From: Blastococcus sp. LR1
Lineage (GTDB): Bacteria > Actinomycetota > Actinomycetes > Mycobacteriales > Geodermatophilaceae
Length of the DNA: 64,000 nucleotides
Assembly: GCF_020166105.1 (NCBI RefSeq)
Contig: NZ_JAIUJY010000002.1
Coordinates: forward strand, 1-64,000
Direction: 5' to 3'
Each line of letters starts with the position of its first letter. Position 1 is the first letter of the stretch. The notes beneath the pieces were generated by a model. It was not told the DNA's origin, made no database searches, and worked only from the letters and a program-made list of their open reading frames with translations. Shown piece after piece: positions 1 to 64,000 of this stretch. Made by a program: the position numbers and the translations under genes.

Positions 1-118
1 CGACTTCGTCGCCTACACCGTCTCGCTGCCCACCACCGCCGACAACACCTTCCAGGGCAAGTCCGCTGCGCTGAGCCTGGTCTTCACGGGCACGCAGAAG
101 ACCGGCACCGCCCGCTGA
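1..118 (+). CDS. 3' end of a TasA/camelysin-like surface protein (partial)
   Basis: Only the last 38 codons are inside the window; the gene enters from the left edge and stops with TGA at 116-118. The visible tail contains LPTTADNTFQGKSAALSLVF followed by TGTQ. This matches the C-terminal strand pattern of TasA/camelysin (peptidase M73-like, SipW-dependent) surface proteins, where a 'LP..A.N..QG..' segment precedes the final beta strand. Such proteins are exported and can form surface fibres; that role is family knowledge, not visible here. The next gene also encodes an exported beta-sandwich-like protein and starts 32 bases later with its own ribosome binding site, so the two may form a surface-protein pair. 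The N-terminus and any SipW-type signal peptide are outside the window. Confidence 0.6.
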   Translation, partial: DFVAYTVSLPTTADNTFQGKSAALSLVFTGTQKTGTAR

Positions 119-150
119 TCGCGGCCCGACGAGATCGAGGAGGTGCAGTG

Positions 151-570
151 ATGACCGTGATCCGACGAGCCGTGACCGTCCTGGGCCTGGCCCTGGCCGT
201 CGTCATCGGCACCGGAGCCCCCGCCTCGGCGACCTTCTCCGAGATGGTGAAGCTGCCCACCCCGACCACGCTGACGACCACCACGGTCGCCGCGCCCACC
301 AACGTGCGCGTGCAGATCACCTGTCCCACCCTGTACTCGATGGAGGCGCGGGTCACCTGGACCGCCAGCTCCTCGGCCCGGGTGTCGGGCTACGTCGTCA
401 ATGCCACGGTCGCGGGCCAGACCCTCGCCGCCAGCACCGGTCCGACGCAGACCACGGTCACCTACTCCACCGGCCGCAGCCCCGGCCTCCAGGTGTCGGT
501 CACCGTCAACGTGCTCACCGACTACGGCTGGAGCAAGGTCTCCGCTCCCGTGGTGGTGACGACGTGCTGA
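151..570 (+). CDS. Secreted fibronectin-III-like small protein
   Basis: 139-residue exported protein. I chose ATG at 151 because GGAGG at 139-143 lies seven bases upstream; the GTG at 148 is too close. Residues 1-27 are a signal peptide (positively charged start, hydrophobic core, cleavage after PASA). The mature part reads like one fibronectin type III beta sandwich: a PTNVRVQITC strand, the W of VTWTASSSARVSGYVV, then alternating short strands. Two cysteines, one near the start of the fold and one as the last residue, could form a disulfide that closes the domain. It follows a TasA-like gene and overlaps the start of the next gene by seven bases, so all three may be co-transcribed. No specific partner is known. 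Confidence 0.7.
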   Translation: MTVIRRAVTVLGLALAVVIGTGAPASATFSEMVKLPTPTTLTTTTVAAPTNVRVQITCPTLYSMEARVTWTASSSARVSGYVVNATVAGQTLAASTGPTQTTVTYSTGRSPGLQVSVTVNVLTDYGWSKVSAPVVVTTC

Positions 571-1019
571 CCCTGGTCCACTCCGTCGCCACCGTCGAGG
601 ACCCGGCCGACGAGCGCTCCGCGCCGCTCCCCGCCGTCGTCGTCCCCGGCACCCTCCTGGACTTCCTGCGCGGCCGGACCACGGGGCCGGCCGCGCGGGC
701 AGAACTCCTCCCGCTCGCCGGCGCCCAGCACCTGGACGACGCCGACCTCCACGACGAGGACCTGGACGCCGAGCTGATGGACCGCCTGCAGGAGATGTAC
801 CGCAGCGCTCTGCCGGAGCGGCTCTCCGCGATCACGACGAGCACCTCCGCCGGGAACGCTCCCGCCGTCGCCTCGGCCGCCACCACCCTCGCCGGCACCA
901 GCGGCCAGCTGGGCCACCCCGAGGTCGCCTCCATCTGCCGGGCCATCGCCGCCGACGCCCGCCGCGGCGTGCTCGCCCACTCCCGGGTGCAGGAGCTGCA
1001 GACCCTCACCGGAGCCTGA
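564..1019 (+). CDS. HPt-like protein lacking the phospho-histidine
   Basis: 151-residue protein with a GTG start inside the previous stop region, suggesting translational coupling. Residues about 68-135 follow the histidine phosphotransfer (HPt) helical pattern: ELMDRLQEMYRSALPERLSAI, then AATTLAGTSGQLGHPEV, then a C-R-A-I-A-A-D-A-R-R-G helix. In active HPt domains the second segment reads A-H-x-L-K-G-S-S-G-x-L-G. Here the histidine position is Thr107 and the lysine position is Ala110, so normal phosphotransfer should be impossible. The first 60 residues are acidic and look disordered. It could be a degenerate HPt acting as a docking or anti-phosphorelay protein for the response regulators next door. 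The function is inference; the fold assignment is fairly good. Confidence 0.65.
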   Translation: MLTLVHSVATVEDPADERSAPLPAVVVPGTLLDFLRGRTTGPAARAELLPLAGAQHLDDADLHDEDLDAELMDRLQEMYRSALPERLSAITTSTSAGNAPAVASAATTLAGTSGQLGHPEVASICRAIAADARRGVLAHSRVQELQTLTGA

Positions 1020-1024
1020 TCAGG

Positions 1025-1066
1025 AACGACGAAGGACCCCCGCCGAGGCGGGGGTCCTTCGTCGTT
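1025..1066. terminator. Bidirectional terminator
   Basis: A perfect inverted repeat of about 19 bp with a four-base loop, arms 1025-1043 and 1048-1066. It sits between the convergent HPt-like gene and the OmpR-type regulator and can serve both. Confidence 0.85.
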
Positions 1067-1091
1067 CGCGGCCCCTGGACGGGGTCTCTCT

Positions 1092-1799
1092 TCAGGCGAC
1101 CAGGCGGTAGCCGACTCCCCGGACCGTCTTGATCTCGGGCGAGTTCAGGCCGGCCGCGACCAGCTTGCGGCGCAGGTTGGACATGTGCGCCTCCACGAGC
1201 CGCAGGTTGCCCTCCCAGTCGGTCTGCCAGACCTCGCGCAGCAGCGTCTCGCGCTGCAGCACCCGGCCGGGCCGGGAGGCGAGCGCGGCCAGCAGGTCGA
1301 ACTCCGTGCGGGTGAGGTCGACGATGTCGCCGTCCACCCGCACCTCGCGGCTGTCCTCGTCCACCTCGAGCTCGGCGAGCCGGCGGACCGAGTCGGCCAC
1401 CTCCGCGATCGTCGGGGCCGCCGCGGGCGCGGTGCGCGGGAAACGCAGCATCGCCTGGACCCGCGCGGTGAGCTCGCGGGGGGAGAACGGCTTGGCCATG
1501 TAGCCGTCGGCGCCCACGGCCAGGCCGATCAGCAGGTCGACCTCCTCGGCGCGGGCGGTGAGCATCAGGACGTAGCACGCCGTCTCGGCCCGGATCTGCC
1601 GGCAGATCTCGGTGCCGTCGGCGTCCGGGAGCCCGAGGTCGAGCACGATGAGGTCCGGCGGATCGCGCCGCACCTCCTCCAGTGCCGCTCCGCCGGTGCC
1701 CACCGCGCGCACCGCGAACCCGGCACGCTCGAGGACTGTCACCACGAGCTCGCGGATCTCCTCGGTGTCCTCGACCACGAGCACGGACTGTTCGGACAC
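1092..1799 (-). CDS. OmpR/PhoB-family response regulator
   Basis: 235 residues: a receiver domain at about 5-120 and a winged-helix DNA-binding domain at about 140-233. The receiver has the acidic pair E10/D11, the phosphoacceptor Asp54 (IVLDLGLPD), Thr81 and Lys103. The output domain carries the usual LTRTEFDLLAAL and VRGVGYRLVA ends. I chose GTG at 1799 because AGGAGG lies just upstream of it; the in-frame start at 1814 would put this Shine-Dalgarno inside the gene. No sensor kinase is adjacent, so it is an orphan here. It is divergent from the receiver/PIG-L operon and convergent with the HPt-like gene, suggesting the three phosphorelay genes are functionally linked. Confidence 0.9.
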   Translation of the reverse strand: MSEQSVLVVEDTEEIRELVVTVLERAGFAVRAVGTGGAALEEVRRDPPDLIVLDLGLPDADGTEICRQIRAETACYVLMLTARAEEVDLLIGLAVGADGYMAKPFSPRELTARVQAMLRFPRTAPAAAPTIAEVADSVRRLAELEVDEDSREVRVDGDIVDLTRTEFDLLAALASRPGRVLQRETLLREVWQTDWEGNLRLVEAHMSNLRRKLVAAGLNSPEIKTVRGVGYRLVA

Positions 1800-2054
1800 G
1801 ACGTTCCTCCTCACGCTGAGCTGTCACGGTGCGGAGGACCGGGCGGTTCTCCGTCACCTGACCGGGTGATCGGCACGCCGAATGCCCTGCTTGAGCGGCG
1901 GGTCGGTCGCCCGGGAGGGTCGTCTCCCCCTCCGGGGTGAGATCGCCGCGTATTCGGCTCATGACGGCGGCTCCTCCCGCCGTCAACGGTCACAGGGGAC
2001 GCCCGTCCCCTTCCCGGCGAGAACCGGGAGACCCGACCGACGGGAGCCGGAATC

Positions 2055-3140
2055 GTGGACGGTGCACTGCACGTCCTCGTCGTCGACGACGACGCCGACA
2101 CCGCACTGTTCGTGCGCACCGTGCTGCAGCGGAGCGGCATGACCGTGACGACCTGCGCCGACCCGCTCGAGGCACTGACCCTCGCGAGCCGCGTCGAGTT
2201 CGACGCGGCCATCACCGACATCGAGATGCCGGGCATGACCGGCCTGGACTTCCTCGACCGGCTGCGCCAGATCCGCCCCGACCTCCCGGTCACGGTGATG
2301 ACCGCGCACGCGTCCGTGGACTACGCCGTGGACGCGCTCCGCCGGCAGGCCGACGAGTTCCTCGTCAAGCCGGTCCCCAAGGACACCCTCGCCACCACGA
2401 TTCGCCGGCTGGCCGAGACCGCCCAGGCCAAGCGGGCCGCCGCGCCGCAGCGGCAGACCGTGCTCGCCATCGGCGCGCACCCCGACGACGTCGAGATCGG
2501 CGTCGGCGGCACGCTGGCCGCCCACCGCTCCGCCGGTGACCAGGTCGTCATCCTGACCATGTCCCGCGGCGCCCGCGGCGGCGAGGCCGGCGACCGACAG
2601 GACGAGTCGCTGGCCGCCGCCGAGCTGATCGGCGCCCGCCTCTTCCTCGAGGACCTCGAGGACACCCGGATCAGCCCGATGGACCCGACGATGTCGATCA
2701 TCGAGCGCGTCGTGAACGAGGTCCGGCCGACCATCGTCTACACGCACTCGGCGAACGACCGGCACCAGGACCACCGCGCCGTCCACCAGGCCGCGAGCGT
2801 CGCGACCCGGTCGGTGCCGACGGTCGCGTGCTTCCAGAGCCCCTCGGCCACCATCGACTTCCGGCCGACCCGCTTCGTGACCATCGACGGGTTCACCCGC
2901 ACCAAGCTCGACCTGCTCAAGGCCTTCCGCTCGCAGGCCGGCATCCGGTCCTACCTCCAGGACGACTTCGTCCTCGCGACCGCCCGCTACTGGTCCCGCT
3001 ACGCCAGCGGCGGCCAGTACTGCGAGCCCCTCGAGGTCATCCGTGACGCCGGCGCCGTCGTCGGCGCCACCAGCGACGCGACCTTCCAGCCGAACAGCAG
3101 CCCCACCTCCTCGACCCCCTCGGAGTCCTACGGTGTCTGA
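2055..3140 (+). CDS. Response-regulator receiver fused to PIG-L/LmbE deacetylase
   Basis: 361 residues in two domains. Residues 5-120 are a CheY-like receiver with D11/D12, phosphoacceptor Asp55 (AITDIEMPG), Thr83 and Lys105. Residues 135-330 are a PIG-L/LmbE zinc deacetylase with the AHPDDVE motif (His142, Asp144, Asp145) and HQDHRAVH (His237-His244). PIG-L enzymes remove N-acetyl from GlcNAc-type substrates (MshB, the GPI enzyme). A fused receiver suggests the deacetylation is switched by phosphorylation. The C-terminal 30 residues are a Ser/Pro/Thr-rich tail. It is the first gene of a tight five-gene run ending with a polysaccharide-synthase-like GT2, so the substrate may be that polymer or its precursor (inference). 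Confidence 0.85.
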   Translation: MDGALHVLVVDDDADTALFVRTVLQRSGMTVTTCADPLEALTLASRVEFDAAITDIEMPGMTGLDFLDRLRQIRPDLPVTVMTAHASVDYAVDALRRQADEFLVKPVPKDTLATTIRRLAETAQAKRAAAPQRQTVLAIGAHPDDVEIGVGGTLAAHRSAGDQVVILTMSRGARGGEAGDRQDESLAAAELIGARLFLEDLEDTRISPMDPTMSIIERVVNEVRPTIVYTHSANDRHQDHRAVHQAASVATRSVPTVACFQSPSATIDFRPTRFVTIDGFTRTKLDLLKAFRSQAGIRSYLQDDFVLATARYWSRYASGGQYCEPLEVIRDAGAVVGATSDATFQPNSSPTSSTPSESYGV

Positions 3141-4122
3141 CCACTCCCCCACCCGCGTCCTCGTGACCGGCGCCGGCGGACCCGCCGGCGTGGCCGTGCT
3201 GCGCTCCCTGGCCCGGCGCGACGACGTCGTGCTGCTCGCGGCCGACATGGACCGCTACGCCAGCGGCCTCTACCTGGTCGAGGCCGGCGCCCGGCACCTG
3301 GTCCGCCCGGGCCTGAGCGAGGAGTTCGTCGACCACCTCGTCGAGCTGTGCGAGCGCGAGCGGGTCGACGTCCTGTTCTCCACCGTCGACGTCGAGCTCC
3401 CCCGGCTGGCCGCCGAACGCAAGCGCCTGGACGCCGTCGGCACCACGCTGGCGGCCCCGAGCCTGGAGACCCTCGAGGTCTGCCTGGACAAGTACGCGCT
3501 GGCCCAGCGCTGCACCGGCGTCGTCCGGACGCCGCGCACCGCCCTGCTGGGCGAGACCGACCCCGACAGCTGGGACTACCCGGTCATCGTCAAGCCGCGC
3601 CGCGGCGCCGGCTCGCGCGGTGTGCACCTGGTCGAGGACGCCGCCGCGCTGCGGGCCCTGGGCAGCGACGAGGACATCCTGGTGCAGGCGAACCTGCCCG
3701 GCGACGAGTACTCGGTCGACACCCTGGCCGACGCCGACGGCACCGTCGTCGCCGCCGTGCCGCGGTCCCGCCTCCGCGTCGACTCCGGCGTCTCCGTGGC
3801 CGGCACGACGGTCGCCGACCCCGAGCTGGAGGAGACCGCGCGCCAGATCGCCGCGGCCATCGGCCTGGTCGGCGTGGCCAACATCCAGCTGCGCCGCGAC
3901 GCCGAGGGCCGCCCCGCGCTGCTCGAGGTCAACCCGCGCTTCCCCGGAGCCATGCCGCTGACCGTCGCCGCCGGCGTCGACATGCCCTCGCTCGCGCTTG
4001 ACCTGGCGCTGGGGCGCCCGCTGCCGGCCTCGGTGCCGTTCCGCGAGCTCGCCGTCGTCCGGTACCTGGAGGACGTCTTCGTGCCCCTGGCCGACGTCGT
4101 CGCCGAGGAGCCCGCGCGATGA
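3133..4122 (+). CDS. ATP-grasp ligase (carbamoyl-phosphate-synthase-large-like)
   Basis: 329 residues. The GTG at 3133 overlaps the previous stop by eight bases and has GGAG about eight bases upstream. The N-terminal segment VLVTGAGGPAGVAVLRSL is a glycine-rich preATP-grasp fold. The central part has the ATP-grasp signature: YPVIVKPRRGAGSRGV (nucleotide-binding loop), DEDILVQANLPGDEYSVD, and the metal-binding PALLEVNPRFPGAM near residue 270. ATP-grasp enzymes join a carboxylate to an amine or thiol through an acyl phosphate. The substrate is unknown. Genes of this type occur with carbohydrate or surface-polymer tailoring enzymes, which fits the downstream PHP and GT2 genes, but this is inference. 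Confidence 0.8.
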   Translation: MSDHSPTRVLVTGAGGPAGVAVLRSLARRDDVVLLAADMDRYASGLYLVEAGARHLVRPGLSEEFVDHLVELCERERVDVLFSTVDVELPRLAAERKRLDAVGTTLAAPSLETLEVCLDKYALAQRCTGVVRTPRTALLGETDPDSWDYPVIVKPRRGAGSRGVHLVEDAAALRALGSDEDILVQANLPGDEYSVDTLADADGTVVAAVPRSRLRVDSGVSVAGTTVADPELEETARQIAAAIGLVGVANIQLRRDAEGRPALLEVNPRFPGAMPLTVAAGVDMPSLALDLALGRPLPASVPFRELAVVRYLEDVFVPLADVVAEEPAR

Positions 4123-4871
4123 CCATCGCCGAGATCGCGGAGCTCGACCTGCTCCTCACCGACCACCACGTGCACTCGACCTGGTCCGACGACGCCATCA
4201 GCGCGCCCATGGAGAACCTGGCCGCCGCCCGTGACCGCGGCCTGGCCAGCATCCGCATGGTCGACCACGTCCGGACGACGACGACGTGGGTGCCCGGCTT
4301 CCTCGCCGAGGTCTCCGCGCTGCCCCGCATCGAGGGCCTGGAGGTCCTGACCGGGGTCGAGGCGAAGATCCTCGACGCGGCCGGCCGGCTCGACGTGCCC
4401 GACGACCTCGTCGTCGGCGCCGGCGGCGTGGACCGCGTGCTCATCGCCGACCACCAGTTCCCCGGGCCGGACGGCCCGTGGAGCCCGCGCCGCACCCTCG
4501 AGGAGCTCGCCGCCGGCCTGTCGGCCGAGGACGCGATGAGCATCCTCGTCACCGCCACCGTGGGCGCGATGGAGCGGGCCGGCCGCGGCCAGCTCGCCCA
4601 CCTCTTCTCCCTGCTGCCCAAGATCGGGCTGCACGAGAGCGAGCTGCTCGACGAGCACGTCGCGGCGATCGCCGACGCCGCCGTGCGCACCGGCACCACC
4701 GTCGAGGTCAACGAGAAGTGGCGGTGCCCCGGCCCGCGCGTCGTCCTCCAGCTCGCCGCCGCCGGGGTCACCCTCGTCGGCTCCACCGACAGCCACGAGG
4801 CCACGACCGTGGGCCGTTACTCCTGGGTGGCCGACGCTGCCTCCGCGACCCGACTGGTGGGAACCCGATGA
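4119..4871 (+). CDS. PHP-domain metal-dependent phosphoesterase
   Basis: 250 residues. The start overlaps the previous stop (ATGA). PHP motif 1 is D15-x-H17-x-H19 (DHHVH). Later metal-ligand candidates are VDHVR near residue 50, IADHQF near 110, and TDSHEA near 228. The overall pattern resembles histidinol-phosphatase-like PHP proteins, which bind two or three metal ions and hydrolyse phosphomonoesters. It sits between an ATP-grasp and a glycosyltransferase with overlapping ends, so it probably acts on an intermediate of the same pathway. The substrate cannot be read from the sequence. Confidence 0.8.
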   Translation: MTIAEIAELDLLLTDHHVHSTWSDDAISAPMENLAAARDRGLASIRMVDHVRTTTTWVPGFLAEVSALPRIEGLEVLTGVEAKILDAAGRLDVPDDLVVGAGGVDRVLIADHQFPGPDGPWSPRRTLEELAAGLSAEDAMSILVTATVGAMERAGRGQLAHLFSLLPKIGLHESELLDEHVAAIADAAVRTGTTVEVNEKWRCPGPRVVLQLAAAGVTLVGSTDSHEATTVGRYSWVADAASATRLVGTR

Positions 4872-6337
4872 CCGAGATCTTCTCCGGCAGCACGGGGCAC
4901 GACGTGCTCGCCGTCTTCCTGCTGGTGCTGGTCGGCGTGGGTGCGATCCCGGTGATCGCCGGGCTCGCCCAGTTCCTGGTGATCCCGCTGCACGCCGTCC
5001 GCAACCACTACCGCGAGACCGGGCCGTACCTGCCCAACGTCGCGGTCGTGATCCCGGCGTGGAACGAGGCGGCCGTCCTGACGACGTCGATCGAGCGCCT
5101 GGTCGGGCTGGACTACCCGCCGGACCGGCTGCGGATCTACGTGGTCGACGACGCCAGCACCGACGACACCCCCGCGGTGCTCGCCCGCTGCGCCGAGCGC
5201 TTCCCCGGACGCGTCGTGCACCTGCGCCGCGACAAGGGCGGCGAGGGCAAGGCGCACACCCTCAACCACGGGCTGCGGCACATCCTCGCCGAGGACTGGA
5301 TGGAGGCGCTCCTGATCATGGACGCCGACGTCATCTACGAGCCGGCCTCGCTGCGCAAGATGACCCGGCACCTCGCCGACCCGACCGTCGGCGCGGTCAC
5401 CGCCTACATCCGCGAGGGCAGCGGCGACCCGCAGGGGATCACCCGCTTCATCGGCTTCGACTACCTGGCCGCGCAGGCCGCGTCCCGTCGCGCGCAGAAC
5501 GTCGCCGGCGCCATGGCCTGCCTGGCCGGCGGGGCCCAGCTGCACAGCCGGGAGAACCTCGAGGCGATCGGCGGCCAGATCGACACCTCGTCGCTGGCCG
5601 AGGACACGGTCACCACGTTCCGCACCCAGCTCGGCGGCCGCCGGGTCGTCTTCGAGCCGCACGCCCGCGTGCTGGCCGAGGAGCCGGCCGGCATCGACGC
5701 GCTGTGGAAGCAGCGGCTGCGCTGGGCGCGGGGCAACGTGCAGATCACCTCGATGTACAAGCACCTGTGGTTCCGCCGCTCGGTGCACCCGGGGCTCGGT
5801 GGCTTCTTCTTCGGCATCTTCTGGTTTGCGATCCTGCTGCTGCCGGTGGCGATGCTGCTCACCTCGATCGGCCTGATCGGGCTCTTCCTGCTCGACAGCC
5901 GGCTGGCCTCCGAGGTGTTCGGGGCGGCCGTGTTCGTGCCGATCGCGACCTTCGTCTTCATGATCACGCTGACCATGTCGGTGGATCCGAAGACGGGGTC
6001 CAAGGTGTGGCGCGAGGCGCTGCTCTTCCCGGGGCTCATCTCCTTCGTCGTCCTCGTCGCCGCCGCGTTCCCGGGCCTGATCCCGGTGACCGGCACGGCG
6101 GAGACCTTCTGGACCCTGTTCGTCTACAGCTGGCTGGTGCTCTGCATCCCACTGGCCTACGGCGTCCGGAAGCTGGAGGGCACCCGCTGGGGCAGGCCGC
6201 TCGCGCCGCTGGCGCTCTACCTGGTCGGCTTCGGGCCGATGATGTGCGCGATCACCGTGGACGCCTACGTGAAGGAGTTCCGCGGGGCCGCGATGACCTG
6301 GGACAAGACCGAGAAGACCGGGAGGGTCACCGTATGA
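4868..6337 (+). CDS. Processive family-2 glycosyltransferase, membrane-bound
   Basis: 489 residues. ATG at 4868 overlaps the previous stop. Residues 10-40 form a membrane segment. The GT-A catalytic domain follows: VAVVIPAWNEAAVL, VVDDAST, the DxD motif at Asp152/Asp154 (MDADVIY), the acceptor motif E245-D246, and Q282-R-L-R-W286, the QxxRW signature of processive synthases such as cellulose, hyaluronan and PgaC-type poly-GlcNAc synthases. After residue 300 there are about five more membrane segments, as expected for coupled synthesis and export. Being in one operon with a PIG-L deacetylase recalls poly-GlcNAc systems in which synthesis and deacetylation go together; the actual sugar is unknown. 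Confidence 0.88.
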   Translation: MTEIFSGSTGHDVLAVFLLVLVGVGAIPVIAGLAQFLVIPLHAVRNHYRETGPYLPNVAVVIPAWNEAAVLTTSIERLVGLDYPPDRLRIYVVDDASTDDTPAVLARCAERFPGRVVHLRRDKGGEGKAHTLNHGLRHILAEDWMEALLIMDADVIYEPASLRKMTRHLADPTVGAVTAYIREGSGDPQGITRFIGFDYLAAQAASRRAQNVAGAMACLAGGAQLHSRENLEAIGGQIDTSSLAEDTVTTFRTQLGGRRVVFEPHARVLAEEPAGIDALWKQRLRWARGNVQITSMYKHLWFRRSVHPGLGGFFFGIFWFAILLLPVAMLLTSIGLIGLFLLDSRLASEVFGAAVFVPIATFVFMITLTMSVDPKTGSKVWREALLFPGLISFVVLVAAAFPGLIPVTGTAETFWTLFVYSWLVLCIPLAYGVRKLEGTRWGRPLAPLALYLVGFGPMMCAITVDAYVKEFRGAAMTWDKTEKTGRVTV

Positions 6338-6570
6338 GCACCGACCTCGTGGGGACCGGACAGCCGTTCCGCGTCTCGCCGCCGATCGTCCTCACGCCGG
6401 AGCTGCTGGCCCGCTGCGGCGGGATCGCCCCGGTGTGGGCCGACCCCCTGGCGCTCGCCGACGAGACGGAGGCCGACCGGGTGCGCGAGCGCCGGCTCTA
6501 CGTCGGCCTGGCGGCGGCGATCGCCGTCGTCGTCGCCCTCTGGATCGTCCGCAGCATGCTGCTGGGCTGA
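6334..6570 (+). CDS. Small single-pass membrane protein, GT2 partner
   Basis: 78 residues; ATG at 6334 overlaps the glycosyltransferase stop (ATGA). The first 50 residues are soluble (PPIVLTPELLARCGGIAPVW, then an acidic DETEADRVRERR stretch); residues about 53-76 form one membrane helix (VGLAAAIAVVVALWIVRSML). No family is recognised. Small membrane partners of processive GT2 enzymes are common (PgaD is one example), and the coupling argues for a similar auxiliary role. Confidence 0.7.
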   Translation: MSTDLVGTGQPFRVSPPIVLTPELLARCGGIAPVWADPLALADETEADRVRERRLYVGLAAAIAVVVALWIVRSMLLG

Positions 6571-6662
6571 CCGCGCAGGGCCGTCATGGCCATGTGGGCC
6601 CCGACAGGGCCGTACCCGCTCCGGCGGGTGCGGCCCTGACCTGCACCACTGGCGCAATCGGG

Positions 6663-6681
6663 TAAGGCCAGGCTAACCTCC
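6663..6681 (+). promoter_or_regulatory. IdeR/DtxR-type iron box
   Basis: TAAGGCCAGGCTAACCTCC matches the 19-bp IdeR consensus TTAGGTTAGGCTAACCTAA at 14 positions, including the core AGGCTAACCT. It lies about 70 bases upstream of the bfd start, as expected for iron-dependent control of an iron-storage operon. Confidence 0.7.
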
Positions 6682-6748
6682 CTGGCGTTGCCCGGCGTCC
6701 GCGGCGGAGCAGCGCGACCCCGTGCCCCCGACGTGAGGCGACCGCTCC

Positions 6749-6979
6749 ATGTACGTGTGCCACTGCAGCGTGGTGACCGACCGCGACATCCTCGAGGCCA
6801 TCGCCAACGGTGCCCGGTGCATCGCCGACGTCGCCCGCGTCACCGGCGCCGGCCGCACCTGCGGCAACTGCGTCGAGTCGATGCGCGACCTCGTGTGCAA
6901 GCATTGCCCGGTCCGCGCCGAGCGCACCACCGAGCGTCCGGCCGAGCGAGAACTGGGAGTCGCTGGTGCAGCCCGTTAG
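6749..6979 (+). CDS. bfd: Bacterioferritin-associated ferredoxin
   Basis: 76 residues. It begins MYVCHC and has CGNC at 38-41, giving the four cysteines (4, 6, 38, 41) that hold the [2Fe-2S] cluster of Bfd. Bfd reduces the ferric core of bacterioferritin so that iron can be released. An extra CKHC pair at about residues 50-53 follows the domain and is not part of the canonical set. The last 14 bases overlap the bacterioferritin gene, which strongly links the two. An IdeR-like box lies upstream. Confidence 0.9.
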   Translation: MYVCHCSVVTDRDILEAIANGARCIADVARVTGAGRTCGNCVESMRDLVCKHCPVRAERTTERPAERELGVAGAAR

Positions 6980-7451
6980 CCCCCGTGTGGTCGAACTGCT
7001 CAACGACGCGTTGACCTTCGAGCTCACCGTCACGAACACCTACTTCCTCAACGCGCGCATGCTCGACGCGTGGGGCCTGCCGAAGCTCGGCAAGGTGTTC
7101 TACGACCTCTCCATCGACGAGATGCGCGACGCCGACGCACTGATCCAGCGCGTCCTGCTCTTCGACGGCCACCCGAACCTGCAGCGCCTGGGTGCGATCC
7201 GGATCGGCGAGACCGCCGAGGAGATGCTCGCGCTCGCCCTCGACAGCGAGAAGGTCGCGGTCGCGCAGTTTAACGCCTCCGCCAAGGAGTGCCACGACCT
7301 CGGGGACCACGGCACCGCCGCCGTCTTCGAGGAGATGGTCCGCGACGAGGAGAAGCACGCCGACTGGTTCGAGGCGCAGCTGTCCGCGATCGAGCGGGTC
7401 GGCGTGCCGCAGTACCTGGCCGCGCAGATCGTCACCGAGACGCCTGCCTGA
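6966..7451 (+). CDS. bfr: Bacterioferritin
   Basis: 161 residues, the usual length. I chose GTG at 6966 (GGGAG about eight bases upstream), which gives the standard N-terminus. The haem ligand Met53 is present (SIDEM). Ferroxidase ligands by alignment to E. coli Bfr: Glu19, Glu52, Glu95, Glu128 and His131 are kept, and Tyr26 is kept. The position equal to His54 is Asp55 (DEMRDAD instead of DEM-x-H-AD). The PNLQRLG and GETAEEML blocks are typical. It stores iron as a 24-mer. The His-to-Asp change at one iron site may alter oxidation kinetics. Confidence 0.92.
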   Translation: MQPVSPRVVELLNDALTFELTVTNTYFLNARMLDAWGLPKLGKVFYDLSIDEMRDADALIQRVLLFDGHPNLQRLGAIRIGETAEEMLALALDSEKVAVAQFNASAKECHDLGDHGTAAVFEEMVRDEEKHADWFEAQLSAIERVGVPQYLAAQIVTETPA

Positions 7452-7469
7452 CCTCCGCCCCGCCTCTCC

Positions 7470-7503
7470 GAGGGCCCTCTCCCGAACCCGGGAGAGGGCC
7501 CTC
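7470..7503. terminator. Terminator between bfr and the siderophore-binding gene
   Basis: A perfect 15-bp inverted repeat (7470-7484 and 7489-7503) with an AACC loop, located between two convergent genes. Confidence 0.85.
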
Positions 7504-7518
7504 GTCGTCGGGCGGGGT

Positions 7519-8472
7519 CTACAGCGCCAGGTCGCGCAGCTGCTCGAGCTGCAGCGTCGCCGCCCGCAGGCCGATCCCGGTGTAGAAGACGTCGTCCTCG
7601 ACGGCGTAGGCGCGGTCCTCGGCCACGGCGGTCAGCCGCGGCCAGAGCGGCCCGGCCACGGCCGCCTGCTCGCCGGAGTCCTCGGCCGGGCCGTAGGAGA
7701 AGTACAGGACGAGATCGGCGTCGGCCTGCGTCAGCTACTCGGCGGAGAGCTCCGCGAAGGTCGGCGTCTCTCCGGTGGGCAGCTGCAGCTGGTCCAGGCC
7801 GATGTCGGCCAGCACGGTTCCGATGAACGACTCCGCGGTGTAGACGCGGATGGTCCCCTCCACGAATCGCATCGCGCTGACCGTCGTGCCCGCCGGGTCC
7901 CCGAGGTCCTCGCCCAGGGCGGCCGCATCCGCCTCGTAGTCGTCCAGCGCCGAGCGCGCCTCGTCCTCCAGCCCGAGAGCCCGGGCGTCCAGCAGCAGGT
8001 TCTCCTTCCAGACCGCACCCACCTTCTCGGCGAAGACCGTCGGGGCGATCTGCGCGAGCTGCTCGTAGATGTCCTCGTGCCGCACCTTGTTGGAGAGGAT
8101 CAGGTCCGGCTCCAGCGCCGCGATCGCCTCGAGGTCCGGCTCGGCGATGGTGCCCACGACCTCGACGCCTTCGGCGTCCTCGGCCAGGTAGCTCAGGAAG
8201 CCGTCGGAGACAGCGGTGGTGACGGCTCCCACGGGGGTGACGCCGAGCGAGAGCACCGAGTCCAGCTCACCGGTGTCCAGGACGACGACCCGCTCGGGGC
8301 GCGACGGAATCTCGGTGCTGCCCATCGCGTGCTCGACGGTGAGGGGGAAGCCCTCCCCCTCGGCCGCCGGCCCGGCGGCGGTCTCCTCGCGGTCCGGGCT
8401 CCCTCCGCAGGCGGTGAGCGCCAGGGTGGCGGCGAGGCCGAGCGTGACGGCTCGGAGCATGCGTGTCGTCAT
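7519..8472 (-). pseudogene. Siderophore ABC transporter substrate-binding lipoprotein, interrupted by an amber codon
   Basis: The ATG at 8472 is preceded by AGGAG. The N-terminus is a lipoprotein signal with lipobox LTAC (L-A-L-T-A-C). The body is a FecB/FepB-type periplasmic-binding fold: ERVVVLDTGELDSVLSLGV, GTIAEPDLEAIAALEPDLIL. The frame is stopped by TAG at 7735-7737 after FAELSAE. Reading through gives 71 more residues with family-like sequence (LTQADADLVLYFSYG, then a VEDDVFYTGIGLRAA region) to a natural stop at 7519. A single C-to-T change from CAG (Gln) explains it. The truncated 245-residue product would lack the C-terminal lobe tail. It may be a true pseudogene, a sequencing error, or weakly suppressed. 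Confidence 0.85.
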
Positions 8473-8549
8473 TCGTTCTCCTGGTCCGGTCAGCACGTCC
8501 AGGGACGGGCTCTGGTCACGGCGGCAGCCGTGTGCAAGACTGCCGAAAG

Positions 8550-8568
8550 CCAGGTGAGGCTAGCCTAA
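8550..8568. promoter_or_regulatory. IdeR/DtxR-type iron box in a divergent promoter
   Basis: CCAGGTGAGGCTAGCCTAA matches the IdeR consensus at 15 of 19 positions. It lies between the divergently transcribed siderophore-binding lipoprotein and the siderophore-interacting protein, so both are probably repressed when iron is sufficient. Confidence 0.75.
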
Positions 8569-8608
8569 GTCGAGAGACGGTCTGCACCTGCCGAACCCGG
8601 GAGACCGC

Positions 8609-9544
8609 GTGACAGTCGAGACCGTTCAGGTCCCCGCCTACCGCACGTTCCCGGTGCAGGTGGCCCGCGTGCAGCGGCTGAGCGAGAGCTTCCTGCGGAT
8701 CACGTTCACCGGCCCCGAGCTGGACCTCTTCGCCTCCAACGGCTGGGACCAGCGGATCAAGGTCCTCCTCCCCCTCCCCGGCCGCGGCCTGGTCGACTGC
8801 CCGTCGGGCGACGACTGGTACGGCGAGTGGCGGGCGCTCCCGCCGGAGCGCCAGATGCCGATCCGCACGTACACGGTCCGGGCGGCGCGGCCCGAGGCCT
8901 TCGAGGTCGACGTCGACTTCGTGCTGCACGGCGCGACCGGGCCGGCGTCGGCCTGGGCCGAGGAGGCCGCGGCCGGCGACGAGGTCGTCCTCGTCGGCCC
9001 CGACGCCCGCTTTCCCGGGCCCACCGGCGGCTACGAGTGGCACCCGCCGGCCGACGCGTCCTGCCTGCTGATCGCCGGTGACGAGACCGCGGTGCCGGCG
9101 ATCTGCGCGATCGTCGAGACCCTGCCCGAGGGGCGGCACGCCCGTGTCCTGCTCGAGGTGCCCACCGCCGTCGACGCACTGAACCTCGCCACTCCGCGCG
9201 GGGTGGTGGTCACCTGGCTGCCGCGTCAGACGGTCGCGGGAGCGCCGCCGGCCCCGCGGGGGCAGCTGCTCACCGCCGCCGTCGCCGCCACCGTCCGCGA
9301 GTTGGGCGACCGGCTCGCGCCCGGGTCCGCTCCCGAGCTCACCGACGTCGACGTCGACTCCGAGATCCTCTGGGAGGTGCCCGACGACACGACCGTCCGC
9401 GGGTCATCGGGCGTCTACGCGTGGCTCGCGGGTGAGGCCGGCGTGGTGAAGGGCCTGCGCCGGCACCTGGTGCAGGACGTCGGCGTCGACCGTCGCTCGG
9501 TCGCGTTCATGGGCTACTGGCGCGAGGGCCGGACCAGCGACTGA
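8609..9544 (+). CDS. Siderophore-interacting protein (ViuB-type FAD reductase)
   Basis: 311 residues, GTG start with GGGAG about five bases upstream. The N-terminal FAD-binding barrel contains the RTYTVRAARPE motif that holds the flavin (R-x-Y-T/S), followed by VDVDFVLHGATGPASAWA, typical of the SIP/ViuB family. The C-terminal NAD(P)H-binding part includes CLLIAGDETAVPAI and the final FMGYWREG. These cytoplasmic enzymes reduce ferric siderophores to release iron. It is divergent from the siderophore-binding gene with an IdeR box between. Confidence 0.92.
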   Translation: MTVETVQVPAYRTFPVQVARVQRLSESFLRITFTGPELDLFASNGWDQRIKVLLPLPGRGLVDCPSGDDWYGEWRALPPERQMPIRTYTVRAARPEAFEVDVDFVLHGATGPASAWAEEAAAGDEVVLVGPDARFPGPTGGYEWHPPADASCLLIAGDETAVPAICAIVETLPEGRHARVLLEVPTAVDALNLATPRGVVVTWLPRQTVAGAPPAPRGQLLTAAVAATVRELGDRLAPGSAPELTDVDVDSEILWEVPDDTTVRGSSGVYAWLAGEAGVVKGLRRHLVQDVGVDRRSVAFMGYWREGRTSD

Positions 9545-9555
9545 CCACCTCCGTT

Positions 9556-9568
9556 TGACACCGTGTCA
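9556..9568. promoter_or_regulatory. Palindromic operator candidate
   Basis: TGACACCGTGTCA is a perfect palindrome around a central C. It lies 22 bases upstream of the small membrane gene at 9591. TTGACA at 9555-9560 could also be a -35 element. The binding protein is unknown. Confidence 0.4.
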
Positions 9569-9590
9569 TCGGCCGGTGTCACATGGGTGG

Positions 9591-9809
9591 ATGCCGAACT
9601 ACGACGTGCTCGCCATGGACGGCCTGAGCATCATCGGGACCGTCGGCTTCTTCGTGCCCGCCGCGCTCCTGATCGCCCTCGTCGCCGGCGCGGTGGTCCG
9701 CGACCGCCGGATCAGCGCGCGCGAGGCCGCCGACGACGCCACCCGGGAGGGGCTGGCCCGCGAATCGCTCCCGGAGGACGGCGCCGCTACTCCTCCGCGA
9801 GCTGACTGA
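9591..9809 (+). CDS. Small single-pass membrane protein
   Basis: 72 residues from ATG 9591. A short soluble start, one membrane helix at about residues 10-34 (IIGTVGFFVPAALLIALVAGAVV), then a charged tail (RDRRISAREAADDA). The end overlaps the 3' end of the convergent MerR-family gene by 23 bases. No family is recognised. The palindrome just upstream and a clean membrane helix support a real gene, but the ribosome binding site is weak. Confidence 0.5.
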   Translation: MPNYDVLAMDGLSIIGTVGFFVPAALLIALVAGAVVRDRRISAREAADDATREGLARESLPEDGAATPPRAD

Positions 9810-10560
9810 GCGCGGCTTCGACCGCCACCTCGACCTCGGTGGCCATCTCCGTGCGGAACGCCGCGAGCAAGGCCTGCGCGGCCACGGGCTGCAGCCGCGT
9901 GACGGTGGCCAGGATCTCGTCCAGCCGTTCGCGCGGCGCCCCGGCCTCCACGAACTCCCGCCATCCGGTGTCGACGAACATCTCCACGTAGATGCGTGCG
10001 ATCTCCCGCACGTGCGCGTTGACCTGCGCCTGGGCCGTGATCAGCGCCGCCGGCGGCACACCGAGCTCCACCACCTGCAGACCGGCCGTGAGCAGGGCGG
10101 GGTCGAGCACCCGCATCCGGCTGTCGTCGAGCCGCTCCACCAGGCCCATCTCGACCAGCTGGTCGATCACGTCGGGCTGCTCGGGCACGCCCGCGCGCGC
10201 CGCGAGCTCGGCGCCGGTCGTGATCTCCGGCTCCGCGGGCAGCCAGGGCGCGAGCAGCGCGCGATGCAGCGCGAGGGTGGCCGAGCTCGTGGTGGCCGGC
10301 GCGCTGGACAGCGTGCGCTCGATCATCGCGAGGGAGTAGCCCTCGGCCAGCATCTCGCGCACCAGCAGCAGGCGGGCGACGTGTTCGCGCCCGTAGTAAC
10401 CGGTCCGGCCGACCATCCGGGGCGGCGGCAGGAGGCCTCGCGCGGAGTACGCGCGGACGTTGCGCACGGTGACGCCGACCCGCGCGGCGAGTTCGTCGAC
10501 GGTCAGCTGAGGATCGGACGGCTCGTTCGCCGGCTCGATCTGCGGTGCGCTCACGCTCAC
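9787..10560 (-). CDS. MerR-family transcriptional regulator
   Basis: 257 residues. Residues 18-86 are a MerR winged helix: LTVDELAARVGVTVRNVRAY, SARGLLPPPRMVGRTGYYG, HVARLLLVREMLAEGYSLAMI. The C-terminal 170 residues are alpha-helical without the cysteines of metal sensors, so the ligand is probably not a metal. The GTG at 10560 follows GGAAGG closely; GTG at 10554 is an equally good start. It is divergent from the membrane operon starting at 10663, separated by about 100 bases, and is its most likely regulator. Confidence 0.85.
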   Translation of the reverse strand: MSVSAPQIEPANEPSDPQLTVDELAARVGVTVRNVRAYSARGLLPPPRMVGRTGYYGREHVARLLLVREMLAEGYSLAMIERTLSSAPATTSSATLALHRALLAPWLPAEPEITTGAELAARAGVPEQPDVIDQLVEMGLVERLDDSRMRVLDPALLTAGLQVVELGVPPAALITAQAQVNAHVREIARIYVEMFVDTGWREFVEAGAPRERLDEILATVTRLQPVAAQALLAAFRTEMATEVEVAVEAALSQLAEE

Positions 10561-10662
10561 GTCCTTCCCTTCGTGACCACACGGTAAGCCGCTCGTTCTA
10601 TGTATCAGTTGTCGATGTCACCGTGATGGGTGTTCCATAGCCCCATGCCTCGAGGGAGAGCC

Positions 10663-12540
10663 ATGTCACTGGCCGCTGAATCACGTCCCGCCGGGGGCGC
10701 CGCCATCGGTGAGGTGCTGGTCGCCACCGGGATCGGCCTCGGGCTGACGGTGATCCTGCTGGCGCTCGTCTGGCTGCACCGCACCCGCCGCTCCACGGTC
10801 CTGACGACGATCGGGAATCGTCTCGGCTCCGCCACGGGGGTCCCCGCCTGGGTGGCGCTGCCGACCGTCCTCACGACGATCTCGCTGCTGGTCGCCCTGC
10901 TGGGGATGCTCTGGGACATCGCGCTGCACATCGGCGTCGGCCGCGACGAGGGTCCGCTGGCGAACCCCGCGCACTTCCTCATCCTCTTCGGCCTCTTCGG
11001 CGTCTTCGCCGGCGGCATCCTCGCCTGCGCCATGCCGTTGGACGAGAAGCCCGGCCCCTCGGCGATCCACTTCCTGCGTGGCTGGGACGTCCCGGTCGGT
11101 GGCGTGATCCTCACCGCGGCCGGCTTCTACGCCCTCCTCGGCTTCCCGCTGGACGACGTCTGGCACCGGATGTTCGGCCAGGACGTCACCCTCTGGGGCC
11201 CGACGCACCTCATGCTCATCGGCGGCGCCGGCCTCTCCATCATCGGCCTGCTGCTCCTCGAGCAGGAGGGCCACGGCGGGCTCTCCACCGACGACGGCGA
11301 CCGCAAGGTCGGCCAGACCGCCCGCTTCGTCCGCCAGGCCTCGGCCATGGGTGGCCTGCTGCTGGGCCTGTCGGTGTTCCAGGGCGAGTACGACTTCGAC
11401 GTCCCCCAGTTCCGGCTGGTCCTCGAGCCGCTGATGATCGCCGGGGCCGCCGGCGTCGCGCTGGTCGCGGCCCGCCTGTTCATGGGTCGCGGCGGCGCGC
11501 TCGCCGCGGTCGCGTTCTTCCTCGTCATCCGGGGCGGGATCGCGCTGATCGTCGGGTTCGGGTTCGACGAGATCACCCCGTCGTTCCCGCTGTACCTGGG
11601 CTCGGCGATCATCGTCGAGCTGCTGGCCCTGGCGGTCGGGCTCTTCCGCCGGCCGCTGGTCTTCGGTGCCGTCGCCGGCCTGCTGATCGGCACGCTCGGG
11701 CACGCCACCGAGGCCGGCTGGACCCAGTTCACCCAGACCCTCGAGTGGAACAGCGACATCCTCGTCGAGGGCACCCTGATGGCGATCGTCGGCGGCGTCG
11801 CCGGCGGCCTGCTGGGCGCGCTGCTCGCCTCTGGTCTGCGTCGCCGACTGCCCCGCCCCGCCATCGCCCGCACCGTGCTCGTCGGCTCCCTGGTCGCGCT
11901 GGCCGCCGGGGTCGCCAACGGGCTGATGGCGACGGTGCCGGACGACGTCCAGGCGACGTTCGGCATCGAGGACGTCGAGACCGACCCCCGCACGGCCGAC
12001 GTGACAGTCGAGCTGGACCCGGCCGACTTCGTGGACGATCCGGCCTGGGTGCAGATCACCGCCTGGCAGGGCCAGGGCCTAGTCGTCACCCAGCTCGAGC
12101 GCACCGGTGAGGGCACCTACCGGACGACCGAGCCGGTGCCGCTGCACGGCACGTGGAAGACGCTGCTGCGGATCCACGACGGGCGCACCCTCACCGCGGT
12201 GCCGATCTACCTCCCGGCCGACGAGGCGATCGGCGAGGACGAGCTCCCCGCCGAGGACGGCATGACCCGCTCGGCGATCCCCGAGGTCGAGATCCTGCAG
12301 CGCGAGCTGAAGGACGCCACCGGAAGCCTGTGGACGATCTCCAACCTCGTCGTCCTGGCCTGCACGCTGGCGCTCATCGGCGCCATCGCGTGGGGCGTGG
12401 GCCGGTACTCCCGGCGCGCGAGCGCCGTCGAGCCGTACGCCGACGCCCCGGCGGACAGCGCCGCGGAGGGCACCACCGAGGGCACGACCCAGGACGCCAC
12501 GAGCCAGGGCAGCACGGCGCGCGGCGCGGCGGGCCGATGA
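10663..12540 (+). CDS. Histidine-rich polytopic membrane protein with extracytoplasmic C-terminal domain
   Basis: 625 residues from ATG 10663 (GGGAG upstream). About ten membrane helices fill residues 15-440. Histidines sit in or beside the helices in repeated patterns: WDIALHIG, NPAHFLI, DDVWHRMFG, WGPTHLML, suggesting a metal or haem site in the membrane. Residues about 450-550 are an exported beta-rich domain (PADFVDDPAWVQITAW, PVPLHGTWKTLLRIHDGRTL) that resembles FixH/YtkA-like modules, followed by one more helix and a Ser/Thr/Glu-rich tail. First of three overlapping genes with a cupredoxin-like lipoprotein. I do not recognise a named function; a role in copper or redox handling at the membrane is inference. 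Confidence 0.65.
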   Translation: MSLAAESRPAGGAAIGEVLVATGIGLGLTVILLALVWLHRTRRSTVLTTIGNRLGSATGVPAWVALPTVLTTISLLVALLGMLWDIALHIGVGRDEGPLANPAHFLILFGLFGVFAGGILACAMPLDEKPGPSAIHFLRGWDVPVGGVILTAAGFYALLGFPLDDVWHRMFGQDVTLWGPTHLMLIGGAGLSIIGLLLLEQEGHGGLSTDDGDRKVGQTARFVRQASAMGGLLLGLSVFQGEYDFDVPQFRLVLEPLMIAGAAGVALVAARLFMGRGGALAAVAFFLVIRGGIALIVGFGFDEITPSFPLYLGSAIIVELLALAVGLFRRPLVFGAVAGLLIGTLGHATEAGWTQFTQTLEWNSDILVEGTLMAIVGGVAGGLLGALLASGLRRRLPRPAIARTVLVGSLVALAAGVANGLMATVPDDVQATFGIEDVETDPRTADVTVELDPADFVDDPAWVQITAWQGQGLVVTQLERTGEGTYRTTEPVPLHGTWKTLLRIHDGRTLTAVPIYLPADEAIGEDELPAEDGMTRSAIPEVEILQRELKDATGSLWTISNLVVLACTLALIGAIAWGVGRYSRRASAVEPYADAPADSAAEGTTEGTTQDATSQGSTARGAAGR

Positions 12541-12965
12541 GTCGGCGGATCCTCGCCCTCTCCCTGCTCCCCCTCTCCCTGGTCCTCGCCGGCTGCGCCG
12601 GCACCGAGGCTCCGGACGCGGCCGAGCCCAGCTCGGCCGCGTCCACCCCGGCGGAGGGCGCGGCAGGGAGCAGCGCGGTCACGACGTCTCCTCCCGCTCC
12701 GGCCGGGACCGCCCTGGAGGTCCAGGTCGCCGGCGGCGCGGTCACCGGTGACACGGGGCGGGTGCCCGTTCCGCTGGGGGACGCGGTGACGGTGACGATC
12801 ACCAGTGACACCCCCGACGAGGCCCACCTGCACGGGTACGACGTCACCGCGGACCTCCCGGCGGGGACCCCCGCGGAGCTGACCTTCGACGCGACGATTC
12901 CCGGGGTCTTCGAGCTCGAGCTGCACGAGGCCGGGACGGTGCTGCTGACGCTGCAGGTCGGATGA
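12537..12965 (+). CDS. Cupredoxin-like lipoprotein
   Basis: 142 residues; the start overlaps the previous stop. Lipoprotein signal with lipobox LAGC (Cys19). A Ser/Ala/Pro linker follows, then a beta sandwich of about 85 residues: VQVAGGAVTGDTGRVPVPLG, VTVTITSDTPDEAHLHGYDV, IPGVFELELHEAGTVLLTLQ. This is the cupredoxin_1/EfeO-like pattern. The histidines of EAHLHGY and ELELHEAG could bind a metal, but the usual type-1 copper cysteine is absent. It is anchored outside the membrane between two polytopic proteins and may pass a ligand to them (inference). Confidence 0.7.
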   Translation: MSRRILALSLLPLSLVLAGCAGTEAPDAAEPSSAASTPAEGAAGSSAVTTSPPAPAGTALEVQVAGGAVTGDTGRVPVPLGDAVTVTITSDTPDEAHLHGYDVTADLPAGTPAELTFDATIPGVFELELHEAGTVLLTLQVG

Positions 12966-14266
12966 ACCTGCTCGCCCACGGGGTGGGGTCGCGCACGGAC
13001 CTCCCCATCCCGCTCGGTCTGGCGCTGTACGGGGCCGGGGCCGCGATCCTGATCAGCTTCGCGGCGCTGCTGCTCTTCTGGCGCGCGCCGAAGCTGGGCG
13101 GCCCCGGCTCCGGGCGCCCGCTGCCGGAGAGCGTCCAGCGGGTCGCGGACAGCCCCGCCGTCCGCCGGATCCTGCAGGCGCTGGCGTTGGCGCTGAGCCT
13201 CGTGGTCCTCGCCGCCGCCGCCGCCGGCCCGCCGGAGACGCGACTCAACCTGGCGCCGTGGGCGCTGTACGTGACCTTCTGGGTGGGGCTGGTGCCGGCC
13301 AGCCTGCTGCTGGGGCCGGTCTGGCGTGCGGTCAACCCGCTGCGCCTGCTGCACGCGGTGCTGAGCCTCGTGGTCCGCACCGCCCCGGGCGCGGGGCGGC
13401 TCCCGGCGCTGGGTCTCTGGCCGGCCTCGGTCTCGCTGCTGGTCTTCCTGTGGTTCGAGCTCGTCTACCCGGACCGCGCGGAGCCGGCGACCGTCGCGGC
13501 GTTCCTCATCGCGTACGCGGTGGCGCACACCGCCCTGGCCCTCTGGTTCGGCGCGGGCTGGTTCGCCCAGGGCGACGGGTTCGAGGTCTACTCCACCCTC
13601 GTCGCCCGGCTGTCCCCCTGGGGCCGCCGCGACGACGGACGGCTGGTCCTCCGCAACCCGCTGACCAATGCCATCGCCACCCCGGAGACCCCCGGGCTCG
13701 CCGCCGTGGTGGTCGTGCTGCTCGGGTCGACGGCCTTCGACGGGATCACCCGGACCGTCTGGTGGCAGACCGGGCCGGGTTCGGCCAACGACTCCTTCTC
13801 CGGCACGGTCGGGCTGGTCGTGAGCATCGCCCTCGTCGCAGCCCTCTACCTGCTGGGCACCCGTCTCTCCGGACGGCTGGCCGGGCAGCCCCTCGCCATC
13901 CAGCCCCGGCGGTACGCGGCGACGGTCATCCCGATCGCGCTCGGCTACACGATCGCGCACTACTTCAGCCTGCTGCTCCTCGACGGCCAGACGACGTGGA
14001 TCCTCGCCAGCAACCCGTTCGGCACTCCGGGCACCGACCTCTTCGGCACCTACGGCAACGTCGTCGACCTCACCGCGGTCAGCCCCGACACCATCGCCTA
14101 CGTGCAGGTGGGCGGGGTGATCGCGGGGCACGTCGCCGGGGTGACCCTGGCCCACGAGCGCGCCCTGCTCTCCGAGCGGCGGGCCCGCGCCTCGGACCAG
14201 CTGCCGCTCGTCGTGGTCATGGTGCTCTTCACCATCGGCGGCCTGGGGCTCCTGTTCGGGTTCTGA
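12962..14266 (+). CDS. Polytopic membrane protein, third gene of the cupredoxin operon
   Basis: 434 residues; ATG overlaps the previous stop. It begins with a short exported-like segment (NLLAHGVGSRTDLPIPLGLA) followed by about eleven hydrophobic helices. Notable residues: HGVGSRTDLP near the N-terminus, AYAVAHTALALW, ALGYTIAHYFSLLL and VIAGHVAGVTLAHERAL, again histidines in membrane segments. No transporter motif such as an ATP site is seen. Tight coupling to the cupredoxin-like lipoprotein suggests one complex. The function is unknown. Confidence 0.65.
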   Translation: MNLLAHGVGSRTDLPIPLGLALYGAGAAILISFAALLLFWRAPKLGGPGSGRPLPESVQRVADSPAVRRILQALALALSLVVLAAAAAGPPETRLNLAPWALYVTFWVGLVPASLLLGPVWRAVNPLRLLHAVLSLVVRTAPGAGRLPALGLWPASVSLLVFLWFELVYPDRAEPATVAAFLIAYAVAHTALALWFGAGWFAQGDGFEVYSTLVARLSPWGRRDDGRLVLRNPLTNAIATPETPGLAAVVVVLLGSTAFDGITRTVWWQTGPGSANDSFSGTVGLVVSIALVAALYLLGTRLSGRLAGQPLAIQPRRYAATVIPIALGYTIAHYFSLLLLDGQTTWILASNPFGTPGTDLFGTYGNVVDLTAVSPDTIAYVQVGGVIAGHVAGVTLAHERALLSERRARASDQLPLVVVMVLFTIGGLGLLFGF

Positions 14267-14403
14267 GCTCCCCCGACCGCGTCACCCGATAGGGGCCTCC
14301 TCGGTCCGCGGGGCTCCAGCCGAGGCCGTCCAGGGTCGATGTCTCCAGAGCACGCCCGGCATCCGCGCCGGCCCCTGTCCGCCCAGCCCGGAGGAACGCT
14401 GCC

Positions 14404-14676
14404 GTGATCGCTGTCACCTGCTCCAACGGCGAGCACTTCTCCGTCGACCCGGACGCCATCGAGCGGATCGAGCACCACGGCGACACGCTCGTCGTCCTCA
14501 CCGACGGCACGCACTTCGTGGTCCAGGCCGACGTCGAGGACCTGCTCCGCTCGATCAGCACGCACCGCGCCCGGGCTCTCGTGCGCCGGGCCCGGCTCGT
14601 CGGCGGCTACGCCGCACTGCCCACCGCCGCGCGGCTGGCCCGGCGGCACGGCGTCACCACCACCGCGGCTCCCTGA
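14404..14676 (+). CDS. FlbD/SwrD-like small protein
   Basis: 90 residues, GTG start with GGAGG nine bases upstream. Residues 1-50 follow the FlbD/SwrD pattern: MIAVTCSNGEHFSVDPDAIE, then IEHHGDTLVVLTDGTHFVVQ and VEDLLRSI. FlbD proteins normally sit in flagellar operons. No flagellar gene is in this window, and the protein has an extra basic C-terminal helix (RARALVRRARLVGG). It is likely a free-standing relative with another role. Unknown function. Confidence 0.6.
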   Translation: MIAVTCSNGEHFSVDPDAIERIEHHGDTLVVLTDGTHFVVQADVEDLLRSISTHRARALVRRARLVGGYAALPTAARLARRHGVTTTAAP

Positions 14677-14685
14677 CGTTCGCTG

Positions 14686-15348
14686 CTAGCCGGCTCCGTC
14701 GGAGGAGGAGGACGGCGGACGCAGCTGGGGAAGCACCAGCTTCCAGAAGTTCTCCAGGCGGGCGAGCAGGTCGCGCCGGCCGGTGAGCTCCCACGACACC
14801 TGCTGCATGCCGAAGAAGCTCGCCACGATGGCCTGGGCCGTGCCCTCCGGCTCCACCGCGCGGTTGATCTCACCGCGACGCTGCCCCTCGATGATCAGCG
14901 AGCAGATCGCCCCCTGCCAGCCGACGTAGGGCTGCGGGAGCTTCGCCATCGCCTCCGCGGGCAGCTCCGCCAGCAGCCGCTTCGCCGCCTGCGTGGTGAG
15001 GTCGCTGCTGAACTGGTCAGCCGCCTTGTAGGTGCAGGCGACCAGCGCGTCGAGCGCGTCGGGGTGGGCGGCCATGACCTCGGCCAGCATCGGCGGCCAG
15101 CTGCCGTACATCTCCCGCACGATCTCGAGGGCGATCTCCTCCTTGGAGGGGAAGTGCCAGTAGACCGCGCCCTTGGTCATCCCGGTGCCCGCGACGATGT
15201 CGTTCAGCGACGCGCTGGCGTAGCCCCGCGTGCTGAACAGCGTGGCGGCCGCCTCGATGATCAGCCGTCGGGTGGCGGCGCTGTCACTGGCCCGGCCGCG
15301 CGGTCGACGACCGGCGGGCACAGCGTCGAGCGGCTCGATCACCACCAC
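14686..15348 (-). CDS. TetR-family regulator
   Basis: About 220 residues. The helix-turn-helix is at about residues 20-65: RRLIIEAAATLFSTRGYASA, SLNDIVAGTGMTKGAVYWHF, typical of the ScbR/gamma-butyrolactone-receptor-like branch. The C-terminal domain (LTTQAAKRLLAELP, IEGQRRGEI, SFFGMQQVSWELTGRRDL) also resembles that branch. Three consecutive GTG codons follow GGAGG; I give the first (15348), and the second or third would change the length by one or two residues. No obvious target adjoins it. Confidence 0.85.
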   Translation of the reverse strand: MVVIEPLDAVPAGRRPRGRASDSAATRRLIIEAAATLFSTRGYASASLNDIVAGTGMTKGAVYWHFPSKEEIALEIVREMYGSWPPMLAEVMAAHPDALDALVACTYKAADQFSSDLTTQAAKRLLAELPAEAMAKLPQPYVGWQGAICSLIIEGQRRGEINRAVEPEGTAQAIVASFFGMQQVSWELTGRRDLLARLENFWKLVLPQLRPPSSSSDGAG

Positions 15349-15442
15349 GTGCCTCCCTCGGTCCGGCGTTCCGGCGATGGGCGAGCGTAGCGGCCCCAGC
15401 TGGGAATCCGGGGACCATGCTCGCCCCATCGGCGGAGACGTG

Positions 15443-15485
15443 CGTCCGGCCCCCGCCTCCGGGCTGCGGAGACGAGGGCCGGACG
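15443..15485 (-). terminator. Terminator of the SGNH hydrolase gene
   Basis: A 10-bp G/C inverted repeat (15443-15452 and 15476-15485) lies just beyond the SGNH hydrolase stop. There is no T-run, as is common in this DNA. Confidence 0.55.
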
Positions 15486-15495
15486 GAACGGCTGA

Positions 15496-16365
15496 TCAGC
15501 GGCGGGTGAGCACCCGCAGCGTCTGCTCGGCCATCTTCGCCTCGCCCAGAGCGTTCGGGTGAACGATCACCGGATTGGTGCCGGCGAGCACCGGCTCGAT
15601 CCAGCGGACACCCAGCGGCTGGCAGGCGTCGTGGCCCTGCGACACCTTCGTCATGTCGACGTAGGTGACCTTCGTCCGCTCCGCGGCCCGCTTGACGGCG
15701 TCGTTCAGGGTCGCCTGCAGGTCGTTCAGGTAGGGCACGTCACCCCGGGCCACGGGCATCACCGGGAAGCAGCCTTCGCTCTTCGGCAGGATGGACGGGT
15801 AGCCGAGGATCGCCACCTTCGCGTGCGGAGCCCGCGCCTTCACGTCGTTGAGCGCCTGGACGAGGGCCGGGTAGGTGGTGCTCTTGACGGTGTTCTTGAA
15901 GGAATCGCCGTACTTGGCCTTGCACGGCGCGCCCTGGCCACCAGAGGCGATCCCGGCCGCGCCGCAGGACAGGATCGAGTTGATGAAGACGCCGCTGTCG
16001 TTGCCGCCGATGGTCATGGTGACCAGCTGCGTCTTCTTGCTCAGCGCGTCCAGCTGGGGCGGGACGCCCTGGTACTGCGAGGTGCGGTAGTGCGTGGTGT
16101 CTGCGCCGCCGCAGGTCACGTCGGTCAGCTGCGCACCGATCTTCGCGGCGATCACGTTCGGGTAGTTGCGGATCGACCGCAGGCACTGGGGCGCCGCGTT
16201 CGGGTCGGGGGGGAGGACGCCGGACGCGGCGCTGTAGGAGTCGCCGAGGGCGACGTACTGGATCGGCCCGGGTGGGGCCTTCGGCGTCGCCTGCGCCGCG
16301 GGGGCGACGACGAGGCCGAGCAGGACCGCGACGGCGGCGAACAGACAAGCGGCGAGACGGCGCAC
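15496..16365 (-). CDS. Secreted SGNH/GDSL esterase
   Basis: 289 residues, GTG start with GGAGA upstream. Residues 1-26 are a signal peptide ending in AQA. Block I: YVALGDSYSAASG, nucleophile Ser in GDS. Block III: TIGGNDSG, with the oxyanion Asn. Block V: HPNALGE, catalytic His. Six cysteines are spaced as in Streptomyces-type SGNH lipases that form disulfides outside the cell. The enzyme should hydrolyse lipid or acyl esters in the medium or wall. It is the last chromosomal gene before the integrated element. Confidence 0.9.
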   Translation of the reverse strand: MRRLAACLFAAVAVLLGLVVAPAAQATPKAPPGPIQYVALGDSYSAASGVLPPDPNAAPQCLRSIRNYPNVIAAKIGAQLTDVTCGGADTTHYRTSQYQGVPPQLDALSKKTQLVTMTIGGNDSGVFINSILSCGAAGIASGGQGAPCKAKYGDSFKNTVKSTTYPALVQALNDVKARAPHAKVAILGYPSILPKSEGCFPVMPVARGDVPYLNDLQATLNDAVKRAAERTKVTYVDMTKVSQGHDACQPLGVRWIEPVLAGTNPVIVHPNALGEAKMAEQTLRVLTRR

Positions 16366-16435
16366 GTCTTCTCCAGTCGAGAGAGGGGCCCTGGTGAGGG
16401 GCTCTGTGCGCGGAACAACGTCTCGACCGGTAGAT

Positions 16436-16458
16436 GGTTACGCGCGTCACACGTAACC
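16436..16458. promoter_or_regulatory. Inverted repeat upstream of the SGNH hydrolase
   Basis: GGTTACG and CGTAACC (7-bp arms, 9-base spacer) lie about 70 bases upstream of the SGNH start, the usual place for an operator. The binding protein is not known. Confidence 0.4.
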
Positions 16459-16473
16459 GATCCGGGAAACGCA

Positions 16474-16505
16474 GCAGGCCGCCCTCCCGGAGGAGGACGG
16501 CCTGC
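16474..16505 (-). terminator. Original terminator of tRNA-Ala, displaced
   Basis: Hairpin with 14-bp arms (16474-16487 and 16492-16505, one G-T pair) next to the left tRNA fragment. It would have followed the tRNA-Ala gene before the element inserted. Confidence 0.6.
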
Positions 16506-16510
16506 ACGTT

Positions 16511-16556
16511 CGGGTGGAGCTGAGGGGACTCGAACCCCTGACCCCCACACTGCCAG
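16511..16556 (-). repeat. attL-type end: 46-bp copy of the tRNA-Ala 3' half
   Basis: Identical over 46 bases to 27009-27054. Positions 16515-16556 equal the tRNA-Ala sequence from the anticodon loop to the discriminator base. This is the displaced 3' end left by integration; the intact tRNA is at the other end beside the integrase. Confidence 0.9.
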
Positions 16557-16672
16557 GCCGTCATGATCCCGTTCGCAAACGTCCACCAGCGTCCACGACG
16601 GCCCTCTGAGCAGCCCATTTGTGAGCTTCCGAGACAGCAGCGGACGTAAGCGAACAAACGCGGAATCACCGC

Positions 16673-16706
16673 AACTGCAACCGGAACTGCAACCAGAACT
16701 GCAACC
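16673..16706. repeat. Integrase arm-type repeats, left end
   Basis: Three exact copies of AACTGCAACC at 16673, 16685 and 16697, spaced 12 bases apart. Two more exact copies with the same spacing lie at the right end inside the integrase gene. Confidence 0.7.
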
Positions 16707-16808
16707 ACCGCTGGGCCCCGGAGGTGGCTCGGTGCCCATGAGGCACATGGTCTGACTCCGGAGCGAGGCAGGCACCTGCTGTCCGTGTTGCTCGCTACCC
16801 TTTGCCAC

Positions 16809-17471
16809 ATGGCCAGTGCCAGCGGTGGGGGACCGACCGTCGAGCAGATCGAGGGCCGACTCAATCGACTGGAGGCGAGACGAACTGCCGTCTTCAACGT
16901 CGCCAGCGTCGTGGCCGTGGGCGTGCTGACGACCCTTGGAACCCTCGGAGGCGTATGGCTGGGTACCAGTCAGACGGCCGACGCCCAGGACGCCCGTGCA
17001 GATGAGGACTTCGCCAGGGAGCAGCGCATTGAGACTTACGGTGAGTTTCTCGGCGCCATCGACACAAGTTATGCCCTGATGGCTACGTGGCTACCGTCCG
17101 AAGGTCTGTTTTACGCGCGACCCATGGGCGTGTTTGACGCGCCTCCCGCGGAGACTTATGCGGAGATTGTCGCGTCCCTACCCCTAGTAAGGACGCTGTC
17201 AGGGCGCATAGACGTCATCGGCGGCGAAGAGGTGGCCCGCGACGCCGATCAACTTGCCGCACAACTGGAACTCAGCGCCGAAGTCATCAGGTGGATCCTT
17301 CGGTGTAATAACGAGAAAGCCGGTACGACGGAGTGTATCGGGCCACCAAGTGCAACGTTCCTGCCTCCTGGGACGCCGGAGGGGTCGGAGCCCGTTTATT
17401 TCAAGTTCCTTGAGGACCGCGAGGAGTTCTTGAGGACCGCTACGGCGCAGCTGAATCTTCCGAACTCGTGA
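16809..17471 (+). CDS. Single-pass membrane protein of the element, unknown
   Basis: 220 residues from ATG 16809. TACCCT seven bases upstream looks like a -10 element, so the transcript may be leaderless; the GTG at 16785 is a poorer choice. Residues 9-25 are a polar helix (VEQIEGRLNRLEARR), followed by one membrane helix at about 29-50 (VFNVASVVAVGVLTTLGTLG), and a soluble domain of about 165 residues starting with a helix rich in Ala/Asp/Glu/Arg (EDFAREQRIETYGEFLGAI). No family is recognised. Codon use is less biased than in the chromosome genes nearby, as expected for acquired DNA. Confidence 0.6.
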   Translation: MASASGGGPTVEQIEGRLNRLEARRTAVFNVASVVAVGVLTTLGTLGGVWLGTSQTADAQDARADEDFAREQRIETYGEFLGAIDTSYALMATWLPSEGLFYARPMGVFDAPPAETYAEIVASLPLVRTLSGRIDVIGGEEVARDADQLAAQLELSAEVIRWILRCNNEKAGTTECIGPPSATFLPPGTPEGSEPVYFKFLEDREEFLRTATAQLNLPNS

Positions 17472-17961
17472 GGACGGACCGATGGTGTGGTTAATGAGAA
17501 CCACAGCCAAGGCCGCAGGTCACGAGTGAGCCCATCAGAACACCCGCGAAGTAGTTGCCGGCCACTGGCCGGGCAACTGGGGAGGACTACCCGTGGCGGG
17601 GCTTTGGCAGCGCATGGCGGCATGGGCAGTCGACCTCTTCCTCGCGTACCTGGGCTAGTCGATCCTCGGCGGTGAGTTCGGCTCCGGCGGGAGCGCTGGA
17701 CGAGGCCCGCATACTGCCAGGCCGTCATGATCGCGTTTGTGGCGGTTCGCTACCGTTCCGCAACCGATAGACCAGCAGAGAGGTACGGTCGCGCACGGCC
17801 ACGAATGACCATGAACTCGACCAACTGCGACCAGAACCGCAACCACCGAGGGCGACCGGCTCCCCTCTCAACGCGGCCCTGACCGTTCCCCTGACCTCGC
17901 AGCCGAGCCGTTTGAGTGGGGCCAGGTTCGTTCTCCGGGAGCACCGCAGAGCGACGCCGGT
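17472..17961. other. Gene-poor stretch with decayed attachment arm
   Basis: No convincing gene. It contains a second copy of ACTGCCAGGCCGTCATGATC at 17713-17732 (also at 16549-16568) and degenerate arm repeats AACTGCGACC (17823) and AACCGCAACC (17835), again 12 bases apart. It looks like the remnant of an older related insertion. Confidence 0.6.
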
Positions 17962-18537
17962 CTACCCCTCATCGTGCGCCCGCCAGAGGTATGCCGAGTT
18001 GAGGCCGGCCAGCGTCCGCCAGCCGATGCACGCACCGATGTCAGTGAAGGCGTCGTCCATCCGTGCGATGACTGCCTCTGCCATATCGGCAGTCAAGTGC
18101 GCCGCTGCACTGCCAGCATCGAAGCCGTTGGCACGTAACCGCTCGCGAGCACGCGCGTCGTCATGGACGAGGAAATTGCGCCAGGTACTGAGCCAGCGCA
18201 GCGTTTCACCCGTCTCGGCATCGAGGTCGCGGGTGCCCGGACCGCAGATGGCTTGAGGTGCCGCCTGCCAGCGAGCCACCCAACCGCCCGCACCTTGCGG
18301 CTCAACATCGGCGAGGTGGTAGGCCCGGTGGATCCAGCCCTCGGCACCGGCCTGCGCCAGCACGATGGTCTCGACGACCGCGTCAAGTTCGCGAAGGCGC
18401 CGCTCATGGCGCCCGGTCTGAGCGGCTTCCGTCGCCCGCTGCCGCGCTTGATGCGCCGTTGCACATGCCCGTCGGTAGAGCATCGCTGCCGGGAAGAAGT
18501 CAGGCGACACTAGCTCGATCGCACTGCCGTCAGACAT
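17962..18537 (-). CDS. HEPN-like helical protein, unknown
   Basis: 191 residues, almost all helical. ATG at 18537 with GAGG upstream. Residues 120-125 read R-N-F-L-V-H, which fits the Rx4-6H motif of HEPN ribonucleases, with the frequent Asn after Arg. The motif lies at the start of a helix (WLSTWRNFLVHDDARARERL), as in HEPN folds. The rest does not let me name a subfamily. It sits beside a PIN-domain gene in a mobile element, so a role as toxin or defence nuclease is plausible but unproven. Alternative: a plain helical protein of unknown function. Confidence 0.55.
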   Translation of the reverse strand: MSDGSAIELVSPDFFPAAMLYRRACATAHQARQRATEAAQTGRHERRLRELDAVVETIVLAQAGAEGWIHRAYHLADVEPQGAGGWVARWQAAPQAICGPGTRDLDAETGETLRWLSTWRNFLVHDDARARERLRANGFDAGSAAAHLTADMAEAVIARMDDAFTDIGACIGWRTLAGLNSAYLWRAHDEG

Positions 18538-18699
18538 CGCACCTCGCCTATCCGTAGGTGGACCACCGAGGCAAACCGTCCACCGTCTTCGAACAACCTA
18601 CGAACGCGCTGTCCTATGGCTCGCTGAACTGCCAGGTGAAACCGGCTCTTCATACTTGGGGTGGCCGTCGGCTAGGCACCACGGCTCCGGGGATCGCCG

Positions 18700-19695
18700 T
18701 CATGTGTCGAGGAAGTCCCATTCGCTGCCGAGGACCCAGCGCAGGGCCGATAGCTTGCCGTTGAGCATCCCGAGCTCGAAATCCGTGTACGGGCCCAGCT
18801 GACCAGGCTCTGTGTACAGCCCCTCAACACGCCGGCGCCCTGGCCCTGCAATCGCGAGTAGGCGCTTCAACTCGGCGTCGTCCCCAGCGTCCTCGAGCCG
18901 GTACTCGTGCTGGAGGGAGCGGTGGTACCAGATGCGGTCAAACAGCTCCCGCTCTGCCTCTACGATCTCGTCGAGCCGTCGGGGCTCCTCCTCGAAGTAG
19001 GTCTCCGCGAACAGCTCCTCGATCTCGTCGCCGAAGTAGTCCAGGAGGACCTGATTGAGGCCGTCGACTCCCAGCCCGTAGGTCGACCCCTCGGCTACGA
19101 ACAGACTGGCGAGGTCAGGATGCGGCTGCCGCGCGTCGCCGCCGGGCAAGGAGAAGTCGTCGCTGTTGCTCGTGATGAACGCGTGCGGCTCCTGGTCCAG
19201 GTCGACCCCGCGGGCAGTCGTTTCGTAGAGCTCGATGAGCAAGGCGTCGGCGACACTATTGCGAGATCGGTGGAACGGCGCCTGCTTCGAAAGGCCACGC
19301 TCGACAACCCGGCGCTTCTCTTCGTCGCCCGGCTCGATGACACGACCCGCCTGGAGCAGTACCAAGACCTCGTCGAAGTTGCGGGTCGTCATCGCGCCGA
19401 TGAGCGGGACATGACGCGCGAGATCCGCAACGAGCCTGCGAGCCTCCTCTTGAGCCGTCCCGCCGTAGTCGTCGAGGTCTTGCTTGATGAGCTTGAACCG
19501 CTGGGCAATGCTCGCGGTCATCGACGTCTCGACTCGGTCCCGGTTCCGCTCGAACTCGTCGATGACGAGTCGGGGGACGAGCAGCTCCACCTGCCCCTGG
19601 TGAGCGAGTACCCGGAGCGCGACGATCCAGCGCTGCCCGTCCCGACGCTTGCACAGGTCGAGCCAGGTGGAGGTGTCAACAAGCAGATGGAGCAC
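18700..19695 (-). CDS. PIN-like domain protein (DUF4935 type)
   Basis: 331 residues. I chose GTG at 19695, giving the start VLHLLVDTSTWLDLCKRRDG, a classic PIN first strand with the catalytic Asp followed by a W-L-D-L turn. Further acidic candidates: ELLVPRLVIDEFERNRDR, NSVADALLIELYE, and AFITSNSDDFSLPGGD, giving the usual cluster of four acids that bind metal in PIN ribonucleases. The C-terminal 130 residues are helical and acidic (DEIEELFAETYFEEEPRRLD). PIN proteins of this size occur in defence islands. No antitoxin is adjacent. Confidence 0.75.
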   Translation of the reverse strand: MLHLLVDTSTWLDLCKRRDGQRWIVALRVLAHQGQVELLVPRLVIDEFERNRDRVETSMTASIAQRFKLIKQDLDDYGGTAQEEARRLVADLARHVPLIGAMTTRNFDEVLVLLQAGRVIEPGDEEKRRVVERGLSKQAPFHRSRNSVADALLIELYETTARGVDLDQEPHAFITSNSDDFSLPGGDARQPHPDLASLFVAEGSTYGLGVDGLNQVLLDYFGDEIEELFAETYFEEEPRRLDEIVEAERELFDRIWYHRSLQHEYRLEDAGDDAELKRLLAIAGPGRRRVEGLYTEPGQLGPYTDFELGMLNGKLSALRWVLGSEWDFLDT

Positions 19696-19727
19696 AAGCC
19701 CAACGTATGGCCTACCCCGGAGACGAC

Positions 19728-19830
19728 ATGGCCCAGTTGACCGAGGAGCAGAAGGCGCAGCGAGTGGTCGCTCGTCGCCGCAGCGCTGTGCTGGCGGCTG
19801 AAGAGGACGCCCTCGGACAGGAAACGCAAG
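19728..19830 (+). pseudogene. N-terminal fragment of a small helical protein
   Basis: ATG at 19728 with GGAG upstream reads MAQLTEEQKAQRVVARRR, then SAVLAAEEDALGQE. From memory this resembles the N-terminus of a small actinobacterial protein of unknown function that continues with a KRE-rich helix and a CxxC motif. Here the frame changes character after about residue 34 and runs into the DUF4062 gene, so the 3' part seems to have been replaced by a junction near 19830. The end coordinate is approximate. Confidence 0.3.
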
Positions 19831-19903
19831 CGTCGGGTGTGGGACGCCGGCGCGGGCCGGGTCAGGCCGGACGGGAGGACCGGTTCCCGAGGACACTGCC
19901 TCC

Positions 19904-21034
19904 ATGCGCGTCTTCATCTCTTCTGTCCGGATCAGCCTCGAGCAGGAGCGCGATTCCTTGAAGGGGCTGGTCGTGGCGCTAGGCCACGAGCCGGTTATGT
20001 TCGAGGACTTCACCGCGCAGCCGGTCCCCTCGCGCGAGGCGTGCCTGGAGGGCGTGAGGAGCTGCGACGTGTACCTGCTACTCCTGGGGCAGCGCTACGG
20101 CTACGAGTTCCCCGAGACCGGACTAAGCCCGACCGCGGAGGAGCACGTCGCCGCGAGGACCGCCGGCATTCCGCGTCTGGTCATGCGCAAGACCGGCGTG
20201 GAGCCCGAGCCGAGGCAGAAGGAGCTCATCGAGGAGATCCGCTCTTACCGCGACGGGGTCTTCTACAACGAGTTCACCGACGTCGTGGACCTCCAGGCCA
20301 AGGTCGCTGCGGCCCTGCGGCAGGCCGAGCAGGCGCCCGGATCATTGACCTTCGCGCCACTGCCGGGGGACGTACCAGTCCAGTGGCGCGGCGAATGGCC
20401 TGCCGAGCAGCAGGGTCATTCCGACCACGCCGTCCTGGAGCTCCACGTCCTGCCCGCCGCTTCGCAGCCGGTGCCTTCCCGCGTCCTCCGGGCGCTTCCC
20501 GAGCGGCTCGCCGCGGAGGTCCGGTCCTCCGGAGGAGTCGGACCCTCCGCCTCTGTCCCCGCCGACCACGACACCGCCGCCGCTTGGGCGCACGTCGTCG
20601 AGCGACGCCATAACCGCATGTACGACGAGGTCCGCGACGGCTCCCTCCTCGGATGCCGCGTCGCGACCACCGGTCAGACAAGCGTCTGGGGGACCCTCCC
20701 CGGCGACGGCATGGGCAGCATCCTCGACCCGGCAGACCTGATGGAGCGCCTCGCGAGATTCCTCCGGACCGCCGGAGCGGCCATGCCTGGAGACGCCCAG
20801 CAGCTCGCGCTGGCCGTCGGCGTCGACCCGCTCACCAGCGTCACCGAGGGCCGGGTCACCGGGATGTCCCGCAGCAGGGCCAGCGGATTCTCGCTTGGCC
20901 GTGAGCGGCTCGCGGTCCCGCCGGACGAGGCCGTCACCCGCGCCGCCCTCAGCAACGGAGCCCGCGACGCTGCCCGCACGCTCACCGAGGCGCTGCTCAC
21001 CGCCTACCGCAGCAACAACCGAGCCGGCTACTGA
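19904..21034 (+). CDS. DUF4062-domain protein (TIR-like fold)
   Basis: 376 residues. Residues 1-140 are a DUF4062 domain: MRVFISSVRISLEQERDSLK, EDFTAQPVPSREACLEGVRS, CDVYLLLLGQRYGYEFPETG, SPTAEEHVAARTAGIPRLVM. This domain is related to TIR/SEFIR folds and is often the N-terminal effector or sensor of NTPase-linked immune proteins. Here it is followed by a 230-residue C-terminal domain that I do not recognise (LLGCRVATTGQTSVWGTLPG). There is no NTPase in the same chain. No clear Shine-Dalgarno is visible. It lies between a PIN gene and a PHP-ATPase gene in the element. Confidence 0.75.
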   Translation: MRVFISSVRISLEQERDSLKGLVVALGHEPVMFEDFTAQPVPSREACLEGVRSCDVYLLLLGQRYGYEFPETGLSPTAEEHVAARTAGIPRLVMRKTGVEPEPRQKELIEEIRSYRDGVFYNEFTDVVDLQAKVAAALRQAEQAPGSLTFAPLPGDVPVQWRGEWPAEQQGHSDHAVLELHVLPAASQPVPSRVLRALPERLAAEVRSSGGVGPSASVPADHDTAAAWAHVVERRHNRMYDEVRDGSLLGCRVATTGQTSVWGTLPGDGMGSILDPADLMERLARFLRTAGAAMPGDAQQLALAVGVDPLTSVTEGRVTGMSRSRASGFSLGRERLAVPPDEAVTRAALSNGARDAARTLTEALLTAYRSNNRAGY

Positions 21035-21346
21035 ACACGTTGGCCCGGTTCGTCCGCAGCCCCTCCGTGAACGGCCGCTTTCCGGGCGCCGCCCACCGGC
21101 TTCAATCCATCGCGATCCGCCGACGTGACATCTAAGCGCCACCCACCTGGCAACCCAACAGCGAGCCCGCCCCCATACGCCCGCCGCTCAGCGTCCTGCG
21201 CACGTATGCCGCTCAAGCCACCGAAGAGACGACCTCACCAGCTACTGCGGAACCGACAAGATCAAGAGGGACACACGTCTTGCACTTCGGAGCGCGCGAT
21301 TCGTTGTGACGGACAGCAGCAACGTCTGCGTGCCCGACACGAACGC
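21035..21346. other. Non-coding gap between convergent element genes
   Basis: About 310 bases without a credible gene, terminator or repeat. It separates the DUF4062 gene from the convergent PHP-ATPase gene. Confidence 0.5.
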
Positions 21347-24322
21347 TCATTCCAGGCGGATTCGAAGCCGCCGTGCACGCTCCTCGAAGGCATGCTGACC
21401 GCCTTCGAGGATCTCGCAGACCTGCCGTCGGATGACTGGGTTCTCTAGACCGCCGCTTGTGTAGGTCATCTTTGGTAGTCGTCCCGGTCGATGCGCGCCG
21501 GCGTTCGCAACGATTACTTGGTCGGCGTCAGTGTTGACCACCAGGTTTGCGTTATGAGTCACGATAATGATCTGCCGTCTGCGTCTCGTCTCGACGAACC
21601 GTCCGACCAACTCGACGAAGATCGACTTAGGGTCGAGGTTCTCCTCGGGTTGGTCGATAATTAGTGGTCTGTCATCCGACTGGTCAACAGCCAAATAGAG
21701 CAGCAGCAACACGATGCCGCGCGTGCCTGGCGATAGCTGCTCGATCGCCACGCCGTCGTACTGCACCCCGTACTTCACCGAAATGTGCTCTGTGCTGTTC
21801 AGCCACGTCGCGATGCCAGCTGCCCACTCACGGAATGCCTGCTTATCCGCGCCCGACACCTTGGCTTGTTCGATGAAGTGTCGATCGTGCTCGGCACGGA
21901 ATGCTGCCATCGCCTCTGCGACCTCACCGCTCGAGCCGCTCTCCCAGGCAGGGAGCATCTCCTGGCGCACCTGATTGAGCAGTTCGCCCCGCCCACGAAA
22001 CTCACCCGTACGAAGGTCCAGAAGCGTCTCGCCCTGCTGAGCCCATGCCTCGACATCAACGACGCGGTTGACGCTGAAGGTCAGGTTGCCAAGTGCCCCC
22101 TCCTCAGCGCCCAGCATGCCTTTGAGGGGTGAATACATCGCCTCAAGCTGCTCTTGCTCCGAGACGAAGCCATCGAACAGAGACGCGTAGGCCTGCTTAC
22201 GCTTGAGCATCAGTGCCTTGATGCGGGCGGAGGCACCCTCGGCTTCCTTGATACTTCCAGTGATTGAGACGAGCGCAGCTTCAGTCTTGGCGATCTTGTC
22301 GTTGAGCGCCTGCAGCTGCCTCTGCCGGTTGGCGTCCAGTCCGATGAGTTCGCCGAGCCGCCACGCCTCAGCACGCAATGCACTAAGCGTCACCCTGGAC
22401 AGGTCCGCATCGTCGGCCACGAACGGCGGCAACTCATGTGCGGGCTGAGTCGGCTTGGGGACCGCCGGACCGACTAGTTCGCCGATGGCTTCGCGTACTG
22501 CGCCCAAGCGCGCGTCAACGAGCCCATCAACGTCGCCACTGAACCCCAGATTGAAGTTCTGCCATTCAGTGACAGTCAGACCCGCACCGGCGTAGTCGCG
22601 CTCCAGTTCTGCACGGATCGCCGGAAGGCGCCGGTCCAAGATGTCTTTGACGGCGTCCGTGAGATCCGAGAGCGACTTCTCTCGGCGCTTGAGCGCATCA
22701 ACCTCAGCCTGCTTGGCGACCAGGGCCCCACTAAGGGCTTCGAGTCGCTTGGCGCGTTGTTCGCCTCCCACCACAACTAGGCCGCCCCGGGCACGCTTGT
22801 CCTCCGTCAGGAGGCCAGCAAGCCTTGCCCGCTCCCTATTGAGACTAGGTAGTTCATCACCGGCGACCCGTTCAACTTCGATCTGCTCAGCCAGACTGTC
22901 CATCTCGTTCTGGGCATAGCGACGAAGGTCTCGTCCGTGGCTGGCACGCAGATCGAGGAGCTCCCGGAAGCTCGAAGCTCCCAGCCGGTCTTCGTAGGGA
23001 TGCGCTTCAAATATGACCCGCTCGATCTCGGCCAGCAGTTCGTCTGTGATCCCCTCCGACGAGCAGAGTCGCTCGACGAACTGCTGCGACAGGTACTGAA
23101 CGCGCGGCGCGTGATCGTCGAAGAAGTAGCTCGGCGGGAGATCGGCATCCGAGGTGGCGCCGTCGCCCCAGGCGAGAGCGACGTTGGTCCCGCCGATGTG
23201 CTGCCTGGCTCTCTGCAAGAAGGTCTGGTCGGTGTCATCGGTACTGCCGGCTCCGGCACCAGCCGCGATCAAGTCAGCGAGGGCCGTCTTGCCCGAACCA
23301 CGAGCGCCGATGATGGCTACCAGTCCGGGCGCAAGCGGGATCTCAGGTGTCGCTACCCAGTCGGCACCCGAGACGGTGATTCTGTCGATCACCCGATACG
23401 CGAGTGCCCCCTTGGCCGGCTCCTCGGCAACGATCACACGCTCCCTCGGCTCCAGACACGCCTGGCGAATGGCCTCAAAGGTGGCATCACCTTTGATCCA
23501 GGTGTAACGGTTCTGGGCCGGTCTCCCCACGTCGGCGAGCTTGTGAGCATCACTTCCGTGAATACACGCCTTGAGTCCGTCGTAGCGCCGGACCAGCTCT
23601 TCGGCTCCGAGTACCCCTTCCCCGATCCAGAAGCGCCGCTGCGCTGGCGAGCCAGAGAAGATCACGCGAGCGAGACGCTCGATCTCGATCCGGACGGCTT
23701 CGAGTGAGCCACCGGGCTCGCGAACACCTGATGTGCCGTCCGTGCTTCCGGCGGCGACACCGATGATGATGTTGCGCTGCGCCCAGGCGCTCGCTTCTAG
23801 CGATTGCTTGAGGTTCTCGATCGACACCTTGAAGAGATTGGTGCCGGCGGACAGCGCGGCCGTGTCATCCAGGATTGAGGGATCGTGGGCCTTCCCCAAC
23901 CGGATCAGGTCCGACCGTTCGCAGGCGTACGACTCGCGCCCGGACGAGAACGTCAAGGTCCGAAGGAAGCGCCGCGTCTCGTCGACGTGGTTGGGGTCTT
24001 CGGGGGAGACCAGCAGATGAATATTGACCGGGTGGTCGTCCCTAGTCGCTGTCGGCAGACGCAGTTCGATGTTCGGAAAGATCAGGCCGACGTCCGGTAG
24101 ACGGCCCGCCGCTCGGAAGTCGAGAACTTTCTCGTACTCGTCGATGCTGTAGTAGTCGGTGATGCCGAGCGCTTCGATTCGCGGGTCCGACTGCTCAATC
24201 CGTGTCAGATAGTCGTTCCACGCGTTCTGGCCGAACTGGTTATTCATGGCCGTACCGGGCGTGTGGATGTGCGGATCCCAGCGTCGCCAGACCGATCCGC
24301 GCGGGTCCGCCTGGGACCTCAT
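21347..24322 (-). CDS. PHP domain + SMC-like AAA ATPase (TrlF-like)
   Basis: 991 residues. AGGAGG lies ten bases before ATG 24322. The N-terminal PHP phosphoesterase has His18/His20 (DPHIHTPG), ITDYYSIDEY and SDAH at 257-260. The ATPase follows: Walker A GARGSGKTA at about 339-347, a Q-loop-like YLSQQFVERL, coiled coils at about 450-760 (TEDKRARGGLVVVG, LNDKIAKTEAAL), signature-like QLSPGTRGIVLLLLYLA, Walker B PLIIDQPEENLD and a THNANLVVN switch. This is the RecF/SMC-like arrangement seen in RloC/PrrC-type defence ATPases, with a PHP nuclease or phosphatase as effector. NCBI calls similar proteins TrlF-family, as far as I recall. Likely an anti-phage or nucleic-acid-damage sensor (inference). 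Confidence 0.8.
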   Translation of the reverse strand: MRSQADPRGSVWRRWDPHIHTPGTAMNNQFGQNAWNDYLTRIEQSDPRIEALGITDYYSIDEYEKVLDFRAAGRLPDVGLIFPNIELRLPTATRDDHPVNIHLLVSPEDPNHVDETRRFLRTLTFSSGRESYACERSDLIRLGKAHDPSILDDTAALSAGTNLFKVSIENLKQSLEASAWAQRNIIIGVAAGSTDGTSGVREPGGSLEAVRIEIERLARVIFSGSPAQRRFWIGEGVLGAEELVRRYDGLKACIHGSDAHKLADVGRPAQNRYTWIKGDATFEAIRQACLEPRERVIVAEEPAKGALAYRVIDRITVSGADWVATPEIPLAPGLVAIIGARGSGKTALADLIAAGAGAGSTDDTDQTFLQRARQHIGGTNVALAWGDGATSDADLPPSYFFDDHAPRVQYLSQQFVERLCSSEGITDELLAEIERVIFEAHPYEDRLGASSFRELLDLRASHGRDLRRYAQNEMDSLAEQIEVERVAGDELPSLNRERARLAGLLTEDKRARGGLVVVGGEQRAKRLEALSGALVAKQAEVDALKRREKSLSDLTDAVKDILDRRLPAIRAELERDYAGAGLTVTEWQNFNLGFSGDVDGLVDARLGAVREAIGELVGPAVPKPTQPAHELPPFVADDADLSRVTLSALRAEAWRLGELIGLDANRQRQLQALNDKIAKTEAALVSITGSIKEAEGASARIKALMLKRKQAYASLFDGFVSEQEQLEAMYSPLKGMLGAEEGALGNLTFSVNRVVDVEAWAQQGETLLDLRTGEFRGRGELLNQVRQEMLPAWESGSSGEVAEAMAAFRAEHDRHFIEQAKVSGADKQAFREWAAGIATWLNSTEHISVKYGVQYDGVAIEQLSPGTRGIVLLLLYLAVDQSDDRPLIIDQPEENLDPKSIFVELVGRFVETRRRRQIIIVTHNANLVVNTDADQVIVANAGAHRPGRLPKMTYTSGGLENPVIRRQVCEILEGGQHAFEERARRLRIRLE

Positions 24323-24804
24323 ATCGCCGTAGCCTCCTGTTCGTCAAGCACGTGGTCATCACTGCTCGAGGCGGCACATCACGTCACTCCCGGCCGGATT
24401 GCCGAGCCAGCGTTCCCCATGCGTGCTGCCTCTATCGCCCAAAGGATCACAGACCCAGGAGGAGATGGCCTGCAAGCGCGCGTCACCGTGGGCCGAGTCA
24501 AGGCTGCTTCTAGTTCTTCACTGCTGACGTCAGAGACCTGCGGCGAGGACCACGGCGTTGCCGAGGCGTTCCAGTGGGCGACCCAGCCGCCGGCGTGTGG
24601 CGCTTCGTGGCCACGCTCGTCCATTCCGCGCTCAGATTGTTGACCGTAGGGGTCGCTCGCACCGATGCGACGCGGCGCCGCATGACCCGGCCCTTCTCAT
24701 CCGCATGAGCGACGATCAAGATCGCGACCGTCACACCTCATGCACCTGCGGTCTGCCGAATCGTGGTGACGGGTTTCCGGAGACTCCTCCGGAGGCTTGA
24801 CGGC
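24323..24804. other. Intergenic stretch upstream of the PHP-ATPase
   Basis: About 480 bases with no gene I can support. It contains the AGGAGG ribosome site of the PHP-ATPase at its left end and presumably its promoter. Confidence 0.5.
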
Positions 24805-25317
24805 ATGGAAACCAGCGGTAGCTCCGAGTACCAAGCCCGTCGGCGGGAGCGCGAGCGGCAACGGCGTCAGCAATCCCAGCGGACGACTCCCAAGGCCCGC
24901 GCGGACCCGGCCGCAGCGGAAGTGCACGGTCGCGAGCGGAGGACCGCGGCGACGGCGTGCAGTTGGTGCGGCGGGCCGGTCACCCCGCGGAGCCGGGGGC
25001 CGATCCCGAAGTGGTGCTCGGCTACCTGCCGGCACCGCGCCTGGGAGCAGGCCCGAGCCGCGGCCTCAGGCCTGTCCGCGGTGGAGGTCGTCGAGCGGCG
25101 AGTCGAGGTCCAGGTCCCACTCGTGCCCACCCGCCGCGACTGGCCCAGACTGCTCGGTGAGCTCGTCGGCCAGCTTGACGACGGCCGGGTCTACGACCGC
25201 GACCTGCCCGCCGTGGCGCGGGCACTTCAGCCCGTACTGGAGAGCTACAGGAGACGCGCCCTTCTTCACCGGCGCTCCCCACGTGCACTGACCGATGCTT
25301 CAGAAGTTCTGCAGTAG
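24805..25317 (+). CDS. Small zinc-ribbon protein of the element
   Basis: 170 residues from ATG 24805 (GGAGG nine bases upstream). An Arg/Gln-rich N-terminus (ARRRERERQRRQQSQR) is followed by CSWCGGPVTPRSRGPIPKWC and, soon after, CRHRAWEQ, a four-cysteine zinc ribbon (CxxC...CxxxC). Similar proteins are frequent in actinobacterial integrative elements close to the integrase; their role is unknown and may be DNA binding during transfer or excision. Confidence 0.6.
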   Translation: METSGSSEYQARRRERERQRRQQSQRTTPKARADPAAAEVHGRERRTAATACSWCGGPVTPRSRGPIPKWCSATCRHRAWEQARAAASGLSAVEVVERRVEVQVPLVPTRRDWPRLLGELVGQLDDGRVYDRDLPAVARALQPVLESYRRRALLHRRSPRALTDASEVLQ

Positions 25318-25469
25318 CGAGGGGCATGTGCTCGCGTCTCCTGTGAGCAGCAATCACCTCTCGTTACGCGTCTCCACAGGAGAGGAACAGGAGATGTTCG
25401 GGAGGCCGCTCCCCCACCGTCGTGCGGCAGCATCTACGCAGCGACGCCACTGATCCGGGAGATGTCGAC

Positions 25470-25712
25470 ATGGGTGATCCGCAGCCGCTGCGCGAAGTCG
25501 TGGCGGCCGATCGGCTTCTCCTCACGCCCGAGGAGGCGGGGGAGGTCCTCCGCGTCGGCCGCACGACGGTGTACGCGCTCATGAAGAGCGGGGAGCTGCG
25601 TCCCGTGCACATCGGCCGCAGCTGCCGGATCTCTCAGGCAGAGCTCGACCGCTACGTCCGCCGGCTCGAGGCTTCTTCGTCCCGTCCACAGCCTTCGCCG
25701 GACGCCGCGTGA
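25470..25712 (+). CDS. Excisionase-like helix-turn-helix protein
   Basis: 80 residues from ATG 25470, with GGGAG upstream. HTH_17/AlpA pattern: LLTPEEAGEVLRVGRTTVYA, LMKSGELRPVHIGRSCRISQ, AELDRYVRRL. Located 74 bases before the integrase and in the same direction, the standard place for the excision factor of such elements. A regulator role is also possible. Confidence 0.8.
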   Translation: MGDPQPLREVVAADRLLLTPEEAGEVLRVGRTTVYALMKSGELRPVHIGRSCRISQAELDRYVRRLEASSSRPQPSPDAA

Positions 25713-25786
25713 CTCCACAGCGGGCCTGCCCATCGCCCGAGTGCTCGGCGAAACTGAGCCTTCGTAGCAGCGGCGAGGGGTAGCGG

Positions 25787-27235
25787 ATGGCCGGACGCGC
25801 CTCGAACGGTGAGTCGACGATCTACCAGGACGCCGACGGGCGGTGGCACGGCTACGTCTCCGTCGGCTTCACCCTCACCGGCAAGCCCGACCGCCGGCAC
25901 GTCACTGGCAAGACCCGGGCCGTGGTCGTGGCGAAGGTCCGCGACCTGGAGCGCAAGCGTGATGCGGGCACCCTCAGCGCCGTCTCCACCCCGACCGTCG
26001 CCGACTGGCTGGAGCACTGGCTCACCACCATCGCCCCGCGCCGGGTGCGCCAGCGGACCCTGGAGAGCTACGAGTCCGCCGTCCGCAAGCATCTGGTCCC
26101 CGGCATCGGCCGGCACCGCCTCGACCGGCTGCGACCGGAGCATCTTGACCAGCTCTACACCGCGCTCCTCGACGCCGGCTACTCCCCCGCCACCGTGCTG
26201 CGCCACCACCGGATCCTGTCCCGCGCGCTCACCGTCGCCGTCCAGCGCGGGCACGTTCCCCGCAACGTGGCCAGCCTGGTCGATCCGCCCGCCCAGAAGC
26301 AGAGCGACCTCGCCACCGCCCTCGACCTCGGTGAGGCCCGCGCCGTGCTGGCCGCAGCGGCGCGCGTCCGCAACTCCGCCCGCTGGACCGTCGCGCTCGC
26401 CCTCGGCCTGCGCCAGTCCGAGGCGCTGGCGTTGCAGTGGAAGGACATCGACCTGCTCAACAACACCCTCACGGTCCGGCGCAGCATCCACCGGGTCCGC
26501 GGCGGCGGGCTGATCTACGAGGAGCCCAAGACCCGCCGCAGCCAGCGCACCCTGGCGCTCCCCCTACCGCTGGTCGCCGAGCTGCACCGGCACAAGGCCG
26601 CCCAGCTCGGCGAGCGGATGCTGGCCGGCTCCGAATGGCACGACGAGGATCTCGTCTTCGCCCAGGCCAACGGCCGGCCGATCGACAAGAAGACCGACTA
26701 CGACGACTGGACGCGGCTGCTGCAGAAGGCAGGCGTCTGCCACGTCCGCCTGCACGACGGCCGGCACACCGCCGCCACCCTGCTGCTCACCGAGAACGTG
26801 CACCCACGGGTCGTCATGGAGCTGCTCGGCCACAGCCAGATGCGCACGACGATGGACATCTACAGCCATGTCATGCCGGCGCTGGCCCGCGAGGCGGCCG
26901 ACCGGATGGGCACCGTGCTGCTCACAGGTAAGGGTGGGCAAACTGCAACCACAACTGCAACCAGAGACGACTCAGGCCGCTCCCCCGAAGGGGAACGGCC
27001 TGGTCATCCGGGTGGAGCTGAGGGGACTCGAACCCCTGACCCCCACACTGCCAGTGTGGTGCGCTACCAGCTGCGCCACAGCCCCGAACCCGGCCCGATC
27101 TGGTGTGTTCGAGCCGGTAGCAACTGTACAGGGCACCGACACCCACCCCGCACAGGGGTGCCGGGTGTCGTCACCCGGCTCCGCGGTGGGGTCAGACCTC
27201 GACGCCGCGGGCGGCGAGCCACGGAACGGGGTTGA
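25787..27235 (+). CDS. Tyrosine recombinase (integrase) running through attR into the tRNA
   Basis: 482 residues in the integrated state, ATG 25787 with GAGGGG upstream. N-terminal AP2-like DNA-binding domain (ESTIYQDADGRWHGYVSVGF), core-binding domain at about 68-160, catalytic domain with Arg209 (GLRQSEALAL), His323/Arg326 (LHDGRHTAATLL), His349 (LLGHS) and nucleophile Tyr359 (MDIYSH). After residue 383 the gene crosses two arm repeats, the tRNA terminator hairpin, the 46-bp attachment core and the tRNA antisense strand; the stop is beyond at 27233-27235. In the excised circle codon 423 would be joined to 16557 and the protein would end after Arg-Pro-Ser (425 residues). The tail after about 385 is unlikely to be catalytic. 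Confidence 0.92.
   Translation: MAGRASNGESTIYQDADGRWHGYVSVGFTLTGKPDRRHVTGKTRAVVVAKVRDLERKRDAGTLSAVSTPTVADWLEHWLTTIAPRRVRQRTLESYESAVRKHLVPGIGRHRLDRLRPEHLDQLYTALLDAGYSPATVLRHHRILSRALTVAVQRGHVPRNVASLVDPPAQKQSDLATALDLGEARAVLAAAARVRNSARWTVALALGLRQSEALALQWKDIDLLNNTLTVRRSIHRVRGGGLIYEEPKTRRSQRTLALPLPLVAELHRHKAAQLGERMLAGSEWHDEDLVFAQANGRPIDKKTDYDDWTRLLQKAGVCHVRLHDGRHTAATLLLTENVHPRVVMELLGHSQMRTTMDIYSHVMPALAREAADRMGTVLLTGKGGQTATTTATRDDSGRSPEGERPGHPGGAEGTRTPDPHTASVVRYQLRHSPEPGPIWCVRAGSNCTGHRHPPRTGVPGVVTRLRGGVRPRRRGRRATERG
26941..26962. repeat. Integrase arm-type repeats, right end
   Basis: Two exact copies of AACTGCAACC at 26941 and 26953, 12 bases apart, inside the 3' part of the integrase gene. They match the three copies at the left end. 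Confidence 0.7.
26973..27002 (-). terminator. Replacement terminator for tRNA-Ala brought by the element
   Basis: Hairpin with 13-bp arms (26973-26985 and 26990-27002, one G-T pair) just downstream of the tRNA. It parallels the displaced hairpin at 16474-16505. It lies within the integrase reading frame. Confidence 0.6.
27009..27054 (-). repeat. attR-type end, 46-bp core within tRNA-Ala
   Basis: Identical to 16511-16556. It covers the tRNA from the discriminator base to the anticodon loop. To the right the sequence continues as the intact tRNA; to the left is the integrase. Confidence 0.9.
27013..27085 (-). tRNA. tRNA-Ala (anticodon GGC)
   Basis: 73-nt cloverleaf on the minus strand. The acceptor stem GGGGCTG pairs with CAGCTCC (one G-T). 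D-loop GCGCAGCTGGTAGCGC, anticodon loop CTGGCAG with GGC, T-arm GGGGTTCGAGTCCCC, discriminator A. CCA is not encoded. The 3' half was restored by the integrated element. Confidence 0.95.
27137..27170 (-). terminator. Terminator of the M23 peptidase gene
   Basis: Hairpin CGACACCC/GGGTGTCG extended by ACCCC/GGGGT with a three-base bulge, just downstream of the peptidase stop. Confidence 0.6.
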
Positions 27236-27977
27236 TCTTCTTGCCGCCGAGGCCGCCCTGGTGCACCTCGAAGTGCAGGTGCGGGCCGGTCGACTGACCG
27301 CGGTTGCCGAGCAGGGCGATGGTCTCCCCCGCCTCCACGAACTGGCCGGGCTCCACGAGGATCTTGTCCATGTGGCCGTAGACGGTGACGTCGCCGTTGT
27401 CGTGGAGGATGTAGACCGCCAGGCCGAAGCCGCTGGCGGAGCCGGCCCGCAGCACGACGCCGTCCATCGCCGCGTACTCCGGCGTGCGCATGGGTGCGGC
27501 GAGGTCGATGCCGTAGTGGAAGGTGCCCCAGCGGCTGCCGTAGCCACTGGTGAAGCGGGCGCCGTCCACCGGCAGGACCGCCTTCGGCCGCGCGGCCTCC
27601 GCAGCCGCCGCAGCGGCGGCGGCCTCGCGCTCGTCGCGGGCGGCCCGCGACGCGGCGACCTCCTTCAGTCGCAGCTCGGCCTCGGCCACGGTGATCGACG
27701 CCTGGGGCAGCATCTCGACGCCTTCGTCCGTGGCGAGCAGCGCGTCCTGGGCCTCCAGCACGGAGGTGGCGTCGGCCGATGCGGCCGGTGCGCTCTGCAG
27801 GCTCAGTGCCGAGGCGGCCACACCGCCGGCGAGCAGCGCACCCAGGAGCAGCGCCGGGCGACGACGGACGTGCGGCGCGGGAGCGGTGCGGGTGCGCCGG
27901 GTGGCGGAACGGGTGGTGCGGGGAGCCACGGCTCCGAGGAGCTCCGTGCGGGCTTCCTGGCCGAGCTTCGCGTCCAT
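27192..27977 (-). CDS. Secreted M23 (LytM-type) peptidase
   Basis: 261 residues from ATG 27977. The N-terminus has an Arg/Thr-rich cytoplasmic part, then a hydrophobic export segment (ALLLGALLAGGVAASALSL) and an Ala-rich helix (DEREAAAAAAAAEAARP) that may be a coiled stalk. The C-terminal domain is M23: FTSGYGSRWGTFHYGIDLAA (HxxxD zinc ligands), VYGHMDKI, and TGPHLHFEVHQGG (HxH). These enzymes cut peptide bridges of peptidoglycan. A long upstream region with 11-base-phased repeats suggests tight control. Confidence 0.9.
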   Translation of the reverse strand: MDAKLGQEARTELLGAVAPRTTRSATRRTRTAPAPHVRRRPALLLGALLAGGVAASALSLQSAPAASADATSVLEAQDALLATDEGVEMLPQASITVAEAELRLKEVAASRAARDEREAAAAAAAAEAARPKAVLPVDGARFTSGYGSRWGTFHYGIDLAAPMRTPEYAAMDGVVLRAGSASGFGLAVYILHDNGDVTVYGHMDKILVEPGQFVEAGETIALLGNRGQSTGPHLHFEVHQGGLGGKKINPVPWLAARGVEV

Positions 27978-28035
27978 GCACCGTCCGTCTCGCGTTGTGA
28001 GGGGGCCCTCGCGGACCGCACACATGGAAACATTC

Positions 28036-28138
28036 CGTGACCCGTTCGTGACCCCCCGTACGGCGCGTCGCTCGAAACACGCCGGGGTGAGCTGTGCCAC
28101 GCGCTCCGTGGGGGTCGCACGTGTCACTCCTGTGTCAC
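28036..28138. promoter_or_regulatory. Two pairs of 11-base-phased direct repeats upstream of the M23 peptidase
   Basis: CGTGACCC occurs at 28036 and 28047, and GTGTCAC at 28121 and 28132. Each pair is spaced 11 bases, one helical turn, so a dimeric regulator could bind each pair. MtrA-type regulators of wall hydrolases bind tandem repeats of this kind; the assignment is a guess. Confidence 0.35.
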
Positions 28139-28194
28139 CCGCGCGGATGGCGGTCCGGCGCCGGCCCGGCGTTTATGATCAACAGCACGCCGCG

Positions 28195-28207
28195 TGCAGT
28201 GACTGCA
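28195..28207. promoter_or_regulatory. 13-bp palindrome in the long divergent region
   Basis: TGCAGTGACTGCA is a perfect palindrome around a central G, about 200 bases upstream of the polyol dehydrogenase gene. Possible operator. Confidence 0.35.
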
Positions 28208-28325
28208 CTGGTTTGCGAATCGGCCGGCTCGGGCACCCCGGTTCTCCGGCGTGAAACATCCCGCGCCGCTCGGCGCGCATCACGTGTCTGCAACGTGGCG
28301 CCGAACATCGTTGCGCGGTGCCCAT

Positions 28326-28339
28326 GTACACCCGTGTAC
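28326..28339. promoter_or_regulatory. 14-bp palindrome upstream of the polyol dehydrogenase
   Basis: GTACACCCGTGTAC: perfect 6-bp arms around CC, 72 bases upstream of the start. Possible operator of the polyol operon. Confidence 0.4.
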
Positions 28340-28410
28340 TGCTGGTCCAGCTGTTCCCGGAACGGGTCGGACCGGATCGACCGCGCCCAGGACAGAGAAG
28401 GAGGGATGCG

Positions 28411-30033
28411 ATGTCGCAGGCCGAAATCCTGCCCCTCTCGGCAGCAGCCGGGACCACCGCAACCGTTCTTCCCCCCGGAGTCGCACCCACGGCCCCGATG
28501 ACCACCACGCTGACCGGCACGGCGCCCAACGTCGCTGCCGCCGTCGACATCCTGCCGCTGACCGACGCCACGCTCGCGCTGCACGGCGGACAACTCGACG
28601 TCCCGACCTACGACCGCTCGGCGCTCACGCCCGCGGTCGTGCACTTCAGCGTCGGCGGCTTCCACCGGGCCCACCAGCTCCTGTACTTCGACGAGCTGGC
28701 CGAGCGCCGCATCAGCACCGACTGGGGCGTGGTCGGCGTCGGCCTGCGCAGTCGCACGATGAAGGACGCGCTGGCGCCGCAGGACCACCTGTACACGGTC
28801 GTCGAGCGCAGCCCCGACGGCGAGCGGGCGCGGGTGGTCGGCGTGATGGTCGACTACCACTTCGCCCCCGACGACCCCGCCACGGTGCTCGACCTGCTCA
28901 CCGACGAGCGCACCCGCATGGTCTCGCTGACCATCACCGACAGCGGCTACCGCCTCGACCCCTGCACCGGCCTGTTCGACGCCGACGACCCGGACATCCG
29001 CTGGGACGTCCGCGAGCCCTCCCGTCCGCGCACGGTGTTCGGCTTCATCGTCGAGGCGCTGGACCGCCGCCGGCGTGCCGGGCTGCCGCCGTTCTCCGTC
29101 GTCTCCTGCGACAACATGCACCGCAACGGGCAGGCCGCGCGCACCGCCGTCGTCGGCTTCGCCCGGCTGCGCGACGAGGTGCTGGGCCGCTGGATCGCCG
29201 ACCGCGTCGCCTTCCCGAGCAGCATGGTCGACCGGATCACGCCGCACACCACGCCCGAGGAGCGCGACGTCGTGGCCGCGCGCTACGGCATCGACGACCG
29301 CTGGCCGGTCATCACCGAGCCGTTCTCGCAGTGGGTCATCGAGGACACCTTCTCCGACGGCCGCCCGCCGCTGGACGAGGTCGGCGTGCGCTTCGTGCCC
29401 GACGTCGGCCGCTACGAGCTCATGAAGACCCGGCTGCTGAACGCCAGCCACTGCGCGCTGGGCTACCTCGGCTCGCTGGCCGGCCACAGCAGCCTCGACC
29501 AGGTCATGGCCGACCCGGTCTTCGCCGGCTACGTCGCCCGGCTCATGGACGTCGAGGTCACCCCGCTCCTGCCGCCGCCCGACGGCATCGACCTGGCCGA
29601 CTACAAGCGGTCGCTGCTGCAGCGGTTCGCCAACCCGGCCATCGCCGACGGGCTGCCCCGGCTCTGCCGCCGCGGCTCGACGAAGCTGCCCCACCACCTG
29701 CTGCCCTCGCTGCGGCAGGCGCTCGAGGAGGGCCGGCCGCACGCGCTGCTGACCCTCGCCGTCGCGGGCTGGATCCGGTACCTGCAGGGCACCGACGACG
29801 CCGGCCGGCAGCTCCCGCTCGAGGACGTGCTCGGCGACCGGCTGCGGACGCTCGCCCGCCAGGGCGGCACCGACCCGCGACCGCTGCTGGGCGAGACCTC
29901 GGTCTTCGGGGACCTCGGGTCCTTCCCGGGCTTCGCGGCCGAGCTGCAGGACACCCTCGCCGCGCTCGACCGCGACGGCGCCCGCGCGACCGTCGCGGCC
30001 CGTTCCCTGCTCCCGGCAGCACTCCCCCGGTGA
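28411..30033 (+). CDS. Mannitol/polyol dehydrogenase family oxidoreductase
   Basis: 540 residues; ATG 28411 with AAGGAGG. A long-chain secondary alcohol dehydrogenase: VVHFSVGGFHRAHQLLYFDE (NAD-binding start), GVVGVGLRSRTMKDALAPQD, SCDNMHRNGQ, SSMVDRITPHTT, and the catalytic KTRLLNASHCALGYLGSL (Lys, Asn, His) near residues 330-350. The first 60 residues are an unusual Pro/Thr/Ala-rich extension. Enzymes of this family interconvert ketoses and polyols such as fructose/mannitol, or their phosphates. It heads an operon with a phosphatase, a nucleotidyltransferase and a TagF-like transferase, so the polyol probably feeds a surface polymer. Confidence 0.88.
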   Translation: MSQAEILPLSAAAGTTATVLPPGVAPTAPMTTTLTGTAPNVAAAVDILPLTDATLALHGGQLDVPTYDRSALTPAVVHFSVGGFHRAHQLLYFDELAERRISTDWGVVGVGLRSRTMKDALAPQDHLYTVVERSPDGERARVVGVMVDYHFAPDDPATVLDLLTDERTRMVSLTITDSGYRLDPCTGLFDADDPDIRWDVREPSRPRTVFGFIVEALDRRRRAGLPPFSVVSCDNMHRNGQAARTAVVGFARLRDEVLGRWIADRVAFPSSMVDRITPHTTPEERDVVAARYGIDDRWPVITEPFSQWVIEDTFSDGRPPLDEVGVRFVPDVGRYELMKTRLLNASHCALGYLGSLAGHSSLDQVMADPVFAGYVARLMDVEVTPLLPPPDGIDLADYKRSLLQRFANPAIADGLPRLCRRGSTKLPHHLLPSLRQALEEGRPHALLTLAVAGWIRYLQGTDDAGRQLPLEDVLGDRLRTLARQGGTDPRPLLGETSVFGDLGSFPGFAAELQDTLAALDRDGARATVAARSLLPAALPR

Positions 30034-30074
30034 GCGCCACCCCACCTCGTCCGACCCCGAAGGGAGCCCACCCG

Positions 30075-30857
30075 GTGCCGACCGTTCCGCCGACGCTCAT
30101 CGAGCAGGTGCAGTACCTGCTCTGCGACGCCGACGGCAATCTCTTCCCGTCCGAGGAGCCGGCCTTCGACGCGTCGGCCGAGGTGACCAACGCCTTCCTC
30201 GCCTCCATCGGCATCGAGCGGCGGTACACGGCCGACGAACTGCGCGCCGTCGCCACGGGGATGAACTTCCGGTCGACCGGGCTGAAGCTCGCCGCCGACG
30301 CCGGGATGACCGACGTCGACATCGAGCCGTGGGTCGCCGAGGAGCGCCGGGCGGTGACCGCCCACCTGGGCTCCACCCTGCGGCCGCACCCGCCGACGAT
30401 CGAGGCGCTGCACGCGCTGGCCGCGGAGCTCGAGCTGGCCGTGGTCAGCTCCAGCGCGCTCTCCCGGCTGGCCGCCTGCTTCACCGCGACCGGACTGGAC
30501 GACCTCCTGCCCCCGGTCGTGCGGTACAGCGCCGAGGACTCCCTGCCGACGCCCACGAGCAAGCCGGACCCGGCGGTCTACCTGCACGCCTGCGCCGACC
30601 TCGGCATCGAGCCGGAGCAGGGCCTGGCCGTGGAGGACGCCGTCGCCGGGGTCCGGTCGGCCGTGGCCGCGGGCTGCCCGGTCATCGGCAACCTGCTGTT
30701 CGTGCTCCCCGACGAGCGGGCCGAGCGGGCCGAGGCCCTGCTGGCCGCCGGCGCCCTCGCCGTCGTCGAGTCCTGGCAGGAGCTGGCCGACCTCGTCCTG
30801 CCCGTCGTCGCCGGCCGCCGCGCCGCCGGCGAGGCGCTGAGCGGGGTGACGGCGTGA
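30075..30857 (+). CDS. HAD-superfamily phosphatase
   Basis: 260 residues. I chose GTG 30075, with AGGGAG eight bases upstream; a GTG overlapping the previous stop at 30030 is the alternative. Motif I: LLCDADGNLFPSE with the nucleophile Asp and second Asp. Motif II: AVVSSSALSR. Motif III: TSKPDPAVYLHAC (Lys). Motif IV: LAVEDAVAGVRSAVAAG. The cap helix domain lies between residues 25 and 95. This is the beta-phosphoglucomutase/phosphatase-like branch. In this operon it may remove phosphate from, or shift phosphate on, a polyol phosphate. Confidence 0.85.
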   Translation: MPTVPPTLIEQVQYLLCDADGNLFPSEEPAFDASAEVTNAFLASIGIERRYTADELRAVATGMNFRSTGLKLAADAGMTDVDIEPWVAEERRAVTAHLGSTLRPHPPTIEALHALAAELELAVVSSSALSRLAACFTATGLDDLLPPVVRYSAEDSLPTPTSKPDPAVYLHACADLGIEPEQGLAVEDAVAGVRSAVAAGCPVIGNLLFVLPDERAERAEALLAAGALAVVESWQELADLVLPVVAGRRAAGEALSGVTA

Positions 30858-31987
30858 ACATCGTCTACGTCGCCTTCCGCGGCCACTTCTCCGACAGCCC
30901 CCGCGCGATCTACGAGGCGCTGCTGGCGCGAGGCGTCGACGCCACCCACACCTGGCTGGCCGCCGAGCACACGGCGAGCACGTTCCCCGCCGACGTCGAC
31001 CGGGTGCTCTTCGGGTCGGCCGAGTGCATCGCGGCGCTGGAGTCCGCGGACCTGGTCGTCTCCAACGACCACATCCCGCTGGACTGGGAGAAGAAGGCGG
31101 GCGCTACCTACCTGCAGACCTGGCACGGCACGATGCTCAAGCGCATCCACAACGACGTGCTGTGGGCGCCGGAGGGCCGGCTGGCCTACCTGGACCAGGA
31201 CATCGCCCGCTGGGACCTGCTCCTCTCCCCCAACGCGATCACCACCGACCGGCTGCGCAAGGCCTTCGGGTACACCGGTCCGATCCACGAGACGGGGCTC
31301 CCGCGCAACGACCTGCTCTCCAGCCCGCAGCGCGACGAGGTGCGCGCCCAGGTCCGGGCCGACCTGGGCATCGAGCCCGGCCAGACCGCGGTGCTCTACA
31401 CCCCGACCTGGCGCGACAAGCTGGTCTTCGAGAAGAGCAGCTCGCAGGACTTCGAGTTCGCCATCGACCTCGAGGACTTCTCCGCCCGGCTCGGGAACGA
31501 CCACGTGCTGCTGCTGCGACTGCACAACATGGTCATGGACCGGCTGGAGATCGTCGACGGCTCCGCGGTGCGCGACGTGTGCAGCCACCCCGACATCCGC
31601 GACCTGTACCTGGCGGCCGACCTCATGGTCACCGACTACTCGTCGACGATGTTCGACTTCGCGATCACCGGCCGGCCGCTGCTGTTCTACACGTACGACC
31701 TGGAGAGCTACCGCGACGAGCAGCGCGGCTTCTACTTCGACCTGGAAGACGTCGCACCCGGACCGCTGCTCCGCGACAGCCGCGAGCTCGTCTCCGCCAT
31801 CGCCGACGTCGAGAAGATCCGGTCGGAGTACGCGGAGCCCTACGCCCGCTTCCAGGAGACGTTCTGCCACCTCGAGGACGGATCCGCCACCGAGCGCGTC
31901 CTCGACCTGATCCTCCCGGGCGCCGGTGCGCCCGGGCAGACCACCAGCACCAACCCTGAGGGAGATGATGTCCGTGCGGACCGGTGA
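30854..31987 (+). CDS. CDP-glycerol/polyol glycerophosphotransferase (TagB/TagF-like)
   Basis: 377 residues; GTG overlaps the previous stop (GTGA). The glyphos_transf pattern is clear: YLQTWHGTMLKRIHND (catalytic His), LLSPNAITTDRLRKAFGYTG, HETGLPRNDLL, VLYTPTWRDK, LLLRLHNMVMDR, IRDLYLAADLMVTDYSSTMF, PLLFYTYDLESYRDEQRGFY. These peripheral membrane enzymes transfer polyol phosphates from CDP-polyols to teichoic-acid-like chains. The N-terminal half lacks a sugar-binding domain, so it is a minimal transferase. It follows a HAD phosphatase and precedes a nucleotidyltransferase. Confidence 0.9.
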   Translation: MNIVYVAFRGHFSDSPRAIYEALLARGVDATHTWLAAEHTASTFPADVDRVLFGSAECIAALESADLVVSNDHIPLDWEKKAGATYLQTWHGTMLKRIHNDVLWAPEGRLAYLDQDIARWDLLLSPNAITTDRLRKAFGYTGPIHETGLPRNDLLSSPQRDEVRAQVRADLGIEPGQTAVLYTPTWRDKLVFEKSSSQDFEFAIDLEDFSARLGNDHVLLLRLHNMVMDRLEIVDGSAVRDVCSHPDIRDLYLAADLMVTDYSSTMFDFAITGRPLLFYTYDLESYRDEQRGFYFDLEDVAPGPLLRDSRELVSAIADVEKIRSEYAEPYARFQETFCHLEDGSATERVLDLILPGAGAPGQTTSTNPEGDDVRADR

Positions 31988-32804
31988 CCGAATGCTCGAC
32001 CCTGTCCGTCGGGGGCTGTCCCCCTATCTGACCCGGACCCCGACCGGCCGCCAGCGGTCCTCGCAGGTGCAGGTCGTGATCCTGGCCGCGGGCATGGGTA
32101 CGCGGCTGGGGCGACAGGACCCCAAGCCGCTGACCCGGCTCAACGACGGGCGCAGCATCATGCAGCGCCAGATCGAAGGCCTGCGCGCCGTCCTCGGCGC
32201 GGACGTGTCGATCACCGCGGTGGTCGGGTTCCGCAAGGAGCTGATCATGGACGCCGCGCCCGACCTGACGTTCGCCTACAACCCCGACTTCGCCGTCACC
32301 AACACGTCGAAGAGCCTGCTCCGCGGGCTGCGCTCCACCCGTGAGGGCGGCGTGCTCTGGCTCAACGGCGACGTCGTCTTCGACCCGGCGGTCATCGAGC
32401 AGACGCTGCCGCAGCTCGCCGCCGACCAGAGCTTCGTCTGCGTCGACACCAGCACCGTCGCCGAGGAGGAGGTCAAGTACACCCTCGACGACGACGGCTG
32501 CATCCGAGAGTTGTCCAAGACGGTCGTCGGTGGCCTCGGCGAGGCGGTGGGGATCAACTACATCTCCTCCACCGACAAGGCGGCCCTCATCGAGCACCTC
32601 GAGATCTGCTCGCACGAGGACTACTTCGAGCGCGGCATCGAGACGGCGATCACCGAGCGCGGCATGCGCGTGCGCCCGGTGGACATCTCCCAGTTCGACG
32701 CCGTCGAGGTCGACTTCGAGGACGACCTGGTCCGGGCCAACACCCTGCTGGGTGGAACCGCTCCGGCCGTCGACGAGCCGAACATCGTGGCCGAGCTGAG
32801 CTGA
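31968..32804 (+). CDS. Nucleotidyltransferase (LicC/CDP-polyol type)
   Basis: 278 residues. ATG at 31968 (an ATG at 31965 precedes it) with GAGGGA upstream; it overlaps the previous gene by 20 bases. The nucleotide-binding loop reads LAAGMGTRLGRQDPKPLTRL, with the conserved Lys in PKPL. Metal-ligand regions: VLWLNGDVVFDP and, near the end, VEVDFEDDL. The NPDFAVTNTSKSLLRGL motif resembles LicC-like choline or alditol-phosphate cytidylyltransferases. It should activate the phosphorylated product of the operon as a CDP derivative for the TagF-like enzyme. Confidence 0.85.
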   Translation: MSVRTGDRMLDPVRRGLSPYLTRTPTGRQRSSQVQVVILAAGMGTRLGRQDPKPLTRLNDGRSIMQRQIEGLRAVLGADVSITAVVGFRKELIMDAAPDLTFAYNPDFAVTNTSKSLLRGLRSTREGGVLWLNGDVVFDPAVIEQTLPQLAADQSFVCVDTSTVAEEEVKYTLDDDGCIRELSKTVVGGLGEAVGINYISSTDKAALIEHLEICSHEDYFERGIETAITERGMRVRPVDISQFDAVEVDFEDDLVRANTLLGGTAPAVDEPNIVAELS

Positions 32805-32821
32805 TCCCCCGCTCTCCCGCC

Positions 32822-32857
32822 GAGGCGCGCGTCCCCCTGTCCCGGGGCGCGCGCCTC
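32822..32857 (+). terminator. Terminator of the polyol operon
   Basis: 10-bp perfect inverted repeat (32822-32831 and 32848-32857) with a C/G-rich loop, between the convergent polyol and copper operons. Confidence 0.7.
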
Positions 32858-32883
32858 GCGCGTTCCCGGGGCCCCGACCGGGC

Positions 32884-33945
32884 TCAGGCGGTGGCGACCC
32901 GTCCCGTTGGGGGCGCGTCGGCCTCGCGGAACCGGCGCGCCGCCGCGATCCCGCCGATCACCAGCCCGACCCCGAGCGTCGCCAGCAGCGCCACCGCGAT
33001 CCGGGCGACCACCTGAGGCCCGGCGGAGGCGACGTTCGCCGACCAGAGCACGTCGACGTCGGGCAGCCCCTGCACGAGCAGCAGCCAGCCGGACACGACC
33101 GCCAGCAGCCCGGTCATCGTGCCCCGGCCGCGCAGGGCGGCACGCACGCCCAGGACGGCGCACAGCAGGGCGGCGGAAGCAGGCATGAGCGCCGACACGA
33201 CGGCTCCGGCGTGCGAGCCGACCGTCGCCGACGGCTCGGGCGTCGCGAGCGCGTGCCAGAGCGCGGCAGCGGCGCCCACGGCGAGCAGCCCGCCCAGCAG
33301 GCGGGGCGTCCTGGCCAGCAACCCGGCGGCGACGGCGATCAGCACGAGAGCCGCCACGACCGGCCACACCACCCACGGGGCGGGCGGCGGGCTCCAGGTG
33401 AGGACGCCGGCGACCTCGGCCTCCCGACTCCCCTGCTGCAGCGGCACGATCCACTCCGAGACCAGGTGCTCCCGGGTCGGGTCCTCGGCGACCTGCGGCG
33501 GGAGGACGTCCTCGCTCATCCAGTGCGTCCGGTGGTCGTGCCAGACGTAGGCGGGTTCGGTGGAGACCTGCTGCCACTCCGGATCGGCGGACGCATCCGC
33601 GCGCTCCGGCATCGCCGCCCCGCCGAAGCGGTCGAGGTTGAGGTAGGTCGCCGGGCTGTTCGCGTTGCGCCAGACCCCGTCGGGCCCGATGCGCAGATAG
33701 GGCTCGTCGGAGTAGCCGGGCACGAGGACGTCGGTGTCCGAGCCGTTGACCAGCTCCAGCTCGTCACCGAACTGCAGGATCCGAACAGTGACGCCGGGCA
33801 GGTCGGGGGTCACCGACACGATGCGCCCGTCGTAGTCGCTGCCGGCCGCCTCTCCGCCGACGTGCGCCGACGCGGGCCCCGCGAGTGACAGGAACCCGAG
33901 GACGAGGGCCAGGACCGTCAGCAGCCGGGCCGGCCCGCGGCTCAC
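32884..33945 (-). CDS. Exported/membrane protein of the copper operon, unknown
   Basis: 353 residues, GTG start overlapping the SCO1 stop. A signal peptide ends near AHVGGEAAGSDYDG, which places a His at the mature N-terminus. A beta-rich exported domain of about 170 residues follows (VTVRILQFGDELELVNGSDT, WHDHRTHWMSEDV, a His-rich stretch), and then five or six membrane helices. The arrangement resembles membrane proteins adjoining CopC/YcnI genes in actinobacteria. Copper binding by the N-terminal His and the HDHRTH cluster is inference. Confidence 0.6.
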   Translation of the reverse strand: MSRGPARLLTVLALVLGFLSLAGPASAHVGGEAAGSDYDGRIVSVTPDLPGVTVRILQFGDELELVNGSDTDVLVPGYSDEPYLRIGPDGVWRNANSPATYLNLDRFGGAAMPERADASADPEWQQVSTEPAYVWHDHRTHWMSEDVLPPQVAEDPTREHLVSEWIVPLQQGSREAEVAGVLTWSPPPAPWVVWPVVAALVLIAVAAGLLARTPRLLGGLLAVGAAAALWHALATPEPSATVGSHAGAVVSALMPASAALLCAVLGVRAALRGRGTMTGLLAVVSGWLLLVQGLPDVDVLWSANVASAGPQVVARIAVALLATLGVGLVIGGIAAARRFREADAPPTGRVATA

Positions 33946-34616
33946 GCGCCCGCCACCAGCCGCAGGTCGGCGGCGATGTCGTCGGCCGTGTTCTCGGCGT
34001 CGAAGATCACCCGCGACTCGTCGTCCTCGCCGTACAGGAGCAGGTGCGTCGAGTGCAGCCGGCCGTTGTCCTCGGCCTGCGGCACGCCCGCGGCGAGCTG
34101 GGCCTGGTCCAGCGCATCCTGGTCACCGGTGAGCCCGATGAAGGAGTTCGGCAGATCGGCGTCGAAGCGGCCGAGGTACTCGCCGAGCACCTCGGGGCTG
34201 TCGTTCGCGGGGTCCGTCGTCACGAAGACCACCTGCACCTGCGCCGCCAGCTCGCGGTCCACTCCTCGCAGCGCCACGGCGACGTCGGCCATCGTGGTCG
34301 GGCAGACGTCGGGGCACTGGGTGTAGCCGAAGAAGAGCAGGGTGGGCCGGCCGCCCGTCTCCGCCGTGAAGTCGTACGGAGCGCCCGTGGTGTCGGTGAG
34401 CGTGAACGACGGCCGGCGGTAGGGCTCGTTGAGGTCGATGCCGGCGTAGGTGTCCTCCGGGGCCTCCACGACGGCAGGCGCGTTCCCGGAGTGGTCGTGC
34501 TCGCCGGCGGTCTCGGCGTCCGCCGACGTCCCGCACCCTGCCGCGAGCAGGCCCGCCGCGAGCAGCAGCGCCGACAGGGAGCGGGCACGACGACGACGCA
34601 GAGGGGCGGAACTCAC
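33942..34616 (-). CDS. SCO1/SenC-family copper chaperone lipoprotein
   Basis: 224 residues from GTG 34616, overlapping the YcnI stop. Lipobox LAAGC (Cys28). An HDHSG segment follows. The thioredoxin-like domain carries C101PDVC105P, the copper-binding CxxxC, and the third ligand His in RLHSTHLLLYG (His188 or His191, most likely His191). SCO proteins deliver copper to the CuA site of cytochrome oxidase or act as thiol reductants outside the membrane. Confidence 0.92.
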   Translation of the reverse strand: MSSAPLRRRRARSLSALLLAAGLLAAGCGTSADAETAGEHDHSGNAPAVVEAPEDTYAGIDLNEPYRRPSFTLTDTTGAPYDFTAETGGRPTLLFFGYTQCPDVCPTTMADVAVALRGVDRELAAQVQVVFVTTDPANDSPEVLGEYLGRFDADLPNSFIGLTGDQDALDQAQLAAGVPQAEDNGRLHSTHLLLYGEDDESRVIFDAENTADDIAADLRLVAGA

Positions 34617-35389
34617 GAGGACACGGTACGTCGGTTGGCCTTCACGCCGAGGACCACACCGGCGAGCGCGGTCATGAACGCGAGGATCGCGAAGAACAGC
34701 GCCAGCGCCCCCGGGTCGTCGGTGTGACTCCCCCCGTGGGCGGCCTCCTCGGTTCCGGCCTCCTCGGTTCCGGCCGTCTCGGTCCCGGCCTCCTCGGCGG
34801 CGACGTCGTGACCGGTGGTGGCCGAAACGGTCAGTGACAGCACCGGCGCGGGGCGCTCGGGCTCCTCCTGGCCGGCGACGGTCGGCTCGATCCACGCCGA
34901 CTCGCTACCGTCGCTGTAACTCTGCACGGCGGGGAAACTCAGCTGGTCGGCATCGGGGAACGGCCCGCCGGACAGCGCGAACTCCTGGAACTGGCCGGGT
35001 GCGATTCCTCCGCCGTCCGCCGCGCGGAACTCCACCACGGAGACGTAGGAGCTGATCTCCTGCCCGTGGACCTCGAGCGGCTCGGCGAGGTCGGCGGTGG
35101 TCATCGCCACGGTCCAGCCCGGCACCGGCTGGGCGCGCAGGGAGCCCATGGCGGCGTCCTCGGGGATCTGGATCCGCAGCGCCACGGTGCTGGCGCTGTC
35201 GCTCTCGTTGGGCACGCGGAACGTCAGCTTCCCGTAGCCGCCGGCGGAGGCGTCGGCAGAGGAGACCGTGACGTGGGCGGACGCCGTGGGCGCGAGCACC
35301 ACGGCGCCGGCCAGGGCGCTCACGGCAGCCGTCAGCAGGACGGCGAGACGGGTGAGCGGGCGGGGCTGGGACACGGAGCTCCTGTTCAT
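34613..35389 (-). CDS. ycnI: YcnI-family copper-binding membrane protein (DUF1775)
   Basis: 258 residues. A signal peptide ends with PTASA, leaving His as the first mature residue (HVTVSSADASAGGYGKLTFR), the mononuclear copper brace of YcnI, with the conserved PGWTV tryptophan. A C-terminal anchor helix (GALALFFAILAFMTALAGVV) follows a linker of repeated Glu-Glu-Ala-Gly-Thr and an HGGSHTDD cluster. The start is uncertain: ATG 35389 lacks a Shine-Dalgarno, while GTG 35374 has AGGAG four bases upstream. Either gives a full signal peptide. Confidence 0.88.
   Translation of the reverse strand: MNRSSVSQPRPLTRLAVLLTAAVSALAGAVVLAPTASAHVTVSSADASAGGYGKLTFRVPNESDSASTVALRIQIPEDAAMGSLRAQPVPGWTVAMTTADLAEPLEVHGQEISSYVSVVEFRAADGGGIAPGQFQEFALSGGPFPDADQLSFPAVQSYSDGSESAWIEPTVAGQEEPERPAPVLSLTVSATTGHDVAAEEAGTETAGTEEAGTEEAAHGGSHTDDPGALALFFAILAFMTALAGVVLGVKANRRTVSS
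34742..34796. repeat. 15-bp tandem repeat in ycnI
   Basis: About 3.6 copies of GGCCTCCTCGGTTCC, the first two identical and the third with three changes. It encodes the Glu/Gly/Thr linker of YcnI and could vary in copy number between strains. Confidence 0.7.
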
Positions 35390-35399
35390 CGGGGGTTGT

Positions 35400-37172
35400 T
35401 CAGCGGACCGGGAAGTCGGTGGCCGCGGTGAGGGCGGTGAACTCGTCGAGCCGGACCGTGACCGTGAGCGACCAGGTGCCGGCACCGGGGACGGTCATGC
35501 CGTTCCCGACGAAGTGGCCGGGCCCGGCGGGCTCGAGGTCGACGTCCAGCGGCCCGATCTCCTGGGTCCGCTCGGTGAGCGTCACCCGGATCTCGGTCGG
35601 CTGGGTGAGCCGGCCGGCGTCGTCGAAGAGGTAGACGTGCAGGGCGTTCTCCCCCGGCCGGGCAGGGTCGACCGACACCTGGACGGTGCCCGACGCGGAC
35701 GCCGAGCCGCCCTGCAGCGGAAGGACGACGTCGACCGGCTGGGCGACGGCGGACCGGGCCGGCGGGGTGCCGACCAGCACGGCGGTCACGGCGAGCACGA
35801 CGGCGGCCAGCCCGGCCTCCAGCAGCACAGACCGGCGCAGCGAGGGCAGGTGCTCCGCCGCGTTCTCGGCCTGGGCGCGGTCGCGCTCCGCGGCGGCCGA
35901 GAGCTCCTCGGGACCGGGCTCGGCGGTCGTGGCGGAGAAGGCGTGCACCGTGATCATTCGACGCGAGCGGGGCCGGCGGATGCCCAGCCGCTGCTGCACC
36001 CACACCCGCGAGACCCCCGCGATCGTGAGGATCACGACGACCAGGAGCAGCTTGGCCATGAGCAGCTGGCCGTACCCGGTGGCCGCCAGCGCCGACGGGG
36101 AGCCGACCTCGCGCACCGACTGGACGATCCCCGAGACGACGAGGACGCCGACCGCCCCGAAGGCCAGGCGCGAGTACGCGGGGAGCGCTGCCCCGAGTTC
36201 GATCGGCGGGGTGGCGGGCCGGAGCAGGGCCAGCAGCAGGCCGGCGAGGCCCCCGAGCCACACGCACATGGCGGCGACGTGGGCCGACGCGACGAGCACC
36301 GCCAGCCCCGGCCAGGGGCCGGCGACCGGGTGCCCGGTCGCCGCGGTGGCGACGACGAGGCCCAGCGCCAGGACCCCTCCGCCGATCAGCAGCGCGCGGG
36401 AAGGGGTCTCCGGACGCCGCGGCACCCGGCGCAGCACGAGCAGGAACACCAGCGCCAGGACCGCCCGCACGAGCGCCACCCAGCCCGCCTCCGACCCCAG
36501 GGTCGCGCCGAGCAGCGCCGGGTCGCCGACCGATCCGATGCCGGAGCCTGCGGCGTAGGGGCCCTGCAGGAGGAAGGTCGCCAGCGCGCCGACGACGACG
36601 GCGAGAGCGCCGCCGGACGCCGCCTGCCGCAGCCGGGGCGCCGCCCAGCCGGCCGGCCAGCAGACCGCGGCCAGCACGGGCAGCCCCACCGCGAGGGCGA
36701 GCCCGGCGAAACCGAGCCACCGCGCCGCGGGCAGGAGAGCGGCGACGACCGGATCGGTGTCGTCCTGCGCCGCCTCACCGCCGGTGGCGAGCAGCTCGGC
36801 GTCCCCGACGGCGAAGGAGAACGCCCCGGCGATGGGGTGCGAGTCCGCCGAGATGACCCGGTAGGTGACCAGGTACCCGCCGTCGGGCAGCTCGCCCCGC
36901 AGCGGAACGGTGAGGACGGCGCCGTCGACCTCGGCGGCGCCGGCGTCGACCCGCTGCTGCTCGCCGTCGAGGACCCGGGCGTACCCGGCGCCCAGCGAGA
37001 TCCCCTCGGTGAACGTCAGGGTCACCTCCCGGGGCGCGTCGTCGAGCCGTGCCCCTTCCCCGGGTTCGGTGGAGACCAGCGTCGCGTGCGCGGCGGCCGG
37101 AGCCGCGGTCACCACGCCCGCGCCCAGCCAGCCGGTGACCAGCAGCGCGAGCAGGACGAGGGCCCGCTTCAC
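35400..37172 (-). CDS. CopC-CopD fusion, copper uptake protein
   Basis: 590 residues, GTG overlapping the zinc-finger gene stop. A signal peptide precedes HATLVSTEPGEGARLDDAPR, the CopC domain (residues about 28-120, ending YRVISADSHPIAGAFSFAVG with the copper-site His). Eight or so membrane helices with a CopD domain follow (VASAHVAAMCVWLGGLAGLL, GYGQLLMAKLLLVVVILT), then an exported C-terminal FixH-like domain of about 110 residues (QPVDVVLPLQGGSASASGTV). CopC binds copper outside; CopD moves it across the membrane. Confidence 0.92.
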   Translation of the reverse strand: MKRALVLLALLVTGWLGAGVVTAAPAAAHATLVSTEPGEGARLDDAPREVTLTFTEGISLGAGYARVLDGEQQRVDAGAAEVDGAVLTVPLRGELPDGGYLVTYRVISADSHPIAGAFSFAVGDAELLATGGEAAQDDTDPVVAALLPAARWLGFAGLALAVGLPVLAAVCWPAGWAAPRLRQAASGGALAVVVGALATFLLQGPYAAGSGIGSVGDPALLGATLGSEAGWVALVRAVLALVFLLVLRRVPRRPETPSRALLIGGGVLALGLVVATAATGHPVAGPWPGLAVLVASAHVAAMCVWLGGLAGLLLALLRPATPPIELGAALPAYSRLAFGAVGVLVVSGIVQSVREVGSPSALAATGYGQLLMAKLLLVVVILTIAGVSRVWVQQRLGIRRPRSRRMITVHAFSATTAEPGPEELSAAAERDRAQAENAAEHLPSLRRSVLLEAGLAAVVLAVTAVLVGTPPARSAVAQPVDVVLPLQGGSASASGTVQVSVDPARPGENALHVYLFDDAGRLTQPTEIRVTLTERTQEIGPLDVDLEPAGPGHFVGNGMTVPGAGTWSLTVTVRLDEFTALTAATDFPVR

Positions 37173-37807
37173 GCGGTCACCCGTCGGACCGAGGGGACCT
37201 CGCGCCGGCGCCGGCCCCGCCAGGCGACGACCGCCACGGCGGCCACCCCGACGAGCAGGAGCAGGTGGGCGGCGGCCCGGTCGGCGTGCACATGCCCCGC
37301 CGCGAGGTCGGCCACGGTGATCGACAGCAGCAGCGCGGCGAAGGTCCCGAGGAACGGCAGGGCTCCGGCCGCCAGGCGCGGCGCCGCCGCGACGGCGAGG
37401 AACGCCGTCGCCAGCGCGAGGTTCCACGCCCCCGTCTCGTGTGCCATGTGCACCGGCGCGCTCATCGCTCCCGCCCCCGACACGAGGACGGGCCAGCTGA
37501 GGGCTGCCTGGGCGACGCCCACGGCGAGCAGGACCAGGCGCAGCGCCGTGGCGGTCAGCCGCGCCCGGGCCGCGACCCGCGCGCCCGGCAGCTCGCGCGG
37601 GAGCGCCGCCAGCACCGTGGCGGTGAGGTCGGGGACCGGTGGCGCGGCGGCCAGCCGGGCACGACGCGTCACCCCCTCGGCCGCGGTCACCCAGGACGCG
37701 CAGTCGGGGCACTCCGCGAGGTGCCCGTCGAGCTCTGCGCCGGGCATGCCGAGGGGCTCGCCGTCCAGGCGCGCCGACAGCGCCTCGCGGTAGATCTGGC
37801 AGGACAT
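37169..37807 (-). CDS. Zinc-finger (zf-HC2) membrane protein, likely anti-sigma factor
   Basis: 212 residues. The N-terminus MSCQIYREALSARLDGE with HLAECPDCASW (His-x3-Cys-x2-Cys) is the ZAS zinc-binding pattern of anti-sigma factors. After a linker there are four to five membrane helices containing AHETGAWNLALAT and DLAAGHVHADRAAAH. It starts back-to-back with the ECF sigma gene, as many anti-sigma genes do, and leads the copper operon. Confidence 0.8.
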   Translation of the reverse strand: MSCQIYREALSARLDGEPLGMPGAELDGHLAECPDCASWVTAAEGVTRRARLAAAPPVPDLTATVLAALPRELPGARVAARARLTATALRLVLLAVGVAQAALSWPVLVSGAGAMSAPVHMAHETGAWNLALATAFLAVAAAPRLAAGALPFLGTFAALLLSITVADLAAGHVHADRAAAHLLLLVGVAAVAVVAWRGRRRREVPSVRRVTA

Positions 37808-37880
37808 GGTTCATTGGTCGTCGTCGGACGCCGTCCGGTTCCCGCCGCGCGGGATTTTTTCTCCGCCCGAGGACGAGGAC

Positions 37881-38444
37881 ATGGACGACCTGGCCCGCAT
37901 CGCCGCGGCCGCCGCCGACGGCGACCCGCTGGCTGCGGCCACCCTCGTGCGCGAGACGCAGTCCGACGTCTGGCGGCTGTGCGCCGCCCTCGGCGACCGC
38001 GACACCGCCGACGACCTGACGCAGGAGACCTACCTGCGCGCCTTCGCCGCCCTCCACCGCTTCGAGGGCCGCTCCTCCCTGCGGACGTGGCTGCTCGCCA
38101 TCGCCCGCCGGGTCTGCGCCGATTCCGTCCGCTCCCGGCGCCGGCGTCGGCTCGCCCTGGTGCGCGAGGCCGCCGACCTGGAGCTGCTGGCACCGGACGC
38201 GACCGCCGACGTGGTCGGTGAGGGCGCCGCCGTCACCGACCTGCTGGCCCGCCTGGACGCCGACCGCCGCGAGGCGTTCGTGCTCACCCAGTTGATCGGT
38301 CTCTCCTACGCCGAGGCGGCCGAGGTGGCCGACTGCCCGGTGGGCACCATCCGCTCCCGCGTCGCGCGCGCCCGCGCCGATCTGGTGGCGTCCCTCTCCG
38401 GGGTGAGCGAGGGCTCCCGCCGGGGCGATACCGCTCACAGCTGA
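37881..38444 (+). CDS. ECF RNA polymerase sigma factor (SigC-like)
   Basis: 187 residues from ATG 37881; an in-frame ATG at 37806 would lie on the divergent start and gives a non-family N-terminus. Region 2: DVWRLCAALGDRDTADDLTQ, ETYLRAFAALHRFEGRSSLR, TWLLAIARRV. Region 4: LLARLDADRREAFVLTQLIG, LSYAEAAEVADCPVGTIRSR. Size and context recall mycobacterial SigC, which has been connected to copper; this is a resemblance, not a demonstration. Probably transcribes the divergent copper operon. Confidence 0.85.
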   Translation: MDDLARIAAAAADGDPLAAATLVRETQSDVWRLCAALGDRDTADDLTQETYLRAFAALHRFEGRSSLRTWLLAIARRVCADSVRSRRRRRLALVREAADLELLAPDATADVVGEGAAVTDLLARLDADRREAFVLTQLIGLSYAEAAEVADCPVGTIRSRVARARADLVASLSGVSEGSRRGDTAHS

Positions 38445-38551
38445 CGGCAGGTGAACGGCAGGTGACGACCGGGCGACCTATGCTGCCCGACGGCCCTCCG
38501 CACGCTTCCCGCGAGCGCGGCCCGTGCCCACATCCGAGACGGAGCCCCCGC

Positions 38552-39169
38552 GTGCCCTTCAGCCTGTCGCCCAAGGACTCGAGCTTCTACCCGCTGTTCA
38601 CCGCGTCCGCGCAGAACCTGGTAGTCGCGACCGAGGTCCTGGGCGAGTTCATCCACGACCACGCCCGACGCGAGGAGCTGGCGGTCAAGCTCCGGGACCT
38701 CGAGCACGCCGGGGACCAGACGACGCACGCGATCTTCCGCCAGCTGAACACCAGCTTCGTGACGCCGTTCGACCGGGAGGACATCTACTCCCTGGCCAGC
38801 AACCTCGACGACGTCATGGACTACGTCGAGGCCGCCGCGGACCTGGTCATCCTCACCGGGCTGGGCACCCTGCCCGCGGAGATGAGCCAGCAGGTCGCGC
38901 TCCTCCAGCGCTGCGCCCAGACCACGGCCGAGGCCATGCCGCGGCTGAAGACGCTCAAGGATCTCTCCGACTACTGGATCGAGGTCAACCGGATCGAGAA
39001 CGAGGCGGACAAGCTCTACCGCCGGCTGCTCTCCCGGCTCTACAGCGGCGAGTTCGACGCCCTGGAGATCCTCAAGCTCAAAGAGGTCGCCGACCAGCTG
39101 GAAGAGGCGGCCGACGCGTTCGAGCACCTCGCCAACGTGGTCGAGACGATCGCCGTCAAGGAGTCCTGA
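38552..39169 (+). CDS. PhoU-like DUF47 protein (Pit accessory)
   Basis: 205 residues, GTG 38552 with GGAG upstream. All-helical DUF47: LSPKDSSFYPLFTASAQNLV, RDLEHAGDQTTHAIFRQLNT, FVTPFDREDIYSLASNLDDV, and VNRIENEADKLYRRLLSRLY with the conserved E-N-E-x-D metal-binding motif. Proteins of this family modulate the neighbouring Pit transporter. The Pit gene follows 20 bases downstream. Confidence 0.92.
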   Translation: MPFSLSPKDSSFYPLFTASAQNLVVATEVLGEFIHDHARREELAVKLRDLEHAGDQTTHAIFRQLNTSFVTPFDREDIYSLASNLDDVMDYVEAAADLVILTGLGTLPAEMSQQVALLQRCAQTTAEAMPRLKTLKDLSDYWIEVNRIENEADKLYRRLLSRLYSGEFDALEILKLKEVADQLEEAADAFEHLANVVETIAVKES

Positions 39170-39189
39170 CCCCGCATGGACACCTTCTG

Positions 39190-40188
39190 ATGGACGCGGC
39201 CTTCATCGGTCTGATCATCATCGTCCTGGTCGCCCTGGCGTTCGACTACACCAACGGCTTCCACGACGCCGCCAACGCCATCGCGGTCGCCGTCTCCACC
39301 AAGGCGCTCACCCCGCGCGTGGCGCTCGCCCTCGCCGCCGTGATGAACCTGATCGGGGCGTTCCTCTCCACCGAGGTCGCCAAGACCGTCGGCGCCGGGA
39401 TCATCGACCCGCCCGAGGGCAGTGGCGGGCTGGAGATCGTCTTCGCCGCGCTGATCGGGGCGATCACCTGGAACCTGATCACCTGGTGGTACGGCCTGCC
39501 CTCGTCGTCCTCGCACGCCCTCATCGGTGGCCTGGTCGGCGCGGCGCTGGCCGCTGCCCACTCCGTCCAGTGGATGGGCGTCTTCGAGAAGGTCATCATC
39601 CCGATGATCGTCTCGCCGCTGGTCGGCTTCGGGCTCGGCTACCTGTTCATGCTGATCCTGCTGTGGACCTTCCGGCGGGCCCACGTGTCCAAGGCCAACC
39701 GCAACTTCCGCTACGCGCAGATCGTCAGCTCGGCGACCATGGCCCTCGGGCACGGCATGCAGGACGCCCAGAAGACGATGGGCATCATCACGCTGGCGCT
39801 GTTCACCGCCGGTGAGATCGACACCTTCGAGGTCCCGTTCTGGGTCGTGGTCGCCGCCGCGGCCGCCATCAGCGCCGGCACCTACGCCGGCGGCTTCCGG
39901 ATCATGCGGACCATGGGCCGCCGGATCATCCAGCTGACCCCGACGGGCGGATTCGCCGCGCAGACGGTGGCCTCCAGCGTCATGGTCACCACGGCCACGG
40001 TCTTCGCCGTCCCGGTGTCGACCACCCACATCACGACCACCTCGATCATGGGCGTGGGCTCGACCCGGCGACTCTCGGCCGTGCGCTGGGGCGTCGCCGG
40101 CAACATCGTCGTCGCCTGGGTGGTCACGCTGCCCGCGGCCGCGGCCGTCGCGGCCGTCGCCTTCTTCATCACCGACGCCGTCGTCTGA
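39190..40188 (+). CDS. Inorganic phosphate transporter, Pit family
   Basis: 332 residues from ATG 39190. The duplicated PiT signature is clear: VALAFDYTNGFHDAANAIAV in the first half and YAQIVSSATMALGHGMQDAQ in the second, each followed by helices. About eight to ten membrane segments. It imports phosphate (as metal-phosphate) with protons. It is paired with the PhoU-like gene. Confidence 0.93.
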   Translation: MDAAFIGLIIIVLVALAFDYTNGFHDAANAIAVAVSTKALTPRVALALAAVMNLIGAFLSTEVAKTVGAGIIDPPEGSGGLEIVFAALIGAITWNLITWWYGLPSSSSHALIGGLVGAALAAAHSVQWMGVFEKVIIPMIVSPLVGFGLGYLFMLILLWTFRRAHVSKANRNFRYAQIVSSATMALGHGMQDAQKTMGIITLALFTAGEIDTFEVPFWVVVAAAAAISAGTYAGGFRIMRTMGRRIIQLTPTGGFAAQTVASSVMVTTATVFAVPVSTTHITTTSIMGVGSTRRLSAVRWGVAGNIVVAWVVTLPAAAAVAAVAFFITDAVV

Positions 40189-40206
40189 CCCCGTCGGCAG
40201 GCCCCT

Positions 40207-40241
40207 GACGGCCCCTCCCGCGCTTCGCGGGAGGGGCCGTC
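40207..40241 (+). terminator. Terminator of the phosphate operon
   Basis: Perfect 16-bp inverted repeat (40207-40222 and 40226-40241) with a three-base loop just after the Pit stop. Confidence 0.85.
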
Positions 40242-40282
40242 GCCGTTTCCGGCACGACCCGTCCCACCCAGTGGGCACCGCA

Positions 40283-40313
40283 TTGACGCTAAAGTGCATC
40301 GATCTGGTAGACA
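40283..40313 (+). promoter_or_regulatory. Promoter of the leader peptide and exporter
   Basis: TTGACG at 40283-40288 and TAGACA at 40308-40313, spacing 19. The start of transcription would fall at or next to the GTG at 40321, giving a leaderless leader-peptide mRNA. Confidence 0.5.
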
Positions 40314-40320
40314 TTCCCCC

Positions 40321-40410
40321 GTGACCGCGCGCCCGACGATGCTGCTCCTGGTGAGCCGCCTGCACGTCGATCTGCTGCGCGTCTGCACCGCCGCCTGTCG
40401 AGGCTGCTGA
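40321..40410 (+). CDS. Cysteine-responsive attenuation leader peptide
   Basis: 29 residues from GTG 40321. The core LLVSRLHVDLLRVCTAAC with three cysteines near the end matches the 'SRLHVDL' leader peptides that sit upstream of sulfur-assimilation genes in actinobacteria, in which ribosome pausing at Cys codons controls the downstream gene. Here the downstream gene is a TauE/SafE-type exporter about 100 bases away. Between them are G/C-rich inverted repeats that could form the attenuator. Confidence 0.75.
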   Translation: MTARPTMLLLVSRLHVDLLRVCTAACRGC

Positions 40411-40507
40411 TTTCCGCGCCGTCCCGGCGCCCCCTGTCTCACCCCTCCCCGCTTGCTTCCGCGTGCGCCGCTGCGCGCCGCGCTCCTGAGACCGGAGTCA
40501 GTACCCC

Positions 40508-41500
40508 GTGAAGACCCTGATCCTGATCGCCCTCGCCGGCCTGGGCGCTCAGCTCGTGGACGGCAGCCTCGGCATGGCCTACGGCGTCACCTCCACGACG
40601 CTGCTGCTGGCGCTGGGCACCAACCCTGCCGTCGCGTCGGCCACCATCCACCTCGCGGAGATCGGCACCACGCTGGCCTCGGGCCTCTCGCACTGGAAGT
40701 TCGGCAACGTCGACTGGAAGGTCGTCGCCAAGATCGGCGTCCCCGGCGCGATCGGCGCGTTCGCCGGCGCCACGTTCCTCTCGAACCTCTCCACCGAGGT
40801 CGCTGCCCCGGTCATGTCCCTGATCCTGGTGAGCCTCGGCGCCTACATCCTCATCCGCTTCACCCTGCGCGGGATCAACCGCAGCAACCTGGGCAAGCCC
40901 GTGCGCAAGCGCTTCCTCAGCCCGCTGGGCCTCGTGGCCGGCTTCGTCGACGCCACCGGCGGCGGTGGCTGGGGCCCGGTAGGCACCCCGGCCCTGCTGG
41001 CCAGCGGCCGGATGGAGCCGCGCAAGGTCATCGGCTCGATCGACACCTCCGAGTTCATCGTCGCGCTGGCCGCCAGCCTGGGCTTCCTCTTCGCGCTCGG
41101 CTCGCAGGGCATCAACATGACGTGGGTCGCCGGCCTGCTCATCGGTGGCCTGATCGCCGCCCCGATCGCCGCCTGGCTCGTGCGCCACATCCCGCCGCGG
41201 CTGCTCGGCTCGCTGGTGGGTGGCCTCATCGTCATCACCAACTCCCGCACCCTGCTCCGCAGCGACTGGATCGACGCCCCGGACGCCACCCGCTACGCGA
41301 TCTACGCGGTGCTGTACGCGGTGTGGGCGCTGGCCATCGTCCACTCCTACCGCCAGTACCGGAGCGCCAAGGCGCTGGAGTCCGCGGACGCCATCGCCGC
41401 GCTGGCCGCCGAGCGCAACGTCGTCGCCGACGCGGACGACGTCCGCGTGACCAACGCGCAGCCCATCGGCGCGGGGCGCCCGAGCGACCCGCGCGACTAG
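40508..41500 (+). CDS. TauE/SafE (TSUP) sulfur-anion exporter
   Basis: 330 residues, GTG 40508 with GGAG at 40494-40497. Eight or so helices; TSUP repeats GLGAQLVDGSLGMAYGVTST and LVAGFVDATGGGGWGPVGTP, the second with the G-G-G-G-W-G-P motif. These membrane proteins move sulfite, sulfate or organosulfur anions. A polar tail of 50 residues ends the protein. The cysteine leader peptide upstream indicates control by sulfur supply. Confidence 0.9.
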   Translation: MKTLILIALAGLGAQLVDGSLGMAYGVTSTTLLLALGTNPAVASATIHLAEIGTTLASGLSHWKFGNVDWKVVAKIGVPGAIGAFAGATFLSNLSTEVAAPVMSLILVSLGAYILIRFTLRGINRSNLGKPVRKRFLSPLGLVAGFVDATGGGGWGPVGTPALLASGRMEPRKVIGSIDTSEFIVALAASLGFLFALGSQGINMTWVAGLLIGGLIAAPIAAWLVRHIPPRLLGSLVGGLIVITNSRTLLRSDWIDAPDATRYAIYAVLYAVWALAIVHSYRQYRSAKALESADAIAALAAERNVVADADDVRVTNAQPIGAGRPSDPRD

Positions 41501-41511
41501 ACCCGAACAGC

Positions 41512-41549
41512 GAGAGGCCCCGTCCGGCAGCAGCCGGGCGGGGTCTCTT
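41512..41549 (+). terminator. Terminator after the exporter
   Basis: Inverted repeat of about 16 bp with G-T pairs and an AGCA loop, followed by TCTCTTGT. Confidence 0.7.
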
Positions 41550-41855
41550 GTCGTCCTGGCTCACCATGGGGCGTCCTGGCTCACCGTCGACCGTGAGGTA
41601 GGACCCAGAACGATCAGGTCAGCTGATCATCGGCGACAGGCGAGCAGGCGCTCCTCAGGGTCGGCGGGCAGCCCGACGCGGGGCACCGACGCCTGCATCC
41701 ACGCTCCGTGTCGGCGACGGTCTCTTCCAGCGGTCGGGTCGCCAGACGCAGTTCCCCGGCGCGGGCGGTGTCGACGTCCCAGGCGGTGCGCGCCTCTTCG
41801 CTCGACCGCCGTCCAGCGGGTTCGCGGGCAGCGGAAGCGCCCTCGGCCGAACCGG
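41550..41855. other. Gap with no supported gene
   Basis: About 300 bases between the exporter terminator and the convergent DUF5994 gene. I see no credible coding frame or repeat. Confidence 0.4.
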
Positions 41856-42350
41856 CTACACCGCCCGGGAGGCCGGCACCTGCGGCAGCGGGGTGGACCG
41901 GGCGGCCGCGAGCACCATCTGCGGCGACGACGGGAGCCCCCGGCGGGTGCACAGCCGCAGGGCACGGGCGCCGGTCAGGACGTCGGTCTCCGGCGGCACG
42001 ACCAGGAGATCGGCGCGGCGGGTGCCACCGGCCCACGTCAGGCAGACGACGCCCGGGTCCATGCTGCGGAAGCCACCGGCCCGCACGGTGCGGCCCAGGA
42101 CCTCCAGCTTGCGCGGCACCGGCTCCGCCCAGGCGTCCAGCGCGTAGGTGAACCGTTCGACGCGGACTCCGCGCCGCTCGAGGGCGGCGATCAGCTCGGG
42201 GAGCTCGGTGGCCAGGTCGCGGCTGCGCGGGAACCACGCGCCGTCGAAGGCGGAGCGGCCGGCACCGGCGTCGTCCCGCAGGCTCACCCGGACGTCGATG
42301 CCACCCCGGAAGCCCTCCCCCAGCGGAACCGCACGGGCGATCGTCGTCAT
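41856..42350 (-). CDS. DUF5994-family protein
   Basis: 164 residues from ATG 42350. The DUF5994 pattern is clear: VRVSLRDDAGAGRSAFDGAW, FPRSRDLATELPELIAALER, YALDAWAEPVPRKLEVLGR, AGGFRSMDPGVVCLTWAGG, RRADLLVVPPET. This actinobacterial family has no known function. No neighbours are operonic. Confidence 0.75.
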   Translation of the reverse strand: MTTIARAVPLGEGFRGGIDVRVSLRDDAGAGRSAFDGAWFPRSRDLATELPELIAALERRGVRVERFTYALDAWAEPVPRKLEVLGRTVRAGGFRSMDPGVVCLTWAGGTRRADLLVVPPETDVLTGARALRLCTRRGLPSSPQMVLAAARSTPLPQVPASRAV

Positions 42351-42709
42351 CAGCCTTCGGCCACCTCTCGTCGCTCGCCTCAGGGCACGGTCGTACACGG
42401 CCCCGACACGAGCCTAGGTGCGGCGCCGCGCTCACTCCGGCGTGTGCCGTCCGGGCGTGCCGTCGGCCACCGGCCGGTCATCACGATTCGTGACCTCCCG
42501 ACCACGACGACCGGGCGACGGCCGGCGAGGAGCCTGCCATCGCGGTCGAGCACTCCGGTACTGCGGAGGGTGACGACAGACGGACGCCGACGTGCCGGGA
42601 TCCGCCGCGCTCCCGGGTCCGCACCGGGGCCCCTGGACAGTGGACCAGCGCGTCGCTTCCCTAGTCCTCGGCGGCCGACGCCGGGTCGGTCCGGCACGGA
42701 GGTACGGCG
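42351..42709. other. Intergenic region without supported genes
   Basis: About 360 bases between divergent genes at 42350 (minus) and 42710 (plus). It must hold both promoters; I cannot assign boxes with confidence. Confidence 0.4.
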
Positions 42710-43336
42710 ATGAGCGTCCAGTTCCCCGGAAGCGCGTACGCCCCTGACCAACTCGACCTCGGCGAGCCGATCCAGGAGCTGCTGAGAGACGTGCACGTGC
42801 TCGAGGGGCCCAGGACCGGCCCGGACGGCAAGCCGCTCCCGGAGCAGAGCGCGATCCTGGGCACGCCGCCGTCCATGCAGCTCATCACCGCCGGCGCCAC
42901 AGCACTGTCGAAGGGCTGGGCCGTCGTGCTCGGGCTCGGCGGCTCCGCGGCCGGCGTCCTGACCGCGGTCCGGTCGACATCGCAGACCGACCCCGTGCTC
43001 GTCATCAGCACGGCGCTCCTGGCCGCCGCCGGCCTGATCGCCGCGGCCCTCGTCGTGCGGGGCGACGTCTCCGCCCGGGCGCAGGCGGCGGCCGCGGAGT
43101 ACGCCGCCCGGGCGGCGATCGTCAACTCCTTCATCTCCAACTGCTACGTCGGCCGGCCGAAGGCCGAGCGGACGAGCTACTGGTTGCGCGAGGACGACGG
43201 GAACGGCCGGATCTCGGTGGACTGGAAGCCGGTGGAGCGGATGGAGCGGGAGAACGGTGAGCTCATCGCCGTCCTGGCCGGGCAGCGCGGCCGCGTGCCC
43301 GCAGCCCGGATCGCCGAGTGGCAGAGCCGCCCCTGA
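42710..43336 (+). CDS. Two-helix membrane protein, unknown
   Basis: 208 residues; GGAGG lies seven bases before ATG 42710. An acidic N-terminal region (DQLDLGEPIQELLRDVHVLE) precedes two membrane helices at about 65-85 (WAVVLGLGGSAAGVLTAV) and 95-115 (VLVISTALLAAAGLIAAALV), then a helix ARAQAAAAEYAARAAIVNSF and a soluble C-terminal part (TSYWLREDDGNGRISVDWKP). No family is recognised. Convergent with typA. Confidence 0.7.
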   Translation: MSVQFPGSAYAPDQLDLGEPIQELLRDVHVLEGPRTGPDGKPLPEQSAILGTPPSMQLITAGATALSKGWAVVLGLGGSAAGVLTAVRSTSQTDPVLVISTALLAAAGLIAAALVVRGDVSARAQAAAAEYAARAAIVNSFISNCYVGRPKAERTSYWLREDDGNGRISVDWKPVERMERENGELIAVLAGQRGRVPAARIAEWQSRP

Positions 43337-43361
43337 GCGGGTCCCGCCCCGACGACGACGA

Positions 43362-43391
43362 AGGCCCCCTCCGGCGAACCGGAGAGGGCCT
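43362..43391. terminator. Terminator between convergent genes
   Basis: 13-bp inverted repeat (43362-43374 and 43379-43391, one mismatch) with a GAA-type loop, between the membrane protein gene and typA. Confidence 0.7.
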
Positions 43392-43408
43392 GTCGAGAGC
43401 GTGGGCCG

Positions 43409-45298
43409 TTACGGCTTCGGCTTGCGGTTCTTGGACTTGCCGCGCTCGGTCTGGTCCAGCACCACCTTGCGGATGCGCACGGTGGCCGGGGTGACCTCGA
43501 CGCACTCGTCCTCGGCGCAGAACTCCAGCGCCTGCTCCAGGTTGAGCACCCGCGGCGGGATCAGCCGCTCGAGCTCCTCGGAGGTGGACTTGCGCATGTT
43601 GGTGAGCTTCTTCTCCTTGGTGATGTTCACGTCCATGTCGTCCGGACGGGAGTTCTCACCGACGATCATGCCCTCGTAGACCTCGGTGCCCGGCTCGACC
43701 ATCATCTGGCCCCGCTCCTGCAGCGAGAACATCGAGTACGTCGTCGCCACGCCCTGCCGGTCGGCGACCAGCGAGCCGGTGGGGCGGGCGCGCATGTCAC
43801 CCAGCCACGGCTCGTAAGCCTCGAAGTTGCTGTTCAGCACGCCGGTACCGCGGGTCTCGGTCAGGAACTCGGTCCGGAAGCCGATGAGGCCGCGGGACGG
43901 GACGAGGTACTCCATCCGCGCCCAGCCGGTGTCGTGGTGGACCAGGTTCTCCAGCCGCCCCCGCCGGGTGGCCAGCGCCTGCGTCAGCGTGCCGACGTAC
44001 TCGCCGGGGGTGTCGATGGTGACCCGGTCGACCGGCTCGTGCAGCTTGCCGTCGATCTCCTTGGTCACGACGGTGGGACGGCCGACGGTGAGCTCGAAGT
44101 CCTCGCGGCGCAGCTGCTCGACGAGGATGGCCAGCGCCAGCTCGCCGCGGCCCTGCATCTCCCAGGTGTCGGGGCGGTCTGTCTGCAGCATGCGGACCGA
44201 GACGTTTCCGACCAGCTCCTGGTCGAGGCGGTTCTTGACCAGGCGGGCGGTGAGCTTCTTGCCCGACTTGCCCGACAGCGGCGAGGTGTTGATGCCGATC
44301 GTGATCGAGATCGACGGCTCGTCGACCGTCAGCGGCGGCAGGGGGCGCGGGTCGTTCGGATCGGCGAGGGTGTCGCCGATCATGATGTCCTCGATGCCGG
44401 CGATGGCGACCAGCTCGCCGGGACCCGCGCTGTCGGCCGGCGTCCGGGTCAGGCCCTCGGTGACCAGCAGCTCGGTGATCTTGACGTTCTTGATGGTGCC
44501 GTCGACCTTGCACCAGGCCACCTGCTGGCCGCGCTTCATCTCACCGGAGTGGATGCGCAGCAGCGCGAGGCGGCCCAGGAACGGGGAGGCGTCGAGGTTG
44601 GTGACCTGCGCGCGCAGCGGCTCCTCGGCGTCGTAGACCGGCGCCGGGACGGTGTCGAGCAGCGTCTTGACCAGCGGGGCGAGGTCCTCGTTGTCCGGCT
44701 CGGTGCCGTTCTCCGGGCGGTTCATCGACGCCCTGCCGGCCCGGCCGCTGCAGTAGACGATCGGGAAGTCGAGGTTGTCGGCGTCGAGGCCGGCGTCCTC
44801 CATGAGCTCCATGAAGAGCTCGTAGCACTCGTCGACGACCTCGGCGATGCGCGCGTCGGCGCGGTCGGTCTTGTTCACCGCGAGGATGACCGGCATCCCC
44901 TTGGCCAGCGCCTTGCGCAGCACGAAGCGGGTCTGCGGGAGCGGGCCCTCGGAGGCGTCGACGAGCAGGCAGACGCCGTCGACCATCGACAGGCCGCGCT
45001 CGACCTCGCCACCGAAGTCGGCGTGGCCCGGGGTGTCGACGATGTTGACGACGACGGGGTTGCCGTCCTCGTCGGCCAGGTGGATCGCGGTGTTCTTCGC
45101 GAGGATGGTGATGCCGCGCTCGCGCTCGAGGTCCATCGAGTCCATCACGCGGTCCTGCGTGGAGTCGTTGTCCGTCCCCTCGCCCTTGGACCGCCCGAGG
45201 GCGCCCGCCTGGCGGAGAAGGGCGTCGACCAGGGTCGTCTTGCCGTGGTCGACGTGGGCGATGATCGCCACGTTGCGCAGGTCGTTGCGGGTGGGCAT
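43409..45298 (-). CDS. typA: Ribosome-associated GTPase TypA/BipA
   Basis: 629 residues from ATG 45298, giving the standard N-terminus MPTRNDLRNVAIIAHVDHGK; a GTG at 45310 is less likely. G1: AHVDHGKTT; G2 region: ERERGITI; G3: DTPGHADFG; G4: NKTDR; G5: SGRAG. EF-G-like domains II, III and V follow, then the TypA-specific C-terminal domain (MFSLQERGQMMVEPGTEVYE, GMIVGENSRPDDMDVN). It binds 70S ribosomes and assists assembly or stress translation. Confidence 0.97.
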   Translation of the reverse strand: MPTRNDLRNVAIIAHVDHGKTTLVDALLRQAGALGRSKGEGTDNDSTQDRVMDSMDLERERGITILAKNTAIHLADEDGNPVVVNIVDTPGHADFGGEVERGLSMVDGVCLLVDASEGPLPQTRFVLRKALAKGMPVILAVNKTDRADARIAEVVDECYELFMELMEDAGLDADNLDFPIVYCSGRAGRASMNRPENGTEPDNEDLAPLVKTLLDTVPAPVYDAEEPLRAQVTNLDASPFLGRLALLRIHSGEMKRGQQVAWCKVDGTIKNVKITELLVTEGLTRTPADSAGPGELVAIAGIEDIMIGDTLADPNDPRPLPPLTVDEPSISITIGINTSPLSGKSGKKLTARLVKNRLDQELVGNVSVRMLQTDRPDTWEMQGRGELALAILVEQLRREDFELTVGRPTVVTKEIDGKLHEPVDRVTIDTPGEYVGTLTQALATRRGRLENLVHHDTGWARMEYLVPSRGLIGFRTEFLTETRGTGVLNSNFEAYEPWLGDMRARPTGSLVADRQGVATTYSMFSLQERGQMMVEPGTEVYEGMIVGENSRPDDMDVNITKEKKLTNMRKSTSEELERLIPPRVLNLEQALEFCAEDECVEVTPATVRIRKVVLDQTERGKSKNRKPKP

Positions 45299-45401
45299 GC
45301 GGAAGGGCACCTCGGGGAGCTCGGGAGCGCACCGCGCGGACGCGCGCGGGCATCAGGTCAACAGCAACCGATGCCGCGACCTTCCCCGCCACTCTAGGCG
45401 C

Positions 45402-45743
45402 TCAACGCGCGGACACCTCCGTCCGCTGCCGGTCGACCACCCCGTAGGTAGTCCCCGCGGCGGCAACAGTGACCAGACTCACCGCGAACCAGGCCGGGAA
45501 ACCGGCCCCCAGGGCAAGCACGTGCGCCAGTACGAAGGCGCCGACGTAGAGGGCGGCGAGCCCCGCGGTGACAGCAGGACCCCGGCGACGGGCGGCGATC
45601 CAACCGGCTCCGACCCCGCAGACGGCGAACACGGCGCCGCCGAGCGCGCGGATGCCGGTGCTCTGCGCGATCCCGAACCCCGCGGCGAGGCCGACGGCGA
45701 CGAGCAGCGAGGCGGGGATCCGGGCGAGGGCCGAGGTCGTCAT
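45402..45743 (-). CDS. Small four-helix membrane protein
   Basis: 113 residues from ATG 45743. About four hydrophobic helices: ASLLVAVGLAAGFGIAQ, IRALGGAVFAVCGVGAGWIA, VTAGLAALYVGAFVLAHVLA, FAVSLVTVAAAGTTYGVV. No motif and no known family. It starts 20 bases beyond the DUF4232 gene stop, so both may form one operon. Confidence 0.65.
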   Translation of the reverse strand: MTTSALARIPASLLVAVGLAAGFGIAQSTGIRALGGAVFAVCGVGAGWIAARRRGPAVTAGLAALYVGAFVLAHVLALGAGFPAWFAVSLVTVAAAGTTYGVVDRQRTEVSAR

Positions 45744-45763
45744 GCCGTCCAGTCTCCCCCCGG

Positions 45764-47065
45764 TCAGTTCCAGGGCGGCGCCCACGGGGCGACGGCCCAG
45801 GTGCCGCCGTCGGCGATGTCGAAGGGGGCCGGTGAGCCGTCGGCCACCTGCACCGGGACCGCCTGGGCGGCCGCGGTCAAGGCGACGGTCATCGACTGCG
45901 GCGTCTCCTGGTCGGCCCAGCCGCCGTAGCTCCGCCAGGTGAGCAGGGCGTACGCCGCTCCCCCGGGCGCGAGGCCCACCCGTCGGACGGGCGCCGGGTC
46001 GCCCGACGGCGTCCGACCGGGCTCGACGGTCAGGGTGAGGGGGCGACCGCCCTGCACCAGCGCGACGACCGGCTGCCCCTCCACCCAGCACGGGACGGCG
46101 CCGACGTTGCGCGCGACGATGCTCGTCGCCCGGGCTCCCATCGCCCCGTCGATCCCGGTCACGGTGAAGCTCAGGTCGCCGCTCCCGCAGGGGTCGTCGG
46201 CCGCGACCGGGGCGGGCTCGGGCGCAGCGGTCGGGGCCGGGGGCGGCGGCGCGGGCACGGGCACGGGCGGTTCGAGCGACGGCGGTGCGGGGATCGGCCG
46301 GGACGCCGCCGGAGGGACCGGGTCCCGGTCCTGGTCGGCCACCAGCGCGACCACCCCCAGGGGCCCCACCGCCAGTGCCGCGCAGACGGCCGCCCCACGC
46401 CGGAGCCGGCCGCGCGGGTCGACCGGCCAGGGATCGGAGGCGAGGCGGACCAGGAGCACCCCGAGAGCCACGGTGATCCCGTCGGTCAGCAGCAGGGCCC
46501 AGAAGCCCAGCGGCGCACCGTCGAGGAGGAGGACCCCGAGCGTCGCGCCGATGCCGAGCGCGCTGACGATCAGCCCTCCCACCGCCGTGCCGCGGGGGGA
46601 GGCGTCCGCACGCCCGAGGCGTCGGTCGAGCGCAGCCAGCGCCGCGGCCTGCCCGAGCCAGGCGCCGGCGGCGAGCGCCGGCAGGCCGTGGGCACCACCC
46701 GTGAACAGGAGCAGCAGCGCCGGGTAGCTCCCCACGACCATCAGCGGCACGCTCGTCACGCCGGCGGCGACGGCGTGCACGACGGGGTGCTGCGCGAGAC
46801 GCGAGCCCTCCCTCGCCCGATGGGGCAGCGCGACGACCACGAGGACCACCCCGACCAGGACCAGCACGCCGCCCGCGCCGGCCTGCCACCAGAGTCCGCG
46901 CAGAGCCGCGTCGAGGTCCGCGGGACAGCCTCCGGAGGAGCGCACGCAGGGCGGCTCGGAGTCCAGGAACGGGATGTAGGACGACGCCCGCACGGCGGCC
47001 GCGACCATGACGCCCAGCCCGAGCAGGGTTCCCGCGACGGCCACCAGCCGCAGCCTGTCGCGCAT
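45764..47065 (-). CDS. Membrane protein with exported DUF4232-like domain
   Basis: 433 residues from ATG 47065 (GGAGGAGGG upstream). The N-terminal half has about six membrane helices with one exported loop rich in cysteine (SEPPCVRSSGGCPADL). A proline-rich stalk of about 50 residues (PVPVPAPPPPAPTAAPEP) leads to a DUF4232-type beta domain, residues about 305-433: CGSGDLSFTVTGIDGAMGAR, GAVPCWVEGQPVVALVQGG, ending in WAVAPWAPPWN. DUF4232 domains occur in exported actinobacterial proteins of unknown role. Confidence 0.75.
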   Translation of the reverse strand: MRDRLRLVAVAGTLLGLGVMVAAAVRASSYIPFLDSEPPCVRSSGGCPADLDAALRGLWWQAGAGGVLVLVGVVLVVVALPHRAREGSRLAQHPVVHAVAAGVTSVPLMVVGSYPALLLLFTGGAHGLPALAAGAWLGQAAALAALDRRLGRADASPRGTAVGGLIVSALGIGATLGVLLLDGAPLGFWALLLTDGITVALGVLLVRLASDPWPVDPRGRLRRGAAVCAALAVGPLGVVALVADQDRDPVPPAASRPIPAPPSLEPPVPVPAPPPPAPTAAPEPAPVAADDPCGSGDLSFTVTGIDGAMGARATSIVARNVGAVPCWVEGQPVVALVQGGRPLTLTVEPGRTPSGDPAPVRRVGLAPGGAAYALLTWRSYGGWADQETPQSMTVALTAAAQAVPVQVADGSPAPFDIADGGTWAVAPWAPPWN

Positions 47066-47215
47066 GCACCCTCCTCCGGACCGGCCCCGGTCCGCATGAT
47101 CCCGCGCAGCCGCCGTCCGCACCGCGATGACGCGCTCGTGCGCGCCCGGGCCGCGCATCTCCGACGCCCGTGCGCGACCGGACGCGAGCCGCCGTCGGCA
47201 CCCGGGGACGACGAA

Positions 47216-47240
47216 GGCCCGGACGCCATGCGTCCGGGCC
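47216..47240 (-). terminator. Terminator after the YceI gene
   Basis: 10-bp perfect inverted repeat (47216-47225 and 47231-47240) with a CCATG loop, just beyond the YceI stop. Confidence 0.75.
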
Positions 47241-47255
47241 CTCGTGCGGAGCGGA

Positions 47256-47819
47256 TCAGGCAGCGCGGAGAACGGCCTCGATCTCGAGCTCGACGGCGAT
47301 CTTGTCGGCGACGACGACGCCGCCACCGTCCATGGGCATCTGGATGTCGACGCCGAACTCCGAGCGCGAGATCTCGGTGCGGGCGGAGAAGCCGGCGCGC
47401 GTGCCGCCGTAGGCGTCCGGGCCGAAGCCGTTGAGCTCCAGGGCCAGGGTGACCGGCTTCGTGTTGCCCTTGATGGTCAGCTCGCCGTCGACCAGCCAGT
47501 CGGCACCCTGGGTGCGCACGGCGGTCGAGCGGAAGGTCATCTGGGGGTGGTTCTCGGAGTCGAAGAAGTCAGCGGAGCGGATGTGCGCGTCACGCTGCTC
47601 CTGACGGGTGTCGATCGAGCCCAGGTCGACCGTGGCGTTGACGGTGGAGTCGGCCGGGTTCTCGGCCGTGACGATCTCGCCGGCGAACTCGCGGAAGTAG
47701 CCGCGGACCTTGCTGACCATCATGTGGCGGACGGAGAAGCCGACGGTCGAGTGGCTGGCGTCGATGTCCCAGGTGCCGGCGATGTAGCCGGGGATCTGGA
47801 CGGAGGTGCTGCTGGTCAT
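47256..47819 (-). CDS. YceI-family lipid-binding protein
   Basis: 187 residues from ATG 47819 (GGGAG upstream). The YceI lipocalin-like barrel: YIAGTWDIDASHSTVGFSVR, HMMVSKVRGYFREFAGEIVT, SADFFDSENHPQMTFRSTAV, ELTIKGNTKPVTLALELNGF. No signal peptide is visible, so this one is cytoplasmic. Family members bind polyprenoids or similar lipids. It is divergent from a MarR regulator that probably controls it. Confidence 0.92.
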   Translation of the reverse strand: MTSSTSVQIPGYIAGTWDIDASHSTVGFSVRHMMVSKVRGYFREFAGEIVTAENPADSTVNATVDLGSIDTRQEQRDAHIRSADFFDSENHPQMTFRSTAVRTQGADWLVDGELTIKGNTKPVTLALELNGFGPDAYGGTRAGFSARTEISRSEFGVDIQMPMDGGGVVVADKIAVELEIEAVLRAA

Positions 47820-47862
47820 GGTGTCTCCCTGGTTGAGCGGTCGTGCTGTCGTCGGGTGAAGC

Positions 47863-47882
47863 ATAGTTGAGCGTTGAACTAT
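47863..47882. promoter_or_regulatory. MarR operator candidate between yceI and marR
   Basis: ATAGTTGAGCGTTGAACTAT: six-base arms ATAGTT and AACTAT around eight bases, placed in the 80-base divergent promoter. This AT-rich palindrome is unusual for the surrounding DNA and is the natural MarR site. Confidence 0.6.
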
Positions 47883-47902
47883 TCCGCTAGTACTCTAGGG
47901 GC

Positions 47903-48403
47903 ATGACGTCGTCCGTGTCGCCACAGCCCCTCCCCGCGGGTGAGCCCCGCTGGCTCGACGCCGAGGAGCAGAAGGCCTGGCGGGCATGGCTCTACAGCGC
48001 CCAGTTGCTGCAGGACCGGCTCGACCGCGACCTCACCCAGCGCACCGGCATCTCGCACGCGTACTACGAGATCCTGGTGGCGCTGTCGGAGACGCCCGAG
48101 CGGATGATGCGCATGAGCGAGCTGGCCGACCGGTGCCTCTCCTCGCGCAGCCGGCTCTCCCACGCCGTCTCGCGACTGGAGGAGCGCGGCTGGGTTCGCC
48201 GCCAGGTCTGCGCCGAGGACGGTCGCGGGCAGCTCGCCGTCCTCACCGAGGAAGGGTTCGCAGCTCTCGAGGGGGCCGCGCCCGTGCACGTCGAGGGCGT
48301 GCGCCGGGAACTGTTCGACCAGCTCTCCCCCGAGCAGATCGAGAACATGCGCGACTTCGGGGAGACGCTGCTGCGCCACCTGGATCCGAATTCTCTTCGC
48401 TGA
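47903..48403 (+). CDS. MarR-family regulator
   Basis: 166 residues. Winged helix: SHAYYEILVALSETPERMMR, MSELADRCLSSRSRLSHAVS, RLEERGWVRRQVCAEDGRGQ, LAVLTEEGFAALEG. The N-terminal and C-terminal helices form the dimer interface. Divergent from the YceI gene, with a palindrome between. The single Cys in RRQVCAEDGR lies in the wing; its role is unknown. Confidence 0.92.
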   Translation: MTSSVSPQPLPAGEPRWLDAEEQKAWRAWLYSAQLLQDRLDRDLTQRTGISHAYYEILVALSETPERMMRMSELADRCLSSRSRLSHAVSRLEERGWVRRQVCAEDGRGQLAVLTEEGFAALEGAAPVHVEGVRRELFDQLSPEQIENMRDFGETLLRHLDPNSLR

Positions 48404-48487
48404 CCCTGAGCGTCGTGTGTTCCGCGTCGCGGGGGCCGGAGGCCTCCCGACACGGAACACGGATGGGCTCCGGGCAATCGGGGGACG

Positions 48488-50608
48488 TCACCTGGCCGCG
48501 GTGCGGCGCGGAGCGTCGCGGAAGTACTTGTCCGGGGTGATGGGCAGGTCGCGGACGCGCAGGCCGGTGGCGTGCCAGTAGGCGTTCGCGACCGCCGCGG
48601 CCGCACCGGTGATGCCGATCTCGCCGATGCCCTTGATCCCCAGCTCGTTGACCCAGGGGTCGTGCTCCTCGACCCAGTGGATGTCGATCTCGCCGATGTC
48701 GGCGTTGGTCGCCACGTGGTACTCGGCCAGGTCGTGGTTCACGTAGTGGCCGAAGCGCTCGTCGGCGATCGACTCCTCGTGCAGCGCCATGGACACACCC
48801 ATGCTGAAGCCGCCGAGGAACTGCGACCTCGCGGTGCGGGCGTTCACGATGGCGCCCGCCGCGTAGACGCTGGACGCCCTCGGCAGCCGCACCTCGCCGG
48901 TGTCGCGGTCCACCCGCACCTCGACGAAGTGCGCGCCGAACGCGTGCATCGAGTAGTCCTCCGCGTGCGGTGAGGGCCCGGGCACCTCGCCCTTCACCAC
49001 GACGCCGTCGGCCGGCAGCTGCCCGCCGTACCGCTCGTCGAGCTGCCGACGCACGTCCCGGGCGGTGAGCACGATCGCCGAGCCCCACGACGCCAGGCCG
49101 GTGGAGCCACCCGCGCCGCCGGCGAACGGCAGGTCGCTGTCGCCGATCTTCAGCTCGATCGCGGCGAGCTCCACGCCCAGGGCGTCCGCCGCGATCTGGG
49201 TCAGCGCCGTCCACGCGCCGGTGCCGATGTCGGAGCCGTCGATCTCGACGGTCCACCGGCCGTCACCGTGCCCGGTGATCCGGCACTCCGCCTTGCGGCG
49301 CCGGGCCGGGTAGGTCGCGGCGGCGACGCCGGTGCCGATCAGCCACCGGCCGTCCTCGCGCACGCCGGGTCGCAGGTCGCGGCCGGCCCAGCCGAAGCGC
49401 TCCGCGCCGGTGCGCAGGCAGGCGACCAGGTTCCGGCTGGACCAGGGGACGTCGCGCTCCGGATCGCGCTCGGGCTCGTTGCGGATCCGCAGCTCCACCG
49501 GGTCGATCCCCAGCTCGTGCGCCAGCTCGTCCATCGCGGACTCGAGCGCGAACATGCCGGGGGTCTCCCCCGGCGCCCGCATGATCGTCGGCGGCGGGAC
49601 GTCGAGGCGGGCCAGCCGGTGGGTGGTCCGCCGGTGGGGCGCGGCGTAGAGCACCCGGGTCGGTGTCGCGGTCTGCTCGGCGAACTCGTTGATCCGCGAG
49701 GTGTGCTCGACGACCTCGTGGCTGATCGCGGTCAGCCGCCCCTCGGCGTCGGCGCCGAGCCGGATCCGCTGGATCGTGGGCGTCCGGTGCCCGACGAGGC
49801 AGAACATCTGCTGCCGGGTGAGCTCGAAGACGACGGTGCGCCCGACCACCTTCGCGGCCATCGCGGCGAGGATCTGGTTGGGGTGGGTGAAGGCCTTCGA
49901 TCCGAATGCCCCGCCGACATACGGGGAGATCACCCGCACCTGGCCGCGCTCCAGACCGAACGCCGTCATCAGGTCGTTGACGATGGTGTGCGGGCCCTGG
50001 TTGGCGTCCCACATCGTCAGCCGGTCGGAGTCCCAGCGGGCCATCGAGGTGTGCATCTCGATGGGGTTGTTGTGCTGGGTCGGCGTCTCGTACGTGGCGT
50101 CGACGGTCACCGCGGCCGCGGCCAGCGCGCCGTCGACGTCACCGATCACCGAGTCGGTCTCGAAGCCGGCCATCAGCTGGTCCGGGGCGTAGAGGTCGGG
50201 GCGGTCGGCGCTCAGCACGACGTCCGGTTCATGTGCGGAGTACTCGACGGCGACTGCTCCGACGGCGGCCTTGGCGATCTCCGAGCTCTCCGCGACGACG
50301 GCGGCCACGATCTGGCCCTGGTAGTGGACGTCGAGGGACTGCAGCACCGGCAGATCGGAGGTCAGGCCCTCCCCCAGCCGCGGCGCGTTCGCCGGCGTGA
50401 GCACGGCCAGCACTCCGGGCATCGCCTCGGCCGCCGTCGGGTCCAGCCGGGTGATGCGGCCGCGGTTGACGGTGCTCTGCACGACCGCGACGTGGCAGAT
50501 CGGCTCGCCCGGGTCCTGCTCGTAGGCGTACGGCGCGGTGCCGCGGACCTTGGCCGGGCCGTCGATCCGCTCGACGCCCGCGCCGAGAATGCGGTCCACC
50601 GTGGTCAT
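48488..50608 (-). CDS. Molybdenum hydroxylase large subunit (xanthine dehydrogenase family)
   Basis: 706 residues from ATG 50608 (GGAGG upstream), overlapping the FAD-subunit stop. Molybdopterin-cytosine-dinucleotide-binding motifs: VGGAFGSKAFTHPNQIL, TIMRAPGETPGMFALESAMD, GGAGGSTGLASWGSAI. Catalytic Glu in GIKGIGEIGITGAAAAVANA. It oxidises aldehydes or purines. With the small FeS and FAD subunits it forms a PaoABC-like heterotrimer. No Moco maturation gene is in the window. Confidence 0.93.
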   Translation of the reverse strand: MTTVDRILGAGVERIDGPAKVRGTAPYAYEQDPGEPICHVAVVQSTVNRGRITRLDPTAAEAMPGVLAVLTPANAPRLGEGLTSDLPVLQSLDVHYQGQIVAAVVAESSEIAKAAVGAVAVEYSAHEPDVVLSADRPDLYAPDQLMAGFETDSVIGDVDGALAAAAVTVDATYETPTQHNNPIEMHTSMARWDSDRLTMWDANQGPHTIVNDLMTAFGLERGQVRVISPYVGGAFGSKAFTHPNQILAAMAAKVVGRTVVFELTRQQMFCLVGHRTPTIQRIRLGADAEGRLTAISHEVVEHTSRINEFAEQTATPTRVLYAAPHRRTTHRLARLDVPPPTIMRAPGETPGMFALESAMDELAHELGIDPVELRIRNEPERDPERDVPWSSRNLVACLRTGAERFGWAGRDLRPGVREDGRWLIGTGVAAATYPARRRKAECRITGHGDGRWTVEIDGSDIGTGAWTALTQIAADALGVELAAIELKIGDSDLPFAGGAGGSTGLASWGSAIVLTARDVRRQLDERYGGQLPADGVVVKGEVPGPSPHAEDYSMHAFGAHFVEVRVDRDTGEVRLPRASSVYAAGAIVNARTARSQFLGGFSMGVSMALHEESIADERFGHYVNHDLAEYHVATNADIGEIDIHWVEEHDPWVNELGIKGIGEIGITGAAAAVANAYWHATGLRVRDLPITPDKYFRDAPRRTAAR

Positions 50609-51600
50609 CGGGAGCCCTCCGTCAGCTGCAGCAGGGTGCGGACCACGAGGTTGCGGGCCAGCGGCACCTTGAACCCGTTGTCCCGCAGCGGGGTGGCGGC
50701 GGCCAGCTCGGCCTCGGCGGCCGCGGCGAACGACTCCTCGGTGGCCGGCCGCCCGCGCAGGGCCTCCTCGGCCGCCGTGGCGCGCCACGGCTTGTGCGCC
50801 ACTCCCCCGAGCGCCAGGCGCACGTCGGCGACCATGCCGTCGGTGACCTGGACGGCGGCGGCGATGCTGACCAGCGCGAAGGCGAAGGAGGCCCGGTCGC
50901 GCACCTTGCGGTAGCGCGACGGCATGCCGAGGGCCGGCAGGTCGATGGCGGTGATCAGCTCGCCGTGCCGCAGCGTCGTGTCGCGCGAGGCGTCGTCGCC
51001 GGGCAGCCGGTGCAGCTCGACGATCGGCACCTCCCGCTCGCCGTCGGGGCCGAGCACCCGGACGACGGCGTCCAGCGCGGTGAGCGCCACCGCCATGTCC
51101 GACGGATGCGTGGCGACGCAGGTGCCGGGGCCCTCGAGGGTCTGGCCGAGGATCGCGTGGTTGCGGTGCACGCCTTCCAGCGCGCCGCAGCCGCTGCCGG
51201 GGCTGCGCTTGTTGCACGGCCTGGTGACGTCGGTGAAGTAGCCGCACCGGGTGCGCTGGAGCAGGTTGCCGCCGGTGGTCGCGCGGTTGCGCAGCTGCCC
51301 GGAGGCACCGGCGAGCAGCGCCTGGCTGAGCACCGGGAACCGCTCCCGCACCCGGCGGTCGGCGGCGAGGTCGGCGTTCGGCACGGCGGCGCCGATCCGC
51401 AGCCCGCCGTCGGGCAGGTCGGTGACCTCGGCCGACGTCAGGCGGCGGACGTCGACGAGCAGGTCGGGGGTGGCGACGCCGAGCTTCATCAGGTCGACCA
51501 GGTTGGTGCCGCCGCCGAGGAACGCGCCCTCGGGCTCGGCGGCCAGCAGCGCGACGGCGGAGGCGGCGTCGGTCGCCCGCTCGTACCGGAACTCCCTCAT
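50605..51600 (-). CDS. FAD-binding subunit of the molybdenum hydroxylase with [4Fe-4S] loop
   Basis: 331 residues; ATG 51600 overlaps the FeS-subunit stop. FAD site: FLGGGTNLVDLMKLGVATPD and SGQLRNRATTGGNLLQRTRC. An inserted loop has three cysteines (RTRCGYFTDVTRPC, SGCGAL) and a fourth in GPGTCVATHPSD, the [4Fe-4S] loop known from PaoB and 4-hydroxybenzoyl-CoA reductase but absent in plain xanthine dehydrogenases. The subunit carries electrons between the FeS and an outside acceptor. Confidence 0.92.
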   Translation of the reverse strand: MREFRYERATDAASAVALLAAEPEGAFLGGGTNLVDLMKLGVATPDLLVDVRRLTSAEVTDLPDGGLRIGAAVPNADLAADRRVRERFPVLSQALLAGASGQLRNRATTGGNLLQRTRCGYFTDVTRPCNKRSPGSGCGALEGVHRNHAILGQTLEGPGTCVATHPSDMAVALTALDAVVRVLGPDGEREVPIVELHRLPGDDASRDTTLRHGELITAIDLPALGMPSRYRKVRDRASFAFALVSIAAAVQVTDGMVADVRLALGGVAHKPWRATAAEEALRGRPATEESFAAAAEAELAAATPLRDNGFKVPLARNLVVRTLLQLTEGSR

Positions 51601-52118
51601 CGCCGCACGCCCTCGGCCTCGGCCACGGCGGCGACCGCCGGGACGATGTGCGCGTAGGCGGCGCAGCGGCACAGGTTGCCGCTCATCCGGTCGCGGATCT
51701 CGTCGTCGGTGAGGTCGACGTCCTCCGCGGTCAGGTCGTCGGTCACGGTGCTCGGCCAGCCGGCCTTCGCCTCGGCCAGCACCCCGGCGGCTGAGCAGAC
51801 CTGGCCCGGGGTGCAGTAGCCGCACTGGAACGCGTCGTTGTCCAGGAACGCGCGGTGCAGCGGGTGCTCCCCCTCGGCCGCCAGTCCGTCGGAGGTGGTC
51901 ACCTCGGCGTCGTCGACGGTCACCGCGAGCACCAGGCAGCTGTTCACCCGGCGGCCGTCGACCAGCACCGTGCAGGCGCCGCACTGCCCGTGGTCGCAGC
52001 CCTTCTTCGGGCTGGTGATGCGCAGCCGCTCGCGCAGCGCGTCGAGCAGGGTCGTGCGGGTGTCGACGACGAGCGGATGCCGCTCGCCGTCGACCAGCAG
52101 CGTGATCTCGGTGTCCAC
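51597..52118 (-). CDS. [2Fe-2S] subunit of the molybdenum hydroxylase
   Basis: 173 residues, GTG 52118. N-terminal plant-ferredoxin-like cluster: GCDHGQCGACTVLVDGRRVN with a later Cys (SCLVLAV), and C-terminal helical cluster: QCGYCTPGQVC and GNLCRCAAYAHI. Eight cysteines hold the two [2Fe-2S] clusters. No Tat signal, so the complex is cytoplasmic. Confidence 0.93.
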   Translation of the reverse strand: MDTEITLLVDGERHPLVVDTRTTLLDALRERLRITSPKKGCDHGQCGACTVLVDGRRVNSCLVLAVTVDDAEVTTSDGLAAEGEHPLHRAFLDNDAFQCGYCTPGQVCSAAGVLAEAKAGWPSTVTDDLTAEDVDLTDDEIRDRMSGNLCRCAAYAHIVPAVAAVAEAEGVRR

Positions 52119-52173
52119 GCCGCGCCCTTGCCCGCCGAACCCGTGTGGACAAACGGTGCAGCGACCAACCGTC

Positions 52174-53076
52174 TCAGCCCGGCGTCACGTCCTCCGGCGG
52201 CGCGGGCCAGCGCGGCACGCCGGCCACCTCGCCCTCGCCGACCTTCGCGGGGAAGCGCGCGGGGCGCTTCTCCAGGAAAGCGGCGACGCCCTCGGCCGAG
52301 TCCGGGCCCTCGCCCAGCTCGACGAGCGCACGCGACTCCACGCGGTGGGCGTCCCACGGCGAGGCCGCGCCGAGCATCGACCACAGCATCTGCCGGGCCG
52401 CGGCGACCGCCACCCCGCTGGTGTTGGCCACGATCTCCTGCGCCAACTCGTAGGCGGTGGGCAGCAGGTCCTCGTCGGAGACGATCCGGGAGACCAGCCC
52501 GCCGCGCAGCGCCTCGTCGGCGTCGAAGACCCGGCCGGTGGCGACCCACTCCATCGCCTGGCTGATCCCGACCACCCGCGGCAGGAACCACGACGACGCC
52601 GCCTCGGGCACGATGCCGACCCGGCCGAAGACGAAGCCGAACCGGGCCGACTCCGCGGCGATCCGGATGTCCATGGCCAGGGGCAGCGTCGCGCCGATGC
52701 CGACCGCCGGGCCGTTGATCGCGGCGATCACCGGCTTGCGCAGGGCGGCGAACGGCAGCGAGGCGACCCCGCCGGCGTCCCGCGGGAAACCGCCGATCTG
52801 CTCGCTCAACGGGCCGGGCGGGCGCTCGCGGGAGCGCCGGTCGGAGAAGGTCTCCGGGCCGGCGCCCAGATCGGCCCCCGCGCAGAACGCGCGGCCCGCA
52901 CCGGTCACCACCACCACCCGCACGGCGTCGTCGGCGTCGGCGGCCGCCGCCACCTGGGCCAGCTCGGCGGCCATGGTCATGGTGAAGGCGTTCAGCCGCT
53001 CCGGCCGGTGCAGCGTCACGGTCGCGACGCCGTCGGCCACCTCGTAGCGCAGCTCGGTCAGCTCGCCCACGCTCAT
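52174..53076 (-). CDS. Enoyl-CoA hydratase/isomerase family protein
   Basis: 300 residues from ATG 53076. Crotonase fold: VATVTLHRPERLNAFTMTMA, GAGRAFCAGADLGAGPE (oxyanion hole), KPVIAAINGPAVGIGATLPL, GFVFGRVGIVPEAASSWFLP (catalytic Glu). The sequence IVPEAASSW is typical of hydratase or isomerase members acting on branched or long acyl-CoAs. Translationally coupled to the acyl-CoA dehydrogenase upstream. Confidence 0.92.
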   Translation of the reverse strand: MSVGELTELRYEVADGVATVTLHRPERLNAFTMTMAAELAQVAAAADADDAVRVVVVTGAGRAFCAGADLGAGPETFSDRRSRERPPGPLSEQIGGFPRDAGGVASLPFAALRKPVIAAINGPAVGIGATLPLAMDIRIAAESARFGFVFGRVGIVPEAASSWFLPRVVGISQAMEWVATGRVFDADEALRGGLVSRIVSDEDLLPTAYELAQEIVANTSGVAVAAARQMLWSMLGAASPWDAHRVESRALVELGEGPDSAEGVAAFLEKRPARFPAKVGEGEVAGVPRWPAPPEDVTPG

Positions 53077-54065
53077 GCGCCCAGCGCCCCGGAGACGGCG
53101 AGCCGCGCGACGGCGTCGAGGTGCTCGGCCTCGTCGCCCAGGAGCAGCCGGTCGACCTTGGCCCGCCGCCAGAACAGGTGCGCGTCGTGCTCCCAGGTGA
53201 ACCCGATGCCGCCGTGCACCTGGATCAGCGTGGACGCCGCCCGCTCGAACGTCGTCGCCGCGCAGGCCTTCGCCGCCGACGCCGCCAGGGGCAGCTCCGC
53301 GGGGTTGCAGTCGGCCGCCCACGCGGCCCACCACACCAGCGAGCGCAGCTGCTCCACCCCCACCCAGGCGTCGACCAGCAGATGCTTGATCGCCTGGTAG
53401 GAGCCGATCCGCCGGCCGAACGCCTCGCGCTCCTGCGCGTAGGCGACGCCGAGCTGCACGCACCGGTCCGCGCCGCCGAGGTCCTCGGCGGCCATGACCA
53501 CGGCTCCGACCTGCCGGGCGCGGGCCCACAGCTCGCCGGCGTCCTCGGCCAGCACCCGGCGGGAGGTGAGCCGGACCGAGGCCAGTCCCCGGGTGGCGTC
53601 CAGCGGGCGGCCGGGCACGACCTCGCCCTCGCCGACGACGAGCGCGCCGCCGTCGAGCCCCAGGAAGAGCGTCGCGTCGGCCGCGTCCACCGACGGCGCG
53701 GAGCCCTCCACCGACCCGTCGAGGACGGCGAACGCCGTCGACCCGTCGGCGAGCTGGGCCGCCAGATCGGGTGCGTCGGCGAGCAGCACCGCCGCCCGCG
53801 CCGCGGTCACCAGCGAGGGCCCGGCGAGCACAGCACCGCCCTGCTCGGCGACGACTGCGAGGTCGAGCAGCGGTCGTCCCGAGCCTCCGGCGGACTCCGG
53901 CACCGTGATGCCGAGGAAGCCGATGTCGGCCAGCGACTTGCGGCCGGGCTCGAGCGCGCCGCCCTCCAGCCCGGCGCGGGCGGCGGCCGGTGAGGCGCTG
54001 CCGCGGAAGAAGTCCCGGGCGCCGGCGGCGAAGGCGTGCTGGTCGTCGTCGAGGTCGAAGTTCAT
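53073..54065 (-). CDS. Acyl-CoA dehydrogenase, short form
   Basis: 330 residues from ATG 54065, coupled to both neighbours by four-base overlaps. N-terminal helical domain (DDDQHAFAAGARDFF), a middle domain with weak beta strands, and C-terminal QAIKHLLVDAWVGVEQLRSL and QVHGGIGFTWEHDAHLFWRR. The middle substrate loop is shorter than in the paired longer enzyme, as in FadE-type alpha/beta pairs of actinobacteria that form heterotetramers. The usual C-terminal catalytic base cannot be identified with confidence. Confidence 0.88.
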   Translation of the reverse strand: MNFDLDDDQHAFAAGARDFFRGSASPAAARAGLEGGALEPGRKSLADIGFLGITVPESAGGSGRPLLDLAVVAEQGGAVLAGPSLVTAARAAVLLADAPDLAAQLADGSTAFAVLDGSVEGSAPSVDAADATLFLGLDGGALVVGEGEVVPGRPLDATRGLASVRLTSRRVLAEDAGELWARARQVGAVVMAAEDLGGADRCVQLGVAYAQEREAFGRRIGSYQAIKHLLVDAWVGVEQLRSLVWWAAWAADCNPAELPLAASAAKACAATTFERAASTLIQVHGGIGFTWEHDAHLFWRRAKVDRLLLGDEAEHLDAVARLAVSGALGA

Positions 54066-55297
54066 CGCGTGCCCCCGTCGGAGCGCCCGGCCGAGAACGG
54101 AGCCGTCTTGTCGAGGCGGGGTTCCGACGGCAGGCCGAGCACCCGCTCGCCGAGGATGTTGCGGAGCACCTGGTCGGTGCCGCCGGCGATCGAGATGCCG
54201 GGCAGCCAGGACTGCGTCCGCTGCCACCGGTCGTCGCCATCGGCGGTCGCCGCGTAGACCGCGTCGTCGCCCAGCAGGCGCACCCCGGCGTCGGCCATCA
54301 GGTGCGCGGCCTCGGTGCCCGCGAGCTTGCCGGCGCTGGCCTCCGGCCCGGGAATGCCACCCTGGCTGAGCACGGTGAGCCGCCGGTAGCCGGTGTAGCG
54401 GGCACCCAGCGCGGCCACCACCGCGCGGCCGACCGCCTGCCGGGCCAGCACCTGCCGGTCGGCGTCGAGCTCCGGCAACCGCTCCTTGGCGTGCCGCGCG
54501 AACTCCTCGACCGGCGAGCCGATCGCGCTGCCCGCGCCGCCGATGGTCACCCGCTCGTTCATGAGCGTGGTCAGCGCGACCCGCCAGCCCTCACCGGGCT
54601 CGCCGAGCCGCTCGCTGTCGGGAATCCGGACGTCGTCGAAGAAGACCTCGTTGAAGTCCGACTGCCCGCCCATCTGGCGCAGCGGCCGCACCGTGACGCC
54701 GGGGGCGTGCATGTCGACGACGAACATCGTCAGGCCGGCGTGCTTCGGCTTCTCCGGATCGGTGCGGGTGAGCAGGATGCCGTAGTCGGAGACGTGCGCC
54801 AGCGTCGTCCAGACCTTCTGGCCGTTGACCACCCAGTCGTCCCCGTCGCGGACCGCGGTGGTGCGGAGTGCGGCGAGGTCCGACCCGGAGGCCGGCTCGC
54901 TGAACAACTGGCACCAGACGTCGTCGGCCCGCAGCAGCCGGGCCAGGTAGCGGTCACGCTGGTCCTGCGAGCCGTGGCCGATGACCGTCGGGCCGCACAT
55001 GCCCATGCCGATGTGGTTGATCAGGGCCGGCACCCGGAAGCGCGCGAGCTCCTGCCCCACGATGGCCTGCTCCAGGAGCGAGCCGCCCTGGCCGCCGTAC
55101 TCGCGCGGCCACGTCACCCCCACCAGGCCGGCGTCGTGGAGGACCCGCTGGGTGCGCCGCATCTCGGCTTCCTGCAGACGCGCGTCGACGGCCTCCTGCC
55201 CCGGCGCCAGCCGCAGCAGCTCGTCGGCGTGCTGCTGCAGGGCGGCTCGAACCCGCGACCGGTACTCGGCCTCGTCGGGGCTGTCGTCGAAGTCCAC
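54062..55297 (-). CDS. Acyl-CoA dehydrogenase, long form
   Basis: 411 residues from GTG 55297. FAD and substrate motifs: VGVTWPREYGGQGGSLLEQA, CQLFSEPASGSDLAALRTTA, WVVNGQKVWTTLAHVSDYGI, and C-terminal LPGISIAGGTDQVLRNILGE with the conserved I-A-G-G-T-D/E-Q. First gene of the three-gene operon; the likely partner of the shorter dehydrogenase. Confidence 0.92.
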   Translation of the reverse strand: MDFDDSPDEAEYRSRVRAALQQHADELLRLAPGQEAVDARLQEAEMRRTQRVLHDAGLVGVTWPREYGGQGGSLLEQAIVGQELARFRVPALINHIGMGMCGPTVIGHGSQDQRDRYLARLLRADDVWCQLFSEPASGSDLAALRTTAVRDGDDWVVNGQKVWTTLAHVSDYGILLTRTDPEKPKHAGLTMFVVDMHAPGVTVRPLRQMGGQSDFNEVFFDDVRIPDSERLGEPGEGWRVALTTLMNERVTIGGAGSAIGSPVEEFARHAKERLPELDADRQVLARQAVGRAVVAALGARYTGYRRLTVLSQGGIPGPEASAGKLAGTEAAHLMADAGVRLLGDDAVYAATADGDDRWQRTQSWLPGISIAGGTDQVLRNILGERVLGLPSEPRLDKTAPFSAGRSDGGTR

Positions 55298-55335
55298 GGG
55301 CGGCGCCTCTCGTCGGTGGGCGGAACGCGCGCAGC

Positions 55336-55349
55336 GTGACACCGGTCAC
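55336..55349. promoter_or_regulatory. GTGAC-N4-GTCAC operator candidate, divergent dehydrogenase/TetR promoter
   Basis: GTGACACCGGTCAC lies between the divergent acyl-CoA dehydrogenase and TetR genes. The same pattern recurs before the two acyl-CoA ligase genes. Confidence 0.55.
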
Positions 55350-55405
55350 CCCAAACGGTCAACGGTGACTGGTCGGTCCGCCGAGGTCGGCCTACGCTTC
55401 CGCGG

Positions 55406-56050
55406 ATGACCGCCGAGCCCGCCGCCCCGGACGCCCCGCGCTCCCGGTCGGAGCGCACGGCCGACAGCCGGCTGCTGATCCTGGAGGCGGCGGTCGCCTG
55501 CCTCGTCGAGGAGGGCGCCGCGGGCGCATCGACGCTCGCCGTGCAGGCCCGGGCCGGGGTGTCCCGCGGGCGACTGCTGCACCACTTCCCGTCCCGCGCC
55601 GAGCTGCTGGTCGCGGCCGCGGAGCACCTCTCCACGACGCAGCTGGACGAGGTCCGGCGCCGGTCTGCGGCGCTGATGGCGGACGAGCCGACCGGCCGGG
55701 AACGCGTGGACCGGGCGATCGACCTGATGTGGGAGACGTTCCAGGAGCCCCCGTTCTGGGCGGCGATGGAGCTCTGGACCGCCGCCCGCACCGACCCGGC
55801 GCTCCGTGCCGCGCTGCGCAGCGAGGAGCGGCGGCTGCGCGCGGCGATCGCCGCGGTCGCCGACGGCATCTGGGGTCCGCAGATCGCCGGGGCGCCGCTC
55901 TACGCCGAGCTCTGCGAGCTGCTCTTCACCAGCATGCGCGGAGTCGCTCTGGTCTACGCGTTCGAGGACCGGTCCCCCGCGACCGATCCGCACCTGGACC
56001 TCTGGAAGCGGCTGGCCGCCCGGATGCTCACCATCGACAGTCAGGGTTGA
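55406..56050 (+). CDS. TetR-family regulator of fatty-acid genes
   Basis: 214 residues. HTH: SRLLILEAAVACLVEEGAAG, ASTLAVQARAGVSRGRLLHH, FPSRAELLVAAAEHL. The ligand domain has WETFQEPPFWAAMELWTAAR, common in regulators of acyl-CoA metabolism. Divergent from the acyl-CoA dehydrogenase operon with a palindrome between, so autoregulation and control of that operon are likely. Confidence 0.9.
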   Translation: MTAEPAAPDAPRSRSERTADSRLLILEAAVACLVEEGAAGASTLAVQARAGVSRGRLLHHFPSRAELLVAAAEHLSTTQLDEVRRRSAALMADEPTGRERVDRAIDLMWETFQEPPFWAAMELWTAARTDPALRAALRSEERRLRAAIAAVADGIWGPQIAGAPLYAELCELLFTSMRGVALVYAFEDRSPATDPHLDLWKRLAARMLTIDSQG

Positions 56051-56073
56051 CCGCCCCTCCTCCGCTCGACAGC

Positions 56074-56087
56074 ATGACGCACGTCAC
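56074..56087 (+). promoter_or_regulatory. GTGAC-N4-GTCAC-type site before the first acyl-CoA ligase
   Basis: ATGACGCACGTCAC, one base from the consensus, 26 bases before the ligase GTG start. It contains the perfect palindrome TGACGCACGTCA. Confidence 0.5.
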
Positions 56088-56112
56088 AACTGTGCGAGGC
56101 CGAGGAGAAGCC

Positions 56113-57708
56113 GTGAGCGTTCCGATCCCCACCCTCCAGGGCCGGGGCATGACCATGAGCGATCTGCTGGCGCGGCACGCGCGCACGACCCCTGACGTCG
56201 CGGCGGTGCGCTTCGACGGCGGCGGGCGCAGCTACGGCGAGCTCGACGACCGCGTCACCCGGCTCGCCCGCGCCCTGCGCGACCGCGGCGTCCGGACCGG
56301 CGACCGGGTGGCCGTGCTGGCGCTCAACGGCATGGAGACGTGGGAGTCCTACCTCGCCGGGGTCCGGCTCGGCGCGATCGTCGTCCCGGTGAACTTCCGG
56401 CTGGTCGCCGACGAGGTCGCCTACGCCCTCACCGACTCGGGCGCCGTCGCACTCGTCGTCGACACGACCCTCGCCCCGCTGGCCGCGAAGGCCCGGGAGC
56501 AGGCGCCGGAGGTGAGGACGGTCCTGGTCATCGGCGACGGCGCCGCGGGTCCCGGCAGCGAGTCCTACGAGGAGGCGCTGGCCTCGGCCGGGAGCGAGCC
56601 GCTCGAGATCGCCGTCGACGAGGACGAGCCGGCGTTCATCATGTACACCTCGGGCACGACCGGCCGCCCCAAGGGCGCCGTCCTCACCCACCACAACCTG
56701 CTGATGCACTGCTTCAGCCAGGTCACCACGCTCGGCTGGGACCCCGACGACCGGGTGGGCGCACCCGGGGCCCCGCTGTTCCACATCGCCGGACTCGCCG
56801 GCGGGCTGCCCCCACTGCTGCTGGGCGGCACGAACGTGATCCTCAAGTCGGGCGGCTTCGACCCGGTCGAGACCCTCGACCTGATCGAGCGGGAGCGGAT
56901 CTCCAGCATCTTCCTCGTGCCCGCGATGTGGGCCGCGGTGCTGTCCGTACCCGGGATCAAGGACCGGGACCTGTCGTGCCTGCGCCGCATCTCCTGGGGC
57001 GCGGCCCCCGCCTCCACCACGCTGCTGCGCTCGCTGATCGACACCTTTCCGCAGGCCGAGGTTGTCACCGCCTTCGGCCAGACAGAGTGCTCCCCGGTGA
57101 CCACCCTGCTGCGCGGGGAGGACTCCGTCCGGAAGATCGGGTCGGTCGGGACGCCGATCCTCAACGTCGAGATCCGCGTCGTGGACGCGTTCATGGAGGA
57201 CGTCGCCCAGGGCGAGGTCGGCGAGATCGTCTACCGCAGCCCGATGGTGATGAAGGAGTACTGGAACAAGCCGGAGGCGACGGCCGAGGCGTTCGAAGGC
57301 GGCTGGTTCCACTCCGGCGACCTGGTCCGCCAGGACTCCGACGGCTACATCTACGTCGTCGACCGCAAGAAGGACATGATCATCTCCGGCGGCGAGAACA
57401 TCTACTGCGCCGAGGTCGAGGACGCCCTGTCCGCACACCCCAAGGTCGCCGAGGTCGCGCTCATCGGCGTCCCCGACACCCGGTACGGCGAGGCCCCGCT
57501 GGCGGTGATCGCGCCGCGCGACGCGAACGACCCGCCGACGTCGGAGGAGCTGGGCGCCTGGTGCCGCGAGCGGCTCGCCCGGTACAAGAACCCGCGCGAG
57601 TACTCGATCGTCGGCGCGCTCCCCCGCAACCCCAGCGGCAAGGTGCTCAAGACGTCGCTGCGCCAGGAGCACTCCGCCGGCTCACTGGTCGCCCAGCCGG
57701 TCGTCTGA
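56113..57708 (+). CDS. Fatty-acid/acyl-CoA ligase (AMP-forming)
   Basis: 531 residues from GTG 56113 (GAGGAG upstream). Adenylate-forming motifs: IMYTSGTTGRPKGAVLTHHN (P-loop), VVTAFGQTECSPVTTLL, GGWFHSGDLVRQDSDGYIYV, VDRKKDMIISGGENIYCAEV, NPSGKVLKTSL with the catalytic Lys. Activates a carboxylate to its CoA ester via acyl-AMP. Follows the TetR gene; with the dehydrogenases and hydratase it makes up a catabolic set. Confidence 0.92.
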   Translation: MSVPIPTLQGRGMTMSDLLARHARTTPDVAAVRFDGGGRSYGELDDRVTRLARALRDRGVRTGDRVAVLALNGMETWESYLAGVRLGAIVVPVNFRLVADEVAYALTDSGAVALVVDTTLAPLAAKAREQAPEVRTVLVIGDGAAGPGSESYEEALASAGSEPLEIAVDEDEPAFIMYTSGTTGRPKGAVLTHHNLLMHCFSQVTTLGWDPDDRVGAPGAPLFHIAGLAGGLPPLLLGGTNVILKSGGFDPVETLDLIERERISSIFLVPAMWAAVLSVPGIKDRDLSCLRRISWGAAPASTTLLRSLIDTFPQAEVVTAFGQTECSPVTTLLRGEDSVRKIGSVGTPILNVEIRVVDAFMEDVAQGEVGEIVYRSPMVMKEYWNKPEATAEAFEGGWFHSGDLVRQDSDGYIYVVDRKKDMIISGGENIYCAEVEDALSAHPKVAEVALIGVPDTRYGEAPLAVIAPRDANDPPTSEELGAWCRERLARYKNPREYSIVGALPRNPSGKVLKTSLRQEHSAGSLVAQPVV

Positions 57709-57758
57709 GCGGCCGGGGGCGGACGTCCCAGCCGGTGGGGTCAGGGGTCTCTCGCGGT

Positions 57759-57797
57759 GCTTGTGCTCTGCCTACGAGGGGAGAGCAGAGCACAAGC
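57759..57797. terminator. Hairpin between convergent genes
   Basis: Perfect 13-bp inverted repeat (57759-57771 and 57785-57797) with a 13-base loop, between the acyl-CoA ligase and the convergent GDPD gene. The long loop is unusual for a terminator. Confidence 0.55.
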
Positions 57798-57869
57798 GTC
57801 CGGGAAGAGAGTGGTGGCCGCCGCCCGTGACGGGTCAGGGCCTCACTCGTCGCAGCGCGATCTCGACCG

Positions 57870-59018
57870 TCAGTTCGAAGCGCTCTCGAACAGCTGTCGC
57901 GAGACCACGCCCGTGTCCGGGTTGTCGGTGAACATGCCGTCGATGCCGGCGTCCCAGAAGGCCGCGTGCTCGGCGAGCGCCCGGCCGTAGTCGTCGGGCG
58001 CCGCGCCTTCCCGCAGAGCCGGCGGCAGGAAGGTGTTCTCGTTGCGGAACGTGTACGGGTGCACCAGCAACCGCACGGCGTGCGCGTCGTCGACGAAGCG
58101 GGTCGGGGTCCCCAGGGTGCCGTCGGCCCGGCGCGGGATCACCTGGTTCTTCTCCGGGCCGACGCCCTGCGCATACGTGGCGATCTCCCGGAGCCCGGCC
58201 GCCGAGGCCAGGTCGGCGTAGGTGCGCCGGTCACCCCGGGCCACCAGGTCGTACGGCGCACCCGCGCCCGAGAGCAACTGCACCAGCGGGACCTTCACGC
58301 CCGCCCGGCGCAGCTCCCGCAGGTTGGTCGTCTCGAAGGACTGGACGTACACCGGCGAGTGCGCCCGGTCCAGACGCGCCTGGCGCAGATCGGCCAGCAG
58401 GGGCTCCTCCAGCGAGAGCCGGATGCCGTCGAAGTAGGTGGGGTGCTTGGTCTCGATGTAGACGCCGATCTCGCGACCGAGCTCCTTGGACAGCCGGGCG
58501 CGGAGCTCGAGCACCTCGTCCAGCGTCGGCACCTGGAACAGCCCGTCGTAGAGGGTGTTCTCCTCCCGGACAGCGGGCAGCCGCTCCTCGGCCCGCAGGG
58601 TGCGGAGCTCGGCGAGGGTGAAGTCCTCGGTGAACCAGCCGGTGACCGGAACGCCGTCGATGGTCCTGGTCGTCCGGCGGCCGGCGAACTCGGGGTGCGA
58701 CTCGACGTCCGTGGTGCCGGCGATCTCGTTCTCGTGCCGCGCGACCAGCACGCCGTCCTTCGTGCTGACGACGTCGGGCTCGATGAAGTCAGCACCCATG
58801 CGGGCGGCCAGCTCGTAGGCGGCCAGGGTGTGCTCGGGGCGGTAGCCCGACGCCCCGCGGTGGCCGACCACCACCAGGTCCTCCGCCAGAGCGGTGCCCG
58901 GCTGGACGGCCGGTGGCCGGGGCGCGGCCGTGGCCGGGAGCGCCGCCGGGACGGCGAGGGTCAGGGGGACGGCGACCGCGACGGCGGCGACCGTGGCACG
59001 CAAGCGTGCACCAGGCAT
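57870..59018 (-). CDS. Secreted glycerophosphodiester phosphodiesterase
   Basis: 382 residues. Signal peptide to about residue 32 (ending ATAAP). GDPD motifs: VVGHRGASGYRPEHTLAAYE (His and Arg), MGADFIEPDVVSTKDGVLVA (Glu, Asp), RHENEIAGTTD, and YIETKHPTYF (Glu/Lys). The C-terminal DAGIDGMFTDNPDTG motif is typical. GlpQ-like enzymes release glycerol-3-phosphate from deacylated lipids or teichoic acids outside the cell. Confidence 0.92.
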   Translation of the reverse strand: MPGARLRATVAAVAVAVPLTLAVPAALPATAAPRPPAVQPGTALAEDLVVVGHRGASGYRPEHTLAAYELAARMGADFIEPDVVSTKDGVLVARHENEIAGTTDVESHPEFAGRRTTRTIDGVPVTGWFTEDFTLAELRTLRAEERLPAVREENTLYDGLFQVPTLDEVLELRARLSKELGREIGVYIETKHPTYFDGIRLSLEEPLLADLRQARLDRAHSPVYVQSFETTNLRELRRAGVKVPLVQLLSGAGAPYDLVARGDRRTYADLASAAGLREIATYAQGVGPEKNQVIPRRADGTLGTPTRFVDDAHAVRLLVHPYTFRNENTFLPPALREGAAPDDYGRALAEHAAFWDAGIDGMFTDNPDTGVVSRQLFESASN

Positions 59019-59141
59019 CGGAACTCCCGCGGGCTCGGGCGGCGACCCTCGCCGCCGGCACCGCGGACCGATCCCACCGGTCCCAGGTGCCTGGGAGCCG
59101 TCGTCGTCCCGAACTCCCGGTGACGGGCTCGGGAACCCCGG

Positions 59142-59993
59142 TCAGCCGGCCCAGACCTCGCCGACGCGGGCGACGACCTGCGCCGCCTGCGCCCGCCCGG
59201 CGCGGGCGGCGGGCTCGCGGGCGGCCGGGTCCAGGACGTTGCGGCCGATCGCGGTCCTGCTGGCCTCGTCCGGCGAGACGACGGCGACCCGCGACACCAT
59301 GCCGGTGACCTGGGCGTCCACGCTGGCCAGCGGTCCGACGCCGCGCGGGATCGGTGCCAGGACGACCAGCCGGTCGTAGCCCTGCGCGAGGTCGGCGTTG
59401 GCCGCGGACCGCATCCCGCCGTCGACGTAGCGGCGGCCCTCGATGGTGACGGGCGGGTAGACGCCGGGCACCGCGCAGCTCGCGGCCACCGCCTGCACGA
59501 GGGGCACCCCGGAGTCGCGGTCGAACGTGCGGAACTCACCGGTGGCGGCGTCGACCGCGGTGATCGTCAGGTTCCGCTCGGGCCAGTGCCCGGAGACGAG
59601 GCGGGAGCCGATGACGTCGAGCCGCTCCTGCTCGCTCGGCGTCAGCCCGGCCTTCTCGGCGGCCAGCGCGAGCGCTCCGATCCGCTTGCGGAACTCCACG
59701 TCGCGCCCCCGGCTGGTCAGCATCGCCCAGGCGTAGCGCGCGAGGGTTCCGCGCCCGACCCGGGCGACCTTCTCCTGCGCCGGCGGCTCGAGCTGACGGG
59801 CGTACATCTCCTCGAGCGGCGCCCCGCTGGTCACCTGCGCACCCACGACGGAGCCCGCCGAGGTGCCCACGACGAAGTCGGCGCCGGTCAGGTCGATGCC
59901 CGCCTCGGCCAGACCGGCGAGCACGCCGATCTCCCACGCGATGCCGGTGATGCCGCCGCCACCGAGGACGAGTGCCGTGCGCTGGTCGCTCAT
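59142..59993 (-). CDS. Patatin-like phospholipase
   Basis: 283 residues from ATG 59993. Oxyanion loop ALVLGGGGITGIAWEIGVLA, nucleophile in FVVGTSAGSVVGAQ (G-x-S-x-G), and catalytic Asp in YVDGGMRSAANADL (DGG). A cytoplasmic acyl hydrolase of the patatin family. Divergent from an acyl-CoA ligase, to which it could supply fatty acids. Confidence 0.92.
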   Translation of the reverse strand: MSDQRTALVLGGGGITGIAWEIGVLAGLAEAGIDLTGADFVVGTSAGSVVGAQVTSGAPLEEMYARQLEPPAQEKVARVGRGTLARYAWAMLTSRGRDVEFRKRIGALALAAEKAGLTPSEQERLDVIGSRLVSGHWPERNLTITAVDAATGEFRTFDRDSGVPLVQAVAASCAVPGVYPPVTIEGRRYVDGGMRSAANADLAQGYDRLVVLAPIPRGVGPLASVDAQVTGMVSRVAVVSPDEASRTAIGRNVLDPAAREPAARAGRAQAAQVVARVGEVWAG

Positions 59994-60044
59994 GCCGCCA
60001 TCCTCACAGACCCCTGACCGGCGCACAGACCCTCGACAGAGCGT

Positions 60045-60058
60045 GTGACGTGGGCCAC
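60045..60058 (+). promoter_or_regulatory. GTGAC-N4-GTCAC-type site before the second acyl-CoA ligase
   Basis: GTGACGTGGGCCAC, one base from the consensus, 37 bases before the ligase start. Confidence 0.5.
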
Positions 60059-60094
60059 GCTGTGTCCCGAGCTCCGTCCTACGAGAGGAAACGC

Positions 60095-61837
60095 ATGACC
60101 ACCGTGCAGTCCGCCCAGGCACCGGCAGCGGCCAGCTGGCCGCCCGGGCTCCCCCGGTCGCTGGACTACCCCAGCGTCCCGGTGGGGTCGATCCTGCGGG
60201 CCGCGGTGCGCCGATGGGGCGACCGGACGGCGTTCGTCGACCACGACGTCCCGCTGACCTTCACCGAGATGGGTGCCCGCGCCCACGCGGTCGCCGGCTG
60301 GCTCGCCGACAACGGCGTCGGCCCCGGTGACGTCGTCGCCGTGCACATCCCCAACTGCCGCCAGTACCCGCCGCTCTACTACGGGATCATGCTGTCGGGC
60401 GCCACCTTCTCCCCCACGAACCCGCTGCTGCCCGCCGCCGACCTCGCGGCCCAGCTCACCGACGCCGGTGCCACCGTCCTGGTCACCTGGGACCAGGTGC
60501 TGCCCTTCGTACGCGGCGCGCTGGAGCAGACCCCGGTGCGCACGGTGGTCGTGACCGGCGAGGCGCACACCCTCGACTTCGCGGCGCGCCTGGACGGCCT
60601 GGAGGACAGCGACGTCGACCTGTCCGACCTGCTCGCCGGCGACCCCACCGACCGGCACCTGGACGCCGGCCCGGACCCCGCCGAGGCGCTGGCCCACCTC
60701 GCCTACACCGGCGGCACCACCGGCGTCAGCAAGGGCGTGGAGCTACCGCACCGCAACGTCGTCACCAACGTGTTGCAGTCCGGCTGCTGGACGTCGGGCT
60801 CGCTGCCGGAGCTCGACGCCGAGGGCGACGTGACGCTGCGCCAGGTGCTGGGCGAGGAGGAGGTCGCCACCCGGCTCGGTGAGGCGCGGATCATCAACCT
60901 CACGCCCTGGTTCCACGCGATGGGTGCGATCGGCTACCTCAACGGCATGGTCATGGGCGGCACCATGACCGTGATCCACATGCGCTTCGACCCGGTCAAG
61001 TACGTCGAGGACATGGTCAAGTACGAGGTCACCTCCATCGGCGGCGCGCCGCCGGTCTTCGTGGCGCTGCTCCAGGTGCCCGGGTTCGCCGAGGCCGACC
61101 TCTCGCACGTCCGCGGCGTGACCTCCGGCGCGGCGCCCCTGGCGAAGTCGCTGATCGACAAGATGGCCGCGCTCATGCCGAACGCCACGATCGGCGAGGG
61201 CTACGGCCTGACCGAGGTGACGATGCAGGCGACGGGCGCGCCGTCCTTCCGCTCGGGCACCCGCAAGCCCGGCACCGTGGGCGTCCCGGTCTTCGACACC
61301 GAGATCAGCATCCGCCCGCTCGGCGGCGGCAACCCGCTGCCGGCCGGCGAGCGGGGCGAGGTGTGCATCCGCGGCCCGCAGGTCATGCGCGGCTACGCCC
61401 ACCGGCCGGACGCCACCGCCGACGCCATCGACGCCGAGGGCTGGTTCCACTCCGGCGACGTCGGCATCCTCGACGAGGACGGCTACCTCTCGATCGTCGA
61501 CCGCACCAAGGACATGCTGCTCTACAAGGGCTACAACGTGTTCCCGCGCGAGCTCGAGGAGATCCTGTTCGCCGTTCCGGGCGTCGGGGGCGCGGCGGTC
61601 GTCGGGCGGCCCGACGAGGAGGCCGGCGAGCTGCCGGTCGCCTACGTGGTGCGCAAGGCCGACGCCGACGGCGCCGCCCTCACCGAGGAGTCGGTGATGA
61701 CGGCGGTGAACGACAAGGTGACGCCGTACAAGCGGCTGCGCGCCGTCCGCTTCATCGACGCCATCCCGGTGTCGGCCGCGGGCAAGGTGCTCAAGCGCGA
61801 GCTGGCCGCCAAGGAGCGCGAGCAGGTCGGCGGCTGA
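60095..61837 (+). CDS. Long-chain acyl-CoA ligase (AMP-forming)
   Basis: 580 residues from ATG 60095 (GAGAGG upstream). Motifs: LAYTGGTTGVSKGVELPHRN (P-loop), IGEGYGLTEVTMQATGAP, GWFHSGDVGILDEDGYLSIV, DRTKDMLLYKGYNVFPRELE, and SAAGKVLKRELA with the catalytic Lys. The P-loop reads YTGGTTG, a common variant. Longer than the first ligase by an extra loop near residues 230-255 (LPELDAEGDVTLRQVLGEEE). Confidence 0.92.
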   Translation: MTTVQSAQAPAAASWPPGLPRSLDYPSVPVGSILRAAVRRWGDRTAFVDHDVPLTFTEMGARAHAVAGWLADNGVGPGDVVAVHIPNCRQYPPLYYGIMLSGATFSPTNPLLPAADLAAQLTDAGATVLVTWDQVLPFVRGALEQTPVRTVVVTGEAHTLDFAARLDGLEDSDVDLSDLLAGDPTDRHLDAGPDPAEALAHLAYTGGTTGVSKGVELPHRNVVTNVLQSGCWTSGSLPELDAEGDVTLRQVLGEEEVATRLGEARIINLTPWFHAMGAIGYLNGMVMGGTMTVIHMRFDPVKYVEDMVKYEVTSIGGAPPVFVALLQVPGFAEADLSHVRGVTSGAAPLAKSLIDKMAALMPNATIGEGYGLTEVTMQATGAPSFRSGTRKPGTVGVPVFDTEISIRPLGGGNPLPAGERGEVCIRGPQVMRGYAHRPDATADAIDAEGWFHSGDVGILDEDGYLSIVDRTKDMLLYKGYNVFPRELEEILFAVPGVGGAAVVGRPDEEAGELPVAYVVRKADADGAALTEESVMTAVNDKVTPYKRLRAVRFIDAIPVSAAGKVLKRELAAKEREQVGG

Positions 61838-61850
61838 GCTGATCCGTACC

Positions 61851-61890
61851 GCCGCACCCGTTCGGTTTCCCTGACCCGAACGGGTGCGGC
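61851..61890. terminator. Terminator after the second acyl-CoA ligase
   Basis: 15-bp perfect inverted repeat (61851-61865 and 61876-61890) with a ten-base loop. Confidence 0.7.
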
Positions 61891-61926
61891 AGCGCGCCGC
61901 ACACGCGCCCGCTCACTAGTGTCCGC

Positions 61927-62958
61927 GTGGTGGAGAACGAGCGGATCGGGACGGAGACCGAGCACACCGGTGTCCAGATCGCCCATGAGGAGATCTCGCC
62001 GGTCCGGCAGGTGCTGCGCCGGGTCCTGATCGCGGCGATCGTCCTCGTCGTCGTCGTCCTCATCGTGTACATCGACCGCGACGGCTACGAGGACAGCCGC
62101 GGCGACGAGATCTCGCTGCTGGACGCCACCTACTACGCCACCGTCACGCTCTCGACGACCGGCTACGGCGACATCACGCCGGTGACCGCCGAGGCCCGGC
62201 TCATCAACATCCTGCTGATCACGCCCCTGCGGATCATGTTCCTGATCGTGCTCATCGGAACCACCCTCGAGGCGCTCACGGCGCGCTCGCGGGAGGAGTT
62301 CCGCATCCGACGCTGGAGGTCCCGCGTGCGCCAGCACGTCATCGTGTGCGGCTACGGCACCAAGGGCCGCAGCGCCATCCGCTCGCTCATCGCCAACGGG
62401 ACGCCGGCCGACAAGATCGTCGTCGTCGACCCCGAGCCCCGGGCGATCGAGGAGGCGAACTCCCTCGGGCTGACCGGCATCGTCGGCGACGCCGGCCGCA
62501 CCGAGGTGCTCCGCCGCGCCGCCGTCGAGCGGGCCCGCGCGGTGATCGTGGCCGCCAACCGTGACGACGCCTCCGTGCTGATCACCCTGACCGTCCGCCA
62601 GCTCAACCCGAGCGTGCCGATCACCACGTCGGTGCGCGAGGAGGAGAACGCGAACCTCCTCCGCCAGTCCGGCGCCGACACCGTCATCACGACCTCGGCG
62701 ACGTCGGGCCGGCTGCTGGGCCTCTCGACCGATGCACCGCGCGTGGTCGCCGTCGTCGAGGACCTGGTCACCGGTGGCCAGGGTCTCGACCTGCACCAGC
62801 GCCCGGTCACCGCCGACGAGGTCGGCCTCGGGCCGCGGCAGCTGCGCGACATCGTGCTGTCGGTGACCCGCAGCGGACGCACCCTGCGCTTCGACGACCA
62901 GCTGATCGGCACGCTCCAGGCCGACGACGTCCTGGTGGTCGTGCGCTCCCACCCCTGA
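61927..62958 (+). CDS. Two-helix potassium channel with TrkA-type RCK domain
   Basis: 343 residues; GTG 61927 or the adjacent GTG 61930. First helix VLIAAIVLVVVVLIVYI, pore loop ATVTLSTTGYGDITPVTA with the TTGYGD selectivity filter, second helix LLITPLRIMFLIVLIGTTLE. Then an RCK/TrkA-N Rossmann domain (HVIVCGYGTKGRSAIRSLIA, GIVGDAGRTEVLRRAAVERA) and TrkA-C at the end (DDVLVVVRSHP). A homotetramer gated by nucleotides or ions. Confidence 0.93.
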   Translation: MVENERIGTETEHTGVQIAHEEISPVRQVLRRVLIAAIVLVVVVLIVYIDRDGYEDSRGDEISLLDATYYATVTLSTTGYGDITPVTAEARLINILLITPLRIMFLIVLIGTTLEALTARSREEFRIRRWRSRVRQHVIVCGYGTKGRSAIRSLIANGTPADKIVVVDPEPRAIEEANSLGLTGIVGDAGRTEVLRRAAVERARAVIVAANRDDASVLITLTVRQLNPSVPITTSVREEENANLLRQSGADTVITTSATSGRLLGLSTDAPRVVAVVEDLVTGGQGLDLHQRPVTADEVGLGPRQLRDIVLSVTRSGRTLRFDDQLIGTLQADDVLVVVRSHP

Positions 62959-63020
62959 GTTGTCGCGCCGAGTGGGCCCCGGAGGGGTCCGCGCAGGCGC
63001 GACGCAGCGACTGACTCAGC

Positions 63021-64000
63021 TCAGCGCGGGGACGGCTCCTGGCCGCTGTGCGGTCCGGAGGACCGCAGGATCATGGTCCTCGTGGGCTCGTCGCGGCCGC
63101 GGAGCTCGACCTCGGCGTCGGGCATCCAGTGGTCGCGCTCGTCGGCGCCGGCGCTCATCACCGTGGTCTCGCTGGCCACCGCCCGCCCGGGGTGGTCCTT
63201 GGCCAGGTCGGTGAGCCGGGCGGCCTCGTTCACCGGGTCGCCGATGACCGTGTACTCCAGCCGGCTCGCCGCCCCGACCTGACCCGCCCACACCGGGCCG
63301 CAGGCCACACCCACGCCGACGTCGACCTCGCCGGCTTCCGACACCGCCGCGCAGATCCGCCGCGCAGCCCGCAGCGCCGCACCGAAGGGGTCCGGGTGGT
63401 CGGTCGGGGCGCCGAACACGCAGAGCGCGGCGTCGCCCTCGAACTTGTTCACCAGCCCGCCCTCGGTCTCGATGGTGTCGACGACGATCTCGAAGAAGCG
63501 GTTGAGCAGGCCGACCATCTGCTCCGGGCCGGTCCGGCGGACCAGCGAGGTCGAGCCGGCGATGTCGACGAAGAGCGCCGCGACGGTCCGCTCCTCTCCG
63601 CCGAGCGAGACGCCGGTGGCCAGCGCGCGCTGGGCCACCGTCGTCCCCACGTGCCGGCCGAACAGGTCGCGCATGCGCTCCCGTTCGGCGAGGCCGGCCG
63701 CCATGGCGTTGACGCCCTCCTGCAGCAGGCCGATCTCCCCGGCGTCGTCCACCAGGACGTCGACGTCGTAGTTCCCGGCGCCGACCCGCTGCACCGCGTC
63801 GCGCAGCTCCCGCAGCGGCTGCCCGACCGCACGGGCGATGAGCAGCGTGGCCAGCGCGCCGACGAGCAGCGCGACCACGACGAGGAAGACGACGGGGGCC
63901 TCCCCCGGTCCGCCCGGGTTGCTCGGGTCGACGAACAGCAGCACGACGCCGACCATCGGCACCCCGCTGGTCAGGCCCCAGGTGAGCAGCAGACGGATCC
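63021..64000 (-). CDS. Class III adenylate/guanylate cyclase with HAMP domain (N-terminus off the right edge)
   Basis: The frame is open to the right edge, so the N-terminus is missing; the internal GTG at 63962 is not the start. Visible part, 326 residues: a membrane helix (VVFLVVVALLVGALATLLIA), a HAMP domain (GQPLRELRDAVQRVGAGNYD, EGVNAMAAGLAERERMRDLF), then the catalytic domain: ALFVDIAGSTSLV (metal Asp), GLVNKFEGDAALCVFGAP (substrate Lys, second Asp), EYTVIGDPVNEAARL (Asp, Asn, Arg). The usual residues for ATP-specific catalysis are present. Confidence 0.9.
   Translation of the reverse strand, partial: IRLLLTWGLTSGVPMVGVVLLFVDPSNPGGPGEAPVVFLVVVALLVGALATLLIARAVGQPLRELRDAVQRVGAGNYDVDVLVDDAGEIGLLQEGVNAMAAGLAERERMRDLFGRHVGTTVAQRALATGVSLGGEERTVAALFVDIAGSTSLVRRTGPEQMVGLLNRFFEIVVDTIETEGGLVNKFEGDAALCVFGAPTDHPDPFGAALRAARRICAAVSEAGEVDVGVGVACGPVWAGQVGAASRLEYTVIGDPVNEAARLTDLAKDHPGRAVASETTVMSAGADERDHWMPDAEVELRGRDEPTRTMILRSSGPHSGQEPSPR

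Follow-up and report, generated by a model that had tools for sequence, protein, structure and literature searches.

The HEPN-like, PIN, DUF4062 and TrlF genes of Blastococcus sp. LR1 are carried by an integrative element of 10.5 kb that is inserted in tRNA-Ala(GGC), located in the analyzed window (64,000 nt, the whole stretch of contig NZ_JAIUJY010000002.1 studied here). The block probably represents four anti-phage candidates that were acquired separately and act individually, and not one machine. The C-terminal domain of the DUF4062 protein was found to be shared with PNP_UDP_1 and TCAD9-like proteins, which is the new observation of this work.

All four open reading frames of the initial annotation were present at the positions given there, and its defence-type island in a tRNA-integrated element was recovered as well (Table 1). 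An integrase, a 44-nt perfect direct repeat of the tRNA-Ala 3′ part and an empty site, with both element flanks contiguous in the related genome G002, were identified, as expected for a tRNA integrative element. The integrase reading frame continues through the tRNA gene.

Table 1. Features of the integrative element and its borders (positions in the window).
Feature	Position	Strand	Evidence
attL, 44-nt perfect copy of tRNA-Ala 3′ part	16513..16556		ends fit the empty site in G002
Probable remnant of a second, related element	16557..17705		no confident gene called
Second left end, decayed, with arm-like repeats	17706..17848		homology to left ends of elements in 5/20 hotspot loci
HEPN-like protein, 191 aa	17962..18537	-	invariant R120-x4-H125; no family match
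PIN_12 protein, about 331 aa	18700..19695	-	Pfam 2.7e-18; start from homologues and coding bias
Truncated remnant of ~191-aa Cys-rich gene	19728..19871	+	60% over 53 residues
DUF4062 TIR-like domain, residues 1-145	19904..20338	+	catalytic Glu candidate E80
Portable C-terminal domain of DUF4062 protein, residues 146-376	20339..21034	+	
TrlF family protein, PHP domain and SMC-like ATPase, 991 aa	21347..24322	-	NCBIfam score
Small backbone gene, common to elements at the tRNA-Ala site	24804..25317	+	tblastn, 9/20 hotspot loci
Excisionase-like HTH_17 protein	25470..25712	+	Pfam 4.9e-15, on ORF 25422-25712
Tyrosine integrase	25787..27235	+	Phage_integrase 2.5e-24
tRNA-Ala(GGC), attachment site	27011..27085	-	attR core 27011-27054

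The tRNA-Ala site is an actinobacterial hotspot at which related elements exchange defence genes: an integrase homologue with different cargo, often defence genes, was found in 13 of the 20 same-genus loci examined. Hotspot cargo was not always defensive, since four of ten hand-picked cargo proteins had no Pfam match and one was a thymidylate synthase. The island as such is an ordinary mobile defence locus.

Purifying selection acts on the HEPN-like, PIN and DUF4062 genes, with dN/dS values of 0.12–0.17 (three comparisons), 0.11–0.16 (three comparisons) and 0.16 (one comparison), respectively; their coding is not due to chance. The selection test covered these three genes, the sole comparison available for TrlF being a remote paralogue.

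The DUF4062 domain was recognized by Pfam (E 1.6e-22), and the fold search matched the protein model to the SARM1 TIR domain and CMP N-glycosidases (PDB copy ending April 2026). No NTPase domain was found in the protein; the TIR-like N-terminus, unrecognized C-terminus and missing NTPase of the initial annotation all stood. In Swarozyc, the DUF4062 domain is an NADase (Osinski et al. 2026 preprint, PMC13174449); its representative KpSwz (PDB 10wc, 11cq, 11cv) hydrolyses NAD+ and acts alone. The profile of the window DUF4062 family matched KpSwz over positions 2–150 (E 1.6e-9), where the sequence match ends. The catalytic Glu of Swarozyc (E97 of KpSwz) has its counterpart in E80 of the window protein, which was invariant in 35/35 family sequences and aligned with Ala84 of the solved KpSwz chain, taken by us as E97A from construct numbering. 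The proteins are further alike in having a C-terminal auxiliary domain, in being encoded by a single gene, and in their defence-island setting and horizontal spread. The auxiliary domain of KpSwz is an HTH/winged portal-binding one, whereas the window C-terminal domain is predicted to contain many strands and three long helices. The DUF4062 domain has thus ceased to be unnamed; the C-terminal part matches neither KpSwz nor Pfam. The window protein adds a different C-terminal domain to an NADase family that was described very recently and that is also represented in the human vault protein TEP1.

This C-terminal domain (~220 residues) was found to be modular, a feature beyond the reach of the initial annotation. 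It had no over-cut-off match in Pfam, although Pfam includes TCAD and related families. The same domain follows PNP_UDP_1 nucleosidase domains in five genomes and a TCAD9-like domain once; hhalign related the DUF4062-type to the PNP-type with 99.94% (E 9.4e-37) and to the TCAD9-type with 98.8%, compared with 0.3% for an unrelated control. The domain was rare, being detected in 5/394 genomes of the class, two of these matches being weak and partial. Searched alone in the plasmid set (72,556 records), it was found in five records, representing two known DUF4062 proteins and three coding pieces of 163–225 aa; the DUF4062 protein occurred in 11 records, two of them covering at least 80%, and no PNP-type domain was found in the plasmid records.

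Its position behind these different domains makes the C-terminal domain look like a portable activator of varied nucleotide-consuming effectors. Adaptor domains common to TIR and PNP effectors appear in the available text of two earlier studies (Kaur et al. 2020, PMC7159879; Kaur et al. 2021, PMC8195603). As far as that text goes, those are likewise non-catalytic domains joined to alternative nucleotide-processing effectors, and a further likeness lies in the TPR, CHAT and weak STAND matches among neighbours; the window domain differs in being about 220 residues long and C-terminal, with no Pfam match over cut-off. The term DUF4062 is absent from the main text of both papers. Tentatively, with a chance slightly short of even, we propose that Actinomycetota use the domain as a portable module of a new kind, which senses infection and switches oligomerization. 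It would be mounted alternately on a PNP-type nucleosidase, the kinase-like TCAD9 or a TIR-like NADase, in a third of the loci examined maybe with a membrane partner. If this is true, one kind of trigger could be answered by destroying either NAD+ or another nucleotide. The presence of the domain behind nucleosidases also poses a clean question: does the same C-terminal domain on different enzymes respond to the same phage signal?

For the four proteins we infer activities, triggers and phenotypes. By analogy with Swarozyc, the DUF4062 protein would most likely be a single-gene abortive-infection device, in which the C-terminal domain would meet the infection trigger and cluster the protein, and the TIR-like domain would then destroy NAD+. 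Alternatively, instead of depleting NAD, the protein could work as TIR proteins do in two-gene systems and produce a signal that is received by a partner, in the membrane or elsewhere; the window copy would be inactive without this partner. An upstream divergent gene of ~150 aa with hydrophobic stretches (judged by eye) was present in 15/45 DUF4062-type loci, within about 100 bp in 14 of them; because the window lacks it, the window DUF4062 copy could be incomplete. We regard signalling as unlikely, however, since the gene was absent from 30/45 loci, its similarity to DUF4231/SLATT was far below cut-off and the studied relative, KpSwz, needs no partner to hydrolyse NAD+. At the Rhodococcus DUF4062 gene (L086), a divergent 330-aa gene was considered as PIN and rejected for want of similarity and of a Pfam match.

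The PHP and SMC-like ATPase fusion was confirmed as TrlF-like: NCBIfam TrlF_fam_ATP (NF045780) was matched over 979/991 residues with 629.4 bits (cut-off 350), and PHP-type and Walker motifs were present. The SMC-like ATPase probably senses invading or damaged DNA, and the PHP domain probably cleaves nucleic acid or nucleotides. Assignment to anti-phage Ppl was rejected (107.7 bits, with the cut-off at 1000; best stretch partial, residues 847–986). The available text on Photorhabdus places TrlF in a trlR-trlF-trlG operon (PMC7554251), whereas the window TrlF lies outside such an operon. No direct precedent for PHP-SMC defence proteins was found among the literature matches listed.

The PIN and HEPN-like proteins are probably RNases. 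The former exceeded the cut-off of Pfam PIN_12 (PF16289; 67.4 against 32); its long reading frame (up to 20013) overlaps DUF4062, and homologues and coding bias set the start near 19695–19701. A Cys-rich gene stands divergent to PIN in relatives and is truncated in the window. Nothing relevant to PIN_12/DUF4935 was found among the literature matches listed. The HEPN superfamily motif is defined as Rx4-6H, and the HEPN-like protein carries it (R120, H125) within R120-N-x-L-V-H125, invariant in 4/4 full-length sequences, window copy included. Its single-sequence model was all-helical (pLDDT 56.8); no family was found in Pfam, PADLOC or NCBIfam, no HEPN match in Pfam and no convincing match, HEPN or other, in PDB. 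The invariant Rx4H motif is the one basis of this putative assignment, which is weaker than the other three calls. PADLOC had no family for PIN or DUF4062 either, and, compared with PIN_12 and HEPN RNases, the two window proteins stand without a known partner.

Relatives of these genes were found beside other defence genes: at L078, a HEPN-like relative adjoins two GmrSD as well as type I restriction genes; at L080, a C-terminal HEPN-like fragment adjoins a JetC-like ATPase together with JetD of Wadjet type; and PIN and TrlF relatives each occur in elements that also carry type I restriction genes (G004, G017). These neighbours were counted in favour of defence cargo. Toxins commonly have PIN or HEPN folds, and the plasmid search gave 44 records with PIN, of which 22 are predicted to be conjugative, as would suit passengers that stabilize the element as toxin-like maintenance modules; nevertheless, no antitoxin-like partner was seen adjoining the genes, and with relatives clustering as described, maintenance instead of phage defence is a rather improbable role for the four genes. 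The two roles are mutually compatible. The HEPN-like gene was found in one plasmid record; viral contigs yielded no HEPN-like relative and one partial PIN relative.

The probable separate acquisition of the four candidates is reflected in their distribution. The genome search for co-occurrence suggested by the initial annotation, positive for other defence genes, was negative for the four among themselves, only PIN and DUF4062 meeting. The 40 fetched family loci, in which two places are counted twice (L067/L164 and L082/L178), held PIN alone (7), PIN with DUF4062 (2), DUF4062 alone (2), HEPN-like alone (5), TrlF alone (6) or none of the four (18, all at the hotspot). Among 43 DUF4062-type loci, PIN was present in 2, HEPN-like in 0 and a C-terminal ATPase similarity to TrlF in 1. 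The conserved co-occurrence expected of one multi-gene defence system was thus not observed, and the notion of the block acting as one combination was abandoned. Outside the window, PIN and DUF4062 meet in one near-identical island of two genera (L119/L120 = G029/G019); PIN is 92% identical to the window copy, DUF4062 only 35%, and the orientation of the two genes to each other differs from that in the window. The pair was therefore not co-inherited and was rejected as a unit. Consequently, a single new multi-component system, in which TrlF would be the sensor and the other three proteins the effectors, was rejected as highly improbable, although the genes are adjacent, fill the cargo of one element and include a PIN–DUF4062 combination seen again in that island.

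The proposed HEPN-like and PIN nuclease pair also fell, both genes being present in 0/5 HEPN-like loci and 0/9 PIN loci (one PIN place counted twice). In the window, the two genes are co-directional with a 162-nt gap; co-transcription is therefore possible.

All four open reading frames of the proposed defence island were found at the positions claimed (see the table), with the start of the PIN gene near 19695–19701, not 20013. The PIN and DUF4062 domain calls were upheld in Pfam (PIN_12 and DUF4062), and the ORF combining PHP and an SMC-like ATPase belonged to the TrlF family (NCBIfam NF045780, 629 bits with a cut-off of 350). Strings kept in TrlF are presumably PHP, Walker A, and Walker B motifs. 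The HEPN call was based on a motif, R120-N-x-L-V-H125, which was invariant in 4/4 full-length HEPN-like sequences; the protein had no match in domain and family libraries and none convincing in the PDB, and its all-helical single-sequence model was poor (pLDDT 56.8). Pairwise dN/dS was 0.12–0.17 for the HEPN-like gene and 0.11–0.16 for PIN (three comparisons each), and 0.16 for DUF4062 (one comparison). TrlF was compared only with a second copy in the host genome (28.5% identity over 652 aligned residues), which is little informative on selection. This second TrlF family gene (locus L083, G000:C3:494343–497126) also scored above the cut-off.

Features of the tRNA-Ala element and its cargo
Feature	Position	Strand	Remark
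Repeat of tRNA-Ala 3' part	16513–16556		44/44 bases identical
Second, decayed left end, arm-like repeats	17706–17848		homologous to element left ends elsewhere
HEPN-like gene	17962–18537	-	
PIN gene	18700–19695	-	
Truncated remnant of Cys-rich ~191-aa gene	19728–19871		between PIN and DUF4062
DUF4062 gene	19904–21034	+	
Recurring ~60-nt sequence	21241–21330		
TrlF gene	21347–24322	-	
Integrase ORF	25787–27235		continues through tRNA gene
tRNA-Ala(GGC) gene	27011–27085		

The four-gene combination put forward in the initial annotation did not reappear in the loci compared. Among 40 fetched loci (20 picked for holding one gene and 20 from the hotspot, with the same places counted twice as L067/L164 and L082/L178), PIN occurred alone in 7, TrlF alone in 6, the HEPN-like gene alone in 5, and DUF4062 alone in 2; PIN and DUF4062 were together in 2, and 18 held none of the four. 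A contig scan yielded 43 DUF4062-protein loci (up to 6 kb per side, less at contig ends), where PIN was present in 2, both one near-identical island, C-terminal ATPase similarity to TrlF in 1, and the HEPN-like gene in none. One four-gene system was rejected on this co-occurrence. TrlF, PIN, and the HEPN-like protein probably act separately, with putative activities suggested by what is known of their families. The Cys-rich gene was divergent to PIN in three relatives, and its remnant between PIN and DUF4062 suggests that the PIN unit is older and that DUF4062 was joined to it. Near the host's second TrlF gene, too, there was a relative of the Cys-rich gene.

Integration at a tRNA gene was confirmed by the direct repeat, the integrase and excisionase-like (HTH_17, Pfam) genes at the right end, and an empty site in genome G002, where the left and right flanks were contiguous (L139). 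Repeat-to-repeat spacing gives an element length of 10,498 nt. Homologues of the decayed left end were element left ends in 5/20 loci searched (G001, G003, G011, G008, and G021); this match points to a cargo element proper probably spanning 17706–27010, the first 1.2 kb probably being a leftover of another element, and suggests that a related element had earlier inserted in tandem. Between the ends of the cargo element lay the four genes, one truncated gene remnant, and one small backbone gene. The integrase C-terminus would change upon excision, since its ORF runs through the tRNA gene. The ~60-nt sequence (16 matching pieces, the window copy included) recurred, in either orientation, next to genes carried by tRNA-Ala elements at 9 further loci. 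At times it directly preceded the small backbone gene; a role as promoter or cargo-exchange site is possible.

Of the 22 further genomes of the genus, 20 supplied stretches at this tRNA-Ala hotspot, some shortened by contig ends. Thirteen encoded an integrase 65–94% identical to that of the window, two had integrase fragments alone, and five, including the empty site, had none. Cargo varied between loci: type I restriction genes and YgjP were accompanied by an OLD-like ATPase, the Cys-rich gene, and PIN in G004, and by TrlF and GmrSD in G017; a ThsB-type TIR (G006), a STAND NTPase (G008), and an OLD-like protein (G019) were found in others. Ten cargo proteins picked by hand included a thymidylate synthase and four without a Pfam match; thus, not all of the cargo is defence. 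By eye, two genes carried by the G001 element (L176:13678–15355) resembled a DarG macro-domain and DarT pair. PIN copies in L066, L068, L069, and L070 lay ~250 nt from a tRNA-Gly(TCC), which makes PIN a possible terminal cargo in further tRNA elements as well.

Regarding the DUF4062 protein, a 2026 preprint (PMC13174449) shows DUF4062 to be a TIR-like NADase and the Klebsiella protein KpSwz to confer abortive defence triggered by a phage portal, in a system named Swarozyc. The profile of the window's family matched KpSwz at E 1.6e-9, over positions 2–150 only. The candidate catalytic E80, invariant in 35/35 sequences, aligned to an Ala of the solved KpSwz chain, which we take as the E97A mutation. 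In 35 of the 43 loci, matches to the window's DUF4062 protein reached at least residue 344. The whole-protein model had a pLDDT of 87; the best-covered targets among the best 50 of 1,454 fold-search matches were CMP N-glycosidases, SARM1 TIR, and deoxyribosyltransferases. The matches carried no ranges, and some long, poor ones (e.g., SelB) are not attributable to one domain.

Five copies of the C-terminal domain alone gave nothing above the Pfam cut-off (best E 0.14). A profile built from 24 DUF4062-type copies matched 5/394 class genomes: the host's own; G616 and G485, in which the domain was preceded by another type of N-terminus; and two in which the match was weak and partial. In the order of G616, 17/293 genomes matched (7 DUF4062-type, one frame-broken; 4 PNP-type; 1 TCAD9-type; 5 partial). 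PNP_UDP_1 was fused to the domain in five genomes, including G485 (Pfam E 3.7e-28 to 4.7e-34), with a weaker C-terminal match in G960 (E 2.7e-12); the TCAD9-type protein scored 33.6 for TCAD9 (Pfam cut-off 40). Profile comparison of DUF4062-type with PNP-type C-terminal domains gave 99.94% (E 9.4e-37), the TCAD9-type domain 98.8%, and an unrelated control 0.3%. Adaptors common to TIR and PNP effectors are already well established (PMC7159879, PMC8195603); therefore, the domain is regarded as a variation on this theme rather than a new kind. No description of the domain was found in literature searches, which could reach it only via the names of its partners. Given its modularity, the C-terminal domain would most likely detect an infection product and cluster the protein, whereupon the TIR-like domain would drain cellular NAD+, a chemistry assumed by analogy with KpSwz.

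The PNP-type gene of L214 overlapped a TPR gene whose STAND match was below threshold, and the TCAD9-type gene of L215 a TPR-CHAT gene. Upstream of DUF4062-type genes, a divergent ~150-aa gene was found in 15/45 loci (the 43 plus two plasmid loci), at most about 100 bp away in 14 and about 1 kb in L124, and was absent upstream of DUF4062 in the window. Its similarity to DUF4231/SLATT was far below the cut-off. It encodes, as judged by eye, hydrophobic stretches (L087, L104, L106–L112, L115, L117, L118, L121, L124, and L128) and is a possible membrane partner of DUF4062-type proteins.
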